Source: Bacteroidota bacterium (GTDB lineage: Bacteria; Bacteroidota; Bacteroidia; JABEUT01). From it: DNA of 64,000 nt. The translations under genes were made by a program, and so were the position numbers. Below the pieces are notes generated by a model. It did not search any database. It worked only from the letters and a program-made list of their open reading frames with translations, and was not told where the DNA came from. Below, piece after piece: positions 1 through 64,000 of this stretch. Where the stretch lies: positions 1 through 64,000 of the forward strand of contig JABDHI010000005.1 of the NCBI GenBank assembly GCA_013285655.1. Reading direction: 5' to 3'. Position 1 is the first letter of the stretch. The number at the start of each line of letters is the position of its first letter.

Positions 1-672
1 AAACAATACCAAAACCGCGGTTTAAGCCTGCAAGACCTTATTAACGAAGGTAATTTGGGCTTATTAAAAGCGGCCAGAAGGTTCGATCCTTCCAAAGGTT
101 TTAAGTTCATATCATATGCCGTGTGGTGGATAAGGCAAACTATTCATCAAGCCCTTGCCGAAGATTCTCGCTTGGTACGCTTGCCTGTTAACAAAATTAA
201 CAGCATGCATAAAATTACCCAGGCCACATCGAGGCTAGAACAGCAATATGGCCGTGAACCTACCGCGGAAGAAGTTGCCGAAATAACCAAAATGACTGAA
301 GCCGACGTTAAAATGTCGATACAGAACTACGCCCGTACCGTTTCAATGGATGCACCATTAGGTGGTGAGGACGATGATGGAAATATGTATGATGTTACCG
401 AAGACAAAGCAGCTGTTAGCCCTGAAAATGAGCTGATGGTAGAATCGCTGAAAACAGAAGTAACCCGTACTTTGTCAACCATACCTCCACGTGAGGCTGA
501 TGTGCTTAAGTTCTACTTTGGTTTAGGAAGCATTCCGCAACCTATGCTGATAGAAGAAATAGCCAGAAGGCTGGATATTTCTCCTGAAAGAGTTAGGCAA
601 ATCAAGGATAAGGCTATACGCAGGTTAAGGCATAATTCAAGAAGCAAAATCTTGAAAACATATCTGGGATAA
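1..672 (+). CDS. RpoD-family sigma-70 factor, 5' end cut by window edge
   Basis: The frame is open from base 1 (KQYQNRGLSLQDLINEGN...), so the gene begins outside the window; the TTG at 55 in the ORF track is not its start. Region 2 is clear (RFDPSKGFKFISYAVWWIRQ) and covers the -10 recognition and melting helices. Region 3 and region 4.2 (ISPERVRQIKDKAIRRLRH) follow, and the protein ends SKILKTYLG like Bacteroidetes primary sigma factors. Region 4 is altered: the usual LTRERVRQIK helix reads ISPERVRQIK, and GSIPQPMLIEEIARR replaces the usual MTLEEIGE. I infer a group 2 (alternative, non-essential) or diverged primary sigma factor. A second paralogue lies at 8403-9266. Confidence 0.93.
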   Translation, partial: KQYQNRGLSLQDLINEGNLGLLKAARRFDPSKGFKFISYAVWWIRQTIHQALAEDSRLVRLPVNKINSMHKITQATSRLEQQYGREPTAEEVAEITKMTEADVKMSIQNYARTVSMDAPLGGEDDDGNMYDVTEDKAAVSPENELMVESLKTEVTRTLSTIPPREADVLKFYFGLGSIPQPMLIEEIARRLDISPERVRQIKDKAIRRLRHNSRSKILKTYLG

Positions 673-679
673 GGCATAA

Positions 680-711
680 TTTGCCGGGTTATTCATATTT
701 ACTTAACTTTG
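680..711 (+). promoter_or_regulatory. Bacteroidetes-type promoter for plsY
   Basis: TTTG at 680-683 and TAACTTTG at 704-711 are separated by exactly 20 bases. This matches the Bacteroidetes sigma-A consensus (TTTG, about 20 bases, TAnnTTTG). It lies 20 bases before the plsY start codon, so the transcript leader should be very short. Confidence 0.7.
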
Positions 712-731
712 TATGTATATAACCTTGGTTT

Positions 732-1382
732 ATGATTGAATTACAGGATGTTATCTTGTTTTTGGCAGCCTATTTAATAGGTTCTATACCTACATCGGTT
801 TGGATTGGAAGGCGTTTTTATGCTACCGACGTGAGAGAACACGGCAGCGGTAATGCCGGTGCCACTAATACCCTAAGAACTTTAGGCAAAAAAGCCGGAT
901 TGGTGGTTTTGCTTATCGATATTTTTAAAGGATGGTTGGCAGTATCATTAGCTGTATTAAGTACCTATCCTAAAGGTTCGAGCCAACTTATTCATTTAGA
1001 GGTTGCTATGGCTTTTGCAGCCATTATAGGCCATATATTTCCTATTTATGTTGGCTTTAAAGGCGGAAAAGGTGTGGCAACTACCATGGGCATTATTATT
1101 GGTATTTCTCCCATAATTGCATTGCTTTGCCTAATTGTATTTGCTGTGGTTCTTTTAGTTTCTCACTACGTATCACTGGCGTCAATATTGGCTGTTGCGA
1201 GCTTTCCTTTCTGGATAACTACGGTATTTAAGAGTCATTATTCGGGTTTTGTATATTCCTGGCTCATTGCCTTTTCAATACTCTTGCCAATGATGGTAAT
1301 TATCATGCATCGTAAGAACATTTCGCGTTTACTTAAAAGGCAAGAATCGGAGCTTAATCTTTTTAGTAAAAAGAAGGATTAG
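732..1382 (+). CDS. plsY: Acyl-phosphate:glycerol-3-phosphate acyltransferase PlsY
   Basis: PlsY is an inner-membrane enzyme that moves an acyl group from acyl-phosphate to glycerol 3-phosphate, the first step of phosphatidic acid synthesis. The three conserved family motifs are visible: GSIPTSVWIGR near residue 17, HGSGNAGATNTLR near residue 36 and FKGGKGVAT near residue 110. They sit between hydrophobic helices, and 216 aa is the normal length. The ATG at 732 puts motif 1 at its usual distance from the N-terminus, and a good promoter lies just upstream. The C-terminus is a short basic tail. It follows the sigma gene by 59 bases but has its own promoter. Confidence 0.95.
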   Translation: MIELQDVILFLAAYLIGSIPTSVWIGRRFYATDVREHGSGNAGATNTLRTLGKKAGLVVLLIDIFKGWLAVSLAVLSTYPKGSSQLIHLEVAMAFAAIIGHIFPIYVGFKGGKGVATTMGIIIGISPIIALLCLIVFAVVLLVSHYVSLASILAVASFPFWITTVFKSHYSGFVYSWLIAFSILLPMMVIIMHRKNISRLLKRQESELNLFSKKKD

Positions 1383-1413
1383 GCAGAAAGTGCGGCTACC
1401 CTGTCAAAATCAT

Positions 1414-1421
1414 TAACTTTG
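1414..1421 (+). promoter_or_regulatory. -7 box (TAACTTTG) for the giant SPOR protein gene
   Basis: A perfect TAnnTTTG box identical to that of plsY lies 58 bases before the ATG at 1480. No clear TTTG -33 element is seen 20 bases upstream, so the promoter may be weaker. Confidence 0.45.
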
Positions 1422-1479
1422 TAGCTTAAGCTTAACACAACCGCTTTAAAACTTATTTGTGCCGGGGAAACAGTTGGTA

Positions 1480-4400
1480 ATGAAACATAGGATAAAGACA
1501 AAATGCACGCAAGCCATAATAGTATACATTATGGCTTTGTCTTTACTATTCACTACTAAGCTAGTTGCACAAAAAGGTCCGGTTAACGAATCTCAGCTAA
1601 AAAAACAGGCTAATGCTAATTTCGAAGATGAGAACTACGCTAAGGCATACCTTCAATATTCGCAGCTATTAAGCTTATATCCGCAGGACCCTAACTACAA
1701 TTATCGTTTTGGGGCTTGTATGCTCTTCTCGCAATCTGACAAAAAGAAGCCCATTGACTATATTGAAACAGCTGTTAAGCAAACCTCAGTAGACAACCTG
1801 GCTTATTTTTATTTAGGTAGGGCCTATCACCTGAACTATCGCTTTGATGATGCAATAAAAGCATACCAGCATTTTAAACAAAATGCATCTTCATCAGAAT
1901 TAAAGAAACATCCGGTTGACAGATTAATAGAGATGTGTAACAATGGCAAACAATTGCTGGGCAATCTGCATGACCTTGATGTATTGCGAAAGAAAGAGCT
2001 GGACATGAGCGACTATTACCAATCGTATGACCTTAGCTCAAATGGTGGCACTCTATTAGCAGAACCCGATGACTTTAAAACAAAGACTGATAAAAAGAAA
2101 GGGTTAAATTCTATCATTTATTTATCGCCAGATAGGACTCAATTGTTTTTTGCGAGCTACGGTGATGATGATAAGAACGGGAAAGACATTTACATGGCTT
2201 ACCGTTTACCTAACGGAGCATGGGGAAAAGCAAATAACATAGGTCCTGTTATCAACACGCCTTATGATGAAGATTATCCGTTTTACGATGGCCCTACACG
2301 CACATTATACTTTTCATCAACCGGACACAATAGTATGGGCGGGTACGATATTTTCAGATCAACTTACGATGAGGCTACTAAAAGTTGGTCAGCCCCGGTA
2401 AATATGAACTTCCCAATCAACTCTCCCGGAGATGATATTCTCTTTATAGCCGATACTATGAATGAGACAGCGTTCTTTTCATCAACCCGTACGGCACCTG
2501 ATGGAAGAGTCGGCGTTTATAAAATTGCTATTCAGCCACACGCACCCGATTTCTTAGTGGTGAAAGGAACAACATATAATGATGGAGGAACAGCTTTAGC
2601 GGCATCGCGAATTACAGTAAAGAACTTCCAGACCAATGAAGTAATTGGCATATTTAATACCACTGCCGACAATGGCAACTATGTTATGAACCTGGCCAAT
2701 GGCGGGCATTTTATTTATACGGTAGAAACACCAAATCACAAAACACAATCAGAAGCAGTTACGCTGCCAATGCAGGAGGAGCTAACGCCGTTTGTACAAC
2801 AGATCTGCTACGAACCTAATACCGACAGGTTAATTATCAGGAACAATAATCAAGGTAGCGTAAGCGATTCGAACTACCTGATGGCTATGGAGCTCATACA
2901 AAAGAATTCCTCGTTAGATGTGAATATTGATACCACAGTACAACATAAGTTTAAACCTGCAACATTAAACAATCCAACAACTACACCAGATACTGCCTCT
3001 CACCAAACAAACAATCCGGTTGCTGTAACAAACCCTACTCCTACTAACGTAACACCACCCGATACTACATCTACTGAACCCGATTCAACCGACATTGCAA
3101 TTGATACTACCGGCAAAAAAGGTGTAAGTTCTAATCAAATTGAGCAAATAGCCGCCAATGATGCCAAACAAAAACAAGCTGATGCTCAAACTGAAAAAGA
3201 AGAAGCAAACAGAGATATTGAATATGCAACTAACAAGCTAATTGAGGCACAACAACTAACTAAGCTCGCAAACCAAACAGCAGCTACAGCCGATAACATT
3301 ACCGACCCCAAACAAAAAAGCGATACGTTGGCCCGTGCTAACCAGTTAAAACAACAGGCCGATGATGCCAACAAAAAAGCGGTAGAAGGCTTCCAACTTG
3401 CATCGCAACAACAAATTGAGGCAACGGTAAAACAAAAGGAAGCAGACCATGCTACGCAATACGCTACCAACTTAAGTTCTGCATTAAAGTCGGCTGATAA
3501 AGAAAAGGAAATTAAAAGGCTGCAAGCACAACGTGATAGCTTAGAACACCAGGATGAGGCGAACCCGCCAACCACACCAACTGCGGGAGACCTTATACGT
3601 ATGCAGGCGCAAAATGCGAAACAAGATTCTGTTGAGGTTGTGAAACATAATGCCGACCTCCAAAAAGAAGCGGACCGCCTTCAGCAAGAATCTGATGACT
3701 ATGTAACACAAGCACAAAAGACTGACAATGCAAATGAAAAACTAGCATTGCTTGCGCAAGCACGCGATTTAACCAATAGTAAAAAAGAAAAAGAGAACGA
3801 GATACAAGACAACCAAAAATCATTGGTTCAATTACACGATCAATACAATAATTTGCTTACAGAAGCAAACCAAATTGATAGCGCTACCAAAAGCAACCCG
3901 CAAAGCCAACAGCTTAGCAGCACTGATGTTACAAACATTAAAACAGATATAAGGAATTATACTCCAACAAATAATAATCCGGTAATTGCAGCTACCGATA
4001 CCAGTCACCATGTTCAGCCGGTTAATGCAGTTGTAAATAACCCAACACCAATTAACCCAATTATAAAAGACACAACACATGCTGCACAAACGAATCCGGT
4101 TGTAGTAAATAATCCTCAACCTAATCCTGTACAGAACAATCCGGATACAAACCACGCACAAGCAAGTAACCCGGTGGTTGTAAATAATCCAACCTCGACT
4201 AAACCTACTCCGGCAGATACAACTCATAATAGCCAACCGGTTAATCCTGTGGTGATAAATACACCACAACCTAACCCTGCTGTTACTTACTCTACTCCAC
4301 AGGCTTCACGAACAACAAACAATGCTATTCAATTCAGTAAAGAAGCAAATGATTTAAGCTTATTGGCAAATAGCGCTCGCACAGAAGCTAAACAAGCTAC

Positions 4401-6975
4401 CGACCCAGAACAAGCTAAGGCTTTAAATCGCAAAGCTGACTCGCTTGACGATGCAGCACAAGAGCAACGGATTGTTTCATCATTGTTCCTTGATAATGCT
4501 GATAGTGCTCAATACCGCGCCAATCAATTGCAATTAACAGCATGGCAGGCATCTGTTCAAAATAACAATTCTGATTCAGTTGTTAAGGCACAATCGTTGT
4601 TATTAGATGCGAAAGGATACCATGACCAGGCTGTGAAAGAAAGACAGGAAGCCGACAACACTACTTCGCCTACACAAAAGCAACTGCATTTAGATAATGC
4701 TCGCCAGGCGATGGAAACTGCTATAACGAAACAACAACAAGCTCACGATATCTTCTTACAAGCAAACCCATCACTTAATACAGTAGCCTCTGCATCAGAT
4801 ACTTCACATCATGCAACTAACCCTGTTGTTGTAAATAATCCGCAACCTACTGTTGTGCAAGGCAACCCGGATACTACGCATGCACAACCAAACAATCCGG
4901 TTGTTGTAAATAATCCACAGCCTAATCCAGTTCAAACCAATCCTGATACTACTCACGCACAATCAAACAATCCAATTGCTGTAAATAATCCGCAGCCCAA
5001 CCCGGTTCAAAACAACCCTACACAGGTTAAAGATACCACCCACGCTGCACAACCAAATAACCCCGTTGTAGTAAATAATCCTCAACCTAACTCCGTTCAT
5101 AATAACCCTACACCAATAGTTAAAGACACGGGTAATTCGTCACAACCGAACAACCCTGTGGTTGCTAGCAATCCACGGCCTAACCCTGTGCAAAACAATC
5201 CTAATACTACTAGCCCTCAACCAATTAACGGCGGTGTAAATAATCAAACTAATCCTGTTGCAGTAAATAACCCTACACCTGTAAACAGTACGCCTGTAAA
5301 CACAACAAACCGAGACCTAACTGAAAATAAAGGATTGGTCAACTTCCCGCAACAGTATAAGCACAATCAAATAGAAGATATTACGGAAGCTCAAACTTCT
5401 CCTTATTCAGAAACACACCCAATACCTATTAACCCTCCATTGCCTGAAGGTTTGGTGTACAAGGTTCAGATAGGCGCATTTAAGAAACCTATACCGCAAG
5501 CAGCATTTAAGGGCCTTCAACCTATTGCCGGGGAAACTACCACTAAAGGATTTACCCGTTACACGGCAGGTATATTCAAAGAGCTGGATAAGGCCAATAA
5601 TGCCAAAAACAGGGTGCATAAAATTGGTTACCGAGATGCTTTTGTAGTAGCTTTCTACAATGGCAAGCGTATTTCGCTTAAACAAGCCGAAGCATTGCAA
5701 AATGGCGGAACATTACCTGCTGACGTAACTCAACCGGTAGCAGTAAACAATGGTGGCAACCCTACTACAAATAATACCAATACTCCTCAGAACAATACCA
5801 CGGCTAACAGGATACAACAAAACGGTGGTACAGCAAATTCAATAGCAGTTAATGATGTGAAAGGCTTATTCTTTACCGTACAGGTAGGTGCATTTAAAAC
5901 CGAGGTAACGGCTGATAAACTTTATAACCTGAGCCCATTATTCTCGAAAAGCGGAACAAATGGAAACATTCGCTACAACTGCGGTATGTATAGCGATGTG
6001 GCAAAAGCCACTTCAGCTAAAGAATCTATTGTAAGTAAAACTCGTATAAAAGATGCCTTTGTTACGGCTTATTATAATGGCGAGCGCATATCATTGGCAA
6101 AAGCAGCAGAATTATTAGGTAATAAAAATGCATCATTACCAAAGAGTAATGACCTGGACAGGACACCTAGTGCAGACAACAATAATACTCCGGCTCCTAC
6201 ACCCGCCGTACCAACACCTGCGCCTCCAACTCCGGTTGCCGACAAGAGTATTTTTGATACAACGGCCTTTCCCGAAGGAAATATTTATGCGGTAGTACTT
6301 GCTGATATTCATGGCGACCTGACTGGCGATGATGAAACCAAAGTGCTTAGCGTGGCTATACAGCATGGGGTAAGTATACATACCAGCAAAACAGGGCGTA
6401 AGATCTATACAACCGGAAAGTGCACCTCTTATAAAACAGCCGATTCATTAAAAGCTACCATATTGGCCACCATACCTAATGCCGCGGTGTTAGAATTTGT
6501 AAATAACCAGCCGATGGAGTATAGCGGGGGGAACGGTTTACCTGCACCAAAAACAAACAAAAACAGTGGTAATAAAGGAGCAGTTAGAGCCCCTGAGAAT
6601 AATACGCAACCTGTAAACAACCCGCCTCCGGTACAAAGCACCTCGGCCCCTGTTACAAATACAAGCAATGAACCTAGCGCTGCGGACATTAAAACAGGTA
6701 AGGTTGTATTTTGTGTGCAGGTAGGCGCCTATTCTGGTCAAATACCCGTAAATGTGGCTAACAATCTTATTAAAATAGCCAATCAGGGCTTAACCCCACA
6801 TGACGAGGGAAATAATGTGACTGCATATACTATGGGTAGCTATACAAATTATCCATCGGCTAAACTGCTTAAAGATGAGATAACACAGGCCGGTTTCCCT
6901 GGTTGTTTTGTGGTGGCTTACCATAATGGCAAGAAAATTTCATTGCAGGAAGCACAATCGCTGATAAATAAATAA
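1480..6975 (+). CDS. Giant envelope protein: TPR, PD40 propeller, regulatory-like domain, coiled coils, Asn/Pro repeats, SPOR modules (PorE-like layout)
   Basis: I prefer the ATG at 1480 over the tracked GTG at 1459 because it gives a normal signal peptide (basic MKHRIKTK, hydrophobic core, LVAQ). Residue numbers follow the tracked 1838-aa ORF. TPR-like helices span about 45-165. PD40/WD40-like beta-propeller repeats (YLSPDRTQLFFASY, TLYFSSTGHNSMGGYDIF) span about 215-355. A carboxypeptidase-regulatory-like beta domain follows at about 365-440. Ala/Gln/Lys-rich coiled coils lie at about 555-800 and 955-1107, alternating with Asn/Pro repeats (NNPVVVNNPQPNPVQ). Three clear SPOR modules begin VYKVQIGAFK (about 1331), FFTVQVGAFK (about 1470) and VFCVQVGAYS (about 1750), with a degenerate one near 1610. 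SPOR domains bind glycan-strand peptidoglycan. TPR-PD40-CRD is the layout of the T9SS-associated PorE, which ends in OmpA instead. A periplasmic peptidoglycan-anchored scaffold is inferred. Confidence 0.85.
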   Translation: MKHRIKTKCTQAIIVYIMALSLLFTTKLVAQKGPVNESQLKKQANANFEDENYAKAYLQYSQLLSLYPQDPNYNYRFGACMLFSQSDKKKPIDYIETAVKQTSVDNLAYFYLGRAYHLNYRFDDAIKAYQHFKQNASSSELKKHPVDRLIEMCNNGKQLLGNLHDLDVLRKKELDMSDYYQSYDLSSNGGTLLAEPDDFKTKTDKKKGLNSIIYLSPDRTQLFFASYGDDDKNGKDIYMAYRLPNGAWGKANNIGPVINTPYDEDYPFYDGPTRTLYFSSTGHNSMGGYDIFRSTYDEATKSWSAPVNMNFPINSPGDDILFIADTMNETAFFSSTRTAPDGRVGVYKIAIQPHAPDFLVVKGTTYNDGGTALAASRITVKNFQTNEVIGIFNTTADNGNYVMNLANGGHFIYTVETPNHKTQSEAVTLPMQEELTPFVQQICYEPNTDRLIIRNNNQGSVSDSNYLMAMELIQKNSSLDVNIDTTVQHKFKPATLNNPTTTPDTASHQTNNPVAVTNPTPTNVTPPDTTSTEPDSTDIAIDTTGKKGVSSNQIEQIAANDAKQKQADAQTEKEEANRDIEYATNKLIEAQQLTKLANQTAATADNITDPKQKSDTLARANQLKQQADDANKKAVEGFQLASQQQIEATVKQKEADHATQYATNLSSALKSADKEKEIKRLQAQRDSLEHQDEANPPTTPTAGDLIRMQAQNAKQDSVEVVKHNADLQKEADRLQQESDDYVTQAQKTDNANEKLALLAQARDLTNSKKEKENEIQDNQKSLVQLHDQYNNLLTEANQIDSATKSNPQSQQLSSTDVTNIKTDIRNYTPTNNNPVIAATDTSHHVQPVNAVVNNPTPINPIIKDTTHAAQTNPVVVNNPQPNPVQNNPDTNHAQASNPVVVNNPTSTKPTPADTTHNSQPVNPVVINTPQPNPAVTYSTPQASRTTNNAIQFSKEANDLSLLANSARTEAKQATDPEQAKALNRKADSLDDAAQEQRIVSSLFLDNADSAQYRANQLQLTAWQASVQNNNSDSVVKAQSLLLDAKGYHDQAVKERQEADNTTSPTQKQLHLDNARQAMETAITKQQQAHDIFLQANPSLNTVASASDTSHHATNPVVVNNPQPTVVQGNPDTTHAQPNNPVVVNNPQPNPVQTNPDTTHAQSNNPIAVNNPQPNPVQNNPTQVKDTTHAAQPNNPVVVNNPQPNSVHNNPTPIVKDTGNSSQPNNPVVASNPRPNPVQNNPNTTSPQPINGGVNNQTNPVAVNNPTPVNSTPVNTTNRDLTENKGLVNFPQQYKHNQIEDITEAQTSPYSETHPIPINPPLPEGLVYKVQIGAFKKPIPQAAFKGLQPIAGETTTKGFTRYTAGIFKELDKANNAKNRVHKIGYRDAFVVAFYNGKRISLKQAEALQNGGTLPADVTQPVAVNNGGNPTTNNTNTPQNNTTANRIQQNGGTANSIAVNDVKGLFFTVQVGAFKTEVTADKLYNLSPLFSKSGTNGNIRYNCGMYSDVAKATSAKESIVSKTRIKDAFVTAYYNGERISLAKAAELLGNKNASLPKSNDLDRTPSADNNNTPAPTPAVPTPAPPTPVADKSIFDTTAFPEGNIYAVVLADIHGDLTGDDETKVLSVAIQHGVSIHTSKTGRKIYTTGKCTSYKTADSLKATILATIPNAAVLEFVNNQPMEYSGGNGLPAPKTNKNSGNKGAVRAPENNTQPVNNPPPVQSTSAPVTNTSNEPSAADIKTGKVVFCVQVGAYSGQIPVNVANNLIKIANQGLTPHDEGNNVTAYTMGSYTNYPSAKLLKDEITQAGFPGCFVVAYHNGKKISLQEAQSLINK
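3960..5330 (+). repeat. Asn/Pro-rich protein repeats within the SPOR protein gene
   Basis: Two blocks (about 3960-4310 and 4800-5330) repeat units close to NNPVVVNNPQPNPVQ followed by DTTHAQ. At DNA level the copies share motifs such as gtaaataatcc(t/g)caacctaa but differ at synonymous sites, so they are diverged rather than freshly copied. They probably form a flexible extended linker between the coiled coils and the SPOR modules. Confidence 0.75.
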
Positions 6976-6994
6976 GCACAACACTACAAATTAT

Positions 6995-7002
6995 TATATT
7001 TG
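6995..7002 (+). promoter_or_regulatory. -7 box (TATATTTG) for clpS
   Basis: A perfect TAnnTTTG box lies 17 bases before the clpS ATG. The -33 element is not clear. The very short leader agrees with other promoters in the window. Confidence 0.5.
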
Positions 7003-7018
7003 CACCCCAATTTTAGAC

Positions 7019-7300
7019 ATGAGCTTTACAGAAACAGAAGAAATAGTATTAGAAAGAACGCTTAAAAGCAATCAGCATGCGCTAATTGTGTATAACGACG
7101 ACTTCAATACTTTTGACCATGTGATTGAAACGCTCAAGGATTTATGCGGGCACACTACCGAACAGGCTGAGCAATGCACTTTGTTGATCCACTATAAAGG
7201 AAAGTGCGATGTAAAGCGCGGAAGTGTAAAACAACTTAAGCCCATTTTTGAAGGCTTATGCGAAAGGGGATTAAGTGCGGGTATAGAACAATTGGTATAG
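7019..7300 (+). CDS. clpS: ATP-dependent Clp protease adaptor ClpS
   Basis: ClpS binds the N-terminal domain of ClpA/ClpC and delivers N-degron substrates. The 93-aa length fits. The core is recognisable: ALIVYNDDFNTFDHVIETL (the family's NDD-T-fdfVi motif, residues about 22-40), then a helix with the TTEQAEQ element and the strand-helix containing HYKGKCDVKRG in place of the usual H-x-x-G-x-A-v-v. The substrate-pocket Asn-Asp-Asp residues are kept. It lies 43 bases downstream of the SPOR protein gene with its own -7 box. Confidence 0.9.
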   Translation: MSFTETEEIVLERTLKSNQHALIVYNDDFNTFDHVIETLKDLCGHTTEQAEQCTLLIHYKGKCDVKRGSVKQLKPIFEGLCERGLSAGIEQLV

Positions 7301-7318
7301 GTAGTATTAGATAATGAT

Positions 7319-7392
7319 GGTTCCGTAGCTCAATTGGATAGAGCATCTGACTACGGATCAGAAGGTTTGGGGTTCGACTCCCTACGGGACCA
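7319..7392 (+). tRNA. tRNA-Arg (anticodon ACG)
   Basis: A full cloverleaf can be drawn. The acceptor stem is GGTTCCG/CGGGACC, the D arm GCTC-AATTGGATA-GAGC, and the anticodon arm TCTGA-CTACGGA-TCAGA with anticodon ACG. The variable loop is AGGTT, the T arm TGGGG-TTCGACT-CCCTA, and the discriminator base A. The 3' CCA is not fully encoded. Confidence 0.97.
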
Positions 7393-7400
7393 CATGATAG

Positions 7401-7425
7401 ACCCGCAAACATTTAGTTTGCGGGT
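7401..7425 (+). terminator. Hairpin terminator after tRNA-Arg
   Basis: ACCCGCAAAC and GTTTGCGGGT form a perfect 10-bp stem with a 5-base ATTTA loop, nine bases after the tRNA. Only a weak T/A-rich stretch follows, so it may act as a processing or termination hairpin. Confidence 0.7.
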
Positions 7426-7536
7426 TCATTATTTAAACTACAAAAGCCAAATGCCTGCATGAAACTTATATTGAATAACACTATATTTATACTTGTTGTT
7501 TAAGACCAACTCAAAATAACCCGCAATTACACCCCC

Positions 7537-8406
7537 TTGGTATCGCTTAGTATAATTATACCGGCTTATAACGAAGAACATTCTCTTCGTATTTTTTTAC
7601 CACAGGTTATTGATTTTTGCAAACAGCGAGACTATAAGCTAATAGTAGTAAACGATGGCTCGACAGATGGCACAAAAAAAATACTTTCGGAATATTTAAA
7701 CGATCGTAGCACCTTGACAGTTTTACACAATAAGGTAAATAGCGGTTACGGTGCAGCCATAAAAAGAGGCGTACGCGAAGCAACTACCGATTTTATAATA
7801 ACTATTGATGCAGACGGCCAGCATAGTCTGGACGATGTAGACAGGCTTTTTAAAACAGCAATTGATGAAGATGCTGATATGGTTGTGGGTAATCGTGGTG
7901 TCAGTTCTACCTTTTATCGTAACATAGGCAAGTGGTTAATAAGAACCGTCACTAAAATTTTAATGCCACTCGATATACATGATATCAATTCAGGAATGAA
8001 ATTATATAACACTGAATTGGCAAAAAAATACATATCCATTTGCCCGGAAACAATGGCATATAGTGATATTATTCTACTAACGTTCGTTTACCAAAAATGC
8101 AGAGTTATAGAAATTCCAATTACTATTAAACCGCGAACTCAGGGCGTTAGCACTATCAACACCATGACTGCTATAAATACACTTAGGGAATTAGTTAATA
8201 TAGTTGTGCTTTTTAATCCTATTGTAGTCTTCTTTCCACTCGGTATGTTTTGCATTGTTGCATCGGTTATTTGGGGTATACACATAAGCATTGCCGGAAA
8301 AGGTATTAGCACAGGAACGCTTTTAGGAGTACTAACAGGAATTCTAATTTTGTTTATTGGTCTGCTAAGTCATCAAATAAGCGCCTTCCGGAAAGAAAAG
8401 TTTTAG
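7537..8406 (+). CDS. Family 2 glycosyltransferase, polyprenyl-phosphate type (DPM1-like)
   Basis: The GT-A fold starts immediately with SIIIPAYNEE, followed by VVNDGSTDGT (residues about 36-45) and the metal-binding ITIDADGQH (about 89-97). These are typical of enzymes that move a sugar from a nucleotide donor to polyprenyl phosphate on the cytoplasmic face. Two hydrophobic segments at the C-terminus (about 228-250 and 257-277) anchor it in the membrane. An in-frame TAA at 7501 and the lack of any ATG between it and the fold make TTG at 7537 the most likely start. The gene meets the leftward sigma gene tail to tail, sharing four bases. The acceptor sugar cannot be told from sequence. Confidence 0.88.
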   Translation: MVSLSIIIPAYNEEHSLRIFLPQVIDFCKQRDYKLIVVNDGSTDGTKKILSEYLNDRSTLTVLHNKVNSGYGAAIKRGVREATTDFIITIDADGQHSLDDVDRLFKTAIDEDADMVVGNRGVSSTFYRNIGKWLIRTVTKILMPLDIHDINSGMKLYNTELAKKYISICPETMAYSDIILLTFVYQKCRVIEIPITIKPRTQGVSTINTMTAINTLRELVNIVVLFNPIVVFFPLGMFCIVASVIWGIHISIAGKGISTGTLLGVLTGILILFIGLLSHQISAFRKEKF

Positions 8407-9266
8407 CCTAAGTATGTTTTAAGTATCTTACTTCCGGAACTTACCCTGAGTCTTCGTAAAGCCTTATCTTTTATTTGGCGTACACGTTCACGTGTTAGCC
8501 CGTGGCGTTGACCAATTTCCTCTAGGGTAAGTGGGTGTTCCATACCAATGCCATAGAACAATATGATAGTATCGCTTTCGCGCGATGAGAGGCATGAAAG
8601 TATTCTTCTTATTTCCATGCTCAAAGAAGACATCATAAGGTGTCCATCAGGCTGAGGACTTTCTTTATTCTCCAACACATCCATCAGTGTCATCTCTTCA
8701 GTACCACCAAGTGTACTATCGGTAGATATATGCTTAGCCGAAGCGCCCCATGCGGCTTTCACTTCTTCTTCTCTCATCTCAAGTACAGCAGCAATTTCTT
8801 CAAGGCTCGGTTCTCTTTCCAGCATTTGCTCTAGTCTTCCTCCCGCCCTTTTAATTTTACTAACGGCACTCACTTTATTAAGCGGTAGTCGTATCATCCT
8901 AGAATTAACGGCCACGGCCTGAACAATACATTGGCGTATCCACCATACAGCATACGATATGAATTTGAAGCCGCGAGTCTCATCAAATTTTTTAGCCGCT
9001 TTTATAAGCCCCACATTACCTTCGTTAATAAGATCGGATAATGTAAGCCCCTGATTTTGGTATTGTTTGGCAACAGAGACTACAAAGCGTAAGTTCGAAA
9101 CAATAAGTTTTTCCAACGCTTTCTCATCACCTGCATGTATCTTTTGTGCAAGTATCGTTTCCTCTTCCGCCGTAATCATACCTTCGCGGCTAATATCCGC
9201 AAGGTACTTATCGACTGACTGGCTGTCGCGATTGGTTATTAGTTTACTTATCTTGAGTTGCCTCAT
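8403..9266 (-). CDS. RpoD-family sigma-70 factor, second paralogue
   Basis: A full-length 287-aa Bacteroidetes-type sigma factor. The N-terminus MRQLKISKLITNRDSQSVDKYL (region 1.2) is near the family standard. Region 2 (RGFKFISYAVWWIRQ) and region 4.2 (LTRERVRQIKDKALRRLR) are intact, and the end is SKILKTYLG. It departs from typical primary sigma sequences in region 2.4/3.0: QCIVQAVAVNSRMIRLPL where ILQALAEQSRIVRLPL is usual. It also has a changed region 3 (STDSTLGGTEEMTLMDVLEN). It is the last gene of a tight leftward run rhlE - hypothetical - zinc finger - sigma with gaps of 17, 11 and 21 bases. A group 2 stress-related sigma factor is inferred; target promoters are unknown. Confidence 0.92.
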   Translation of the reverse strand: MRQLKISKLITNRDSQSVDKYLADISREGMITAEEETILAQKIHAGDEKALEKLIVSNLRFVVSVAKQYQNQGLTLSDLINEGNVGLIKAAKKFDETRGFKFISYAVWWIRQCIVQAVAVNSRMIRLPLNKVSAVSKIKRAGGRLEQMLEREPSLEEIAAVLEMREEEVKAAWGASAKHISTDSTLGGTEEMTLMDVLENKESPQPDGHLMMSSLSMEIRRILSCLSSRESDTIILFYGIGMEHPLTLEEIGQRHGLTRERVRQIKDKALRRLRVSSGSKILKTYLG

Positions 9267-9287
9267 TCTACTTACAGGGATAAAAGA

Positions 9288-9530
9288 TTATACTTTCTTC
9301 CACTCATGTTTTTTACCATCTCGGCAACCTGCCTGTGCAGGAACTTCAACAGTATTAACTTTCACTCCGCATCCTTCGCAGACGTATTTATTAAGTCCTT
9401 TCTCACCCATAACCATCCAATTGTGGAACGAAGATTTCTTACATCCTCTGATTTTAGGTGTTGTTGTTTTTACCTGCACCTCAAAACAAGCTGTGCAACA
9501 GTAAACACTTAACGATTTAGCTTTATGCAT
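9288..9530 (-). CDS. Small protein with two tandem Cys3His zinc-finger-like repeats
   Basis: I do not recognise a named family. The 80-aa protein consists almost wholly of two 32-residue copies that align without gaps: YCCTACFEVQVK...GCKKSSFHNW and YVCEGCGVKVN...GCRDGKKHEW. Both share Y-x-C-x2-C-x9-P-x3-G-C-x5-H-x-W, which gives three Cys and one His per copy, a plausible zinc site. There is no signal peptide or membrane segment, so it should be cytoplasmic. It sits 11 bases after the 97-aa gene and 21 bases before the sigma gene in the rhlE operon. A nucleic-acid- or protein-binding role is only a guess. ORFs on the opposite strand here lack such a pattern. Confidence 0.75.
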   Translation of the reverse strand: MHKAKSLSVYCCTACFEVQVKTTTPKIRGCKKSSFHNWMVMGEKGLNKYVCEGCGVKVNTVEVPAQAGCRDGKKHEWKKV

Positions 9531-9541
9531 GTTTGGTTAGT

Positions 9542-9835
9542 TTATATGTGTAATGGTAACACGAATTGAATATCTACAACATCTTCGCCGGTCAATATAA
9601 TACTGTGGCTTACATTATGTCTGCCTCTCTTCACGTATTCATCTTTATACGCGTGAAAATTATTCCTTGGTATAAATCTGTATTGGTTTTTCTCTTTTAA
9701 TTCCGAATAATCTTCAAAAGAATTAAAATAGCCATAATGCGCTATATCATCCTTGCAAATTACTCTGGTAACAAAAGACTGGACTGCTGTAGAATAGGTA
9801 TCCTCAATAAGCTTGATCATCTCAGTTTTATCCAT
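9542..9835 (-). CDS. Hypothetical 97-aa protein in rhlE operon
   Basis: No family is recognised. The protein is soluble and acidic-basic mixed, with an N-terminal helix (MDKTEMIKLIEDTYSTAVQSF) and a later beta-rich part (SHSIILTGEDVVDIQFVLPL). It has no signal peptide, Cys pair or membrane segment. It is called because it fits tightly between rhlE (17 bases upstream) and the zinc-finger gene (11 bases downstream) on the same strand, and its composition is protein-like. The start at 9835 is the only in-frame ATG close to the rhlE stop. Confidence 0.6.
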   Translation of the reverse strand: MDKTEMIKLIEDTYSTAVQSFVTRVICKDDIAHYGYFNSFEDYSELKEKNQYRFIPRNNFHAYKDEYVKRGRHNVSHSIILTGEDVVDIQFVLPLHI

Positions 9836-9852
9836 TATATGCTTTTAAAATA

Positions 9853-11007
9853 TTACTTATTCTTAGATGCTGCGGTTCCGTTGTTCCCAAACGGATGGCC
9901 TTTTATTTCTTCAATATTACGATTAAGTAATTTATTAATATCTCGTAAATAAGTTACTTCATCAGGCGAACAAAACGACACAGCTGTGCCTGATGCACCT
10001 GCCCTGCCCGTTCTGCCAATACGGTGAACATAAGTTGCTGCTTCTTCAGGTAGTTCGTAATTTATTACATAATTAAGGCTATCTATATCAATCCCTCTCG
10101 AAGCAATATCGGTAGCGACTAACACACGGGTAGTTTTGTTCTTAAAGCCTTTCAGCGCCCTTTCGCGCGCATTTTGCGATTTATTACCATGTATAGCTTC
10201 CGCCTTAATCTTATTCTTGTTGAGATCTTTTACCACTTTATCGGCACCACGTTTGGTACGGGTAAATACAAGTGCATTCTCAATCATCGCATCTTTTAAT
10301 ATGTGATTAAGCAAAGCCTTTTTGTTTTCCTTATTTACGTAATAAATACCTTGTTGTATTAAAGCTGCGGTAGATTTAACCGGCTCTATATTAATAGAAA
10401 CCGGGTGTTGTAATAATTTATCGGTAAGCTTCCTTATTTCAGGTGAAATTGTAGCTGAAAGGAAAATGGTTTGCTTTTTAGCAGGCAACTGCGTAATGAT
10501 CTTCTTTATATCATTTATAAAGCCCATATCAAGCATTCGGTCAGCCTCATCAAGTACAAAAAACTTGATAGAATTCAGCTTTACATGCCTTTGTTGCATA
10601 AGGTCGAGCAAACGGCCCGGTGTAGCAATAACAACATCAACACCCGTACGCAAACTGTTTACCTGGCCGTGTTGTGAAACTCCACCAAATATCAATGCAT
10701 ATTTAAGGTTCATATTATTACCATAGGCTTTAAAGCTTTCGTGTATTTGCAAGGCCAGTTCCCTTGTAGGTGCCAATACCAATGCTTTTATTCCTTGTGT
10801 CTTGTTTTCGGGTTTGCTTAAAAGCTGCAGTATAGGTAATGCAAAGGCTGCAGTTTTACCTGTACCTGTCTGTGCACAACCCAAAATGTCTTTCCCTTCT
10901 AAAATACAAGGGATAGCTTTTTCTTGTATGGGCGTTGGTTTCGAATAACCTTGCCTAGTTAAGGCGTCGAGCAGAGGCGTAATTAAATTTAAATCTTGAA
11001 ATGTCAT
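9853..11007 (-). CDS. rhlE: DEAD-box ATP-dependent RNA helicase, RhlE type
   Basis: All core motifs are present in order: TPIQEKAIP (Q motif, residues about 24-32), CAQTGTGKTAAF (motif I), PTRELALQ (Ia), TPGRLLDLM (Ib), VLDEADRMLDMGF (II, DEAD), LSATIS (III), LVFTRTKRGADKV (IV), VATDIASRGIDID (V) and YVHRIGRTGRAG (VI). The opening FQDLNLITPLLDAL and the 384-aa length with a short basic tail fit RhlE. Family members unwind structured RNA in ribosome assembly, RNA decay and cold adaptation. It heads a leftward operon ending in a sigma factor. A possible promoter near 11151-11158 would give a leader of roughly 135 bases containing hairpins. Confidence 0.93.
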   Translation of the reverse strand: MTFQDLNLITPLLDALTRQGYSKPTPIQEKAIPCILEGKDILGCAQTGTGKTAAFALPILQLLSKPENKTQGIKALVLAPTRELALQIHESFKAYGNNMNLKYALIFGGVSQHGQVNSLRTGVDVVIATPGRLLDLMQQRHVKLNSIKFFVLDEADRMLDMGFINDIKKIITQLPAKKQTIFLSATISPEIRKLTDKLLQHPVSINIEPVKSTAALIQQGIYYVNKENKKALLNHILKDAMIENALVFTRTKRGADKVVKDLNKNKIKAEAIHGNKSQNARERALKGFKNKTTRVLVATDIASRGIDIDSLNYVINYELPEEAATYVHRIGRTGRAGASGTAVSFCSPDEVTYLRDINKLLNRNIEEIKGHPFGNNGTAASKNK

Positions 11008-11102
11008 ATTATATATATTAAATTAGTAATCAAGGACAACCGAAACGACGGTTTCCCCTTTTTTTACTTAATGTGAAAAGCGTAAGACGATTCTGAATTA
11101 TA

Positions 11103-11117
11103 GGGTGAGAATCACCC
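11103..11117 (-). promoter_or_regulatory. Hairpin in predicted rhlE leader RNA
   Basis: A perfect 6-bp stem with a 3-base loop (GGGTGA-TTC-TCACCC on the minus strand) lies within the predicted 5' leader, between the TATATTTG box at 11151-11158 and the rhlE ATG. It may affect cold-dependent translation or autoregulation, by analogy with other cold-shock helicases; this is inference. Confidence 0.45.
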
Positions 11118-11150
11118 ACAGTTGAAATACAATCTCCAAAAGAAGTATTA

Positions 11151-11158
11151 CAAATATA
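11151..11158 (-). promoter_or_regulatory. -7 box (TATATTTG) for rhlE operon
   Basis: CAAATATA on the plus strand reads TATATTTG on the minus strand, a perfect Bacteroidetes -7 box 144 bases upstream of the rhlE start. The -33 region is weak (CGTG 20 bases upstream). Confidence 0.45.
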
Positions 11159-11401
11159 CTACTTATTTAGCTAAGAAACACGTAAAGCTTAAGTATCTCC
11201 CAATAAAAAACACAAAAGCACTACAGCGGTTGGCTCTGCCCGTCAAAATTTATTTTTTCATATCCCTTAGGGGCCATATTATCAAAACTTACCATACCTC
11301 AAGTTTGAAATTTAAAGCAGTTAAAAATCAACCGGATAACAAAATGAATTTTTAACAAACACAGTATAGCAATTATATAGAATATGGTATAATAATTAGT
11401 T

Positions 11402-11415
11402 TAGTTTATAAACTA
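11402..11415. promoter_or_regulatory. Palindromic operator candidate for MarR regulator
   Basis: TAGTTTATAAACTA is a perfect 14-bp palindrome. It covers the -33-like TTTA (11405-11408) that stands 21 bases before the TACATTTG -7 box (11430-11437) of the marR operon. MarR dimers typically bind such short palindromes in their own promoter. Binding here is inferred from position and symmetry. Confidence 0.6.
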
Positions 11416-11429
11416 TCAACAAATTCAAC

Positions 11430-11437
11430 TACATTTG
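11430..11437 (+). promoter_or_regulatory. -7 box (TACATTTG) for marR-RND operon
   Basis: A perfect TAnnTTTG box lies 24 bases before the marR ATG, with TTTA 21 bases upstream as a possible -33 element inside the palindrome. Confidence 0.55.
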
Positions 11438-11461
11438 TGCCTTCATCTTTTTTAATACCCC

Positions 11462-11923
11462 ATGCCTCAAAAAAAGATATCGATATTCGAAATTGAAAAT
11501 TTTTCATTCGGTAAAAAATTCAGCTTGCTTGGGCGCTTGTATTTAACGGCTTTGTCTAAGGAACTGAAGCATTTGAATATTGAAGGAAATTTTTCCGTTC
11601 TTGTGTTGATCGATAAAATGGGAGATCAGTGCAGCCAGAAATTCTTAGCAGACAAGCTTCATGTTGATAAAACAATGATGGTAGGCGTATTAGATGACTT
11701 GAGTAAGAAAGGTTTTATTAAACGCACTCAAAACCCGTCAGACAGGAGAGAATACTGGATACAACTTACAGCTAAAGGAAAGAAAAGCGTACCTCAAATA
11801 CTGGATGTTGTGGACTGCCTTAATAAATCATTAGTAAAGAATTTGAAGATTGCGGAAGTAAAACAATTCAATAAACACCTTGAGTTAATTTATAAACGCC
11901 TTATAGATATTAATAAGTGTTAA
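11462..11923 (+). CDS. MarR-family transcriptional regulator of the efflux operon
   Basis: The 153-aa length and winged-helix core fit MarR: a helix-turn-helix around SQKFLADKLHVDKTMMVGVLDDLSKKGFI (residues about 58-87), then the wing RTQNPSDRREYWIQLTAKGKK with the family's D-x-R core (SDRREY). The N- and C-terminal helices would form the dimer. The ATG at 11462 fits the promoter. It is the first gene of a run with the RND permease (22-base gap), adaptor and TolC-like genes, so it most likely represses that operon and itself and responds to a small ligand. The ligand is unknown. Confidence 0.9.
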   Translation: MPQKKISIFEIENFSFGKKFSLLGRLYLTALSKELKHLNIEGNFSVLVLIDKMGDQCSQKFLADKLHVDKTMMVGVLDDLSKKGFIKRTQNPSDRREYWIQLTAKGKKSVPQILDVVDCLNKSLVKNLKIAEVKQFNKHLELIYKRLIDINKC

Positions 11924-11945
11924 TGCCAATTAAAAGCAGGAAAAT

Positions 11946-14900
11946 ATGATGTGGATTGTAAGGCTTGCATTACGCAGGCCATACACAATAGCAGTAATGG
12001 CAATGCTTATCCTGATGATGGGTATCCTGTCTATTCGTGCTATGTTGGTAGATATTTTCCCAAATATTGATATTCCTGTTGTCCTTGTTGTATGGAACTA
12101 CCCTGGCCTTTCGGCAGACGATATAGAAAAGCGTGTAGTATTTTTAGATGAACGTGCTATATCAAGTACAGTTAATGGCGTTTCGAAAATAGAATCCTCA
12201 TCAATACCGGGTGTAGGATTACTTAAAGTCTATTTTGAACCAGGCGCCGATATTGGCGCTGCTATTGCGCAAATGACGGCCGTATCTAGCACAGCATTGC
12301 GGGCAATGCCACCGGGTATGACTCCGCCGGTAATTTTACAATACAATGCTACCAACGTTCCCGTTGCTCAAATTACATTAAGCAGTAAAACATTGCCGGA
12401 AGAAAAAATATTCGACTATGGTTTGAATTTTATCCGCTTACGTTTATTTACCATACCCGGGCTTGCTACCCCCGCTCCATTTGGCGGCAAAAACCGCCAG
12501 ATCATGGTTGATATTGATCCGCGAGCATTAGCAGCCAAGGGCCTTTCTCCTAATGATATTCTAACTGCTATCCAGGCATCTAACCTCATTATTCCTGCTG
12601 GTACTGCGCGTATGGGTGAAACGGAGTTTAACGTCGCACTCAATTCGAGCCCTGATAATGTTAAACTATTTGAACAGATACCATTAAAGGTAGTTAACGG
12701 CCAAACTGTTTTATTGGGTGATGTAGCTAAGGTCAGCGATAGTTTTGCTGAGCAAACCAATATAGTACGTGTCGACAGGAGTCGTGCTGCGTATCTTACC
12801 ATTTTAAAGAAGGCGAACGCTTCTACTCTTGTAGTAGTAGAATCGGCAAAAGCCATGCTGCCTCTTATTAAAGAAACTGCTCCACAAGGGCTTGACCTAA
12901 GAGTTGATTTTGACCAATCAGTCTTTGTGCGCAACTCTATCAATAATGTACTTCGAGAAGCTATTATGGCATCCACACTGGTATCTATAATGATACTTTT
13001 CTTTTTGGGTAGCTGGCGCAGTGTTATAATAGTATGTACTTCTATACCGCTTTCCATTTTTGTATCTATTATCGGTATGAACCTGTTGGGCGATACTATT
13101 AACATTATGACATTGGGTGGATTATCACTCGCTGTTGGTATGTTGGTCGATGATGCCACGGTTGAAGTTGAGAACATACATCGTAACCGGCATATGGGCA
13201 AACCATTAACGGTAGCTATATTGGATGGTGCAAGCCAAATTGCAACGCCTGCAATTGTTGCCACATTAGCTATTTGTATCGTGTTCTTCCCTGTAGTATT
13301 GCTTACGGGCCCAGCTAAGTTCTTATTCTCTCCGTTAGCATTGGCGGTAGTTATTGCTATGATGGCTTCCTATCTCCTTTCACGGACATTGGTGCCTACC
13401 CTATCGCGTATGTTAATGGAAGGCGAAGCGTTGCATGAAGACCCTAACAATCCTAACCTTAGCTCCTTCAAAAGAATTGGTGTACGATTTAACCACTGGC
13501 GCGACCGCAACTTTGAACGTTTCCAGAACGGATATGGCAATGTGTTGAATGTATTGTTGACCTATAAAAAAACCACACTTACTTTTGTGTTCATAGCATT
13601 AGCGGCATCGTTCATGCTTTTAGGAATTGTAGGAACAGATTTCTTCCCGAGTACCGATTCAGGGATGATGAAATTGCACTTCCGTTCGCCATCGGGTACA
13701 CGAATTGAAAGCACTGAAAAGCTGGTTGACTCAGCAGAAGCACGCATACAGAACATTATTCCTAAAAATGAATTGGAAACGGTAAACGATATGATAGGCG
13801 TTCCTGTTTCATACAACCTTGCCTTTGTAAATACTGATAATACAAGTGGTATGGACGCTGATATTACAATCTCACTAAAAGAAGGTCACAAACCGACTAT
13901 AGATTATATGCGTAAGATACGGAAGGATCTTAATGACCATTTTCCGGGTTGCACTATCTATTTTCAATCGGCAGATATTGTGAATCAGGTATTGAATTTT
14001 GGCCTCTCTGCACCTATTGACGTACAGATTCAATTTGGCGATTATTACAAATCTTACGAATACGCCCGCAAGCTTCGCGATGAGATGAAAGGAATACCGG
14101 GTGTTGAAGATGTTGCAATAAAACAAGTATTAGATTATCCTACTTTTAAAGTAGATGTTGACCGTGTGCGTGCTGCACAACTTGGCCTAACACAACGCGA
14201 TGTTGCTAACGACATACTTATTTCATTATCATCAAGTTCAATGGTTGGGCCTTCATTCTACATAAACCCGAGCAATAATGTTAATTACCCTGTAGCTATT
14301 CAAACCCCTTATCAAAAGATACATTCTGTTCAGGATTTAATGAATACACCGATAACTTCAGGTACAAGCGCCTTTACGAATAATACAAACCCGTCCCCAT
14401 CTGACTTACCGGAAGCACAATCTCAAACACTCGGCAACCTTGCCAAAATAACCAACACTACGCAGTTCAATTTATTTAGTCACTATACCGTACAGCGTGT
14501 AATGGACATTGACGCTAATGTGGAAGGTAGCGATCTGGGTTCGGTGGCAACTGCAATTCAGAAAAAAATTGATGCGCTGGGCAAACTCCCTCCGGGTATG
14601 CGTATCGACCTGCATGGACAGAGTGAGGTTATGAATTCTTCTTTTAAAACATTGAGCCTTGGCCTTATACTTGCTATTGCATTAGTATATCTTTTAATGG
14701 TTGTGTTGTTCCAATCGTGGATGGACCCTTTTATTATTATGCTTTCTATTCCCGGTGCGTTTATGGGTATATTATGGATGCTGGCATTAACAGGCACCAC
14801 AATAAATGTTGAATCGTTAATGGGTTCGATAGTGGCTATTGGTATTGCCGTATCTAACTCTATATTATTGGTAAGTTTTGCTAATGATCTGCGTGTAGAA

Positions 14901-15197
14901 AAAGGTATGGGACCGTTAGAAGCAGCCTTAGAAGCGGGTAAAACAAGATTACGCCCGGTATTAATGACGGCTATTGCCATGGTATTAGGTATGATACCAA
15001 TGGCTATTGGCTCTGGTGAAGGTGGCGAACAAAACGCCCCACTTGGCCGTGCAGTAATTGGCGGATTAATGGTAGCAACAATGTTCACATTGTTTGTAGT
15101 ACCATTGTTTTATTCAGTGCTTCGTAAGCGAATGCCTTCATACCATAATATGGATGTAAGATTTGAAGAAGAAGCTAAAGGACATATTGAAAGTTAA
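11946..15197 (+). CDS. RND-family efflux pump inner-membrane permease
   Basis: A 1083-aa RND permease with the standard fold: TM1 near the start (RRPYTIAVMAMLILMMGILSI), a periplasmic porter domain (about 35-330), TM2-6, a second porter domain (about 560-860) and TM8-12. TM4 keeps the proton-relay Asp pair in VGMLVDDATVEVEN. The Lys of AcrB TM10 (LSAKNAIL) is replaced in the matching segment AVSNSILLVSF. The protein works as a trimer using proton flux. Met1 and Met2 are adjacent (ATGATG), so the start is good to one codon. It precedes the adaptor by 18 bases, an order less common than adaptor-permease. The substrate cannot be told. Confidence 0.93.
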   Translation: MMWIVRLALRRPYTIAVMAMLILMMGILSIRAMLVDIFPNIDIPVVLVVWNYPGLSADDIEKRVVFLDERAISSTVNGVSKIESSSIPGVGLLKVYFEPGADIGAAIAQMTAVSSTALRAMPPGMTPPVILQYNATNVPVAQITLSSKTLPEEKIFDYGLNFIRLRLFTIPGLATPAPFGGKNRQIMVDIDPRALAAKGLSPNDILTAIQASNLIIPAGTARMGETEFNVALNSSPDNVKLFEQIPLKVVNGQTVLLGDVAKVSDSFAEQTNIVRVDRSRAAYLTILKKANASTLVVVESAKAMLPLIKETAPQGLDLRVDFDQSVFVRNSINNVLREAIMASTLVSIMILFFLGSWRSVIIVCTSIPLSIFVSIIGMNLLGDTINIMTLGGLSLAVGMLVDDATVEVENIHRNRHMGKPLTVAILDGASQIATPAIVATLAICIVFFPVVLLTGPAKFLFSPLALAVVIAMMASYLLSRTLVPTLSRMLMEGEALHEDPNNPNLSSFKRIGVRFNHWRDRNFERFQNGYGNVLNVLLTYKKTTLTFVFIALAASFMLLGIVGTDFFPSTDSGMMKLHFRSPSGTRIESTEKLVDSAEARIQNIIPKNELETVNDMIGVPVSYNLAFVNTDNTSGMDADITISLKEGHKPTIDYMRKIRKDLNDHFPGCTIYFQSADIVNQVLNFGLSAPIDVQIQFGDYYKSYEYARKLRDEMKGIPGVEDVAIKQVLDYPTFKVDVDRVRAAQLGLTQRDVANDILISLSSSSMVGPSFYINPSNNVNYPVAIQTPYQKIHSVQDLMNTPITSGTSAFTNNTNPSPSDLPEAQSQTLGNLAKITNTTQFNLFSHYTVQRVMDIDANVEGSDLGSVATAIQKKIDALGKLPPGMRIDLHGQSEVMNSSFKTLSLGLILAIALVYLLMVVLFQSWMDPFIIMLSIPGAFMGILWMLALTGTTINVESLMGSIVAIGIAVSNSILLVSFANDLRVEKGMGPLEAALEAGKTRLRPVLMTAIAMVLGMIPMAIGSGEGGEQNAPLGRAVIGGLMVATMFTLFVVPLFYSVLRKRMPSYHNMDVRFEEEAKGHIES

Positions 15198-15215
15198 AAC
15201 GTATAATAATACTAT

Positions 15216-16340
15216 ATGACAAACGCACCTAATAAAACAAGTTACTATAAGCTATTGCTTGTTGGGCTTGCATTAATTGTCCTGATTGTTGCAGGCATAA
15301 CAGGTATATACCTATCGAAAGCACATAAGCACGATGCTGAAAGTGTTGAACGTGCAAAGGAACTTAAGGAAGGGCCCGTTGTGAAAACTGCTATCGCCAC
15401 ATATAGTTCAAACGGAAAGGAATTAGTTTTAATTGGTGAAGCCAGGCCATACCAAACAACCACGTTATATGCCAAAATAAGTGGCTACCTCGAAAAAATA
15501 AATGTGGATAAAGGCGATAAAGTAACACAAGATCAATTACTGGCATCAATTGATAACCCCGAAATTGACCAGCAATATAATTCCGCATTGGCTGACCTGG
15601 AAAACAAAAAGAAAATAGCTGACCGTGACAAACAACTATTAGCTAAAAAATATGTAGCTCAGGAAGAAGCAGATGTTTCACAAACTGCAGTTGATATTGC
15701 GGAGGCTAATGTAAAATCGCTTGCTGAGCAACAACAATATAAATACTTAAAAGCCCCATTCAGTGGCACCATAACTTCACGTTATGTTGATCAGGGTGCG
15801 CTTATACAAAATGCCAACAATTCTGAAACCAGTTCGCAGCCGGTAGTAACCTTAGCGCAATTAGATAAGCTGAGAATATATGTGTATGCGGAACAACGCG
15901 ATGCATCTTTTCTAAAAATTGGAGATTCGGTTGATATAACATTAACCGAAAGGCCCGATGTGCATGTAAAGGCTACGCTTAGCCGCATTGCAGGTGAGCT
16001 TGACCCAAAAACAAGAATGATGCTTTGTGAAATTGATGTAGAGAACAAGAATGATGTTATTATACCGGGAAGCTATGTGCAGGTGTATGTAAAATATTCA
16101 ACAGAACAGAACCCTAAAAAAGAATTAACGCTGCCCTCGGTTGCTTTAGTAATGCATAAGGATAAAACTATGATTGCAGTAATTGATAAGGACAGTGTAT
16201 TGCATTTTAAAGAAGTTACTGTATCTCGCAATACAGGTGAGAAAATTAGTATCGCAAATGGTATTAATGAAGGCGACCGCGCTGCATTATCGGTAGGAGA
16301 AAGTATTATTGAAGGTCAGAAAGTTAGAATAGTTGAATAA
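15216..16340 (+). CDS. RND efflux periplasmic adaptor (membrane fusion protein)
   Basis: A 374-aa adaptor with one N-terminal transmembrane segment (LLLVGLALIVLIVAGITGIYL). It has the split lipoyl domain (AKISGYLEKINVDKGDKVTQDQLLASID near 87, and KYLKAPFSGTITSRYVDQGALI near 175), a short alpha-hairpin between them, a beta-barrel and a membrane-proximal domain. It bridges the permease and the TolC-like channel. The anchor is not a lipobox Cys. Its stop codon TAA overlaps the ATG of the next gene by one base, indicating translational coupling. Confidence 0.93.
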   Translation: MTNAPNKTSYYKLLLVGLALIVLIVAGITGIYLSKAHKHDAESVERAKELKEGPVVKTAIATYSSNGKELVLIGEARPYQTTTLYAKISGYLEKINVDKGDKVTQDQLLASIDNPEIDQQYNSALADLENKKKIADRDKQLLAKKYVAQEEADVSQTAVDIAEANVKSLAEQQQYKYLKAPFSGTITSRYVDQGALIQNANNSETSSQPVVTLAQLDKLRIYVYAEQRDASFLKIGDSVDITLTERPDVHVKATLSRIAGELDPKTRMMLCEIDVENKNDVIIPGSYVQVYVKYSTEQNPKKELTLPSVALVMHKDKTMIAVIDKDSVLHFKEVTVSRNTGEKISIANGINEGDRAALSVGESIIEGQKVRIVE

Positions 16341-17716
16341 TGGATTTTACAATGAGGATCATACGTAAATATTCAATTGCATTTATTTTGTTGCTTTGCT
16401 TTGCAGGCAATACGGCCTATGCACAAGATTCAACAAAAGTACTTTCATTAGATGACTGCATAAAACTTGCGTTGGAACAATCTACACAAGTATTGCGTAG
16501 CCAGGATTCTGTAGCGCTAACAGGAGCTGAATTAATGGGCGCTTATGGCCAGTTTTTACCCGACCTTAACTTTGGAGCAAATTATAGTTACTTAAGTGGC
16601 AACAACCTGTTAACTACCGGCCCGCCTACCCTAATCGACTCAAGGGTAAGCCAAATGAATTACCAACTTACCAGCACTGTAAATATTTTTAATGGCTTCT
16701 CTAATCAAGCTTCCTTGCAGGCCGCAACACAATCAAAATCTGCATCACAGTTTAATCTAGACCGTGTAAAGCAACAAATTGCTTTTGATATTACACAAAC
16801 CTTTCTGCAAATTATCCTCGACAGACGTATAGTGGAATATGGTAAACAAAATTTAGATGCATCCAGCAAACGCGAAGCGGAATTAGAAGAACAAACTAAT
16901 GTAGGACGTAGAGCTATTTCAGATCTTTACCAACAACAAGCTGAAACCAGCACCGATAATTTGTTTCTGATACAAGCAGACAACAAACTAAGGAATGATG
17001 TTATTTTAATATTACGCAAACTAAAAATAAGCCAGACAGACAAGTATAGTATTGGTACGCTTGTTATAGACACGTTACCGTTTGGCGGTGGATACCAAAA
17101 CGTACAAGACCTGGTAGACAAAGCAATTCAACAACGAGCTGATTTGAAGTCTTCTGCCGCTAGTGTATCTGCAGCACAGTGGGAAGTTAAGAATTTTGAA
17201 AGTGCTTACTATCCAAAAGTGTCATTAGAAGGGGGATTGGTTTCGAATGGTGGGTACTTTAATTATTTATATGTGAATGGTTCTGATGATCTCGGCCCAC
17301 AGGAACCTTTTGGCCGTGCATTATTTGGTCAAATTTATGGTGAGGCCGTTTTAAATGTATCATGGCATATTTTCGATAGGTTTTATAACAAAACCAATGT
17401 ACAAATTGCTAAGGTTTATGAACAGAATGCCCAATTGGCTAATGATGATCTTACAGTTCAAATTTCATCAGAAATTAAACAAGCCTATAACGATTATCTT
17501 GCAGCACTTCAACAGATTGAAACAGCTAAACGAGGCATAATTGCTGCCACACAAGCATACCAGGTAGTAAACGGACAATATGAGGTAGGTAAAGCCACTT
17601 TTGTAGAATTGTCAAATGCTCAAACCGTACTATTGCAATCTCAGGTTAATAAAGCGCAAGCCGATGTTAATCTATCTTTACAAAAGAAGATCATCAACTT
17701 CTATTTGGGGATATAA
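16340..17716 (+). CDS. TolC-family outer membrane efflux channel
   Basis: A 458-aa outer membrane factor with a signal peptide best seen from the second Met (MRIIRKYSIAFILLLCFAGNTAYAQ), so translation may begin at 16352 instead of 16340. Two repeats of long alpha-hairpins with Gln/Ala-rich heptads (SLDDCIKLALEQSTQVLRSQ; YQVVNGQYEVGKATFVELSNAQ) and beta segments (LNFGANYSYL) match TolC/OprM. It completes the tripartite pump encoded by the two preceding genes. No lipobox is present, so it is probably not a lipoprotein. Confidence 0.93.
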   Translation: MDFTMRIIRKYSIAFILLLCFAGNTAYAQDSTKVLSLDDCIKLALEQSTQVLRSQDSVALTGAELMGAYGQFLPDLNFGANYSYLSGNNLLTTGPPTLIDSRVSQMNYQLTSTVNIFNGFSNQASLQAATQSKSASQFNLDRVKQQIAFDITQTFLQIILDRRIVEYGKQNLDASSKREAELEEQTNVGRRAISDLYQQQAETSTDNLFLIQADNKLRNDVILILRKLKISQTDKYSIGTLVIDTLPFGGGYQNVQDLVDKAIQQRADLKSSAASVSAAQWEVKNFESAYYPKVSLEGGLVSNGGYFNYLYVNGSDDLGPQEPFGRALFGQIYGEAVLNVSWHIFDRFYNKTNVQIAKVYEQNAQLANDDLTVQISSEIKQAYNDYLAALQQIETAKRGIIAATQAYQVVNGQYEVGKATFVELSNAQTVLLQSQVNKAQADVNLSLQKKIINFYLGI

Positions 17717-17750
17717 TTTATCATCTGTAGCAGTACACTTTTTAGCTCAA

Positions 17751-17783
17751 TTTTGTAATATTCTCGTTTTATTATTATTTTTG
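17751..17783 (+). promoter_or_regulatory. Bacteroidetes-type promoter for the M48 peptidase gene
   Basis: TTTTG (17751-17755) and TATTTTTG (17776-17783) have a 20-base spacer, matching consensus. The ATG at 17803 follows 19 bases later. Confidence 0.65.
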
Positions 17784-17802
17784 AATCTACAAATCACTCT
17801 GT

Positions 17803-18678
17803 ATGTCAACCACTATAAATCGAGTTACCTATAAGGTACATCCTAAGGAAGAGACCTATTTCGCAATAAAAATATTCTTCAGCGTAATACTTTATTTCCT
17901 AATTATAAAGGGCTTAATTTCTCTCGGCACTGCAAATGAAAAAACTCGCTTAGTTGATGGAGTGTTTTTATTTTATGCAGTTCTACTAATACTTTACATA
18001 ATACTTCGGTTTGTTGTTTTAATTGGGTATTTAAAGGGCAATGCTGTTAAAATTTCATCAAAACAATTTCCTGATATATATAATATAGTTGTAAAGCAAT
18101 CTGCTGCACTTGGCTTAGATACTGTTCCCGATGTTTTTATTCTTCAGGCAGGAGGATTTCTGAATGCATTTGCCACACGTTTTGTGGGTACTAACTATAT
18201 TGTAATTTATTCTGATGTAATTGATTCAGCCTACCAGATAGACTTTAAAGTGGTAGAGTTTATAATTGGCCATGAAATGGGACATATAAAGCGCAAACAC
18301 ATTACAAAACGTCTATTATTATTTCCTGCAATAGTAATTCCATTTTTAGGCAGTGCGTATTCACGTGCCTGCGAATATACATGCGACAGAATAGGTTATG
18401 CACTATGCCCAGAGGGTGCAAAACCAGGAATGATTTTATTGGCTGCTGGAAAAGGATTATCTAAAAAAGTAAACGTACAAGCCTACATCGAACAAATTCA
18501 AACTGAAAGCGGGTTCACAAACTGGTTTGCAGAAAAACTACAATCGCACCCCAATTTAACCAAACGGGTTAATGCTTTTAATCAGTTAGTGCCCGCAAAA
18601 CCTGTTACTATGCAAGAGCCTGTAAAACTAAAAGACATCGTGCCTACAGACGATCATACCAAATTTATGCCTAAGTAA
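17803..18678 (+). CDS. M48-family zinc metallopeptidase
   Basis: The zinc motif HEMGH lies at about residue 156 and the third-ligand motif SRACEYTCDRIGY at about 190, the order seen in HtpX/Ste24-like M48 peptidases. Two transmembrane helices precede the catalytic domain (about 23-44 and 56-77), and a further hydrophobic stretch (LLLFPAIVIPFLG) follows the HEMGH helix. The catalytic domain should face the cytoplasm. Related proteins take part in membrane-protein quality control. The 157-aa gene starts six bases later and is probably co-transcribed. Confidence 0.9.
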   Translation: MSTTINRVTYKVHPKEETYFAIKIFFSVILYFLIIKGLISLGTANEKTRLVDGVFLFYAVLLILYIILRFVVLIGYLKGNAVKISSKQFPDIYNIVVKQSAALGLDTVPDVFILQAGGFLNAFATRFVGTNYIVIYSDVIDSAYQIDFKVVEFIIGHEMGHIKRKHITKRLLLFPAIVIPFLGSAYSRACEYTCDRIGYALCPEGAKPGMILLAAGKGLSKKVNVQAYIEQIQTESGFTNWFAEKLQSHPNLTKRVNAFNQLVPAKPVTMQEPVKLKDIVPTDDHTKFMPK

Positions 18679-18684
18679 TCCACC

Positions 18685-19158
18685 ATGAACCAGGGATCAG
18701 TAAAAGCAATTTTCGGTTTTGTTTTTGGCATAGCAATATGTGTTTTCTGGCAATTTGTTGTATTCGATAATATCGGCCAGGCATTCTCAGAGAAATTGAG
18801 TTCGTATTCAACAACCATTAACTCAGTGGGGAATAATGTATTACTAAATACTATGGTAGAGCAGGTAAATAAATCGTGCCCTATTACGCTTGACGCAGAA
18901 ACCAGAATGGATGGTGCAGAAGTAATTTCAAATGACAAAATACAATTCAACTATACCTTAACTCAAAAAGAGCAACACGAAGTAGATGCGGCTAGCTTAC
19001 AGGCAAGGGTTCAACCCATACTGCTTGAAAACATGAAATCAAATGCCAGTTTCGAAGTCTTGCGTACGCAAAAAATCACAGTTGTCTTTAACTATAAAGA
19101 TAAGAATGGAGTATCTATTTTCAAAATAGTTATCACTCCTCAACAATATACCAACTAG
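18685..19158 (+). CDS. Hypothetical membrane-anchored protein paired with M48 peptidase
   Basis: The 157-aa protein has one N-terminal hydrophobic segment (AIFGFVFGIAICVFWQFVVF) followed by a soluble domain with beta strands (IQFNYTLTQKEQHEV; ITVVFNYKDKNGVSIFKIVI). No family is recognised. Two Cys are present but not paired as a motif. The six-base gap to the peptidase gene suggests it assists or regulates that peptidase, which is inference. An overlapping minus-strand ORF is a shadow. Confidence 0.75.
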   Translation: MNQGSVKAIFGFVFGIAICVFWQFVVFDNIGQAFSEKLSSYSTTINSVGNNVLLNTMVEQVNKSCPITLDAETRMDGAEVISNDKIQFNYTLTQKEQHEVDAASLQARVQPILLENMKSNASFEVLRTQKITVVFNYKDKNGVSIFKIVITPQQYTN

Positions 19159-19199
19159 GCCAGGTTAGTTCACTAAAATCATACCCTAATATTCAGTAA

Positions 19200-19231
19200 T
19201 TTGGATTTAGGGAACAGGTTTACTATATTCG
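19200..19231 (+). promoter_or_regulatory. Promoter of first BNR-propeller paralogue
   Basis: TTTG (19200-19203) and TATATTCG (19224-19231) have a 20-base spacer. The stretch is conserved before the second paralogue (22553-22584), including GGTTTACTATATTCGAT between and around the boxes. Confidence 0.65.
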
Positions 19232-19250
19232 ATGTAAATTTCCCTTAACT

Positions 19251-22200
19251 ATGAAGAAGTATTCTTACTCCCTGGCAATCATTTCTTTGCTATTCTCTTT
19301 CAGTTTATTTGGTCAAGACTGGAGAGTTATGATGAAAGACCCTAAGTACAATGTACACGATGTACAAAGAGCATTTTATAAATGGTATGCTTACCAACAG
19401 AAACACAATAAGGCCTTCAAGGCTCATAAAAGAGCAGGTGACGACGAGGAAGAGGAGAACGGAGCCTTTACTCAATTCAAACGTTGGGAATGGTTCTATG
19501 TAAAGCGTACCTTCCCTACCGGTAACCGAATTAACCCTGCGGTACTTGAAAGAGATTACAATAATTATTTAGCCGGCTTTAATAAAAAAAGAAGTACAAG
19601 GCAGGTTATGGCTACATCGAGCTGGCATTATATTGGCAGCACTGGCGACTCGGACCTATCAGGTGTAGGAAGAGTAAATCATATTCGTTATATGCCAGGC
19701 AACCCTAATACCATATTTGCATGTACACCCTCAGGTGGGCTATGGAAATCTACCAACAGTGGAGCAACCTGGACGAATACAACCGATCATCTTATTGACT
19801 TGGCTGTTGATGACATTGCAATTAACCCACTTAACCCCAATGTTCAGTATATTGGTATGGGCGATGGTGATGGTGGTTACGCAGGTTATACACCAAGTAC
19901 AGTAGGCGTATTGAAATCTATTGATGGTGGTGTTACATGGAACCCTTCAGGTTTATACTTGCAACTACCAAGTACCGGCCCTTCGGTTACTACCATACAA
20001 CAATTACTTATTAACCCTGTGGATACTGCAGTACTTTTTGCTGCTACAACTGCAGGTCTTTATTACACATCTAACAGCGGGCAAGCATGGACCAATGTAA
20101 TAACAGGCCATGACATCCGTGATGTTGAATTTATGGCCGGTCACCCTGATGTAGTATTTGCCTCCGGTTTTGATGGAACATTCTGGCGTTCGAATAACTA
20201 CGGAACATCTTTCACTCAAATTACCGGCGGCTGGACATCTACAGACAGGCTCGAAATCGGTGTAACAGCTGCCGATTCGGAATATGTTTACATATTAGCG
20301 GGAAATGCTAACACAGGTGGGTTCGATGGAATTTACTTATCGAAGGACGGTGGAAATACTTTCACTGCACAATCAACTAGCAGCTTATCAGTTAACCCAA
20401 TGGGTTGGAGTGATAAAGGCACCGATAAAAACACCGGACAAGCCTGGTATGACCTTTCAATAGCAATTTCGCCAACTAATAAGGACAGCGTAATTATTGG
20501 TGGCGTTGATATTTGGGCTTCATCAAACGATGGAGTAAGCTTTGGAACAAAGGATATTACTTCATGGGATAGAAACCCTTATGTACATGCTGATGTACAC
20601 TTTATAAATTACGAACCTGGTGGTGGCAAATATTTTATTGCTGCAACCGATGGTGGCGTATTTAAAGTCCCGCTTCCTGTTCCTACAACTACAGCTGCAA
20701 TGGCTGCCATGGATATTAATAATAACCTGAGCATCGCTCAGCAATATGGTATTGGCATTTCTCAATTAACATCTTCGTTATTCTTGAGTGGGTGGCAGGA
20801 CAATGGGACTAACCAATCTGCTGCAAGCAGCACTTCATGGCAGCAGGTGGTAGGTGGAGATGGCACATTATGTTTCATTGATTATACCAACGACAATAAT
20901 CAATATGCATCTTACCCTATGGGGACATTATACGCAAATATTGGTGGTGCCGGCTTTAACCAGGTTACAACCGGTTTGCCTACAACCGGCCCTTGGGTAA
21001 CAGAATATTTAGAGGATCCTGCAACTCCAAATACAATTTATTGCGGCTTCTCTGATGTTTATCAATCTACTAATCAGGGAACAGCTTGGACTCAAAAAAG
21101 CACTTGGGGTGGAACCGCTAACCTGAGCGAAATATCAGCTATAGCAATTGACTCTGCTGTTAACATCGATGTTTATGCAGGTGGCTATTCAGGAAGTACA
21201 AGTATGATACAGTTTACATCGAACATAAATGCCGGGACACCAACATGGACGGATATAAGTGCAGGCTTACCTGTTTCATCTGCGGCAATTAGTGCCATAG
21301 CCGTTAATCCAAAAAATCCTGCTGAGGTTTGGGTAACATTCTCTGGTTATAATGCCAATGCAAAAGTGTTCTACTCATCTAACGGAAATACAGCAACACC
21401 AACATGGACCAACCTTTCGGCTGGCTTACCTAACTTGCCTGTAAACTGTATTTTTTATGAAAGCGGAACCGCTGATGGTATTTATATTGGTATTGATGGC
21501 GGTGTTTATTATATGGATAACACCACCGGTGGCTGGGTAAATTACAGCGCAGGCCTGCCTAATGTAGTTGTATTGCAATTAGCTATGTTCAACGCTACCC
21601 ACGAATTAAGGGCCGCAACATTTGGAAGAGGAAGCTGGGCAACTCCGCATTGGACCCCTCCAACTATAGCGCCTACACCTATGTTTACAGGCTACCCTAC
21701 TACTTACTGCGTAAATGATACGGTACAATTTACCGACACTTCATCAGGCCAACCAACGAGCTGGTCATGGAGTTTCCAGAATGGTAACCCGGCAACATCA
21801 ACTTCACAAAATCCTGTAGTTGTGTATAATACTGCCGGTACTTATTCAGTATCGTTAACAGCAACAAATTCAATTGGCAGCAATAGTTTAACCAAATCAA
21901 ATTATATTGTTGTAAATCCAAACCCTGGCACACCAGTGGTTACCCAATCGGGGCAGGTGCTTACATGCAATACTGCCGCATCAACCTACCAATGGTATTT
22001 TGCGGGCACACCTATAGCCGGAGCTACCTCACAGACTTATGAGCCAACAGATTCGCTTACACTTGGAACCTATAGTGTAAAGATCACTAACCAATATGGT
22101 TGCGCATCAGACACCGGAGCATTCCAGGTAACGGTCACTTCTTCAATAAATGAAATTTCGCTGAACAATCAAGTAGAGACTTATCCTAACCCAACCAATG

Positions 22201-22409
22201 GTAAGCTTCAAATGGTTTTCACCTTCCCTTCAGGAAATTATAATTTAAAGATTGTGAACGTACTTGGGCAAACCATTTATAGCGATAACATTAGCATATC
22301 GGGTAAATATACCGGCAACATAGATATGTCAGATTATGGTAAAGGAGTTTATTTCTTAACTATAGCCGGCAAAAACTCTAAAGCCGAGAAGAAGATAATT
22401 GTGTACTAA
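19251..22409 (+). CDS. Secreted sortilin/BNR-type beta-propeller protein with PKD domain and T9SS sorting signal (copy 1)
   Basis: A 1052-aa secreted protein. The signal peptide is MKKYSYSLAIISLLFSFSLFGQ. Asp-box motifs (STNSGATW, SIDGGVTW, TSNSGQAW, SKDGGNTF) recur from about 160 to 700 and mark a VPS10/sortilin- or BNR-like propeller. A PKD domain follows (FTDTSSGQPTSWSWSFQNG, about 810-890), then an Ig-like segment (STYQWYFAGTPIAGATSQTY). The C-terminus is a T9SS type A domain (ETYPNPTNGKL ... GKGVYFLTI). No catalytic residues are evident. It is probably exported by T9SS and held on the surface or released, with carbohydrate- or protein-binding as possibilities. The next gene is a close tandem paralogue. 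Confidence 0.88.
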   Translation: MKKYSYSLAIISLLFSFSLFGQDWRVMMKDPKYNVHDVQRAFYKWYAYQQKHNKAFKAHKRAGDDEEEENGAFTQFKRWEWFYVKRTFPTGNRINPAVLERDYNNYLAGFNKKRSTRQVMATSSWHYIGSTGDSDLSGVGRVNHIRYMPGNPNTIFACTPSGGLWKSTNSGATWTNTTDHLIDLAVDDIAINPLNPNVQYIGMGDGDGGYAGYTPSTVGVLKSIDGGVTWNPSGLYLQLPSTGPSVTTIQQLLINPVDTAVLFAATTAGLYYTSNSGQAWTNVITGHDIRDVEFMAGHPDVVFASGFDGTFWRSNNYGTSFTQITGGWTSTDRLEIGVTAADSEYVYILAGNANTGGFDGIYLSKDGGNTFTAQSTSSLSVNPMGWSDKGTDKNTGQAWYDLSIAISPTNKDSVIIGGVDIWASSNDGVSFGTKDITSWDRNPYVHADVHFINYEPGGGKYFIAATDGGVFKVPLPVPTTTAAMAAMDINNNLSIAQQYGIGISQLTSSLFLSGWQDNGTNQSAASSTSWQQVVGGDGTLCFIDYTNDNNQYASYPMGTLYANIGGAGFNQVTTGLPTTGPWVTEYLEDPATPNTIYCGFSDVYQSTNQGTAWTQKSTWGGTANLSEISAIAIDSAVNIDVYAGGYSGSTSMIQFTSNINAGTPTWTDISAGLPVSSAAISAIAVNPKNPAEVWVTFSGYNANAKVFYSSNGNTATPTWTNLSAGLPNLPVNCIFYESGTADGIYIGIDGGVYYMDNTTGGWVNYSAGLPNVVVLQLAMFNATHELRAATFGRGSWATPHWTPPTIAPTPMFTGYPTTYCVNDTVQFTDTSSGQPTSWSWSFQNGNPATSTSQNPVVVYNTAGTYSVSLTATNSIGSNSLTKSNYIVVNPNPGTPVVTQSGQVLTCNTAASTYQWYFAGTPIAGATSQTYEPTDSLTLGTYSVKITNQYGCASDTGAFQVTVTSSINEISLNNQVETYPNPTNGKLQMVFTFPSGNYNLKIVNVLGQTIYSDNISISGKYTGNIDMSDYGKGVYFLTIAGKNSKAEKKIIVY

Positions 22410-22426
22410 ACGCAAGAAGGTTTAAT

Positions 22427-22460
22427 AAAAAGGCTCTGCAATATTGCAGGGCCTTTTTTA
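22427..22460 (+). terminator. Rho-independent terminator after BNR copy 1
   Basis: GGCTCTGCA-ATAT-TGCAGGGCC forms a 9-bp stem with one G-T pair, preceded by A residues and followed by TTTTTTA. Confidence 0.85.
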
Positions 22461-22552
22461 TTAAGTAATACTTCTGGATTTTTCAACACACCTAGAAAAA
22501 ACCATATTTTCTGGTACATCGATTTAGTATACTGTAAATAGTAGCCTTTATA

Positions 22553-22584
22553 TTTGGATTTTGGGCAAAGGTTTACTATATTCG
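22553..22584 (+). promoter_or_regulatory. Promoter of second BNR-propeller paralogue
   Basis: TTTG (22553-22556), a 20-base spacer and TATATTCG (22577-22584), nearly identical to the promoter of copy 1. The TATATTCG variant departs from TAnnTTTG in the same way in both copies. Confidence 0.65.
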
Positions 22585-22604
22585 ATTAAAAATTTCCCTG
22601 AATT

Positions 22605-25600
22605 ATGAAGAAGTATTCTTACTCCCTGGCAATTATTTCTTTGCTACTCTCTTTCAGTCTATTCGGTCAGGACTGGAGAGTTATGATGAATGACCCCAAG
22701 TATAATGTGCATGATGTGCAGAAAGCATTCTACAAATGGTATGCCGCTGAACAGAAGCACAACAAAGCCATAAGAGCCCATAAGCATGATGGTGATGATG
22801 AAGAAGAGGAGAATGGCGCATACACACAATTTAAACGTTGGGAATGGTTTTATGAAAGCCGTACCTTTCCTAGTGGAAACAGGCCTAACCCAGCAGTATT
22901 GGAAAGAGATTACAATAACTACTTAGCTGGTTTTAACAAGAGAAAAAACACCAGGCAAGCGATGGCAACATCAAGCTGGAGTTATATTGGAAATACAGGA
23001 GATGCAAACTTATCCGGTGTTGGAAGGGTAAATCACATACGATACATGCCGGGTAGCCCCAATACCATATTTGCTTGTACACCTTCAGGTGGTCTTTGGA
23101 AATCAACCAATGGAGGAACAAGCTGGACAACCAATACAGATCATCTTATTGACTTAGCAGTAGATGACATAGCCATCAATCCTCTTAACACCAACATACA
23201 ATACATTGCTATGGGTGATGGCGACGGTGGTTATGCCGGCTATACACCGAGCACTGTGGGCGTACTTAAGTCTATAGATGGGGGTATTACCTGGAATCCT
23301 ACAGGTTTATACCTGCAATTAGCAACTACAGGCCCATCTATTACTACTATACAACAATTGTTATTAAGTCCGAAAGATACAGCAGTACTTTTTGCTGCCT
23401 CTACCGGTGGCCTCTTTTATACTTCAAATAGTGGACAAAGCTGGACCAACGTTATACCAGGTCATGATATTCGCGACGTTGAGTTTATGGCTGGCCATAC
23501 CGATGTGGTATTTGCATCGGGTTTTGACGGCACTTTCTGGCGCTCTACTAACTATGGAACCTCATTTACACAAATTACCGGCTCTTGGACATCTTCTGAC
23601 AGATTAGAAATTGGTGTTACACCAGCCGATTCAGAATATGTGTACATATTAGCAGGCAATGCAAGCAACGGTGGTTTCGACGGAATTTATCTTTCTACCA
23701 ATGGTGGTACCACTTTTACTGCAAAATCTACCAGCAGCTTATCAGTTAACCCTATGGGTTGGAATGATAATGGAAGTGATAAAGCTACCGGCCAGGCTTG
23801 GTATGACCTATCTATTGCTATTTCACCAACTAATAAAGACAGCGTTATTATTGGTGGTGTTGATATTTGGGCCTCAGCAAACGATGGAGCCAGTTTCGGC
23901 TCAAAGGACATTACGTCTTGGGATGGTACACCATACGTTCACTCTGATATACATTACATAAATTATGAACCAGGCGGTGGAAAATATTTTATAGCGGCAA
24001 CTGATGGAGGTATTTTTAAAGTTACTTTTCCCGTATCAACAGCCAATGTTGTTGATTTAGGAAACAACTTAGGTATAGCTCAGCAATACGGTATAGGTAA
24101 TTCTCAAAAAACATCATCATTATTTATTACTGGCTGGCAAGATAATGGTACCAATCAATCTGCAGCAAGCAGTACAGCCTGGAAACAGGTTGAAGGAGGC
24201 GATGGCACATTATGCTTTATAGATTATACAAACGACCAGAACCAATACGCTTCTTATCCCCAAGGCACTTTATATGCGAGTACTAATGGTGGTGCTAGTT
24301 TTAACACTGCTACAAGTGGATTACCAACCAGTGGAGCACCATGGGTTGTTGAGTACTTAGAGGATCCAAAGACCCCGAACACTCTTTATTGTGGTTTTTC
24401 AGATGTATACCAATCAACAAATCAGGGTGGTAGCTGGACAAAGAAAAGCACCTGGGGTGGCACAGCAGGGTTAAGTGAAATATCAGCTATAGCTATTGAC
24501 TCATCTGCTAATACCGATGTTTATGCTGGCGGCTATTCAAATACTGCAAGCCAAATAGAATTCACTTCGAATATTACTGCGGCTACACCCACCTGGACAA
24601 ATATAAGCGCAGGTTTACCAACAACCAGCGCAGCAATTAGCGGTATAGCGGTTAATCCTAAAAACCCTGCACAGGTATGGGTAACTTTTTCGGGCTACAA
24701 TAGCACAGCAAAAGTTTTTTATTCAGCAAATGGCAACACTGCAACACCAACCTGGACAAACCTTTCTGCAGGCTTACCAAATTTACCTGTGAATTGCATA
24801 TTATATGAAAGCGGTACGGCAAACGGTGTATACATTGGTATGGATGGCGGTGTTTATTATATGGATAACACCACCGGCGGCTGGGTTAATTATAGCGCTG
24901 GCCTGCCTAATGTAGTAGTATTGCAATTAGCTATGTATAATGCAACACATACGTTAAGAGCGGCAACATTTGGCCGCGGCTCATGGGGAACTCCTCATTG
25001 GACTCCACCTACTATAGCACCTACCGCAATGTTCACCGGATATCCCACTGCATATTGTGTAAATGATACCGTGCACTTTACCGATACTTCATCTGGCCAA
25101 CCAACCAGTTGGTCATGGAGTTTCCAAAGTGGTAATCCTGCAACATCAACTGCCCAAAACCCGGTTGTTATATATAATACAGCAGGAACTTACTCTGTAT
25201 CACTCACAGCAACAAATGCCAAAGGCAGCAATTCATTAACGAAAACGAACTACATTGTTGTACATCCTGACCCGGGTACACCAGTCATTACTCAATCAGG
25301 AGAAACGCTTACCTGTAATACATCAGCATCCACCTACCAGTGGTATTTAGGTGGTGTTCCTATTGCAGGCGCAACATCACAAACGTACACCCAATCGCCA
25401 ACTTTAACATTAGGAACCTATAGTGTAAGTATCACTAGCCAATATGGCTGTGCATCTGGCGGAACATTCCAGGTAACAACACTTACTTCTCTTAGTGACT
25501 TATCACTTAACGATTTAGTAGAAACGTATCCTAACCCTACTAATGGTAAATTGCAGGTGGTCCTTAACTTACCATCAGGCAATTACAATCTGAAAATTGT

Positions 25601-25754
25601 AAATGTACTAGGGCAAACCGTTTACAGTGACAATCTTACTTTATCTGCCAAGTACACTGGTAATATTGACATGTCGGGTTATGGTAAGGGAGTTTATTTT
25701 TTAACTATTGAAGGCAAAGATTCTAAAGCGGAGAAGAAGATATTGGTTTATTAA
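22605..25754 (+). CDS. Secreted sortilin/BNR-type beta-propeller protein with PKD domain and T9SS sorting signal (copy 2)
   Basis: A 1049-aa tandem paralogue of the previous gene with the same order: signal peptide, Asp-box propeller, PKD, Ig-like segment, T9SS domain (ETYPNPTNGKLQ ... GKGVYFLTI). The N-terminal 20 codons are almost identical in DNA, and some inner blocks (GVYYMDNTTGGWVNYSAGLPN) are identical in protein. The most diverged parts are the segment near 475-490 (FPVSTANVVDLG against LPVPTTTAAMAAMD) and the Ig-like tail. A separate promoter and terminator show the two are independent units. Divergence at synonymous sites rules out a very recent copy. Confidence 0.88.
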   Translation: MKKYSYSLAIISLLLSFSLFGQDWRVMMNDPKYNVHDVQKAFYKWYAAEQKHNKAIRAHKHDGDDEEEENGAYTQFKRWEWFYESRTFPSGNRPNPAVLERDYNNYLAGFNKRKNTRQAMATSSWSYIGNTGDANLSGVGRVNHIRYMPGSPNTIFACTPSGGLWKSTNGGTSWTTNTDHLIDLAVDDIAINPLNTNIQYIAMGDGDGGYAGYTPSTVGVLKSIDGGITWNPTGLYLQLATTGPSITTIQQLLLSPKDTAVLFAASTGGLFYTSNSGQSWTNVIPGHDIRDVEFMAGHTDVVFASGFDGTFWRSTNYGTSFTQITGSWTSSDRLEIGVTPADSEYVYILAGNASNGGFDGIYLSTNGGTTFTAKSTSSLSVNPMGWNDNGSDKATGQAWYDLSIAISPTNKDSVIIGGVDIWASANDGASFGSKDITSWDGTPYVHSDIHYINYEPGGGKYFIAATDGGIFKVTFPVSTANVVDLGNNLGIAQQYGIGNSQKTSSLFITGWQDNGTNQSAASSTAWKQVEGGDGTLCFIDYTNDQNQYASYPQGTLYASTNGGASFNTATSGLPTSGAPWVVEYLEDPKTPNTLYCGFSDVYQSTNQGGSWTKKSTWGGTAGLSEISAIAIDSSANTDVYAGGYSNTASQIEFTSNITAATPTWTNISAGLPTTSAAISGIAVNPKNPAQVWVTFSGYNSTAKVFYSANGNTATPTWTNLSAGLPNLPVNCILYESGTANGVYIGMDGGVYYMDNTTGGWVNYSAGLPNVVVLQLAMYNATHTLRAATFGRGSWGTPHWTPPTIAPTAMFTGYPTAYCVNDTVHFTDTSSGQPTSWSWSFQSGNPATSTAQNPVVIYNTAGTYSVSLTATNAKGSNSLTKTNYIVVHPDPGTPVITQSGETLTCNTSASTYQWYLGGVPIAGATSQTYTQSPTLTLGTYSVSITSQYGCASGGTFQVTTLTSLSDLSLNDLVETYPNPTNGKLQVVLNLPSGNYNLKIVNVLGQTVYSDNLTLSAKYTGNIDMSGYGKGVYFLTIEGKDSKAEKKILVY

Positions 25755-25771
25755 ACAAAAATATAGACAAT

Positions 25772-25805
25772 AAAAAAGCCCCGACCTAGTTCGGGGCTTT
25801 TTTAT
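25772..25805. terminator. Bidirectional terminator between convergent genes
   Basis: AAAAAAGCCCCGA-CCTAGT-TCGGGGCTTTTTT forms a strong GC stem flanked by A and T tracts. It can end transcription of both BNR copy 2 and the leftward acyl-CoA dehydrogenase gene, whose stop lies 15 bases away. Confidence 0.92.
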
Positions 25806-25819
25806 TTAAACCCAGGCTC

Positions 25820-27532
25820 TTAAATCTCCCAGGCAATAAGCTCTTTCACTTCCTTAACTGAAAGTGGCTTTTGCTCTTTAAGTACTTCTGGTTCGTATTT
25901 AGTCTTCAGGTAATTAATTGAAGGAATTAACCATTTTGCACTCTCTTCATTTAAAGCATCTATCAGGAGTGAGATTTGATATAACGAGGTCAGTTTTTCG
26001 AGAAAGGGCTTAGCAGTAGCTTCCATCTCATCTTGCGGAAGTGCCATTAACCTTTTTGGAAAAGCCGCTAGAGTTTCAAGCTCTTTTAAAAGCCATTCAT
26101 CATATTGCTTATTACTGTTTGCTACTCGTGTAATTTCTTCGCATACCATTTCAAAGCCCTTCGATTTTGCCATAGCGCGCATCATATCCAACACAATAAT
26201 ATTTCCTGAGCCTTCCCAAATTGGCGTTACCATTACATCACGCATTATTTTAGGCACTACGGTATCTTCTATATAGCCAAGGCCACCCATCAGCTCCATA
26301 CTTTCCCGTGTGATGTATACACCTGCTTCGGCTGACCACTTTTTAGTCATTGGGTTTATCAGGCGGAACAATTCTTTCTCTTTTTCATTCCCTGCATCCG
26401 CCATGTCGAGGGCCTTTATAGCACGCCATACTAAATAGAAATTAGCCACATTCAATGCACCAAGTTCAGTTAGTTTGGTTCTTATTAATGCATGTTCTAA
26501 AATATCCTTACCAAATGTTTTCCGGTAACTTAAAAATTGATACGCCTCTATCAAAGCCCTCCGTCCACATGTTAAAGCCGCAACCGAATTATAGAGCCTG
26601 CTAATGTTCATCATCTCTGCCATTATCTTAAAGCCACCCATCTCCTCACCTACCAGTTTGCCAATGGTATCAGTCAACATACATTCTGAGCTTACCATTG
26701 ATCGCATCCCTAGTTTATCTTTCACACGTATAACATCAATCGGGTTCTTGCGGCCATCTTCCATATATTTCTCTACCAGAAATATTGAAAGTCCTCTGGT
26801 TCCTGAGATACTTTCATCAGTACGAGCCAACGCGAAAATTACATCAGCATTCGTATTACTACAAAACCACTTTTCGCCGTTCAGGTTGTAATACTTACCT
26901 TCTTTATGCGATGCAGCCACAATATTATTACCAACATCCGATCCGCCTGTTTTTTCCGTTAGGAACATTGCTCCTGTAAACAACTCTTCAGGTTTGTCAG
27001 TATAAATTCTCGGCAAGACTCTTTGCTTATCTTCTTCATCACAAAACATATCTACTAAGCGCGCAGCTCCATCGGTCATGCACAGTGGGCAATATAAACC
27101 ACACTCGCTCATGGCATATAAATAGCCAGTGCTAAAACCAAGACTATGTCTTTCCTTACTAAATTGACTTCTCAATTTAGGCTCCCATTTTACACGAAAC
27201 ATTTCTGACTGAACTGCAATATCTCTTAATTGCCAATATGAAGGGTGAAATCTGAATTCATTTATAGTTTCGCCATAAGCGTTTCTTTTTACTAACACAG
27301 GCCCATTCTTATCTGCAAGCAGAGAAAGTTCGTTCATTCGTCCTGCCGATTCTTTACCCTGCAAATCGAGTTTATCGGTCATGTAAGCAAGCCCCTCTTT
27401 AGAAATACTGTTACTTAAATAATTCCTTAGGATATTATCGCTTTTATAAAAATTATCGCTGGTCTTAAACCCTTCTTTAAGTACTCTATTTTTTGATGCA
27501 GGATAAATCGACGGCTTGGGTTGTGCTTTCAT
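25820..27532 (-). CDS. Acyl-CoA dehydrogenase-family flavoprotein
   Basis: A 570-aa member of the acyl-CoA dehydrogenase superfamily. The middle beta domain shows the flavin-binding MFLTEKTGGSDVG (residues about 195-207) and GEKWFCSNTNADV (about 219-231). The C-terminal helical domain carries the second family signature (ESMELMGGLGYIED ... PIWEGSGNI). The PIWEGSGNI form and the extra C-terminal helical region resemble AidB-like or long-chain members. It probably oxidises an acyl-CoA, though AidB relatives have roles in alkylation stress. It stands alone among secreted-protein genes. Confidence 0.9.
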   Translation of the reverse strand: MKAQPKPSIYPASKNRVLKEGFKTSDNFYKSDNILRNYLSNSISKEGLAYMTDKLDLQGKESAGRMNELSLLADKNGPVLVKRNAYGETINEFRFHPSYWQLRDIAVQSEMFRVKWEPKLRSQFSKERHSLGFSTGYLYAMSECGLYCPLCMTDGAARLVDMFCDEEDKQRVLPRIYTDKPEELFTGAMFLTEKTGGSDVGNNIVAASHKEGKYYNLNGEKWFCSNTNADVIFALARTDESISGTRGLSIFLVEKYMEDGRKNPIDVIRVKDKLGMRSMVSSECMLTDTIGKLVGEEMGGFKIMAEMMNISRLYNSVAALTCGRRALIEAYQFLSYRKTFGKDILEHALIRTKLTELGALNVANFYLVWRAIKALDMADAGNEKEKELFRLINPMTKKWSAEAGVYITRESMELMGGLGYIEDTVVPKIMRDVMVTPIWEGSGNIIVLDMMRAMAKSKGFEMVCEEITRVANSNKQYDEWLLKELETLAAFPKRLMALPQDEMEATAKPFLEKLTSLYQISLLIDALNEESAKWLIPSINYLKTKYEPEVLKEQKPLSVKEVKELIAWEI

Positions 27533-27565
27533 GGTAAATTGATTATTGTTATTTAATCATCTTAC

Positions 27566-27597
27566 CAAAGATATACAATGTATTCTTTTAAGTGAAA
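27566..27597 (-). promoter_or_regulatory. Promoter of acyl-CoA dehydrogenase gene
   Basis: On the minus strand TTTC (27594-27597) is followed after 20 bases by TATCTTTG (27566-27573), a perfect -7 box. The ATG lies 33 bases further on. Confidence 0.6.
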
Positions 27598-27616
27598 AGG
27601 GGCATAAATACCGTAA

Positions 27617-28966
27617 CTATAGCTTTATAAACTTGGCGCTATAGCTTTTCGGACCAGAAATAACTTTAATCATATACACGCCGCTTGCATATGTACTTAC
27701 ATTAATATTACCATTAAGTGAGTTTGATAATTGTTTAGCAAACACTTGTTGGCCAAGCTCATTATATATATAACAATCAGATATTGCAGAGAGTCCTGAA
27801 ATATCTATTGAGATAATTTTACTTGCAGGGTTTGGGTAAACCGAGATATTAATATTTTCCTCAATTTCTTTAACTCCATCTGGCGCTGTCCACATGGCTA
27901 TATTTTTTGCATATGTACCGCCTGCGCTATCAAAACCGCCACCAATATATAAGGCGTTATTGAAAGTTGTCATCGCTATTATCGATCCCCCAACATTAAT
28001 ACCAGTACCTACCGAACTCCATTTCGAGCCATTCCATTTTGCTATACAGTTTATAAACTGTCCGTTAACACTGTCGAAAAAACCTCCGGCATACAATTCG
28101 CCACTGTAAGAAATAAGTGCATTTACCTGAGACCCGCCCGGCTCACCATATAAGCCCGAATCAAGTGGTGTGAAGCTTGTACCATTCCACATGGCTATAC
28201 TATTTGCTGGCGTACCACCTATGGTATCAGCCCATCCTCCTACATATAAACTACCATTATATTCCGCCAGTGCGTACATTGGTCCGTTGGTATAGGAACC
28301 AACGGCAGACCAGTTAGCTCCATCCCATTTCGCAATTTCACTTACAGGAACACCACCGGCGCTGTCTATTCCACCTGCTACATATAAATAACCGTTATAA
28401 ACTAATAGTGCAAATACTCCGTCATCTTCATCGGCAGCATAAATACCTGTGCTTAACGGATACCAGTTCGTGCCATCCCACCGGGCAATTCCAAATATTT
28501 GTTTTCCGTCAACCGTATCAAACGAACCTCCGGCATAAAGACTTCCGTTATAAACTGCCATAGAATAAACTCCATACTCCTGCGACTTCATTCCCATTCC
28601 AACGGGTGCCCAGTTTATGCCATTCCACATAGCTATATCATTCGCTTCCACTCCGCCTATGGTATCAAAAAAACCTCCAGCGTATAAATTGCCATTATAC
28701 CAAGCCATTGCATTTATATAGCCATTAGTGCCTGTGCCTGTGGGTGTCCAATTTGCACCATTCCATTGAGCCATATCATTTACACTTACGCCACCTGCCG
28801 AATTAAACCAGCCTCCTGCGTAAAGCAATGAATCATGCGCGAATAATGACCATGTTGTATTTACCGAAGTACCAGTAATACCACTTCCCACAGGGCTCCA
28901 TGTTTGCGCATTAGCACCCATGAATGATACTATAAATACTGAAAATAACCCTATCCTACTTTTCAT
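27617..28966 (-). CDS. Secreted beta-propeller (Kelch-like) protein with T9SS sorting signal
   Basis: The tracked ORF begins at 28996, but the Met at codon 11 (28966) starts the signal peptide MKSRIGLFSVFIVSFMGANAQ and is preferred. The body is about seven repeats of roughly 45-50 residues with the pattern MAVYNGSLYAGGSFDTVDG...IARWDGTNWYPLSTG, a galactose-oxidase/Kelch-like propeller. The C-terminus is a T9SS type A domain (VYPNPASKIISIDI ... SGVYMIKVI). No enzyme signature is seen. It is last in the leftward run with the barrel protein and the two phosphoesterases, so it may bind substrate for them or a surface partner. Confidence 0.85.
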   Translation of the reverse strand: MKSRIGLFSVFIVSFMGANAQTWSPVGSGITGTSVNTTWSLFAHDSLLYAGGWFNSAGGVSVNDMAQWNGANWTPTGTGTNGYINAMAWYNGNLYAGGFFDTIGGVEANDIAMWNGINWAPVGMGMKSQEYGVYSMAVYNGSLYAGGSFDTVDGKQIFGIARWDGTNWYPLSTGIYAADEDDGVFALLVYNGYLYVAGGIDSAGGVPVSEIAKWDGANWSAVGSYTNGPMYALAEYNGSLYVGGWADTIGGTPANSIAMWNGTSFTPLDSGLYGEPGGSQVNALISYSGELYAGGFFDSVNGQFINCIAKWNGSKWSSVGTGINVGGSIIAMTTFNNALYIGGGFDSAGGTYAKNIAMWTAPDGVKEIEENINISVYPNPASKIISIDISGLSAISDCYIYNELGQQVFAKQLSNSLNGNINVSTYASGVYMIKVISGPKSYSAKFIKL

Positions 28967-29011
28967 GCAATCAATAAAAGCACCCAAGGTTATCATTTTG
29001 ATTAGCTTAAC

Positions 29012-30361
29012 TTAGTTCTTAAAGAACTGGTAGTAAAACGTAATACGTGCAACTAAATCATAACCCGCTTTTTGGTTATCTGTTGCAGGTGTTGGGTTCG
29101 TAGTATTATATTGGCTTGTAGTATTTGCGCTATACCATATATTAGGCATAAAATGTATTTGTTTAATAGGCTGATAATCGAGTCCAAAAACATAATATGA
29201 CTCCTTAACCGGATTCTGTAATTCATAACTGGATCCATTAATATACATACCACCTGGTAAATAAGTAATATTAGGATTAAAATTTACTGATGGATTATAT
29301 CCATCATGACGTGCAAAGAGACTTAATTTTGGAGCATTGGTACTTTTATCTCGCATTAACACAACCGCTGCCATAATAGAGTACCCGGACTGAATATTGT
29401 TAACTGTATCTCCTTGCACAGGAACTCCAGGGCCAGAAACCTGACTAACGGTATTATATGCTGTTTGTTGAAAATATTCAATACTCACATTAAAATTCTT
29501 GGTTTTATACCCTAAAAAAGCACGTCCCGTCAGTATATATTGGTGCATATCATGCACTTGGCCTGGTACTGATTGCCATTCCCATGTACGTCCATCGCCA
29601 AAAAGATCAAGCACAAGTTTATCCCCAAAAGCTTTTACATATATATCTCCATAATATTTATGCCATGGAGTTTGAACAGGTAAGCTAAATAGGTCAGGTA
29701 CTGCGCCAGTGCCGTTACCAACCATAAAATTAAAACCTACGCAAGCATTTTCAATTCCCATGTCATCCTTTTTGCTCCAAAGTTTACCGCCAATACTGGC
29801 ACCGAAATCATTCGAACCTGTTATACCTTTCATATCCATAATAGTGCGGTCGATTGAACGATACCCCCAAAAAGGCTCCTCAGTAATGGCAAATGATGGA
29901 GTAGTAATTGCTCCAACAGAAAGTTTTAATCCGGTGTTAAAGAAATTAGCCCATTCCATGTTAGCATATTTCAGATAAAAACTTCTGTTAGATTTAGGAT
30001 CAATTGTAGGCGAACTGGTATAATAATTATCGGCATTCTCTTCCGATGCCATTACAGCATGAACAGAAAATTGCTTGTTAAAAAAGTAATCATACCCTAA
30101 ATAAAGCCGTTGCAGCGAGAATGCGTTGTACCCTTTAGGAACTTGTGAATATTGCGTATTCCCACGTGGGGCGGAATCGGCATGTAATTTGGTAAAATAG
30201 CTACCAAACATATAACCCCAAAAATGGCCGCGAGTTGAATCTGGCGATTCATGCGGAGTAACAGTAACAGGGTAGTTATTAAAATCAGCAAATTGGGCAT
30301 TAGAAATATTTAACGTCATAATAAAAGCGCAAATTGCAATAATTACTCTTTTTGTTCTCAT
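29012..30361 (-). CDS. Outer-membrane beta-barrel (porin-like) protein
   Basis: A 449-aa protein with signal peptide MRTKRVIIAICAFIMTLNISNAQ and alternating amphipathic strands with many aromatic residues (AFSLQRLYLGYDYFFNKQFSVHAVMAS; YDLVARITFYYQFFKN). The last residue region ends in aromatics, as expected for BAM substrates, and there is no T9SS tail. The family is not certain; it resembles the Porin O/P (phosphate-selective) type in general layout, but I cannot show it. It lies 79 bases after a secreted phosphoesterase on the same strand, which would fit uptake of released phosphate. Confidence 0.75.
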   Translation of the reverse strand: MRTKRVIIAICAFIMTLNISNAQFADFNNYPVTVTPHESPDSTRGHFWGYMFGSYFTKLHADSAPRGNTQYSQVPKGYNAFSLQRLYLGYDYFFNKQFSVHAVMASEENADNYYTSSPTIDPKSNRSFYLKYANMEWANFFNTGLKLSVGAITTPSFAITEEPFWGYRSIDRTIMDMKGITGSNDFGASIGGKLWSKKDDMGIENACVGFNFMVGNGTGAVPDLFSLPVQTPWHKYYGDIYVKAFGDKLVLDLFGDGRTWEWQSVPGQVHDMHQYILTGRAFLGYKTKNFNVSIEYFQQTAYNTVSQVSGPGVPVQGDTVNNIQSGYSIMAAVVLMRDKSTNAPKLSLFARHDGYNPSVNFNPNITYLPGGMYINGSSYELQNPVKESYYVFGLDYQPIKQIHFMPNIWYSANTTSQYNTTNPTPATDNQKAGYDLVARITFYYQFFKN

Positions 30362-30440
30362 GATTGTTCTCCTCTTTAAAATTACTGGTTCCTACTTCAG
30401 TAAGAGCCAGTCTGTTATTTATTAAATATTAAAATTTAAC

Positions 30441-31643
30441 TTACTTACTTATTACAATCTTTTTACAAACATTTATCTTTTCGCCGGCAATGTTCAGGAA
30501 ATAAATGCCGTTCGAAACCGCTTCCGTGCTTATAATCATGTTATTCTCACCTGACTTCAATTCAACCGGCATTTCTTTTACCAATCGACCTGTAATATCA
30601 TACAAGCCAACTTTTGCATTGCTTTCAGATACAGAATAAACATTTATGTTTAACTCACTTTTTGCAGGCACGGGCCAGGTAGTAACTTTGTTTTGTGATT
30701 CTCCACTAACAGGATCAATACCTGTGGTAACTGTCCACATATTGGTTGGATATTCAGATGCTGTAGCGCTATTGGCACATTCGGTAGATATACCATACAT
30801 TTCCTCCCATAATTTAAGAGTACTGTAGTGGGTCACAGATGTACCATAGTTACCACCTATAATTAATCCGCTACACACCAACAGTGGAATATGGTTACTC
30901 GGACTTGTAGAAGAATAGTCATCTTCATCCCATATTACAAAAACAACGGTGTTATTAGCAGGATTAGAGGCCCAACGAATCAATGGCATCATATTGGTAT
31001 GAAACCAATTATCACCATTTGGTATAGCAGACGATGCAAGTCCATCGTGCATATCATCAACCGAATTTGGGATTACCCAAGCCATAGTAGGTAATGAGCT
31101 GTAATGATTTGAATCGGGGAAGTAAGTACCTACCGGAGCAAAAGGCAAATCAGATTTTATAGGAATAGTATCGGCGTTGGTGTTGTGCCCGATCCAATTG
31201 ATCCACGGACAGTGCTTAGTGTAATAATTACCTTGGTCACCTTTTATCCATCCTACAGATGGCTGGCCTTCAGAATAACCAATAAATGTATAACCTTTCT
31301 GAATCATTGAAGAACCAATGTTACAATCGTTAAAAGGTGTATTAGGAGCGGGGCCTGTTAAGTCAGTTGTAACACCTTGATTTTCTCCTGAGAACAAATC
31401 AAGATAATTAGGTTCGCTTGGGTGGGCAATTGCAGTAGCCAATGTCATATTGGCACAATAAGATTGTTTTGATACATACGTTATTGTTGGTGCAAGAGAA
31501 GAACCTATAATTTTAGCATAGGCATAATTCTCTTCCATTATAACCACTACGTGTGCAGGCGGTTTACCAGGATATTGCGCTTTTACAACAACATTGCTCA
31601 ATAAAACACAAAGAGCAATCAGAGTTAATGCAATTTTTTTCAT
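30441..31643 (-). CDS. Secreted phosphoesterase (phospholipase C/acid phosphatase family) with T9SS signal (copy 2)
   Basis: A 400-aa secreted enzyme of the PF04185-type phosphoesterase family. After the signal peptide (MKKIALTLIALCVLLSNVVVKAQ) come the family motifs VVIMEENYAY (about 33-42, metal-binding Glu-Asn), HPSEPNYLDLFSG (about 93-105), NSVDDMHDG (about 195) and VVFVIWDEDDYSS (about 240). The T9SS type A domain follows (GLYDITGRLVKEM ... NGIYFLNI). Known members hydrolyse phosphomonoesters or phospholipid head groups. The next gene upstream is a close paralogue with a 34-base gap. I infer a role in phosphoester scavenging. Confidence 0.88.
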   Translation of the reverse strand: MKKIALTLIALCVLLSNVVVKAQYPGKPPAHVVVIMEENYAYAKIIGSSLAPTITYVSKQSYCANMTLATAIAHPSEPNYLDLFSGENQGVTTDLTGPAPNTPFNDCNIGSSMIQKGYTFIGYSEGQPSVGWIKGDQGNYYTKHCPWINWIGHNTNADTIPIKSDLPFAPVGTYFPDSNHYSSLPTMAWVIPNSVDDMHDGLASSAIPNGDNWFHTNMMPLIRWASNPANNTVVFVIWDEDDYSSTSPSNHIPLLVCSGLIIGGNYGTSVTHYSTLKLWEEMYGISTECANSATASEYPTNMWTVTTGIDPVSGESQNKVTTWPVPAKSELNINVYSVSESNAKVGLYDITGRLVKEMPVELKSGENNMIISTEAVSNGIYFLNIAGEKINVCKKIVISK

Positions 31644-31677
31644 TTTATTTTTATTAAGAATTCAAATACTTTAAGTT

Positions 31678-32886
31678 TTATTTACTCACTACAATTTTTT
31701 GACAAACATTTATTTTTTCGCCTGTGATATTGAGAAAATAAATTCCGTTTGAAATATCTCCGGTATTAACCACAACATTATTATCCCCGGATTTTAAATC
31801 AGTAGTCATTTGTTTCACCATACGACCTGTAATATCATATAATCCAATAGTAGCCCTACCCTCCGCAACAGAGGTAATGGCCATTTTCAATTCATCCTTA
31901 GCAGGTACTGGCCATGTAATAACCTTATTGGTTATACCGGCAATACTATTTATACCAACCGCTGCTTTCCATATGGCACTTGGCACTTCGTTAGCTGTAG
32001 CACTAGAACCACATTCAGGCAAACCGTACATTTCTTCCATCATCCTTAAAACACTGTAATGGTTTACCGCTTGGCCGTAACTACCACCTTTTACAATACC
32101 CCCAACTATAAACAATGGAATATGATTAGATGGACTACCGCTAGCATAATCATCTTCATCCCATATTACAATCATTACCGCATTATTGGCAGGATTAGCA
32201 ACCCAGCGAACGAGGGGCATCATATTTTTTTTGAACCAATTATCACCATTAGGAATTGCAGTGGGTGCAGTACCGTCATGCATATCATCAACAGAATTTG
32301 GTATAACCCATGTCATGGTTGGTAAATTGCTATAATGATTTGAATCGGGGAAATATGTACCTAAAGGGAACATCGGTAAATCAGAAGCAATTGGAACAGA
32401 ATCGTATGGTGCAGGCACACCATAGCCTATCCAATTTATCCAAGGGCAATGTTTTGTATAGTAGTTTCCGGCATCACCTTGATACCAACCAACTGAAGGC
32501 TGATCTTCCGAATAACCGATAAAGGTTTTACCCGCTTGTATAATAGAAGAACCTAGATTACAATCATTGAATGGTGCATTTGGTGCCGGTCCGGATAAAT
32601 CTGTCACCACCCCATGATTGGTTCCTGAAAACAAATCAAGATAATTAGGCTCACTTGGGTGCATAATAGCGGTGGCTAGTGTCATGTTAGCAGTAATAGA
32701 AGTATCCTTTGCCAGTGCATTAAGGCAAGGAGCAAGAGAGTTTCCTATAATTGTTTTATATGAGTAATTCTCCTCCATTACCACAATAACGTGTGCAGGA
32801 GCTGGACCAACGTATTGCGCCTTCAGGATATTTTCACCTGTTAATACAGCACAAAAAATACTAAAGCAGAATGTAATTTTTCTCAT
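31678..32886 (-). CDS. Secreted phosphoesterase (phospholipase C/acid phosphatase family) with T9SS signal (copy 1)
   Basis: Paralogue of the next gene. I prefer the internal Met (MRKITFCFSIFCAVLTGENILKAQ, start 32886) over the tracked 32919 because it begins a proper signal peptide. The same motifs are present: VVMEENYSYK, HPSEPNYLDLFSG, NSVDDMHDG and IVIWDEDDYAS, followed by a T9SS domain (GLYDITGRMVKQM). Compared with copy 2 it has a two-residue-longer loop near the KHCPWINW motif. It heads a leftward operon of four genes (two phosphoesterases, barrel, propeller). Confidence 0.88.
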   Translation of the reverse strand: MRKITFCFSIFCAVLTGENILKAQYVGPAPAHVIVVMEENYSYKTIIGNSLAPCLNALAKDTSITANMTLATAIMHPSEPNYLDLFSGTNHGVVTDLSGPAPNAPFNDCNLGSSIIQAGKTFIGYSEDQPSVGWYQGDAGNYYTKHCPWINWIGYGVPAPYDSVPIASDLPMFPLGTYFPDSNHYSNLPTMTWVIPNSVDDMHDGTAPTAIPNGDNWFKKNMMPLVRWVANPANNAVMIVIWDEDDYASGSPSNHIPLFIVGGIVKGGSYGQAVNHYSVLRMMEEMYGLPECGSSATANEVPSAIWKAAVGINSIAGITNKVITWPVPAKDELKMAITSVAEGRATIGLYDITGRMVKQMTTDLKSGDNNVVVNTGDISNGIYFLNITGEKINVCQKIVVSK

Positions 32887-33223
32887 TATATCAGGGTAAT
32901 AATTTTTAACGTGCCGCAATATTAGTAATCGCGCATGTCTATAACTCCGCTATAAATATTAAGTATTTGTTAAGTTTCGAATTGTTTGTGTTAACAATAA
33001 GATAATATGCTAAAACTCGCACGTTACTACTACCGCATTCTATTGATTTACAAGGCTTACAACTATATTAAAGAATACTAATCTATAGTTGCTCATGGCT
33101 ATGTAGCTATTCTTAACATATGATTAACATTATGTAAATACTGGTTTGTTTCTTTTGCGGCACAAAATGCGTCCCCTTGGTGTTTAGATGCAGTTTGAAA
33201 ACAAAACAATTATAACAATAATC

Positions 33224-35797
33224 ATGAAAAGAAAACAAATCTACCTTTTATCATTAGCATTCCTGGGCTTAATGGGCCGATCGAACGCGCAATGTGGGTT
33301 CAATTACCTTGGCCCTGTTGATTCGGCCAGCCATATTTCATTTGGCGAATCAGAATATGAAGCTATGGCAGTTGATCCTAGCACTAATACCCCATATGTT
33401 GCTTATCGCGATGGTAACAATTTTTATGGAACTTCAGTAAAAAAATATGTTGCAGGAACTTGGGTACAAGTTGGTGCTACTGGCTTTACTTATGGAGCTA
33501 CCAGCGCCGAAGTTTATGATAATGCTATAACAATTGACAAACATGGTATACCTTATGTAGCTTGCGAAAACAAGGGCTATGCAAACCATTGCGCGGTATA
33601 TATGTTCAACGGAACTAAGTGGGATACTTTACCAGGTCAGGTTTCTGGTTTTACAACCCCGGCTCAGTTCATTTCTATAACTACTGATACCAATGGTATT
33701 CCTTACGTAGCTTATGAAAACGTTGCCACATCTAAAATGAATGTTCAAATGTACAATGCACTAACAAAGTCATGGGTACCAGTAGGAGCTTCGGTTGCAG
33801 TTTCTAAAGGACAAGCGCAATATTGTCAAATTGCATTTGACCGTGTACACAATGTTCCTTACGTAGCTTATGAAGATGGCTTTAAGCCAAACCATGCTGA
33901 CCATTTAATGGTTCAGTATTTTAACGGTACAAATTGGGTTGTTCCTGGTGTTGCTACTGTACCTGCAGATTCAGTTGGAATTACAACTGATACAGTAAAC
34001 TGGGTTTCCTTAACTATGGATAAAAAAGGTAATGCAATTGTTGCCTACGAAGATTTCTCTTCAGGCAAGAATCTTGGCATTATGATGTTTGACTCGGCAA
34101 CTTCAACATGGAGTGCTGATACAAACAATAGGACAAAATATCTTGGCGGTCCTGTAAACTATGTATCAGCAGGCGTTGACTCGGCTGATAACGTTTATGT
34201 TGCTTACCAAGATCTGTCTTACTACGGTTATGATGGTTTAAGTATGGTTGAATATAACAACTCAAAGAACAGTGTAGATTTCGTTGGTTCTTACAAAGTA
34301 TCACAAGCTGTTTCTGCCGGTGATGCAAATTTTATCTCCTTAGCTGTAGATAACCATGGCGTACCGATGCTTGCTTACGAAGATAAAGGTGTGGGCGACC
34401 ACGCACAAGCATTCCAATGGAGTAGCTCAGCAAAACAATGGCTCTATATGTCCACTACCGGTATTTCTAACATGAACCCGGGTACCGCGAATGGATTAGC
34501 ACAATACACTTCAATTTCTGTTTCTCCTACTACAAGTAACCCATACATTGCTTACCACGATGCTAACACAGGTGGCAAGGCTACTGTGATGATGTATAAT
34601 GGAAGTACTTGGTCTACTGTAGGTACACCTGGTATTTCTTTAGGTACTGCAAAGTTTACCAATATGGGCTTTGATGCTGCCGGCGATCCTATTTGTCTTT
34701 TCACCGATGGCGGAGCTACTACCAAATATAGCATATCTTGTATGAAATATACTACTGGTGCATGGTCTGCAATAGGAACCAATGCTGCTGCAGTTAGTGG
34801 TGGTACATGCTATTACGCTTCTATGGCTATTTGGAAAGATACTATTTACACAGCGTTTGAACTTGCTGACTACCACATGTCAGTTATGAAATGTGCTGTT
34901 GGTGGTTCTACCTGGACCAACGTAGGCCCTGCTGATGTTAATGGTGATTCTGCTTCTTACGAAAACATTGCAGTTGATAAAAACGGAAATGTTTACGTGG
35001 CCTTCTCTGATAACGCTTCAAACCAAAATGGTATTTCAGTAATGGAATATACAAGCACCGGCTGGCAATGGGTTGGTACACGTAACTTCTCAGGTGGTAA
35101 ATCTGTTTACCCTTCTATCAAGATCAATCCACTTACAAATATGCCTGTAGTTGCTTACTCTTCTTACGGAGCCGGTAACGAAGCTAATGTTCAGGAATGG
35201 AACGGTAGCGCATGGGTATATGTTGGTGCTGCCGGTTTCTCAACCGACTGGACCAGCTACATGTCACTTGCAATTGATCCTAAAGGCGCTTACTACGTAT
35301 CTTATGATGATTGGGGTAACGAAGTTCACAACCAAGGCCAATATGATGTTACTGTAGAAAAATTTGACACCAAAGTTGACACTGCGTGGAAGGTTCTTCC
35401 ATTAGGCGGCGGTTCTTGCTCTCAAAATGGTGCTTCTTATGAACAATGTACACTTGATGCAAATGGTAACCTGTATGTAGCTTATTCTTCTTACAGTGCA
35501 TTTGTACAAGAATTGAATTGCCCATTAGGCATCAATGAAATTAATGGTAATAGCAACGCTCATGTTAGTGTGTTTCCTAACCCTAACCACGGTTCGTTTA
35601 CTGTTGCAGTAACAAATGCTCCTGAAAAATCATACATCAGTGTATTTGATGTTCTTGGTCAGAACATTTACCAAACCAAATTAACCTCTGACAAAACAGA
35701 GATCAACCTTGGCACACAAGCTCCTGGTATTTATTTATACCGCGTTCTTGCTGAAAATGGCAATGTAATTTCTACAGGAAAACTGATAATTAAATAA
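33224..35797 (+). CDS. Secreted beta-propeller protein with T9SS sorting signal
   Basis: The tracked start (33188) gives a poor N-terminus; the Met at codon 13 (33224) begins the signal peptide MKRKQIYLLSLAFLGLMGRSNAQ. The protein is about 857 aa. From residue about 45 to 770 it repeats units close to GIPYVAYENVATSKMNVQMYNALTK, that is I-P-Y-V-A-Y-x-D/E followed by a W/V-x-x-V segment. The units are roughly 50 residues, and there are more than would fill one propeller, so two may be present. The T9SS type A domain ends the protein (VFPNPNHGSFTV ... PGIYLYRVL). The function is unknown; a ligand-binding surface protein is inferred. Confidence 0.85.
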   Translation: MKRKQIYLLSLAFLGLMGRSNAQCGFNYLGPVDSASHISFGESEYEAMAVDPSTNTPYVAYRDGNNFYGTSVKKYVAGTWVQVGATGFTYGATSAEVYDNAITIDKHGIPYVACENKGYANHCAVYMFNGTKWDTLPGQVSGFTTPAQFISITTDTNGIPYVAYENVATSKMNVQMYNALTKSWVPVGASVAVSKGQAQYCQIAFDRVHNVPYVAYEDGFKPNHADHLMVQYFNGTNWVVPGVATVPADSVGITTDTVNWVSLTMDKKGNAIVAYEDFSSGKNLGIMMFDSATSTWSADTNNRTKYLGGPVNYVSAGVDSADNVYVAYQDLSYYGYDGLSMVEYNNSKNSVDFVGSYKVSQAVSAGDANFISLAVDNHGVPMLAYEDKGVGDHAQAFQWSSSAKQWLYMSTTGISNMNPGTANGLAQYTSISVSPTTSNPYIAYHDANTGGKATVMMYNGSTWSTVGTPGISLGTAKFTNMGFDAAGDPICLFTDGGATTKYSISCMKYTTGAWSAIGTNAAAVSGGTCYYASMAIWKDTIYTAFELADYHMSVMKCAVGGSTWTNVGPADVNGDSASYENIAVDKNGNVYVAFSDNASNQNGISVMEYTSTGWQWVGTRNFSGGKSVYPSIKINPLTNMPVVAYSSYGAGNEANVQEWNGSAWVYVGAAGFSTDWTSYMSLAIDPKGAYYVSYDDWGNEVHNQGQYDVTVEKFDTKVDTAWKVLPLGGGSCSQNGASYEQCTLDANGNLYVAYSSYSAFVQELNCPLGINEINGNSNAHVSVFPNPNHGSFTVAVTNAPEKSYISVFDVLGQNIYQTKLTSDKTEINLGTQAPGIYLYRVLAENGNVISTGKLIIK

Positions 35798-35817
35798 TTG
35801 CAAATTTTGAGTACTTA

Positions 35818-35855
35818 GGAAAAGCAACATATGTATATATGTTGCTTTTCCTTTT
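35818..35855 (+). terminator. Rho-independent terminator after beta-propeller gene
   Basis: GGAAAAGCAACATAT-GTAT-ATATGTTGCTTTTCC forms a perfect 15-bp stem followed by TTTTT. It overlaps the tracked start (35831) of the next ORF, which shows that start is wrong. Confidence 0.92.
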
Positions 35856-35893
35856 TAAAGAAAATAATAGCTGACAGTATAATTCTTCTAATC

Positions 35894-37393
35894 ATGAAAA
35901 AAATATCTACACTTGTTTTATTGGCTCTCTTACTATTTGGTAGCGCAAATGCTCAAAATATTTTCGGACCGGGTCATCACATTATTTGTTATTCAACCCA
36001 TCCGGTTGATACTACCGTAGCAAGGCCGCACAACAATGCTAAGGCCCTAATACGTTCATCAGGCGATACATTAATTGCCTACATCAACCGTGCTAAGTAT
36101 ACCCTTGATATAGCACTTTATGATTATGTAGAAGATAGCACATGGTACGAAGGCGGATATGTACCACCCATACATACAGCAATTAATAACGCGTATGCTC
36201 GTGGTGTAAAAATCCGCTGGATTCATAACCCAAGTGATTCTTCGAAAGGTTTTAATGCTGCAATAACACCTAATTACGGGCTTGCACTTATAAACAAGGC
36301 TATACCTACATTGCCAAGCGCATCATACAGCGGTATTATGCACAATAAATTTGTAGTTATTGATGGAAGATCATCAAATCCAGATGATGCGATTCTTTGG
36401 ACTGGTTGCATGAACTGGGAACCGGGTCAAATTTGCAAAGACATTAACAACATTATAATTTTCCAGGATTCTGCTCTTGCCCATACCTACCTTACTCAAT
36501 TTAACCAAATGTGGGGAGATAGTGTTGAAGGTGGACAACCTAACTTAACAAAATCGGTATTTGGACCTAAAGAAAAAAACATTACGCAGCACAATTTCTC
36601 AATTGATGGCTATTGGATCGAATCTTATTTCAGTCCTGCTGACCAAACCAGCAACCATATTATCTCTACTATACAAACTGCTCAAAGCGAATTAGACTTT
36701 GAAATGTTCACCTTTACCTTACAAGCTGACGATGCTCCTATTGTTGCAGCAATTAACAGAGGTGTAAATGTGCATGGTATTATGGATCAGTCGAGCTTAG
36801 GTTATACGCCCTATACAGATTTAAGTAATGCCATGGGTTCTAATCTTTTAATTTATAGTGGTTTACCAGGTTACTATTCAAACGGTATTTGTCATAGCAA
36901 ATACATTATGGTCGACCCTTGTGATTATTCCTGGAACGCAGACCCTAAAATTTTAACCGGCTCGCATAATTGGAGCTCATCAGCGAATACAGTTAATGAT
37001 GAAAATACTGTAATTGTGCATGATTCTTCTATTGTTAACCAATACTATCAAGCTTTCCACGCTGACTTCTTAGCATTATCGACTGCAGGTGGTACACCGG
37101 TAAACCTGGTTCAAACTTGTATACCATTAGGTGTAAATGAAGTACACAATATTGATGAGGTTACTATGTTCCCTAACCCAACTAGCAATACACTGAAAGT
37201 TACACTCAACATACCGGGTAGCAACATAACTTATTCTATTTATAACAACTTGGGGCAAATGGTACAATCAGGCAAGTTAGATGCACGATACGTTAATACG
37301 TTGAATACCGATGGCCTAGCTTCAGGTATGTATTTACTACGTGTGCAAACAGGCAACACCAAAGAATTTACCGGAAAATTCATTAAGCAATAA
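35894..37393 (+). CDS. Secreted phospholipase D-like phosphodiesterase with T9SS signal (copy 1)
   Basis: The start at 35894 is chosen because the tracked 35831 lies inside a terminator stem, and MKKISTLVLLALLLFGSANAQ is a proper signal peptide. About 499 aa. Two HKD half-sites of the PLD superfamily are visible: MHNKFVVIDGRSSNPDDAILWTGCMNW (about 150) and CHSKYIMVDP...LTGSHNW (about 330), each with H-x-K-x4-D followed by a small-residue/Asn motif. The T9SS domain follows (MFPNPTSNTLKV ... SGMYLLRVQ). Members cleave phosphodiesters in phospholipids or nucleic acids by a covalent His intermediate. The two-half layout resembles nuclease- and cardiolipin-synthase-like members. Confidence 0.88.
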   Translation: MKKISTLVLLALLLFGSANAQNIFGPGHHIICYSTHPVDTTVARPHNNAKALIRSSGDTLIAYINRAKYTLDIALYDYVEDSTWYEGGYVPPIHTAINNAYARGVKIRWIHNPSDSSKGFNAAITPNYGLALINKAIPTLPSASYSGIMHNKFVVIDGRSSNPDDAILWTGCMNWEPGQICKDINNIIIFQDSALAHTYLTQFNQMWGDSVEGGQPNLTKSVFGPKEKNITQHNFSIDGYWIESYFSPADQTSNHIISTIQTAQSELDFEMFTFTLQADDAPIVAAINRGVNVHGIMDQSSLGYTPYTDLSNAMGSNLLIYSGLPGYYSNGICHSKYIMVDPCDYSWNADPKILTGSHNWSSSANTVNDENTVIVHDSSIVNQYYQAFHADFLALSTAGGTPVNLVQTCIPLGVNEVHNIDEVTMFPNPTSNTLKVTLNIPGSNITYSIYNNLGQMVQSGKLDARYVNTLNTDGLASGMYLLRVQTGNTKEFTGKFIKQ

Positions 37394-37414
37394 AACGAAT
37401 TTGATCCTATATAG

Positions 37415-37446
37415 TAAAACAAGCTGCTATATGGCAGCTTGTTTTA
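37415..37446 (+). terminator. Terminator after PLD-like copy 1
   Basis: TAAAACAAGCTGC and GCAGCTTGTTTTA form a perfect 13-bp stem with a 6-base loop. The T-rich 3' arm serves as the tract. Confidence 0.8.
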
Positions 37447-37470
37447 TGTAAGCAAACTCCAATATCAATT

Positions 37471-38922
37471 ATGAAACGCAATATCATACTAACTTTCCTC
37501 TTATTATTTTCCTGTATCGGTTTAGATGCACAATCTATATTCGGACCAAATCATCATATAGTTTGTTATTTTACTAGACCAGTGGATACAACCGTAGCAC
37601 GAACCGAAAAAGCCGTTGCGATTATTAGAAAGGCAGGTGATACAGTAGTTAAATACATTGACAGGGCGAGGTATACACTTGATATTGCCATGTATGATTT
37701 TGTAGAAGACAGTACCTGGTTTGAGCAGGGTTATATTGCTAACATTGCTGCTGCAATAAATAGAGCTTATGCCCGTGGAGTTAAAATACGGTGGGTATGT
37801 AACCAGATAGACTCTATGTATTCGCCGAATACCGGACTTGATAGTATTAATAAAGCTATTTATACTTTACCGAGCCCAACAGGTGGCAATTATGGAATTA
37901 TGCATAATAAATTTATGGTTATTGATGGCCGATCATCTAATCCGAATGATCCAATACTTTGGACAGGTTGCATGAATTGGGAACCGGGACAGATTGATAA
38001 AGATGCAAACAATATTGTAATTATTCAAGATTCAGCAGTGGCACATTGCTATTTGGCTGAGTTTAACCAGATGTGGGGAGATACGGTAGAAGGCGGAAAA
38101 TATAACCTTACAAATTCAAAGTTCGGAAAATACAAAAAAAACATAATGCGCCACAACTTTAATGTCGATGGTCATCAAGTGGAAGCATACTTTAGCCCAA
38201 CCGATACTACCAGTAATCATATTGTATCTACCATCACCTCTGCCAAAACAGAAATTGATTTTGGAGTTTTCGAATTTAGCTACGCTGCTGATGCCAACGC
38301 TATAGTAACTATGATTAAAAAAGGACTTTATGTAGCAGGTATAATGGACCAATACAGTTTGCAATATGCTCCCTATGGCACGTTAAGTAATTACCTTGCC
38401 TCGATGTTACAACTATATGCAGGCTCTGATTCACTTTTTCACAATAAGTATGTTATTATAGATCCTTGCAACATGCAAGCAGATCCTAAGGTTTTAACCG
38501 GTTCGCATAACTGGACCAACGAAGCAGAAGTTTTTAATGATGAAAATATACTTATCATTCACGATTCAACTGTTGCCAATTTATTCTATCAAGCGTTTCA
38601 TCGAGAATTCTATAGTTTAGGGGGAACATTAACTGAACAATGCATACCGCTAACCGTTAATGAAGTTAGTTCATACCATAACTTGGTTAAAGCCTTTCCT
38701 GATCCATGCAATGGTATTATAAACTTCAATATTGAAAATACAAATGAAAACTCTATGCTTGAAATATGTAACCTATTGGGCAAAATAATTTACACTACAA
38801 AAATCACTACTTCTTCAACCATACAATTAAATCTTGAAAACCAACCTTCAGGTATCTATTTCTATAAAGTAATTTCAGAAAAAGGAGAGGCGGAGGCAAG
38901 TGGTAAATTTGCTATCCTGTAA
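37471..38922 (+). CDS. Secreted phospholipase D-like phosphodiesterase with T9SS signal (copy 2)
   Basis: A 483-aa paralogue of the previous gene. Signal peptide MKRNIILTFLLLFSCIGLDAQ. Both HKD half-sites are intact: MHNKFMVIDGRSSNPNDPILWTGCMNW and FHNKYVIIDP...LTGSHNW. It has a shorter loop in the second half and a T9SS domain that reads FPDPCNGIINF instead of the usual YPNP. The first 60 residues of the mature proteins are very alike (IFGPxHHIxCY, FxRPVDTTVAR). A separate terminator lies between the copies. Together with copy 1 it adds extracellular phosphodiesterase capacity. Confidence 0.88.
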   Translation: MKRNIILTFLLLFSCIGLDAQSIFGPNHHIVCYFTRPVDTTVARTEKAVAIIRKAGDTVVKYIDRARYTLDIAMYDFVEDSTWFEQGYIANIAAAINRAYARGVKIRWVCNQIDSMYSPNTGLDSINKAIYTLPSPTGGNYGIMHNKFMVIDGRSSNPNDPILWTGCMNWEPGQIDKDANNIVIIQDSAVAHCYLAEFNQMWGDTVEGGKYNLTNSKFGKYKKNIMRHNFNVDGHQVEAYFSPTDTTSNHIVSTITSAKTEIDFGVFEFSYAADANAIVTMIKKGLYVAGIMDQYSLQYAPYGTLSNYLASMLQLYAGSDSLFHNKYVIIDPCNMQADPKVLTGSHNWTNEAEVFNDENILIIHDSTVANLFYQAFHREFYSLGGTLTEQCIPLTVNEVSSYHNLVKAFPDPCNGIINFNIENTNENSMLEICNLLGKIIYTTKITTSSTIQLNLENQPSGIYFYKVISEKGEAEASGKFAIL

Positions 38923-39011
38923 AACTTTAAGGAGCATTTTATACTTTACTTTCATTACATCCGTTTACCCATCCGGTAAGCTTATTTGACTATATGCCTA
39001 TTTTTCAATAA

Positions 39012-39033
39012 ATTTGATAAAGGGTTATCAAAT
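39012..39033 (+). repeat. Inverted repeat upstream of NHL gene
   Basis: ATTTGATAA-AGGG-TTATCAAAT is a perfect 9-bp inverted repeat 32 bases before the next ATG. It could be an operator or a leader hairpin; no T tract follows, so a terminator is unlikely. Confidence 0.5.
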
Positions 39034-39064
39034 AAATTACAGATGATCAGAAGTATAACGGAAA

Positions 39065-40426
39065 ATGGCAAAAGCAAAAAAAATATGGAAGTGCCTGTTT
39101 GTCAGTATATATTTTGCTTTAAATGGTAGTCTCCAGGCACAGGTTTACACCATAACTACCATTGCTGGCACAGGCATGGCGGGTTTTTCTAACGACGGAA
39201 ATCCTTCTATTAATGCAATGTTATACTACCCACTATCAGTAAGTGTAGATAGCACAGGTAGCATTTATATTGCTGACTGGGGCAATTCAAGGGTTCGCAA
39301 AATAAACAGCAATGGAATAATAAATACCATTGCTGGAGATGGGAAATTTTCTTTTTCTGGTGATGGAAGTTTCGCTTATGTCTCAGGCTTATGTGGCCCA
39401 ACAGGAGTATATACTGACTTGAAGGGCAATATATATATTGCTGATATTGGAAACGAACGAATAAGAGAAATTAATTCGGCCGGAATTATAAGTACAATTG
39501 CTGGGAGTGGCGCCTATGGTTTTTCGGGTGATGGTGGTCCCGCTACCCTTGCTTCATTTAAAGACCCGACTGGGATTGCAGTAGATGATTCGGGAAATGT
39601 ATTTATTGCTGATGTTTTTAATAACCGGATAAGAAAGATTAATAAAACCGGCACTATTATAACCATTGCTGGCAATGGCATAGCAGGATACGCTGGTGAT
39701 GGAGGCAATGCCACTTCGGCTGAATTATATTACCCTACGGGTATTGCAATTGATAGTATTGATGACATTTATATAGCTGATGAAGATAACAACCGGATAC
39801 GAAAAATAGACAGAACCGGAATCATCACAACTATAGCCGGAAATGGCATGAGTGGATATTCAGGCGACGGGGGCCTGGCAACTGCTGCAAAAATAAATTT
39901 TCCGGGAGGCGTTGCAGTAGACAACAAACATAATGTTTACATAGCTGACGCTAATAATCATCGAATACGTATGGTTAATGCACAGGGCACTATATCAACT
40001 ATTGCCGGAACCGGAAAGGCCGGATATTCGGGAGATGGAGAATTTGCACTTGGTGCTGAGTTAAACAACCCTACAGGCATTGCAGTAGATAATTTTGGCA
40101 ATATAATTGTTGGAGATGCATTTAATTTTAGGGTACGCGAGCTAATGAAAATAGGTGACCGGAATTTTAACTCGGGACTTGAATCAGTAAGTGTTTATCC
40201 CAACCCCAATCACGGTATATTCAATGTAATGCTTCAAAATTCAAACGGCAATAATGAAACTATTGAAATTTATAATGTAGTAGGAGAAAAAATATATAGT
40301 TCGCATTTGTTTCAAAATGGGAACACTGAGATAAGTCTTGGTTATTTAAACGCTGGTATGTACCTTTATAGGGTGATTAATGATAATACCTCTGTTGACT
40401 TCAGAGGCAAAATTGTTATCCTTTAA
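39065..40426 (+). CDS. Secreted NHL-repeat protein with T9SS sorting signal
   Basis: A 453-aa secreted protein. The N-terminus MAKAKKIWKCLFVSIYFALNGSLQAQ is a signal peptide. Six NHL-type repeats of about 55 residues follow, each with GIAVDSxGNIYIADxxNxRIRKIxxxGxIxTIAGxGxxGYSGDGG, enough for a six-bladed propeller (about 30-365). A T9SS type A domain ends the protein (VYPNPNHGIFNVML ... AGMYLYRVI). NHL propellers usually bind proteins, RNA or sugars; no catalytic site is seen. It meets the next gene tail to tail with a four-base TTAA shared by both stops. Confidence 0.88.
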   Translation: MAKAKKIWKCLFVSIYFALNGSLQAQVYTITTIAGTGMAGFSNDGNPSINAMLYYPLSVSVDSTGSIYIADWGNSRVRKINSNGIINTIAGDGKFSFSGDGSFAYVSGLCGPTGVYTDLKGNIYIADIGNERIREINSAGIISTIAGSGAYGFSGDGGPATLASFKDPTGIAVDDSGNVFIADVFNNRIRKINKTGTIITIAGNGIAGYAGDGGNATSAELYYPTGIAIDSIDDIYIADEDNNRIRKIDRTGIITTIAGNGMSGYSGDGGLATAAKINFPGGVAVDNKHNVYIADANNHRIRMVNAQGTISTIAGTGKAGYSGDGEFALGAELNNPTGIAVDNFGNIIVGDAFNFRVRELMKIGDRNFNSGLESVSVYPNPNHGIFNVMLQNSNGNNETIEIYNVVGEKIYSSHLFQNGNTEISLGYLNAGMYLYRVINDNTSVDFRGKIVIL

Positions 40427-41628
40427 TTTTGAGTAACAATTACCTTTTTAGTATCTATTTCACTTCCATCAACCATTAAAGTATAATAATACATACCTGC
40501 CAGCAACCCACCACTGGGTATACTTACACTTTGTTCTTCTTTCCCATTAATAGAAACTGTTTTCTTTAGCGTACCATTCATGTCAAACACTAATAAATTT
40601 GCATTGTTACTACTATTAGGTACGTAACACTGGAACGTAGTGTTTTGATTTGCGGGACAAGATTTACATGGATATAATTTTGCTTCCTTTCCTCCATCTA
40701 CAGAATTTGTATTGAAATTTGCACCTGTTTGCTTATTATTTGAGCTAGTTAGGCTATCCACTTTATGTTGAAGATCGTTTATTTTAACATCCTCTTGTTT
40801 AATAGCTTCTACCAATAGGCCAATCATATTACTATATGCAATGGTTTTTATACCATTATCGTTGGTGGTTACAACTTCAGGCACAATTCTTTCTACAGCT
40901 TGTGCAATGAGCCCCATTTGCCTTTTACGCATTATACCATTCTGTTTTAAATTATAGGTTACACCTTGCAAGCGTAGTACTTTACTTAACGCATTCGGAA
41001 TATTAGTGACATGTTCTTTTAAGGTAGAATCACTTATAGTGTTCCAGCCATATGAATATGCCTGACCATTTCCATAAACGTAAAACTCGTCCTGCCCACC
41101 ATTTTTTACTGCCCAGGCTTTAGTGGTGGTGTTATTTACCCAGTTAATACCCGAGTAAATATTATTGGAACTAGTATTCGAGTATATATCAAACGGCGAT
41201 GCATTCAGGCCTCCATTAACCTGTAATCTCGCTCCATTATCAATAGACGAATCAATTATCAGGTTATGATTTGGCATAAGCATTAAAATGGCTTTACCAT
41301 TGGTGGCAAAGGCAATGGTGTTTAAAGCAGGATGGAATATGCCTGATAAAGTATCGCCCCACCAGGTATAATCTGGTGTGGTTTGTGTTGAAAATATGTT
41401 TACCCCTTTAATATATGCCGATGATGTAATTGCCCCAGTGCTTTTCGAAAAAAGGGAATTACCTATTACTTGCAACTCTATATTGGTTGGTGGCTGGGTT
41501 ATACTACCAGCAGATATGCTACCATTTGAATAGAGTTTTAATTGTGCATTAGAAATGCCACAAATTAAAAACAAACCAATTGCTGTAATTAATGGCTTAG
41601 GAATAGGTAATGCCTTAATGGTTTTCAT
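40423..41628 (-). CDS. Secreted protein with tail-fibre/S74-like chaperone domain and C-terminal sorting-like domain
   Basis: A 401-aa protein. Signal peptide region MKTIKALPIPKPLITAIGLFLICGISNAQ. The N-terminal half is beta-rich and repeats short segments like tail-fibre proteins. The segment SDSTLKEHVTNIPNALSKVLRLQGVTYNLK (about 198-227) and IGLLVEAIKQEDVKINDLQHKV (about 267-288) match the intramolecular chaperone of endosialidase type (S74): strand, then C-terminal coiled coil for trimerisation. A beta domain like a T9SS tail follows (LLVFDMNGTLKKTV ... AGMYYYTLMV) and is preceded by a CKSC pair. Whether the chaperone cuts itself off here is unknown. Confidence 0.82.
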   Translation of the reverse strand: MKTIKALPIPKPLITAIGLFLICGISNAQLKLYSNGSISAGSITQPPTNIELQVIGNSLFSKSTGAITSSAYIKGVNIFSTQTTPDYTWWGDTLSGIFHPALNTIAFATNGKAILMLMPNHNLIIDSSIDNGARLQVNGGLNASPFDIYSNTSSNNIYSGINWVNNTTTKAWAVKNGGQDEFYVYGNGQAYSYGWNTISDSTLKEHVTNIPNALSKVLRLQGVTYNLKQNGIMRKRQMGLIAQAVERIVPEVVTTNDNGIKTIAYSNMIGLLVEAIKQEDVKINDLQHKVDSLTSSNNKQTGANFNTNSVDGGKEAKLYPCKSCPANQNTTFQCYVPNSSNNANLLVFDMNGTLKKTVSINGKEEQSVSIPSGGLLAGMYYYTLMVDGSEIDTKKVIVTQN

Positions 41629-41699
41629 TTAATGAAGTATTAATGTTCTGTAAGTGCCTATAACGCGCTAAGAACAAGTTAATTGTATTATGTTCTATG

Positions 41700-41731
41700 C
41701 AAATGTACCTTTTTGATTCTATTGTTCCAAT
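41700..41731 (-). promoter_or_regulatory. Promoter of the S74-like gene
   Basis: On the minus strand ATTG is followed after 20 bases by TACATTTG (41700-41707), a perfect -7 box, 72 bases upstream of the start codon. Confidence 0.55.
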
Positions 41732-41796
41732 TAGTCAATAACCCAGAATTACTAAAAATCAGTAATTTTATTCGAATTATCAGGCATTTAGTTTCA

Positions 41797-42591
41797 ATGA
41801 AGAACTTTATATTACTTATACCTTACTATAATAATTTTGAAGGCTTAATCACTTCATTAAAAAGCATCAACTACTCAAAAGATAAGTTTGAGGTGTTAAT
41901 AGTGGATGATGGCAGTAAGATAAAGCTAGATGAAGAATCAGTAAGAGTCTTGTTTCCAGAAGTTATTATTAATGTATTATCTCTCAGTCAAAATAGTGGC
42001 ATTGCAATTGCACTTAATAAAGGGTTGGAAGAGTTACATACGCGAACAGATTATATATACATAGCCCGATTAGATTGCGGAGATACTTGTCACCCAAACC
42101 GCTTTACTGAGCAAGTTAAATTTTTAGATGAGAATACAGATATTTATTTACTGGGTACTTGGTGTGAATTTACTGATTCAACGACCGGGAAAAGTTATTT
42201 ATATAAAACAAAAACCAAGCATGAGGATATTATAAAAGAAATGCATTTTAAGTGTTCCTTCATTCATCCCACGGTTATGTTTCGAAAAGAGGTACTTGAT
42301 TTTATTGGCTACTATCCTGAAAACTATCCCCATGCCGAAGACTACGCCTATTTCTGGGAAATAATAAGACAATTTAAAGGCGCATTATTACCTGAGTTAT
42401 TAGTGAATATTACTGCCAACATGCAGACAATATCGGCATCAAATTATAAAGAGCAAATCATATCGAGGATTAAGGTTATTAAGGCCTTTGGAACTAAACC
42501 ACTTTTGATTACTTATGGAGTAATTATTAGTAGAGTTAGAGCGATAATTCCTTATGGTTTAATCCTCAAAATGAAGCTTCTTTTAAAATAG
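41797..42591 (+). CDS. Family 2 glycosyltransferase
   Basis: The tracked start at 41683 overlaps the minus-strand promoter and reads an unlikely hydrophobic leader; the Met at 41797 starts the GT-A fold directly (MKNFILLIPYYNNFEGLITSL). The protein is then about 264 aa. Motifs: VLIVDDGSKI (about 33-42), NSGIAIALNKGLEEL (about 65-79) and YIARLDCGDTCHPNRF (about 87-102) with a D-x-G-D metal site. The later HPTVMFRKEVLDFIGYYPENYPHAEDYAYFWEI gives the catalytic E/D-D region typical of WfgS/WcaA-like enzymes. It transfers a sugar from a nucleotide donor and is the first gene of the polysaccharide region. Confidence 0.87.
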   Translation: MKNFILLIPYYNNFEGLITSLKSINYSKDKFEVLIVDDGSKIKLDEESVRVLFPEVIINVLSLSQNSGIAIALNKGLEELHTRTDYIYIARLDCGDTCHPNRFTEQVKFLDENTDIYLLGTWCEFTDSTTGKSYLYKTKTKHEDIIKEMHFKCSFIHPTVMFRKEVLDFIGYYPENYPHAEDYAYFWEIIRQFKGALLPELLVNITANMQTISASNYKEQIISRIKVIKAFGTKPLLITYGVIISRVRAIIPYGLILKMKLLLK

Positions 42592-42601
42592 TAATTACGC
42601 C

Positions 42602-43873
42602 TTAGCTTCTCCAATCCATTAGTACATCTATCCCATCCACATCAAATACCGGAATATTATGCACTTTCATTATCATGTTACGCTCTTGAAAAGCATTATC
42701 TATAAATATAGCCTTGTTATTTTTTACAAAATCAGCTTTAATTTCATGAGGCTTTAGATGAATAATCTCATTAAACAAGTTTTCTGTAATAGCAAATGTC
42801 TTCATTGTTTGAACAAGCTCATTTTGATGTTTGGTAATCAAAATCACCTTTTTGCCTATATTTTTACACTGGTACAAAAACCAAATTGCTTTAAGGTTTA
42901 CTTTATTGTTTATTATTAATGTATCATCAAAATCAAAGTATACAGTATCATATTCATAATCTATCTTATATCGTGAAATCAATGTTCTATCTACTACAAC
43001 CCTATAACTATTGGGGTGTACTTCAATATCATACCCTAAAGCAACGTAAACACTTAATAACGGCAAGTTAACACCCCGTGCTCTAGTTAAACACATTGTA
43101 CCCGCACAGCGGGTTGAAATTTCCAATAATTTCCACTTGCCTTCTTCATCCCTCTTTATCTGAAACCACCAAAGCCCCATAAAAGACAATTCACCATTTA
43201 TCTTTTGAGCAATATTCTCAATTTCAGGTGTAAGCTTCTCTATTTTACCAGCCACTGATATACCAGCCATTATTCGTTGGCGAGACCGGGGAGAGGCAAA
43301 TGACAATTTGCCATTTTTATCAGTTAGGCAATCTACCGTATACTCTTCACCTGGTAAATACTCACAAATCACATAATCAGTTAAATTAATATCAGCTATA
43401 TCCTTAGCATTTTTTATTAATTTAGCTCCTACGCTACCCTGTCCCTGCTTCGGCTTTATAAATAATGGGTAAGTGGTTATTTCCGTGTAAACTTGCGGAA
43501 CAAAATCATGACTATTAAATGTACTGTATGTTTTTTCTTTATCACGACATATTGCTGAAGTTTTTTTATCTGCAGTTATAATTTTGGCTTTTATTTTTTC
43601 CTGATTATCAGCAAAAAATGCTGCAATAGTATCATGGGTTGGAAATATCAGTTCAATTTCGTTAGTGGCGAGTAAAGCATTAAACTTTTCAAAAAAATCT
43701 TTATCTGTTATCATTGGAGCATTACGTATGTAATTCTCGAAAACATATTCTCCATGCCTGTCAATTGAAGAAGCTCCAAATAATTTAATATTTACGCAAG
43801 TTGATAAAGCATCATGCAGTTCAATTGAGTTTATCTCCCCTGCTGGGTATACCAAAACTTTTATCTGACTCAT
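42602..43873 (-). CDS. ATP-grasp enzyme fused to HAD-type phosphatase domain
   Basis: The N-terminal 300 residues are ATP-grasp: a pre-ATP domain (FPTHDTIAAFFADNQ), the nucleotide-binding YPLFIKPKQGQGSVGAKLI (about 131-149), YVICEYLPGEEYTVDCLTD (about 165) and the metal-binding WKLLEISTRCAGT (about 249-261). The C-terminal 120 residues are HAD-like, with motif I VYFDFDDTL (about 312), a Thr in VILITKH (motif II) and Asp in AIFIDNAFQER (motif IV). ATP-grasp proteins join a carboxylate to an amine via acyl-phosphate; HAD enzymes remove phosphate. Its start overlaps the stop of the DegT-like gene by four bases. A sugar amidation or related carboxylate step is inferred. Confidence 0.85.
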   Translation of the reverse strand: MSQIKVLVYPAGEINSIELHDALSTCVNIKLFGASSIDRHGEYVFENYIRNAPMITDKDFFEKFNALLATNEIELIFPTHDTIAAFFADNQEKIKAKIITADKKTSAICRDKEKTYSTFNSHDFVPQVYTEITTYPLFIKPKQGQGSVGAKLIKNAKDIADINLTDYVICEYLPGEEYTVDCLTDKNGKLSFASPRSRQRIMAGISVAGKIEKLTPEIENIAQKINGELSFMGLWWFQIKRDEEGKWKLLEISTRCAGTMCLTRARGVNLPLLSVYVALGYDIEVHPNSYRVVVDRTLISRYKIDYEYDTVYFDFDDTLIINNKVNLKAIWFLYQCKNIGKKVILITKHQNELVQTMKTFAITENLFNEIIHLKPHEIKADFVKNNKAIFIDNAFQERNMIMKVHNIPVFDVDGIDVLMDWRS

Positions 43874-44811
43874 ATTATTCCTAAAATAAATTTCATTTCT
43901 TCTAAGCCATACCTTTGGTCAATGGGGATAGGTATCAGGTAGTTTTTCAAATACAATTCAAAAGAACCTTCATCACAATATTTTTCAAGTTCTGGCCAAT
44001 AAGTCGCCACATATACTCTACGTTCAATTAATTTTTTACGCAGCTCCTTATTTTTCAGAAGAAATGGATAAACTAATGGAACGTCATCTTTAGCCATATC
44101 AATTTTCAATTCATTATCATCCCAAAGATTATCATGAAGAAAAGAGAAGTTCTCCATCCTAATTTTTCTTGTATTACTATAATTAATATTAGACATTAGA
44201 GCTTGAGTCAGTTTTGACATGTGCTTAATAGGCTGGCCGATAAGTGAATTATCATTACGCTGAAAATCAGGGTATCCCTCAGTTGCAGGCAAGTCATATC
44301 TTTTAAGCAAATGCGAACATCTGTCAATTGAAATATCCTCTTCAAACTTATCGTCCAACTCCTTATCACAACGGAGTATGCCTCCGTCAGGCAATCCAAA
44401 AAACTTACGTGGGCTATAAAATGATGCTATTCCCTTTTTTAAAGAATAAAACGACTGAGCACTATCTACAATTACATTGGTATACTTTCCAATCAACCGC
44501 TCAACCACATTCCCACAAACGCCAAAATAATTATTATATAAAACAAACTTATTTTGTTTCATTTCGCCATCAATATCCATTGAAGGGTTAAGTTTCTCAT
44601 CAATTGAGTAGAATATTACTTTACAATTTTCTTCTGCAAGCGCTTCGAAAACAACCGGACACGTATATCTAGGAACCAACATCTCCCTTATGCCATAAGC
44701 TCGAATAATATAGCGTAACGCATTTCGTCCCGAATTAAGCTTAATTGCCCTATCATGGTATTCAGGAGATCCAAAAGACTCGAGTTCAAAATATCCGCCG
44801 ATTTCTTTCAT
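43870..44811 (-). CDS. Divergent DegT/DnrJ/EryC1/StrS-type PLP-dependent protein
   Basis: At 313 aa this is shorter than typical DegT aminotransferases (about 370). The fold is recognisable: LNSGRNALRYIIRAYG (residues about 27-42), MLVPRYTCPVVFEAL, the PLP-stacking/Asp region VIVDSAQSFYSL (about 115-126) and the Schiff-base Lys in FYSPRKFFGLPDGG (about 130-143, equivalent to SFHATKLFHTIEGG in the protein at 47334). The C-terminal domain is reduced. It probably aminates a keto-sugar nucleotide or a related substrate. The overlapped ATP-grasp/HAD gene suggests that an amino group made here is then amidated. A TATCTTTG box at 44887-44894 lies upstream. Confidence 0.78.
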   Translation of the reverse strand: MKEIGGYFELESFGSPEYHDRAIKLNSGRNALRYIIRAYGIREMLVPRYTCPVVFEALAEENCKVIFYSIDEKLNPSMDIDGEMKQNKFVLYNNYFGVCGNVVERLIGKYTNVIVDSAQSFYSLKKGIASFYSPRKFFGLPDGGILRCDKELDDKFEEDISIDRCSHLLKRYDLPATEGYPDFQRNDNSLIGQPIKHMSKLTQALMSNINYSNTRKIRMENFSFLHDNLWDDNELKIDMAKDDVPLVYPFLLKNKELRKKLIERRVYVATYWPELEKYCDEGSFELYLKNYLIPIPIDQRYGLEEMKFILGII

Positions 44812-44886
44812 TTTTACTCAAAAAAAATACATAAATCCTTTCTTCCAATTTATTTCACCAAAATTCATTGATAAGTAGGTTAAATA

Positions 44887-44894
44887 CAAAGATA
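44887..44894 (-). promoter_or_regulatory. -7 box (TATCTTTG) for DegT-like/ATP-grasp operon
   Basis: CAAAGATA on the plus strand reads TATCTTTG on the minus strand, 76 bases upstream of the start at 44811. No matching -33 is evident. Confidence 0.45.
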
Positions 44895-45005
44895 ATAACT
44901 AAAACATATTGAATCTTACGTAATTCGAGAATATAAAAGGTAGTTTAAGCAAGATGATTTTGAGTGCAATTATAGAAAATCCCTCCATAATATAACTAAA
45001 CCAAC

Positions 45006-45013
45006 TATATTTG
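45006..45013 (+). promoter_or_regulatory. -7 box (TATATTTG) for WbqC gene
   Basis: A perfect TAnnTTTG box lies 43 bases before the WbqC start, in the 244-base divergent spacer. The -33 region is unclear. Confidence 0.45.
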
Positions 45014-45055
45014 AATAGTCCGTCTATTTATAAAAATACTTGATATTTTATTAGT

Positions 45056-45763
45056 ATGAGAGTAGGTATAATGCAACCTTATTTTTTTCCTTATCTGGGT
45101 TACTTCAGTTTGATAAGAAACTCAGATAAATGGATTTTTTTTGATACCCCACAGTATATTCGTCATGGATGGGTAAACAGGAATAGAGTATTAAAACCTG
45201 TTGAAGGATGGCAATATATTACAGTCCCCCTAAAAAAACATGAGAGAGATGCCACTATTAAGGACATAATAACAAATGACATTGAAGATTGGAAACTAAA
45301 AATCATAAGACAACTAGAGCATTATAAAAAATTTGCACCATTTTATACACAAACAATTCAGTTAATCGAAAAATGTTTTTCTACTTCAACTACTAGTTTA
45401 TCTGAAGTAAACATTGCAAGCACTCAAGAAATTTGTCGCTATTTGGATATAGAATGTAATTCTGAAGTTTTCTCCAAGATGAATCTTTCAATAGATACTG
45501 TTTCGGCTCCTGATGAATGGGCATTAAATATATGTAAAGCAATAGGCGCCACTCAATATATTAATCCGCCCGGAGGGCTCGATTTTTTCGATAAAAACAA
45601 ATACACTTCACAAAATATTGATATCAAATTTCTTGAAGTTAATACCGCTCTTTATCAACAAGGTAAAAGGGAATTCATTTCTAACTTGTCTATAATTGAC
45701 GTGATAATGTTTAATGATATAACCAAAATACATAGCTATTTAGATGATTACAAGCTAATATAA
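45056..45763 (+). CDS. WbqC-family protein
   Basis: The opening MRVGIMQPYFFPYLGYFSLIRNSDKWIFFD is the hallmark of the WbqC family (first strand followed by Q-P-Y-x-F-P-Y-x-G-Y). Further family features are QYIRHGWVNRNRVLKP and the end-region GLDFFDKNKYTSQNI. The 235-aa length fits. Members occur in polysaccharide and antibiotic clusters; their reaction is not well settled, though an acyl- or aminoacyl-type transfer onto an amino sugar is often suggested. Here it is the first of two rightward genes, with an FkbM-type methyltransferase 80 bases on. The neighbouring DegT/ATP-grasp pair gives a possible amino-sugar substrate, by inference. Confidence 0.88.
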   Translation: MRVGIMQPYFFPYLGYFSLIRNSDKWIFFDTPQYIRHGWVNRNRVLKPVEGWQYITVPLKKHERDATIKDIITNDIEDWKLKIIRQLEHYKKFAPFYTQTIQLIEKCFSTSTTSLSEVNIASTQEICRYLDIECNSEVFSKMNLSIDTVSAPDEWALNICKAIGATQYINPPGGLDFFDKNKYTSQNIDIKFLEVNTALYQQGKREFISNLSIIDVIMFNDITKIHSYLDDYKLI

Positions 45764-45843
45764 AACCACAAAAACTAATCATAAATAGAATAATAGGGCT
45801 TTATTTATGGGACTAAAAACAACCCTCAATCCGAAAAATAAAG

Positions 45844-46914
45844 ATGAAAAACCTTATTGCTGCTAAAATTAAACGAAATATATTTCCTTGTTATCCTGAC
45901 GATAATTACGCACTTCCCAGTTTAAAAAAAGATTATACATTCTTAAACCTTTCTCTCTATTTGAAAGGGAAACTAAACAAATATTTAAAAAAATCTGAGG
46001 GAGCGGAAAGCGCAAATAAATTATTATCTTGTTGGGATATTGATGGATTTAGTTTAACATATGACATGTTATCAGACTCAAGATCAAAAGATCAAATGGT
46101 TGATATTCTTGCATTTAAAATGCTAGGCCATAAAAATTATAAATTACAATTCCCTATTGAGGATTTTTATAATTTATTACAAAAGATCACTAGTTGCAAA
46201 ACATCCGAAACAATAAGTCCAAATAAATTGGCTTTACATTTGTATGATTTAAATAAAATGGGAACCGGCCTTAAAGTTTTTTTCCATGATCCCGAATCAG
46301 TATATCTTTCTATTCTTGCAAATCAATATGGATATGCGGACGCTAACTTTGCTGTAAAGGAAGGAGACTATGTAATTGATGGAGGGTGTTTTTATGGAGA
46401 CACGGCATTAGTTTTTGCCAATAAAACAGGCGCAACGGGTAAGGTTTTTTCATTTGAATTTGTTAATGATAACATAAAAGTGTTCGAAAATAATATGAGG
46501 GTTAACCCTCAACTTAATAAATCTATTTTTTTGAATAAATATGCATTGTGGAATTGCTCCAATGAGGTATTAACATTCCAGGAAAATGGACCAGCTACAC
46601 GCATAGATAATTCAAAGACCAGCCCAACAATATCGGTTAAAACAAAATCAATTGATGATTTTGTAAAAGAAAATGACATTAAAAAAATTGACTTTATAAA
46701 GCTAGATATAGAAGGGGCTGAACTAAAGTGCCTGCAAGGTGCGCAAAACACTATAAAAAAATACAAGCCGAAATTAGCTGTTTGTGTTTATCACAAAGAT
46801 TATGACATGATTGAAATTCCACAATACATAAAGCAATTGGTACCTGAATACAAGTTATTTTTGAAACACCATACAACATCATATGGTGAAACTGTGCTAT
46901 ACTGCATGTTATAG
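45844..46914 (+). CDS. FkbM-family SAM-dependent methyltransferase
   Basis: The C-terminal 200 residues carry the methyltransferase fold. Motif I reads YVIDGGCFYGDTALVFANKTG (about 178-198), followed by GKVFSFEFVNDNIKVFENN (about 200-218), then IDFIKLDIEGAELKCLQGA (about 282-300), the standard FkbM IDxxKxDIEGaE motif. The N-terminal 170 residues have no clear domain and look mainly helical. FkbM enzymes O-methylate sugars or other hydroxyls, so this is probably a capping or decorating enzyme. The start at 45844 follows an 80-base gap after WbqC. Confidence 0.9.
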   Translation: MKNLIAAKIKRNIFPCYPDDNYALPSLKKDYTFLNLSLYLKGKLNKYLKKSEGAESANKLLSCWDIDGFSLTYDMLSDSRSKDQMVDILAFKMLGHKNYKLQFPIEDFYNLLQKITSCKTSETISPNKLALHLYDLNKMGTGLKVFFHDPESVYLSILANQYGYADANFAVKEGDYVIDGGCFYGDTALVFANKTGATGKVFSFEFVNDNIKVFENNMRVNPQLNKSIFLNKYALWNCSNEVLTFQENGPATRIDNSKTSPTISVKTKSIDDFVKENDIKKIDFIKLDIEGAELKCLQGAQNTIKKYKPKLAVCVYHKDYDMIEIPQYIKQLVPEYKLFLKHHTTSYGETVLYCML

Positions 46915-47023
46915 TTGCTTATTACCATCATAGGCTATATTGGCTCTTGAAAATATATACCCTGCGTTTTATTAATTATCTAAAATGAAACCTGAAGTTA
47001 TAATAGTGCTATCAAAAAAATCA

Positions 47024-47031
47024 TAACTTTG
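47024..47031 (+). promoter_or_regulatory. -7 box (TAACTTTG) for tRNA-Thr
   Basis: A perfect TAnnTTTG box identical to the plsY one lies 75 bases before the tRNA. No TTTG -33 element is seen. Confidence 0.45.
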
Positions 47032-47106
47032 TTGCCGTTGAGAAAAGAAGCGTTAAGCCACTTTTTTACTGAATTCGTTCTTAATTTAGCATACTGAAAT
47101 AAGTAT

Positions 47107-47180
47107 GCCAGCGTAGCTCAGCTGGCTAGAGCGACTGATTTGTAATCAGTAGGTCAGGGGTTCGAGTCCCTTCGCTGGCT
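47107..47180 (+). tRNA. tRNA-Thr (anticodon TGT)
   Basis: Full cloverleaf: acceptor GCCAGCG/CGCTGGC, D arm GCTC-AGCTGGCTA-GAGC, anticodon arm ACTGA-TTTGTAA-TCAGT with anticodon TGT, T arm CAGGG-GTTCGAGT-CCCTT region and discriminator T. CCA is not encoded. Confidence 0.96.
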
Positions 47181-47333
47181 CAGCAGAGTCAAAACAATTA
47201 ACAACTAATTTTAGCCAAATAATTACTTGGCTTGTACTAGCTAAATTGCTTTAATAATGCTACATCACCTGCTTATAAAACAAACTCGCCAAAGTAATTG
47301 CGCATTATTACCCCTATATAAAATAGGAGCCGA

Positions 47334-48434
47334 TTACTGTTTTATTTGTAATGTATCCCTAATAATTTGGGAAATTTTCTTTACATTACCGCTACCCAAT
47401 TCAACATATAGCGGTAGGCATGCTATCCGAAGGGAAATATCTTCAGATATTGGGCATGATTCTCCATTAACATAATTGATTGTGTTAAGACTTGGGTAGA
47501 AATAACGCCTGCTAAATATATTTTTGTCACCTAATGCCTTAAACACTCTTAACAATTCGTTTTCACTCTTAAATAACACAGGATAATACGAATAATTATA
47601 TACTAAATTAGCCTGTACTTTAGGTCGACCAACTAGTCCATGTAATTCTTTATCATACAAATCACATAGTTTTTTCCTGGTTTCCATTGCCTTTTGTATA
47701 TATTCCAAATTACAAAGCCCCATAGCTGCCTGAAACTCACTTGCTTTTGCATTAATACCTAATATTAAATGTTCGTCAAGGTTGTGGCCAAACCGCTTTT
47801 GAAGATCTAATTTATGCGATATGCTTTTATCTTTAACGATACAAGCTCCCCCTTCAATAGTGTGAAAAAGCTTTGTTGCATGAAATGAAAGCGTAGAAAT
47901 ATCACCATAGGAGGCCAATGAACGCCCTTTATATACAGATCCAAAAGAGTGGGCTCCATCATAAATAACTTTAAGTTTATGCTTTCTGGCAATTCTTTCA
48001 ATTGTTTCCACATCACAAGCATAACCAAACACATGAACAGCTAAAATTGCTTTGGTTTTCTTTGTAATTTTTGCTTCAATTTTTTTAACATCAATTGTAT
48101 AATTATCAGGCTCTATATCTACAAAAACGGGCTTACACCTACCCCAGATTATACTCGAACAAGTTGCTACGTATGAAAAAGGCGTAGTTATTATTTCGCC
48201 ATCATAAATATCAAGAGCGGTTAAAGCAAGCTGAAGCGCAAGTGTGCCATTAGTCAAAAAGTGAAAATGCTCAACCTTCAAATATGCTTTCAGTTTGCTT
48301 TCCAGCTCTAACAGTAGTGGGCCCTGATTAGTTAAATGCGAATTGGCATAAATTATGTCAATATATTTCTTGTATTCCTTAATAGGGGGCAAAAAGGCTT
48401 TTGTAACATTTATCTTATTGCTTTTCTTTTTCAT
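47334..48434 (-). CDS. DegT/DnrJ/EryC1/StrS aminotransferase
   Basis: A 366-aa PLP-dependent sugar aminotransferase. Residues about 58-66 (HFLTNGTLALQLAL) bind PLP phosphate, VIYDGAHSFGSVYKG (about 154) gives the Asp that contacts the PLP nitrogen and the following His/Ser region, and the Schiff-base Lys is in TLSFHATKLFHTIEGG (about 177-192). These enzymes aminate keto-sugar nucleotides (dTDP- or UDP-linked) for O-antigen. The start overlaps the end of the repeat-containing glycosyltransferase gene by 20 bases, so the two are translationally linked in one leftward operon. Confidence 0.92.
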   Translation of the reverse strand: MKKKSNKINVTKAFLPPIKEYKKYIDIIYANSHLTNQGPLLLELESKLKAYLKVEHFHFLTNGTLALQLALTALDIYDGEIITTPFSYVATCSSIIWGRCKPVFVDIEPDNYTIDVKKIEAKITKKTKAILAVHVFGYACDVETIERIARKHKLKVIYDGAHSFGSVYKGRSLASYGDISTLSFHATKLFHTIEGGACIVKDKSISHKLDLQKRFGHNLDEHLILGINAKASEFQAAMGLCNLEYIQKAMETRKKLCDLYDKELHGLVGRPKVQANLVYNYSYYPVLFKSENELLRVFKALGDKNIFSRRYFYPSLNTINYVNGESCPISEDISLRIACLPLYVELGSGNVKKISQIIRDTLQIKQ

Positions 48435-51375
48435 AGGCGTCTTGCTCCTCTTTTACTTTAGGGTTAATACTTTCTAAAAGTTTCTTCATTACATTATCTG
48501 TAAATGCCATTGAATTATTTTCAAAATAATCGAATGCAAATTTCGGAGCATACTTTCTGGCAAAATCGTAGAGAAGCATAAGGTTCATATCACACTCCAG
48601 CAAATGCTTAGCAACGGGATTCAGGTAAATATCTAATTCTTTTAATATTATACCATCAGAAGTGCGTTTCTTTTTGCACCATTCAGAACTCCAAAAAGTT
48701 GATTTAGCAGTATTCACTTCATGTTGCCTGTATTGCACTACCGGAATGTCAATATTACATATGCCTTTCCCTCTAAGAATTGCATCTAATGCTATCCACC
48801 AATCGTGGTAAACAAATCCATCAGGCACCGGCAACGACCTTTGAATACATTCTCTGGTTATAAGTGTTGCACAACCAAGCATTGGATTCTCTTTTATATA
48901 ATTTTCTATGCTATATAATGATGTCTTATTTATTTCATATGCATCATGCATATATTGTGCAGGGTGGTATGCGCCACTATCATCTATAATTGTAAGCTGT
49001 CCCTGAACAATATCAAAATCATCTATCCGCTCTAATAATGTCTCAAGCTTATTTAACTCCCAAATATCGTCCTGATCACAAAGTGAAATATATTCTCCCT
49101 TTGCAACCTTAAGGCCATTTGAAAAATTACCTACCAGCCCTTTTTCACTTTTATTTGTAATTACGGTAATACCATATTGTTTACTGTATTTACTAAGAAT
49201 CTCCACAGTTTTATCCGTTGAATTATCGTCGCTTACAATTATCTCAAAGTTGCCATAGGTTTGAGAAACAAGACTTTCTAATTGCTGTTCAAGATACGCC
49301 TCGCCATTATAAGTAGCCACTACAATTGAAATAAGTGGCTTTTTTTTCATCCGTTTAGTCCTCTCCCTTATAATATTCTTTATTGGGTACGTATAGTTAC
49401 CAAGATAGTATTCTTTAATGTTATTCTTATAGTCCTCATCATTATAAACCCTTAAATCTAATTCTCGTAACGTATCATTAAAATCATTGTATATTTTTTC
49501 AGTATCAAGCTTCTTTATATCGGAAACAATTTTACCAAGCATATCAAAATAGCTATCATAAATATTCAAATAACCATCATATTCCTCATTAAAGAACATA
49601 TGATTCTTAACTGTAAATGATATTGCTCCAGATCGTATACTTTCCATAAAATACCCATCAATACCCTCCCCAAAAGTAATCATCCATTTTGCCCTGGTAA
49701 TTGTATCTAAGTATTCAGTATAACTCATGTTTTTAATTTCCACCAATTTATACTTTGGAAATTCATGTTTTAATAGTGATAGAACATCATCTTTAAAGGG
49801 ATTACCATCGGGGGAATAGGCAATAATGTTCTCCTTTTCCTTAAAAGGCCGATACTTATACTTAATTAAATTACTTGTACTAAAAAAATGAACTGGTATG
49901 TTATAACTCGATCTCAATTGCCTGGTACAATATCTTTTATGTGCGCAGGTCATTGTGGTTTGCCCAAGTAATTTCAAATAATCAACAATCTTTGGGCGGG
50001 GCATTACAAGCATATTCTGGTTCAGAATATTTAACTGCGTCTTCTTCAACCTCTTTAACCAGTTTGAATCAACCGCATTAATTTTTAACAGAAAATAGAA
50101 CACATAAATTTCTGGTATATGAACAATTATTTCCTCCAATTCAGTAAAATAGCTTCTTAACTGGTCAAACCTTAAAATATTAAAACCAGCATCGAATTTG
50201 GTATACTCAAAAAAGGTAGTGACTGAGGGCAAAGTAGCTACAACAATAACATGGTCCGATAATTCCTTTATACTACTAGTAACCCGGGCCATTGAGCAAA
50301 TTGACATAACGCCACCACCAATTATATCAACTTCAGGAACAAGGTATACAATGAGTTTTTTAGTGTGTTTGCTATATTTTGTACGAATGTACTCGTCTTG
50401 TTTCCTTTTATATTCATTATTTAAATCGTAATCAATTACATGGGGCTCATGATAAATACGATTTTGTTCATTCTTTCCATAAAGTTCATAATGTAATAAA
50501 GGATTACTTCCCAATGCCTCCGCATCCTTATTCAATAATAAATATTGAACCGTAGAAAATCTATCTGAAGGGTTATATAAATTTTTCCAGCCGTGGTGTA
50601 AATAGTGTTCTGCAGGGTCTTGATGAGGATCAAGGTTGTAGTTTTTCGAGTACCACTCCCCATCAAATAACTCTGATTTTGCAATAATTATTTCGTCAGT
50701 AGGCCTTGTTTTCTGGCCTAAATTGGCATTATTCGATAATTCTGTTCCTTGGGGCAGAGATTTCGGACTCCTGCCTTCATTGTGGCCGTGAGTTAGATAG
50801 TGATATAGGGGCTCTAAATTAGCCTGTTTTATATCAGGATATGATTCAAGATAATGGTTAACTTCAAATAATGAACTAGGGTTTCTTCCTTCCTTCCAAC
50901 CATGAGTTAAATAGTGATATAACGGCTCAATATTTGCTGCTATCAAATCAGGATTACATTCAAGATAATATGTTATATCGAATAATGGGTTGGGGTTCAA
51001 TCCTTTTCTCCAACCATAGGTTAAATAATGATATAACGGCTCAATATTAGCCAACTCAACTTCCGGATTAGATTCAAGATAATATTTCACATCAAACAGA
51101 GGATTAGGATTTCTCCTCTCTCTCCAACCATCAGTTAAGTAGTGCGAAAACGGCTCAATGTTTGCTTCTTTTACATCAGGATTAGCATCGAGATAATATT
51201 TAACATCAAATAACGGATTTGGGTTTCTTCCATTCTTCCACCCGTGCCCTAAATAATCTTCTATCGCCCCGATATGTGTGGCTTTACTTAAGCCATATGT
51301 ATTGAGATAATAATCAAAATCGAAATAATTAAAACCGTTAATAATAAAAGTATCTTTTTTAAATGAATGTGCCAT
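48415..51375 (-). CDS. Large glycosyltransferase: tandem YYL-NPDV repeats, central GT-like region, C-terminal GT2 domain
   Basis: A 986-aa protein in three parts. Residues about 10-320 contain seven copies of a repeat whose best form is PNPLFDVKYYLDANPDVKEANIEPFSHYLTDGWREGRN; five are close and two diverged. The middle (about 340-680) resembles GT-B or WsaF-type glycosyltransferases: YLVPEVDIIGGGVMSICSM, and GEGIDGYFMESIRSGAISF near 570-590. The C-terminal GT2 domain starts at PLISIVVATYNGEAYLEQQL (about 690), with SDDNSTDKT and CDQDDIWEL giving nucleotide and metal sites, then YHDWWIALDAI. It probably adds two different sugars. The repeats are known from other glycosyltransferases and secreted RTX-type proteins and may bind polymer. 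Confidence 0.87.
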   Translation of the reverse strand: MAHSFKKDTFIINGFNYFDFDYYLNTYGLSKATHIGAIEDYLGHGWKNGRNPNPLFDVKYYLDANPDVKEANIEPFSHYLTDGWRERRNPNPLFDVKYYLESNPEVELANIEPLYHYLTYGWRKGLNPNPLFDITYYLECNPDLIAANIEPLYHYLTHGWKEGRNPSSLFEVNHYLESYPDIKQANLEPLYHYLTHGHNEGRSPKSLPQGTELSNNANLGQKTRPTDEIIIAKSELFDGEWYSKNYNLDPHQDPAEHYLHHGWKNLYNPSDRFSTVQYLLLNKDAEALGSNPLLHYELYGKNEQNRIYHEPHVIDYDLNNEYKRKQDEYIRTKYSKHTKKLIVYLVPEVDIIGGGVMSICSMARVTSSIKELSDHVIVVATLPSVTTFFEYTKFDAGFNILRFDQLRSYFTELEEIIVHIPEIYVFYFLLKINAVDSNWLKRLKKTQLNILNQNMLVMPRPKIVDYLKLLGQTTMTCAHKRYCTRQLRSSYNIPVHFFSTSNLIKYKYRPFKEKENIIAYSPDGNPFKDDVLSLLKHEFPKYKLVEIKNMSYTEYLDTITRAKWMITFGEGIDGYFMESIRSGAISFTVKNHMFFNEEYDGYLNIYDSYFDMLGKIVSDIKKLDTEKIYNDFNDTLRELDLRVYNDEDYKNNIKEYYLGNYTYPIKNIIRERTKRMKKKPLISIVVATYNGEAYLEQQLESLVSQTYGNFEIIVSDDNSTDKTVEILSKYSKQYGITVITNKSEKGLVGNFSNGLKVAKGEYISLCDQDDIWELNKLETLLERIDDFDIVQGQLTIIDDSGAYHPAQYMHDAYEINKTSLYSIENYIKENPMLGCATLITRECIQRSLPVPDGFVYHDWWIALDAILRGKGICNIDIPVVQYRQHEVNTAKSTFWSSEWCKKKRTSDGIILKELDIYLNPVAKHLLECDMNLMLLYDFARKYAPKFAFDYFENNSMAFTDNVMKKLLESINPKVKEEQDAYEKEKQ
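50740..51310 (-). repeat. 114-bp tandem repeats encoding YYL-NPDV modules
   Basis: The core repeats sit at a spacing of about 114 bases (for example the ggrtttctycc blocks near 51222, 51108, 50994 and 50880). Each encodes 38 residues. Copies differ at several positions, so the array is not brand new, but the regular spacing permits slippage or recombination changes in copy number. Confidence 0.75.
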
Positions 51376-51465
51376 TTTTATTTTTTACTCAATTTACATT
51401 TGGGGATTGTCCGATATCATTATTTGTCAAAACATTTTGTATTGGAAATGCACCTATAATTTTAA

Positions 51466-53307
51466 TTATTTTTTTAATACTTTGTATTTCATAATTCCGA
51501 ATATCGAACGATTTTCATATGTATCCATATACCATTTAACAGAGTCTTCAAACTCGCGGTTTAATTCTTTCATTTTCAATAGTGCTTGTTCATTATTTAA
51601 AACATTCTCCGTTAGCTTACGTATTTCACGTTCATAATTGTTTTTATTTTCAACCAATTTATCTTCCAAATTACTACACTCTTTTGATATTTTACTTATC
51701 ACTTCATTTTTCAAAGAAATTTCAGATAATAACAACTCCTTAACCTTTGTTGATTGATCATTTAAGCTACTCATTACCCTGACTGCCTCAGAATGTGACT
51801 CCTTTTCAAAAGTGAGAGCATTCTCAATATCAAGTTTTTGCCCTCTTAATTGCTCAATCAATGATTGATTATCAAGAATATGTTTCTCTTTTTTAGAAAT
51901 ACTTTCCTCTAATGCTCTTGCTTCTATTGAGATTTTTAGCAATGATTGCTCTAACTTATCTTTTTCACTATTTAACTTACCTATTATTTCCTTATTAAAA
52001 CTAAGCTCGGTAAGCAATGCTGTATTATCTTGAATCAATTGCTTAATATGTGAACCAGATTCCATAGCAGCCTTCAAATTATTTTCCTTCTCACTGATGA
52101 GCATTCTATCCAAATGTTCAATTTTTAACCTCAATTGTAATGTTTCTGATTCGTATTTTAAAATACTTATATCCCGATCTGATAGATTCTTACCAAGAAC
52201 TTTAACCTCAGCAGATATCTTAGCAAATTCCTTTTCTATTGCTTCCTTGTCAATCGTGGCTTGGGCAATAAGATTATCCTTTTGGTTCAATTCCTTTTCC
52301 AAATGAATTTTGTTGCTACTTAATTCCTGAATTACTTGACCTTTAGTTTCCAAGCCATTTAGCAAGGCATTATTCTCGTTCTTTACATGGCCCAGTATCT
52401 CATTTAATGACGAAAGTTGCTCTTTCAAATTGTTTCTTTCACCAATAACACTATCCCGCTCATTTATAACATTATCTCTCTGTTTCTCAATTTCAGTCTT
52501 TTCAATATACTGTGCCGCTATAAATTGGTTCTTCTCATTTTCAATTTGCATCTTCTCATTTTGCAGGGCAACTATTAATTGATTTTTCTCGTTCTCAATT
52601 TGGTCATTTTGATTCTGAAGCCTATTTATTTCTTCTCTTAATGAATTGATTAAATTTTCATTATTTACAACTATACTGTTTTGTTTGTTACTCTCTTGTG
52701 TATTACCCTCATACTGTTTTTTATATTTAAATCGAACAAAATCCTTTTTATACAATTTATATATCCGGTCTTTTTGTTGTTCATTTAATACAAATCCTTC
52801 CTTTATACTATTATTAACCTTAGGAAGGGCGTTCTCGATATGATACAATTTCCTTAATTTATCAAAACCCTTGTTAATATTTTCAAACCGCAAAACATGA
52901 TCATACTTAATACCTTCAAAATAAAAGTGCATTGGGTAAAAATGATCAAAATATATATCTTCTTTATATTTATTATTATTCACAACTTCTTCTCTTAAGG
53001 CCAAAAAATCATCGAAACTGCCTGTTATAAGACTTGAAGCATGAGCATCATTTTTCATCCAAAAATAATCACTAACTACTCTATCGTATGGGTTGCGAAT
53101 TATAGTAAATTTTTTATATTCTGCCCAGGTTTTATTGCTTATATATTTCCCTTTCAATTGTTTTGGAAGCGCATGTTGAAGTATTGGGCTTGAAAATGTT
53201 ATTAGATTATCCGAAGTTTCAGCTAAATCTAATGCGCGCCATACTGATATACCTGCACATTTGGGTATATGTATAAATATCAATTTATATTTATCACTAA
53301 TAGGCAT
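51466..53307 (-). CDS. Sulfotransferase-family protein with long coiled-coil tail
   Basis: The first 200 residues form a sulfotransferase domain. KLIFIHIPKCAGISVWRALDLAE (residues about 9-31) is the 5'-phosphosulfate loop, and FTIIRNPYDRVVSDYFW (about 67-83) is the 3'-phosphate-binding strand and helix, both of which bind PAPS. Residues about 215-590 are a long Glu/Lys/Asn-rich coiled coil (RLQNQNDQIENEKNQL). The last 28 residues (SVKWYMDTYENRSIFGIMKYKVLKK) contain a W-Y-x3-Y-E motif shared with two other proteins here. It probably sulfates sugars in the exported polymer, with the coiled coil tethering it to other assembly proteins. Confidence 0.85.
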   Translation of the reverse strand: MPISDKYKLIFIHIPKCAGISVWRALDLAETSDNLITFSSPILQHALPKQLKGKYISNKTWAEYKKFTIIRNPYDRVVSDYFWMKNDAHASSLITGSFDDFLALREEVVNNNKYKEDIYFDHFYPMHFYFEGIKYDHVLRFENINKGFDKLRKLYHIENALPKVNNSIKEGFVLNEQQKDRIYKLYKKDFVRFKYKKQYEGNTQESNKQNSIVVNNENLINSLREEINRLQNQNDQIENEKNQLIVALQNEKMQIENEKNQFIAAQYIEKTEIEKQRDNVINERDSVIGERNNLKEQLSSLNEILGHVKNENNALLNGLETKGQVIQELSSNKIHLEKELNQKDNLIAQATIDKEAIEKEFAKISAEVKVLGKNLSDRDISILKYESETLQLRLKIEHLDRMLISEKENNLKAAMESGSHIKQLIQDNTALLTELSFNKEIIGKLNSEKDKLEQSLLKISIEARALEESISKKEKHILDNQSLIEQLRGQKLDIENALTFEKESHSEAVRVMSSLNDQSTKVKELLLSEISLKNEVISKISKECSNLEDKLVENKNNYEREIRKLTENVLNNEQALLKMKELNREFEDSVKWYMDTYENRSIFGIMKYKVLKK

Positions 53308-53616
53308 CGTAGGGTACTTTGCTTTTCAACCGTAAATTAAAATTATAGCAGTACTTTCCTTTTTTTAATACTATCTAACAAATTACGTTGTATTTTTAAG
53401 GCAATTCAATTATGCCAATATTCTTGGCAAGAATCATACTTAAAACAACTTAATCCGTCAAAAATAGGCATAATCTTCCATACTACTAAGGTCATTTCAT
53501 CAATTTTGAAGCTTGTGCCATGTCCTTTTTCAATTTATTTGATTAAAAATAATAAATTTACTTTGGTTTTTAATTTTATCGGGCAATAAATGCTTAAAGC
53601 ATTATCTCCATTATAA
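53308..53616. other. Divergent intergenic region between sulfotransferase and GT genes
   Basis: This 309-base AT-rich region has no ORF. On the plus strand TTTA (53534-53537) and TTACTTTG (53558-53565) with a 20-base spacer give a near-consensus promoter for the 53617 operon. On the minus strand GTAATTTG near 53390 is an imperfect -7 candidate for the sulfotransferase operon. Confidence 0.45.
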
Positions 53617-55857
53617 ATGCAGAATACAGAAAACAATATAGGGAAGGACGAAATTTCAACTCTAAAAAATGAACTACAATGGTATAGGGCTACTTATGAA
53701 ACTCGTTCGCTGCTGGGTATCATAAAAGACAGACTCATTAGGGTTTTCAAGAAAAAAGCACCAGAAAAACCGATTCGAACCGATTCAAATAAAGGTATCC
53801 AATCATTTGAACGCCATAAATCAGATTACATATTTTTTTATCCAAAAAACAAGAAAGAAAAACTAATTGAGTTTCATAAAATCAAGCCATTTTTTTATAA
53901 AGGGAACGAAGAAATATGGAGTTCTTATACTAAAAAAGAGGTTGATATTGTTATCCCAATTTATAATGGGTTACACTTTTTAAAAATTCTTCTTCCTCAA
54001 ATATTTGAAAGAAGTGACATACCCTTCAGGCTCCTATTGATTAATGATTGCAGCCCGGATAAAGAAATCATTCCTTTTCTTGAATCCTTTAACAGTAAAA
54101 AAAATGTAATTATTATAAACAATGCAACTAATTTAGGATTTACCGGATCAGTAAATAAAGCCTTAAAAGAAACAAAAAATGACGTTGTTCTATTAAATAC
54201 TGATACCGAAGTACCCATTAACTGGCTATCACGGCTTTTTAATCCCATATTTACCGACCCTAAAGTTGCTACAGTTACTCCTTTCTCAAATTGTGCAACT
54301 ATAGCTAGCTTTCCCAATTATGACGACAATCCAATTTTCGAAAACCTTAATGTTCAGCAGCTGGATGATCTTTTTAAATCGTTTGTAAAGCCAGGAAGTA
54401 TTGAAATGCCAACAGGAGTTGGATTTTGTATGGCCATCAGTAAATCTGCCCTTGAATCTGTTGGCTTGCTGGATGAAGAAAACTTTCCTAAAGGCTATGG
54501 AGAAGAAGTTGATTGGTGTATGCGTGCAAAAAATAAAGGCTTAAAAAATGTATTCGTGCCCAACCTTTTTGTTTACCATAAACACGGAGGAAGTTTTGAT
54601 TCGGCAACTAAAAAAAGTTTATCTGCGTCTCATCAAAAAACCTTAGATAGTCTTTACCCTCAATTCCCAACTGAAGTAGCTGATTTTGTAGAACTATCTA
54701 TTCAAAACCATGTCAGGAATTTTTTGCTATTGCTAACCTGTTCTAAATTAGCAACACAAACGATTGTGTATTTTGACCACGAACTTGGTGGTGGGGCAAA
54801 TTTATATACAGATAATTTCATTTCAGATAATAAAGCAGATAAGCTTATAATATGCGTTTCTTTCATTCACCCGCACTCTAATACGAAGAAACAATACGCA
54901 ATTAGGTATTATTATAAGGAACATCATAACGCTATTCATATTAATAGCCTAAATGAGTTGGAAGATTTTTTTGAGTATTTACAAATTCACGAAGTAATTA
55001 TCGGAAGTCTTATAACACATGAGAACCTAAAAGATATTATCAATTCGATTAAGAAAATTATTGCATTCCAAAAATGCAAATCAAAATATTTGGTTCATGA
55101 TTACCATTCTATTTGCGCCAATTTCAATTTAATGTACCAAGGCGAAAAATTCTGCAATATTCCTGATTTTAAAACCTGCAGTACTTGTAAAATAAGAGAG
55201 GTAGTAGAACCAGTATTGATAAACAAGGATTTTGTAAGTGTACAAAACCATCGCGAAGTTTTGGGCGTATTTTTAGACAATGATATAGATAAGATAGTAT
55301 GCTTCTCTCCCAGCAGTAAAACATTGCTAATTAAAGCCTATCCCTTTTTAGATGATTTAAAAATTCAAATTGTACCACATAAGGTTAAAGAATACAGGCC
55401 AATTAATATTGGAGTAATAGGTAGTATTCATTCCAAAGCCAAGGGAGGCGAAATAGTTCACCACATCGCAAAAATTCTTGAAAAAGAAAGAAACCCACAT
55501 AATATTAGAATAATTGTTTTCGGTGAAGTTGGCGCCCAGTTCGATCATCATATGATTCAAAAAAGCGGAACTTATGATAGGCATTATTTGTATGATCTTA
55601 TTTTGAAAAATTACATAGATGTAATTCTCATTCCATCTATATGTTCTGAAACCTTTTCATATACCACAACTGAAGCTATAATGACGGGGCTCCCCTTATT
55701 CTGTTTCAACCTTGGTGGTCAAGCTGATCAGGTTAAAAACTATGCGAATGGCCATATAATTGAGGAATTAACACCTGAAGCAACTCTTAAAATTATAACT
55801 AATTATATTAACAATACCAGAAAGCAACCGAATAAAGCCTTAGCTGTAATTGAATAA
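53617..55857 (+). CDS. Bifunctional glycosyltransferase (GT2 then GT4-like)
   Basis: A 746-aa protein. The N-terminus (LKNELQWYRATYETRSLLGII, about 15-35) carries the shared WY motif. A GT2 domain follows (VDIVIPIYNGLHFLKIL at about 108, LLINDCSPD, and LLNTDTEVP with metal-binding D-x-D near 195), closed by GYGEEVDWCMRAK. From about 385 the protein is GT-B-like (VYFDHELGGGANLYTD). It has a Cys cluster (KFCNIPDF-KTCSTCK, about 515-525) seen in similar proteins and a C-terminal SETFSYTTTEAIMTGLPLF (about 684), the GT4 E-x7-E-type region. It should add two sugars. It is first of a six-gene rightward operon. Confidence 0.88.
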   Translation: MQNTENNIGKDEISTLKNELQWYRATYETRSLLGIIKDRLIRVFKKKAPEKPIRTDSNKGIQSFERHKSDYIFFYPKNKKEKLIEFHKIKPFFYKGNEEIWSSYTKKEVDIVIPIYNGLHFLKILLPQIFERSDIPFRLLLINDCSPDKEIIPFLESFNSKKNVIIINNATNLGFTGSVNKALKETKNDVVLLNTDTEVPINWLSRLFNPIFTDPKVATVTPFSNCATIASFPNYDDNPIFENLNVQQLDDLFKSFVKPGSIEMPTGVGFCMAISKSALESVGLLDEENFPKGYGEEVDWCMRAKNKGLKNVFVPNLFVYHKHGGSFDSATKKSLSASHQKTLDSLYPQFPTEVADFVELSIQNHVRNFLLLLTCSKLATQTIVYFDHELGGGANLYTDNFISDNKADKLIICVSFIHPHSNTKKQYAIRYYYKEHHNAIHINSLNELEDFFEYLQIHEVIIGSLITHENLKDIINSIKKIIAFQKCKSKYLVHDYHSICANFNLMYQGEKFCNIPDFKTCSTCKIREVVEPVLINKDFVSVQNHREVLGVFLDNDIDKIVCFSPSSKTLLIKAYPFLDDLKIQIVPHKVKEYRPINIGVIGSIHSKAKGGEIVHHIAKILEKERNPHNIRIIVFGEVGAQFDHHMIQKSGTYDRHYLYDLILKNYIDVILIPSICSETFSYTTTEAIMTGLPLFCFNLGGQADQVKNYANGHIIEELTPEATLKIITNYINNTRKQPNKALAVIE

Positions 55858-55879
55858 TGTTATGTTTCGCATTTACTGA

Positions 55880-56605
55880 ATGAGCAAAGTATTAGCCCTG
55901 ACCCATATATATTATAATCATTCATACAATATACTTAAACCACTGTTGTTAAATTTATCAGAATACGACACATGCTTTCTTTTTAGTATTAGCTTAGACT
56001 GTGTTGAGAGGAAAAAAATCACTCAATATATCTATACTGATTTCCCCAATTCCTTTATTATTGAAACACCAAATATTGGCAAGGATATTGGTGGAAAATT
56101 GGCTTTGTTGAATTTGGCATTGAAACTTAATCTACAGTCAGATTATATGGTTCTGCTGCATGACAAAGTAAGCCCCCAGGAGCTAAATGGTTTGGAATGG
56201 AGAGACAAACTCCTTAAAATAATTGACAAGGAAACCATAAAAACTATACTTAACTTATTTGAAACTAATACCTCAATAGGTATAATTGCAAGTGAAGAAA
56301 GCATTTCAGACGAATATTCTGCTGAGACAGGCAACTTTTCAACTGTTAATAATAAAATGCTACAAGAATCAATCTCACTATATAATATAAAAACAGATAA
56401 TTACAAATTTGTTGCTGGCACAATGTTTTGGACCCGTAATGCCTATATGAGTGATTTTTTCAAGCTCCATCCGCCTATTGAAATGAGAAAAAGACTTGAG
56501 CATGGCAACGTGCTTGATAATTTGAATGGAACATTTACCCACACAGTAGAAAGGTTATTTGGTTTAATTGCCGGAAATTATGGCTATAAAATACAAGGAG
56601 TATAA
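55880..56605 (+). CDS. RgpF-like (rhamnan synthesis F family) glycosyltransferase
   Basis: The order of motifs fits RgpF: THIYYNHSYNILKPLLLNL at the N-terminus, ETPNIGKDIGGKLALLNLAL (about 58-77; N-x-G-x-D-I-G is the signature), YMVLLHDKVSPQ (about 91-102; L-H-x-K-x-S), LEWRDKLLKII (about 109) and FVAGTMFWTRNAYM (about 177-190). In streptococci RgpF acts in rhamnose-glucose polysaccharide synthesis; related domains are spread through Bacteroidetes glycosyltransferases. At 241 aa this is a compact form. The next gene starts three bases after the stop and resembles the WbsX domain that in other proteins sits beside RgpF. Confidence 0.85.
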   Translation: MSKVLALTHIYYNHSYNILKPLLLNLSEYDTCFLFSISLDCVERKKITQYIYTDFPNSFIIETPNIGKDIGGKLALLNLALKLNLQSDYMVLLHDKVSPQELNGLEWRDKLLKIIDKETIKTILNLFETNTSIGIIASEESISDEYSAETGNFSTVNNKMLQESISLYNIKTDNYKFVAGTMFWTRNAYMSDFFKLHPPIEMRKRLEHGNVLDNLNGTFTHTVERLFGLIAGNYGYKIQGV

Positions 56606-56608
56606 CAT

Positions 56609-57535
56609 ATGTTTTTTACAATTATCCCGATAAAACCACTCCAGATTTATTCAGAACTTGACAATAAAGATATTCTCGTAAAGTCTGCATTTGCTATTAC
56701 ATTATCGCCTACGGAAATAAGCGAACAATCAGCATTCCTCTACGCACTAAAAAACAAACATTGTTTTCACATTGATCTTTCAGATTTTAGTTCTCAAAAC
56801 CAAGAACAAGTTGAACTGTTTTTCAAAAATCTGGCTCCATTATTTTTCAATACTTGTTATATTAAATTGGTACGGGAGCCATTAATATTAATAAGTATCG
56901 ACAATGATGAAATTAAGAACCCTATTACTTTATTATTCAACAAAATAATTTCTGAACAGGGATTTAACGGCATAAGTATCCTATTTATAAAAAAATCCCT
57001 ACCCGATAATTTTTCGGAATCAAATCCAAATGCGTATTACTCTAATAATCTTTCTATAACACAAAACAGTATTGACGCCAATAAAATGAAGCATTTACTC
57101 TTATCCGGAGCTTTGATCGGGAAATACTTATTTGTAAATGACAAAATAGAAACAATTGATACAATAAGGAATTTTGTCGACGACATACTTAACTCAAACG
57201 AGGATGTTGCTCAATTGCTGCAATTGCATTATAATTTATTAAAACGCAACACTTTTTTAGAAGAGCATTTTGTATTAGATAAACAACAACTTGAAAACAC
57301 TCAAGTAGCTCTGGGCTTAACAAAAGAGTCATTTAACCATGACCTTCAGTGGTACAAAAGCGAAACCAAAAAAATAAAGGATTGGAGTACAGAAGAAATT
57401 AGGAAAGTTAAAGAAGAAATCAGAAAAATTAATGAGTGGTATTATTTACAGTACGATATCTTACCTAAGTGGTATAAAAAATTAGGCAAGCTACTATTAC
57501 GTTTCACAAAACCCTCAAAAGGTGGGGAGAAATAA
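56609..57535 (+). CDS. Short WbsX-like (GH99-like) domain protein with C-terminal WY tail
   Basis: The 308-aa protein is hard to place. Residues about 70-130 (FFKNLAPLFFNTCYIKLVREPLILI, then LLFNKIISEQGFNGISILFI) resemble the middle of WbsX/GH99-like domains, where a pattern like ..DPRYIKVDGKPLFLIYR..GFGGIYIV is typical. The typical N-terminal WbsX segment (YYLPQFHP...W..GFTEW) is missing, so this is a truncated or diverged form and catalytic residues are not evident. The C-terminus is a coiled coil ending in NEWYYLQYDILPKWYKKLGKLL, a tail common after such domains. It lies three bases after the RgpF-like gene. The role is unknown; accessory binding is one possibility. Confidence 0.7.
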   Translation: MFFTIIPIKPLQIYSELDNKDILVKSAFAITLSPTEISEQSAFLYALKNKHCFHIDLSDFSSQNQEQVELFFKNLAPLFFNTCYIKLVREPLILISIDNDEIKNPITLLFNKIISEQGFNGISILFIKKSLPDNFSESNPNAYYSNNLSITQNSIDANKMKHLLLSGALIGKYLFVNDKIETIDTIRNFVDDILNSNEDVAQLLQLHYNLLKRNTFLEEHFVLDKQQLENTQVALGLTKESFNHDLQWYKSETKKIKDWSTEEIRKVKEEIRKINEWYYLQYDILPKWYKKLGKLLLRFTKPSKGGEK

Positions 57536-57631
57536 TTTTCAATACACTTACAATGATTCAATTTTGCTAAATTGCTTGCTGTTTAGCAATTAATACAGAA
57601 TATGCCTAAACCAATTACTATTCAGTAATAT

Positions 57632-59785
57632 ATGAAGATATGGTTGCTCACCTCTGAATTTCCTCCTGATTTTGGCGGCGGTATTAGTACTTATTGCCTT
57701 GAAACGGCTCAAATGCTATCATTTTATGGACATAATGTAACGGTTATAACACAAGATTTTCAAGTAACTGATATTAAAAGTATTAACCAGGATAATTATA
57801 CTATATTCCGTTTTAATCCTTCCAAATATTATACATCATCTTTTTTAGGCTATGAAACAAACTTAAGCTATGCATTTGCTCAAGTAGTAAAAGAACTTAT
57901 TGAAAAAGAAGGGAAACCAGACTTAATAGAAAGTCAGGAATACATGGGAATAGCCTATTATTTATTGCAATATAAATGGCTTGGGTACCCTATTTTTGAG
58001 GACCTGAAAGTTCTTGTAACATTACACGCACCCTCTTTTCTTTATTTAGAATACAACAAGGTTCCAAACTATCAATTACCATATTACTGGATAGGTGAAA
58101 TGGAGCGTTTTTGTATACGTAGTGCCGATATGCTTATTTCCCCCAGCCAATATCTGGTTAATGAATTGAATGGACGTGTAAAAGTCAATGACCTTACAAT
58201 TCATATTCTGAAAAATCCTTATAAAACAGAAGAGAATTACGTTGCAAATCCAATTAAAAATAAAGAACTTGTTTTCTTTGGTAAACTTATACCACAAAAA
58301 GGATGCCTTGAATTGATAAGTTATTTCAGGCAATTATGGAAAGAAGGTTTTGATGCTTCTTTAACCATGATAGGCGGTGGAGATCACCTATACCACCCTG
58401 AAGGAATTGACATGATCGATTATATAAAGAAGATATGTGCTGAAGAAATAAAAAATGGGAAGCTCATTTTACTTGGCTCAATTAGGCCAGCACTTTTACA
58501 CCAATATGTATCAGACGCACATATTATAATTATACCAAGTATTGTAGATAATTTGCCTTACACTGTTCCTGAGGTTATGAGTCTTGGTAAAATAGTATTA
58601 GCATCAATTCAGGGAGGACAATCAGAAATTATAGAAAATGGCGTGGATGGCTTTTTATTCGATCATTCCGACCCGTCCACTTTTAAAACGCAATTAAAAC
58701 ACATACTTTCATTACCCGAGAAGACGCTGAAAGACATATCTCAAAAAGCCTTTAATAAAGTAAAAAATGATTTTGGCTATGATACTGTATACAATGAAAA
58801 ACTAACACTACTTAAAAGTCTAGTTGAAGATACAGCGGTATCTAGTCAATTCCCTTTTATACGCCCACAAGTTCAGATTAAATTACCAGATACAGTTGTT
58901 GACAAACAAGACCTTCTTTCAGTTGTTATACCTTACTTTAATATGGGTGTTTATATTGAAGAGTGCATTAAGTCAATACTCGCATCAACTTACAAAAACA
59001 TTGAAATAATTATAGTAAATGATGGTAGTGAAGGAAACGAAAACATAGAAATAATTAAAAAACTAGCTTTAACCTATAATATTCGCCTACTTAATAAGGC
59101 GAACGAAGGGCTTTCATTAACCCGGAATGCTGGCGCCAAAGTTGCAACGGGTCAATATTTAGCTTTTCTCGATCCTGACGACACTATTGAAAGTACCTAT
59201 TACGAAAAAGCAATAAGAGTCTTAAAACAACACACTAATGTTTTTTTTGTTGGTTGCTGGGCAAGGTATTTTGACGGCTCACAAGGCTATTGGCCTGCAT
59301 TTACACCTGAACCACCCTACTTACTAATACACAACATGCTGAATACAAGCGCATTAATATATAAGAGGCAATCATTTTTAGAAGCCGGCTTAAACGATTT
59401 CAACATGGTCTTTGGAATGGAGGATTACGAAAGCGTAATTAGTATGGTAGAAAAAGGATTTATGGGTGTTGTATTACCGGAACCACTATGGAACTATAGA
59501 ATCAGGAAGGACTCTATGGCCAGGGCATTCACTAAAAATAAGCAGCTTTATCTTTATAAATTAATTGCCGAAAAACATAAGGCATTTTATTCTACATTTG
59601 GGGCAGAAATTGCGAACCTACTTAACGCCAATGGGCCTGGTTATAAATATGATAACCCCACATATTTTCATCATTTCGGAGAGAATAGCTATTTTAGCAC
59701 AGGGTTAAAAAATGCAATATTTATGAAGATTAAGTCAAATAAGATTTTAAGAAAGATTGCAATAAAAGTAAAAAAATCATTCTAG
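57632..59785 (+). CDS. Bifunctional glycosyltransferase (GT4 then GT2)
   Basis: A 717-aa protein with domains in the opposite order to the 53617 protein. The GT4 domain (about 1-400) opens with KIWLLTSEFPPDFGGGISTY, the donor-loop region, and has VFFGKLIPQKGCLELI (about 213) and IIPSIVDNLPYTVPEVMSLGKIVLAS (about 302-327, with E-x7-E features). The GT2 domain (about 425-660) has LSVVIPYFNMGVYIEECI, IIIVNDGSEGNE, NAGAKVATGQYLAFLDPDDTIE (D-x-D equivalent) and FGMEDYESVISMVEKG. Two sugars are probably added. It is 96 bases after the WbsX-like gene and just two bases before wzm. Confidence 0.9.
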   Translation: MKIWLLTSEFPPDFGGGISTYCLETAQMLSFYGHNVTVITQDFQVTDIKSINQDNYTIFRFNPSKYYTSSFLGYETNLSYAFAQVVKELIEKEGKPDLIESQEYMGIAYYLLQYKWLGYPIFEDLKVLVTLHAPSFLYLEYNKVPNYQLPYYWIGEMERFCIRSADMLISPSQYLVNELNGRVKVNDLTIHILKNPYKTEENYVANPIKNKELVFFGKLIPQKGCLELISYFRQLWKEGFDASLTMIGGGDHLYHPEGIDMIDYIKKICAEEIKNGKLILLGSIRPALLHQYVSDAHIIIIPSIVDNLPYTVPEVMSLGKIVLASIQGGQSEIIENGVDGFLFDHSDPSTFKTQLKHILSLPEKTLKDISQKAFNKVKNDFGYDTVYNEKLTLLKSLVEDTAVSSQFPFIRPQVQIKLPDTVVDKQDLLSVVIPYFNMGVYIEECIKSILASTYKNIEIIIVNDGSEGNENIEIIKKLALTYNIRLLNKANEGLSLTRNAGAKVATGQYLAFLDPDDTIESTYYEKAIRVLKQHTNVFFVGCWARYFDGSQGYWPAFTPEPPYLLIHNMLNTSALIYKRQSFLEAGLNDFNMVFGMEDYESVISMVEKGFMGVVLPEPLWNYRIRKDSMARAFTKNKQLYLYKLIAEKHKAFYSTFGAEIANLLNANGPGYKYDNPTYFHHFGENSYFSTGLKNAIFMKIKSNKILRKIAIKVKKSF

Positions 59786-59787
59786 TT

Positions 59788-60585
59788 ATGGCATTGAACG
59801 TTTTAAAAGATTGGATTGGTGGCTCTAATAAGTTAGAAAGATTTTGGCTATTAGCCAAAATCGAGTTTAAATTAAGATATTATGAAAATTTACTTGGGTT
59901 AATATGGGCACTTGTAAAGCCAATTTCTGACATATTTATCTATTACGTAGCATTTGAATTAATATTAAAACAAGGTGTTCCACAATTCGTTTCTTTTCTC
60001 TTTATTGGTATTATTTTATGGAATTTCTTTATAGAAAGTTCCATGGGTACAATTCAAATATTAGCCACTAAAAAATATTTGTATGAATATACAAATATGA
60101 ATAAGATTGAAATTTATTTATCAGTTATTGGAAGTAATTTAATTGGCTTGTTTTTTAATTTAGTAATGTTCTTTATTTTTTACATCTTCTTCGAACAAGG
60201 GGTTACTTTAATTACCTGGCACATTATACTTCTCCCCATTATTTTTATAAATCTTATAATTCTCTCATTAGGCTTTTCGTTAATACTTAGCACTATTTAT
60301 ATTTATGCTAAAGACATAACCCAAATATGGGCAATTGTGATAAATCTGGCCTTTTGGATTTCTCCAATAATTTTCCCTCCCGAAACCTTTATGCGCACTA
60401 TGCCTTCGGTTAAATATTTAAATCCTTTTTCAAGCATTATTATTAACGCCCGTGACCTTATAATGTATCATACTTTACCAGAATGGAAATTATTAGCCTG
60501 GGGTTATATTTACGCAACATTTTTCCTTTTATTAGGTATATATTTATTGAATACTTTAGGTTCTAAAGCTGCTGAAAAACTTTAA
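59788..60585 (+). CDS. wzm: ABC-2 polysaccharide exporter permease (Wzm-type)
   Basis: A 265-aa ABC-2 family permease with six predicted hydrophobic segments. The cytoplasmic N-terminal helix ends KLRYYENLLGLIWALVKPISDIFIYYVAF (about 28-56), characteristic of Wzm/KpsM/TagG. A later segment (TQIWAIVINLAFWISPIIFPPETF, about 171-194) includes the conserved W-x-SPI turn. With the next gene it forms the exporter that moves undecaprenyl-linked polymer across the inner membrane. Spacing of two bases to the previous GT gene and three to wzt shows one operon. Confidence 0.92.
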   Translation: MALNVLKDWIGGSNKLERFWLLAKIEFKLRYYENLLGLIWALVKPISDIFIYYVAFELILKQGVPQFVSFLFIGIILWNFFIESSMGTIQILATKKYLYEYTNMNKIEIYLSVIGSNLIGLFFNLVMFFIFYIFFEQGVTLITWHIILLPIIFINLIILSLGFSLILSTIYIYAKDITQIWAIVINLAFWISPIIFPPETFMRTMPSVKYLNPFSSIIINARDLIMYHTLPEWKLLAWGYIYATFFLLLGIYLLNTLGSKAAEKL

Positions 60586-60588
60586 TAT

Positions 60589-61341
60589 ATGGATATATTG
60601 GATGATGATAAAATTGCGATTACCGCAAGGAACATAAGCAAAAAATTTCATATAACTGAAGATAGCCATAATACAGTTAAGCAACGTCTTTTTAGAGTAT
60701 TCGATCCTCCAAGGGCGAAAATTGTTGATGCGCTAAAACCGATGAATATTCAAATTAACAAAGGAGAATGCTTTGGTTTAATTGGAAGAAATGGATGTGG
60801 CAAATCAACTTTGGCAAGGGTATTGGCTGGTGTATACCCAACCGATACTGGATATGTAAAAACAAAAGGTTCGACCATGCTTTTAAATTTGACAGTAGGT
60901 ATGAGTCATGAATTAACTGCACGTGAAAATATTTACGTTTCAGGTTCTGTGCTAGGGTTAAAAATAAAAGATATCGATTTGATCTTTGATAAGATAATAG
61001 AGTTTGCCGAATTACCCGATTTTGTTGACACTAAAATAAAATATTTTTCTTCAGGTATGCTAGCCCGTTTGGGTTTTTCAATAGCAGTAAATGCAGGTGC
61101 TGATATTATGTTTCTTGATGAAATATTCGCTGTTGGAGATATAATCTTTCAGGAAAAAGCAGTTAAAGTGCTTGAAAAAAGCTGGATAGAAAATAAGACT
61201 GTGATTTTAATTAGCCACAGTATGAGTACAATTAAAAACTACTGCAAACGATCCGCCTACTTAAAAAATGGCTATCTTGAATTTGTTGGCGATACTGAAA
61301 CTGCGATCTCTAAATACTTATCTGATAATCAAGAAGGGTAA
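60589..61341 (+). CDS. wzt: ABC polysaccharide exporter ATPase (Wzt-type)
   Basis: A 250-aa ATPase with Walker A GLIGRNGCGKSTL (about 64-76), signature YFSSGMLARLGFS (about 152-164), Walker B IMFLDEIFAVGD (about 178-189) and the H-loop LISHSM (about 208). An N-terminal strand typical of Wzt/TagH (NISKKFHITEDSHNTVKQRLFRVFDPP) precedes the core. The C-terminal carbohydrate-binding domain present in some Wzt proteins, which reads the terminal sugar cap, is absent. Chain-length control would therefore be independent of a capped end. Confidence 0.92.
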   Translation: MDILDDDKIAITARNISKKFHITEDSHNTVKQRLFRVFDPPRAKIVDALKPMNIQINKGECFGLIGRNGCGKSTLARVLAGVYPTDTGYVKTKGSTMLLNLTVGMSHELTARENIYVSGSVLGLKIKDIDLIFDKIIEFAELPDFVDTKIKYFSSGMLARLGFSIAVNAGADIMFLDEIFAVGDIIFQEKAVKVLEKSWIENKTVILISHSMSTIKNYCKRSAYLKNGYLEFVGDTETAISKYLSDNQEG

Positions 61342-61351
61342 ATTAAGTGTT

Positions 61352-63070
61352 CTAAGTATTTCTCACTTTATCAACAATACGCCCAATTACTAGCCCCATA
61401 GCTACCCCAATCACCACTCCTGCAAGTACCTTCTCAAACTGCATATAGCCTATTAAAAACCCTAAAACACCAAAAACAATTACAAAAAAAGGTAATAACC
61501 TCGGCTTTGAAATTTTACTACTTCCTATAACTTCTTTATTCTTAATTACTGAAAGGGGCTTTTTGTTAACATCAATACCACTATTATTTATTTCTTTGTC
61601 ATTACTCTTTATTGTTGCAGTAATCTTACTGTTTTTCACTTGTTCATAAACTGATTGGTCAACCTCCTGCTTTGAAATAAACTTTAAAATATTCATAGTT
61701 AGCTTTTGTAATTTCACACTTACCAAGCTCTGGCCGTCATGAAGGTAATCATCCAAACTCCAGCTCCATGAGGAAGTACCTGCTGCGAATACAGTATTAA
61801 GATTACTTTTTGTATATACAGTAACATTAGCAAATGTATTTTCCACAGATGTAGCTGAATGTTTCAATTGAACTGGCGACCGAGTAAGCACAATAAGGTT
61901 ATCGGGTTTAGGAAATTGAGCCCAAACCCTATCATATTCGTACCCTAATAGCTTTGGAAACCTTTCTCCTGGTTCAATTCCAGTATCTTTAAATAACCAA
62001 TGGTTTGTATGCTGAAACACAAGATCCTGATTAGGATCACCATTAATAAAACACCCTTCATACATTTGGCCGACTATTTTTTGTTCAGGCCTTTTAATGT
62101 TTCCGTCTCTAAATTGTGCGGACACTAAACTGGGGTTTATCTTATACATAGGGTCTTCCTGAAAGTCAATATACCTTATACATTTGTAACAAACCATATT
62201 GCGGTTATTACCGTTATAAGATTCCTCAAACCTGCTTTGCCAGTACATTGGGTTTGCGTTAAAGAACCCAAGCCCAATATTGCCATTTTCAAGTGTTTCT
62301 TCAACCTGATCGTACATCTCTTTAGTCCAATATTCATCGTGCCCAGGGCAAATAAATGCATTCGTTTTTTTTAAAAGATCCTTATCTTCATGCAAATCCT
62401 GGTTACTGCAATACGCCAAATCCAATCCATTCTTTTCTGCCCACCTTATAAACTGATATTCCCAATTAAAAAAATCACCTGACCCAAACCAATCCTGAAA
62501 TGGGCGGTTAAAAGAAACTACTCTTGCCCTAAAATTAAGTGGCTGGGGATAATTAGTTGCAAAGGCCTCGCGTGAGCCATATAAAGAATGACCACCCCAC
62601 ATGTTGTAAGCATTATACGTATTAGTAGCAATTTGCAGAAGATACGTTGACTTTGTTTGCTTTTTGGGCTTAACAACAAATATAATGTAGCGCTCAAACG
62701 ACTCTGGTAATGAGGATAATTTACATATATAAAATCCCGTACACCAGTCATCGGGAATTACTAATTCATAACTTACATTCCAGAAACATTCTACTTTGTT
62801 AAGCTCATTAATTTCAGGTTCTGGTTGTTCAATGGTATTTACTTCAGGCACCAAGTGCATAAATCGCCCACCTTTACCATCATACCAACCCATACGGTAA
62901 AATGCCATTGAGTATTTTGGCATTTTTGAACGGACATAAAATTTTATTATTTCTCCTGGAAATACGCTAGTTGCCGAAGCAAACCCTTCTATCTCACCAC
63001 TGTTAGCCGGTTTGGTTACACCCCAATCATGCGTTCCTGCATTTCTGTTTTCGTTAGCAATACCATTCAT
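61352..63070 (-). CDS. N,N-dimethylformamidase beta-subunit-like protein with C-terminal membrane hairpin
   Basis: A 572-aa protein whose first 460 residues resemble the N,N-dimethylformamidase large-subunit-type domain. Visible parts are GWGVTKPANSGEIEGFASATSVFPGE (a beta-sandwich with Y-R-M-G-W-Y-D-G-K-G-G, about 58-68), a conserved FNRPFQDWFGSGDFFNWEYQFIRWAEKNG segment (about 184-212) and PGHDEYWTKEMYDQVE (about 238-253), plus GTSSWSWSLDDYLH (about 418). The last 60 residues hold two glycine-rich transmembrane helices (VFGVLGFLIGYMQF; VLAGVVIGVAMGLVIGRI). No signal peptide is seen. It lies ten bases from wzt, convergent. The substrate is probably not dimethylformamide; a role in polymer processing is possible. 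Confidence 0.8.
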   Translation of the reverse strand: MNGIANENRNAGTHDWGVTKPANSGEIEGFASATSVFPGEIIKFYVRSKMPKYSMAFYRMGWYDGKGGRFMHLVPEVNTIEQPEPEINELNKVECFWNVSYELVIPDDWCTGFYICKLSSLPESFERYIIFVVKPKKQTKSTYLLQIATNTYNAYNMWGGHSLYGSREAFATNYPQPLNFRARVVSFNRPFQDWFGSGDFFNWEYQFIRWAEKNGLDLAYCSNQDLHEDKDLLKKTNAFICPGHDEYWTKEMYDQVEETLENGNIGLGFFNANPMYWQSRFEESYNGNNRNMVCYKCIRYIDFQEDPMYKINPSLVSAQFRDGNIKRPEQKIVGQMYEGCFINGDPNQDLVFQHTNHWLFKDTGIEPGERFPKLLGYEYDRVWAQFPKPDNLIVLTRSPVQLKHSATSVENTFANVTVYTKSNLNTVFAAGTSSWSWSLDDYLHDGQSLVSVKLQKLTMNILKFISKQEVDQSVYEQVKNSKITATIKSNDKEINNSGIDVNKKPLSVIKNKEVIGSSKISKPRLLPFFVIVFGVLGFLIGYMQFEKVLAGVVIGVAMGLVIGRIVDKVRNT

Positions 63071-63205
63071 ATTGTTATTAGTAAACTACTCACATCTGTT
63101 TGAAGCACGGGATTCAATTTCTTAACTGCGTAATAATTCATGGAGGTTTTCTTTATTTATAGAAAATACTTTTGCAATAATAGAAATAATAGAACATACA
63201 AGCAA

Positions 63206-64000
63206 CTAATTTTCAGCCGTTTTTGAAACAAGCAAAAGTATAAACGGAATGATTTGCTCGCCCTGGTATCTATCGAACATATTCTCAGTTAATAAACATA
63301 ACCCTATGCATATAAAAATGCATATTGCAAAATCTTCTCGTTGCTTAATAAAGGTTGTGACCGGATAAATGAAGTAGGTAAATAGAAATATCATTAGTCC
63401 TATAACTCCCATACTCACGGCTACATCAAAATACTGACAATGCAAATTTTTGTTGGTATTTAGCGCATATAGAAAGTTCTTTTCGGTATATATTTCTTTT
63501 AGTGTATTTCTTATGTCGCCTAACCCAGTGCCTAAAATTGGATGTTTAATAAACACCTCTTTACCACATGTCCATAGCGCCATACGGGTACTTCCACTAC
63601 TCCATTTATTGGCATCAAATTTATTATCGAGGCTATTTTCTGCATTTGTATTATCAAATCTGAAACCTGTTTGAGTTATAGTTTTAAACCTATCTACAGT
63701 CTTAGGAAAAAGCTTATATAAAATCACCAACCCTATTACCATGGCAAATATTAATATAAAGCCTTCAAGCATTTTTTTATTTCGTATTATTCGTATGAAG
63801 GCAATTGCAATAAGAATTATAAACAGACTGATTGTACTCATTTTGCTGGCCAGCATATAATTGACAAATAACAACCATACTATTACTACATAAAAGAAGA
63901 TCGTAAACCTTTGAATCCTGGTCTCTTTATTACCTAAGAGGTATATTATAGTAATTATGGCAGCATTAATATACAAACCAAAATAGGCAGCTTGCTTTCC
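63206..64000 (-). CDS. O-antigen ligase/polymerase-like membrane protein, N-terminal part cut by window edge
   Basis: The frame stays open to the right end of the window (GKQAAYFG before the tracked TTG at 63976), so the N-terminus is missing. The 264 residues present contain at least four hydrophobic segments and the Wzy/WaaL signature HPILGTGLGDIRNTLKEIY (about 150-168 of the tracked ORF) in a periplasmic loop, preceded by SSGSTRMALWTCGKEVFI with the typical R near it. Members either polymerise O units or ligate polymer to lipid A-core. Given the ABC exporter in the locus, ligation is more likely. Confidence 0.85.
   Translation of the reverse strand, partial: GKQAAYFGLYINAAIITIIYLLGNKETRIQRFTIFFYVVIVWLLFVNYMLASKMSTISLFIILIAIAFIRIIRNKKMLEGFILIFAMVIGLVILYKLFPKTVDRFKTITQTGFRFDNTNAENSLDNKFDANKWSSGSTRMALWTCGKEVFIKHPILGTGLGDIRNTLKEIYTEKNFLYALNTNKNLHCQYFDVAVSMGVIGLMIFLFTYFIYPVTTFIKQREDFAICIFICIGLCLLTENMFDRYQGEQIIPFILLLVSKTAEN

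What the first reader, a model, noticed from the sequence alone, without database searches (positions are those of the whole stretch)
9288..9530. 80-aa protein made of two perfectly aligned copies of a Cys3His finger
The two halves align over 32 residues with no gap and share Y-x-C-x2-C-x9-P-x3-G-C-x5-H-x-W. Each copy has three Cys and one His. I know of no named family with this duplicated pattern. It sits in an operon between an RNA helicase and a sigma factor, suggesting a role with RNA, transcription or protein partners.
Basis: seen in the sequence. Interest (0 to 1): 0.66.

Follow-up and report, generated by a model that had tools for sequence, protein, structure and literature searches.

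The report
Small tandem zinc-ribbon protein, cold-shock neighbours
A real, selectively maintained 80-residue bacterial protein made of two copies of a small zinc-binding module belongs to an unnamed family, sits beside genes typical of the cold-shock response in its own order, and beside candidate phage-defence nucleases elsewhere; its function is untested.

Summary
Window 9530..9288 (-) encodes 80 aa with two ungapped copies of Y-x-C-x2-C-x9-P-x3-G-C-x5-H-x-W. The gene is under strong purifying selection. Homologues occur in about 20 of 395 Bacteroidia genomes sampled, rarely elsewhere in the phylum, and in a 636-kb phage. No Pfam, NCBIfam, PHROG or PDB family fits. AlphaFold2 gives a confident fold (pLDDT 92); Foldseek's weak hits are mostly zinc ribbons. 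The unit also occurs singly, often with a signal peptide. In this order the gene travels with a DEAD-box helicase, an unknown 97-aa protein and a secondary (not primary) sigma-70 factor. Relatives add cold-shock-domain, RRM, S21 and fatty-acid-desaturase genes, which is a cold-shock-like set. Outside the order this context disappears; in three lineages the finger gene directly precedes a known or possible nuclease gene. Most likely it is a basic, cytosolic double zinc-ribbon RNA- or protein-binding adaptor recruited to cold-type RNA metabolism (inferred, about 0.42). Novelty: an unnamed family of a known kind. Interest is moderate.

The parts
9288..9530 (-). CDS of the 80-aa tandem zinc-ribbon protein (start ATG at 9530, stop included)
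   Evidence: homologues; pN/pS; AF2 pLDDT 91.7
9417..9503 (-). repeat 1, residues 10-38; putative ligands C12, C15, C30, H36; carries the TPKIRGCK stretch that is invariant among the seven orthologues of the order
9300..9386 (-). repeat 2, residues 49-77; putative ligands C51, C54, C69, H75
9542..9835 (-). 97-aa protein of unknown function (u97) directly upstream (11-nt gap); found only in this order and mostly linked to the same cluster
9853..11007 (-). DEAD-box RNA helicase, first gene of the run
   Evidence: Pfam DEAD 1.3e-56 and Helicase_C 2.6e-33; orthologues
8403..9266 (-). secondary sigma-70 factor (regions 1.2, 2, 3, 4), a fast-evolving paralogue, 21 nt downstream of the finger gene
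   Evidence: Pfam; paralogue tree

Best explanation
It is a small cytosolic protein made of two zinc ribbons in tandem. Each 36-39-residue unit binds one zinc through C-x2-C-x14-C-x5-H and forms a three-stranded antiparallel sheet; a single long strand (residues 38-51) joins the two units. The unit is an old module of Bacteroidota that exists singly and doubled, cytosolic and secreted. In this order the doubled, cytosolic version has been fixed in a cold-shock-like gene neighbourhood (DEAD-box helicase, secondary sigma-70 factor, cold-shock domain, RRM, S21, fatty-acid desaturases). There it most likely acts as a basic RNA- or ribonucleoprotein-binding adaptor that works with the helicase/RNA-chaperone set when RNA structure has to be resolved. 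Shown: the gene, the repeats, invariance of the ligands, selection, the gene neighbourhood and co-occurrence. Predicted: the fold. Inferred: zinc, RNA binding, and the cold role.
For: All eight putative ligands are invariant in 18 homologues and the six key residues of the unit in 32 single repeats. AF2: whole protein pLDDT 91.7/pTM 0.78, strands 8-12, 18-21, 38-51, 57-60, 77-79; one unit alone pLDDT 92.5 with three strands. Foldseek hits, though weak, are mostly zinc ribbons or rubredoxin-like knuckles (MCM, rubrerythrin, Rpb12-type, release-factor ribbon). Strongly basic: 12-15 K+R versus 4-8 D+E in 80 residues in all seven orthologues. Repeat 1 is better conserved than repeat 2 (71% v 52% mean pairwise identity) with an invariant TPKIRGCK stretch, save one K-to-S at its last position in G008's next residue. 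Neighbourhood: helicase, u97, sigma, CSD, RRM, S21 and two different desaturases across the order. Of the 11 genomes of the order, the seven with this finger gene carry helicase (6), sigma paralogue (6) and u97 (5); the four without it carry none of the three, including one 99% complete. CSPs, DEAD-box helicases and a fatty-acid desaturase are cold-induced together in Caulobacter (PMC8552747).
Against: No RNA-binding or expression data. Neighbourhood is guilt by association, and the four genes are physically linked, so their co-occurrence is not independent evidence. Three of the four negative genomes are only 57-61% complete. Order and orientation are not fixed (divergent in G002/G005). In the window itself no CSD, RRM, S21 or desaturase gene was found. 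Outside the order the same protein type has quite other neighbours, and some are secreted, so the module as such is not an RNA-binding signature. The model was predicted without metal.
Confidence: 0.42

Rival explanations
1. A partner or regulator of the neighbouring secondary sigma factor or of RNA polymerase, in the way small zinc proteins such as Fin, TraR or DksA bind sigma or polymerase.
For: Sigma paralogue directly downstream in the window and in G010 and G003; sigma paralogue and finger gene co-occur in six of seven genomes.
Against: No match above the cut-off to Fin or TraR models. In G002 and G005 sigma lies about 3 kb away, in G004 on another contig, and G008 has the finger gene but no such sigma found (86% complete). 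The distant homologues looked at show no sigma factor beside the gene.
Confidence: 0.2
2. A generic zinc-ribbon adaptor or sensor that partners nucleases and defence systems; the cold-shock-like setting is one lineage's reuse. The finger would present nucleic acid or a trigger to the nuclease.
For: In G272 it ends 1 nt before a PDDEXK_4 nuclease scoring as PDC-S26, with genes that look like DNA methylases further on; in G145 it is 61 nt before a GmrSD/HEC-06 protein; in G151 2 nt before a protein that to the eye looks nuclease-like. Carried by a huge phage.
Against: Three lineages only; the G151 neighbour matches no Pfam or PADLOC model; several other lineages have unrelated neighbours; defence islands gather unrelated cargo; the phage and G126/G212 forms carry an apparent signal peptide.
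Confidence: 0.2
3. A metal buffer, metallochaperone or redox-switch protein with no nucleic-acid role.
For: Family-wide, only the ligands, P, G and W are invariant; secreted single-unit forms exist.
Against: No metal-transport or metal-regulator gene recognised in the neighbourhoods read; the invariant TPKIRGC stretch in the order points to a specific surface.
Confidence: 0.13
4. A spurious ORF or chance pattern.
For: None after the tests.
Against: Purifying selection and family-wide invariance.
Confidence: 0.01

Closest known systems
Zinc-ribbon fold class (MCM N-terminal ribbon, rubredoxin domain of rubrerythrin, Rpb12-type ribbon)
   Same: Zinc knuckle C-x2-C on a beta hairpin, second ligand pair further on, three-stranded sheet; these are most of the Foldseek hits
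   Different: Foldseek E-values above 2.5 and TM at best about 0.6 over about 40 residues; second ligand pair is C-x5-H with an invariant following W; doubled in tandem
FmdB / Zn_ribbon_8 (PF09723, TIGR02605)
   Same: C-x2-C-G knuckle; the best sequence hit of distant homologues (30.1 bits)
   Different: Below both curated cut-offs (34.4, 31.3); the family's second C-x2-C is replaced by C-x5-H; the window protein itself has no hit
Eukaryotic-type CCCH finger (C-x7-8-C-x5-C-x3-H)
   Same: Three Cys and one His per unit, often in tandem, weak hit 12.9 bits to PF25512
   Different: Spacing C-x2-C-x14-C-x5-H and a predicted beta-sheet fold; far below the cut-off of 27
Small bacterial zinc proteins acting on sigma/RNA polymerase (Fin, TraR/DksA)
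   Same: Size, C-x2-C knuckle, sigma factor next door
   Different: No match above cut-off (TraR 12.9 v 108 bits; Fin 18.5 v 23.7 in a distant homologue only)

Membership tests
Zinc ribbon (fold class) | Two zinc knuckles contributing four Cys/His ligands | tested here: met
   C12 C15 C30 H36 and C51 C54 C69 H75 invariant in 18 homologues
Zinc ribbon (fold class) | Three-stranded antiparallel sheet with the ligands at its end | tested here: inconclusive
   Three strands per unit predicted with pLDDT 92.5 and ribbon-type Foldseek hits, but none significant; coordinates could not be inspected
Zinc ribbon (fold class) | Binds zinc | not testable with these tools
   needs metal analysis of purified protein
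FmdB / Zn_ribbon_8 | C-x2-C ... C-x2-C, score above curated cut-off | tested here: not met
Eukaryotic-type CCCH finger | C-x7-8-C-x5-C-x3-H spacing | tested here: not met
   spacing C-x2-C-x14-C-x5-H; PF25512 12.9 v 27 bits
TraR/DksA or Fin | score above curated cut-off | tested here: not met
Known anti-phage defence component | match to a PADLOC model | tested here: not met
   no hit for the window protein or a distant homologue
Cold-shock gene set (functional class) | genomic linkage to CSD, DEAD helicase, RRM, desaturase genes | tested here: met
   within the order only
Cold-shock gene set (functional class) | induction on temperature downshift | not testable with these tools
   no expression data held

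The most novel reading that the evidence does not exclude
A previously unnamed family of tandem zinc-ribbon adaptors that plugs into different nucleic-acid machines by lineage: with a secondary sigma factor and DEAD-box helicase in a dedicated cold-adaptation cluster in one Bacteroidia order, and with PD-(D/E)XK or GmrSD nucleases as part of defence operons elsewhere.
Probability: 0.15. Interest if true: 0.6.

Novelty: new variant of a known kind. Interest (0 to 1): 0.4.

Why it matters
Small zinc proteins of bacteria are poorly covered by family libraries. This one gives a precise, searchable signature (Y-x-C-x2-C-x9-P-x3-[GN]-C-x5-H-x-W, doubled) for which Pfam, NCBIfam, PHROGs and PADLOC hold no model. 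In one order it marks a compact cluster with a secondary sigma-70 factor and cold-shock-type RNA genes. Post-transcriptional control in Bacteroidota is only now being opened up (RbpB, PMC11697453), so an additional RNA-linked protein would be useful if confirmed.

Tried and rejected
Pfam, NCBIfam, PHROGs, PADLOC and PDB sequence searches: no family. The PDB profile hits to GET3 are chance (E above 0.3). Plasmid tblastn with two homologues: none. Viral contigs: one locus, the same phage protein. Class of G477 sampled with 245 genomes: only G477 itself. Idea that the adjacent sigma is the primary one: rejected, three sigma clades, with the primary one the only one in the near-complete G006. Idea that N- and C-repeats form two clean clades from one old duplication: not resolved on 29 columns; repeats within one protein are 24-34% identical in the window type and its nearest relatives, 45-72% elsewhere. 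Rfam in 7000-12000: only a tRNA. Promoter scan no better than shuffles. Literature searches found no description of this motif in the library held.

Full report
What is in the sequence. The ORF at 9530..9288 (-) is as described: 80 aa, MHKAKSLSVYCCTACFEVQVKTTTPKIRGCKKSSFHNWMVMGEKGLNKYVCEGCGVKVNTVEVPAQAGCRDGKKHEWKKV. Residues 10-38 and 49-77 align without a gap and share Y-x-C-x2-C-x9-P-x3-G-C-x5-H-x-W; L7/L46 extends this to 32 residues. Shuffle tests put the self-similarity at 1/3000, or 12/3000 when Cys and His are kept in place. That alone would be modest evidence. The comparative evidence is decisive.

The family is real. tblastn and profile searches find homologues in most genomes of the window's order (9 of 11) and patchily in other Bacteroidia: 22 of 395 sampled genomes with the two-repeat profile and 21 of 395 with the single-unit profile, a few of these hits being weak or partial. 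One genome of another class of the phylum has it, and so does a 636-kb uncultured phage, LR756504, with an identical copy in an IMG/VR contig. In 18 aligned homologues the eight Cys/His, both P and both W are invariant, as are two linker glycines. Nucleotide changes between orthologues concentrate at third positions (pN 0.09 to 0.29, pS 0.64 to 0.93 over ten pairs).

The unit. The same 36-residue unit occurs alone, in three proteins of G188 with an apparent N-terminal signal or lipoprotein peptide and in one of G231. It also occurs doubled in proteins with an apparent signal peptide (the phage and G126, G212). In G477, of another class, the secreted version breaks at contig ends, as an array of near-identical repeats would. 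Within-protein repeat identity is 28% in the window protein but up to 72% in others, so the window copy is a diverged duplicate.

Fold. AlphaFold2 gives pLDDT 91.7 and pTM 0.78 for the whole protein from 17 sequences and pLDDT 92.5 for one unit. Each unit has a hairpin at the C-x2-C knuckle and a third strand; a single long strand, residues 38-51, runs from the first unit into the second. Foldseek finds nothing significant, but its list is mostly zinc ribbons and rubredoxin-like knuckles. I therefore call it a tandem zinc ribbon with C-x2-C-x14-C-x5-H ligands. Zinc itself is inferred.

Neighbourhood in the order. On the minus strand the order is helicase, u97, finger protein, sigma, with gaps of 17, 11 and 21 nt. 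In G010 the run continues with cold-shock-domain, RRM and S21 genes. G003 has finger, sigma, CSD, RRM. G008 has helicase, u97, a fatty-acid desaturase, finger, RRM. G002 and G005 have helicase, CSD, u97, another desaturase and sigma, with the finger gene divergent upstream (families). The seven genomes of the order with this finger type carry the helicase (6), the sigma paralogue (6) and u97 (5); the four without it carry none, and one of these four is 99% complete. The sigma factor is not the housekeeping one. Three sigma clades exist in the order; the one that is the only sigma of this kind in the 99%-complete G006 is the 'p' clade, whose copy lies at window 1-672, while the neighbour of the finger gene is a faster-evolving paralogue. 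CSPs, DEAD-box helicases and a fatty-acid desaturase are jointly cold-induced in Caulobacter (PMC8552747), and an RRM protein is a global RNA binder in Bacteroides (PMC11697453). Hence the cold-shock-like reading, which is inference.

Elsewhere. Outside the order the neighbours differ. In G272 the finger gene ends 1 nt before a PDDEXK_4 nuclease that scores as PADLOC PDC-S26, with genes that look like DNA methylases further on. In G145 it is 61 nt before a GmrSD protein scoring as HEC-06. In G151 it is 2 nt before a protein that to the eye looks nuclease-like but has no Pfam or PADLOC hit. Others have no such neighbour. This keeps a second reading open: a portable zinc-ribbon adaptor used by different nucleic-acid systems.

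Verdict. The function most likely is an RNA or RNP adaptor in a cold-type cluster (0.42), with sigma/polymerase binding (0.2) and nuclease adaptor (0.2) as the main rivals.

Noticed in passing
window 8403-9266 (-) and 1-672 (+): Two RpoD-like sigma-70 factors within 9 kb; three sigma clades exist in the order, and the one next to the finger gene is fast-evolving and absent from the 99%-complete G006.
   Followed up: partly
window 9542-9835 (-): 97-aa protein (u97) with no family, found only in this order among 100 genomes; its four close relatives lie in the same cluster, and G002 has one further weak partial match.
   Followed up: partly
L069 6014-7262; L062 4240-6235; L063 6067-7627: Finger gene directly upstream of PDDEXK_4/PDC-S26, GmrSD/HEC-06 and a possible nuclease gene in three different Bacteroidia families: a possible defence link.
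   Followed up: partly
L072 5929-6216 and L076 5001-5285: A huge uncultured phage (LR756504.1, 636 kb) encodes a double-finger protein with an apparent signal peptide.
   Followed up: partly
L066 about 5612-5850 (G006): A second-type finger gene is split over two reading frames: a frameshift in the genome or the assembly.
   Followed up: no
L045, L049, L051 (G188): Three single-unit proteins with apparent signal or lipoprotein peptides in one genome: the unit also seems to function outside the cytosol.
   Followed up: no
window 1459-6975 (+): 1838-aa protein with long Asn/Pro/Thr-rich repeats (NNPQPNPV type) and C-terminal stretches that look like SPOR-type repeats; not analysed.
   Followed up: no
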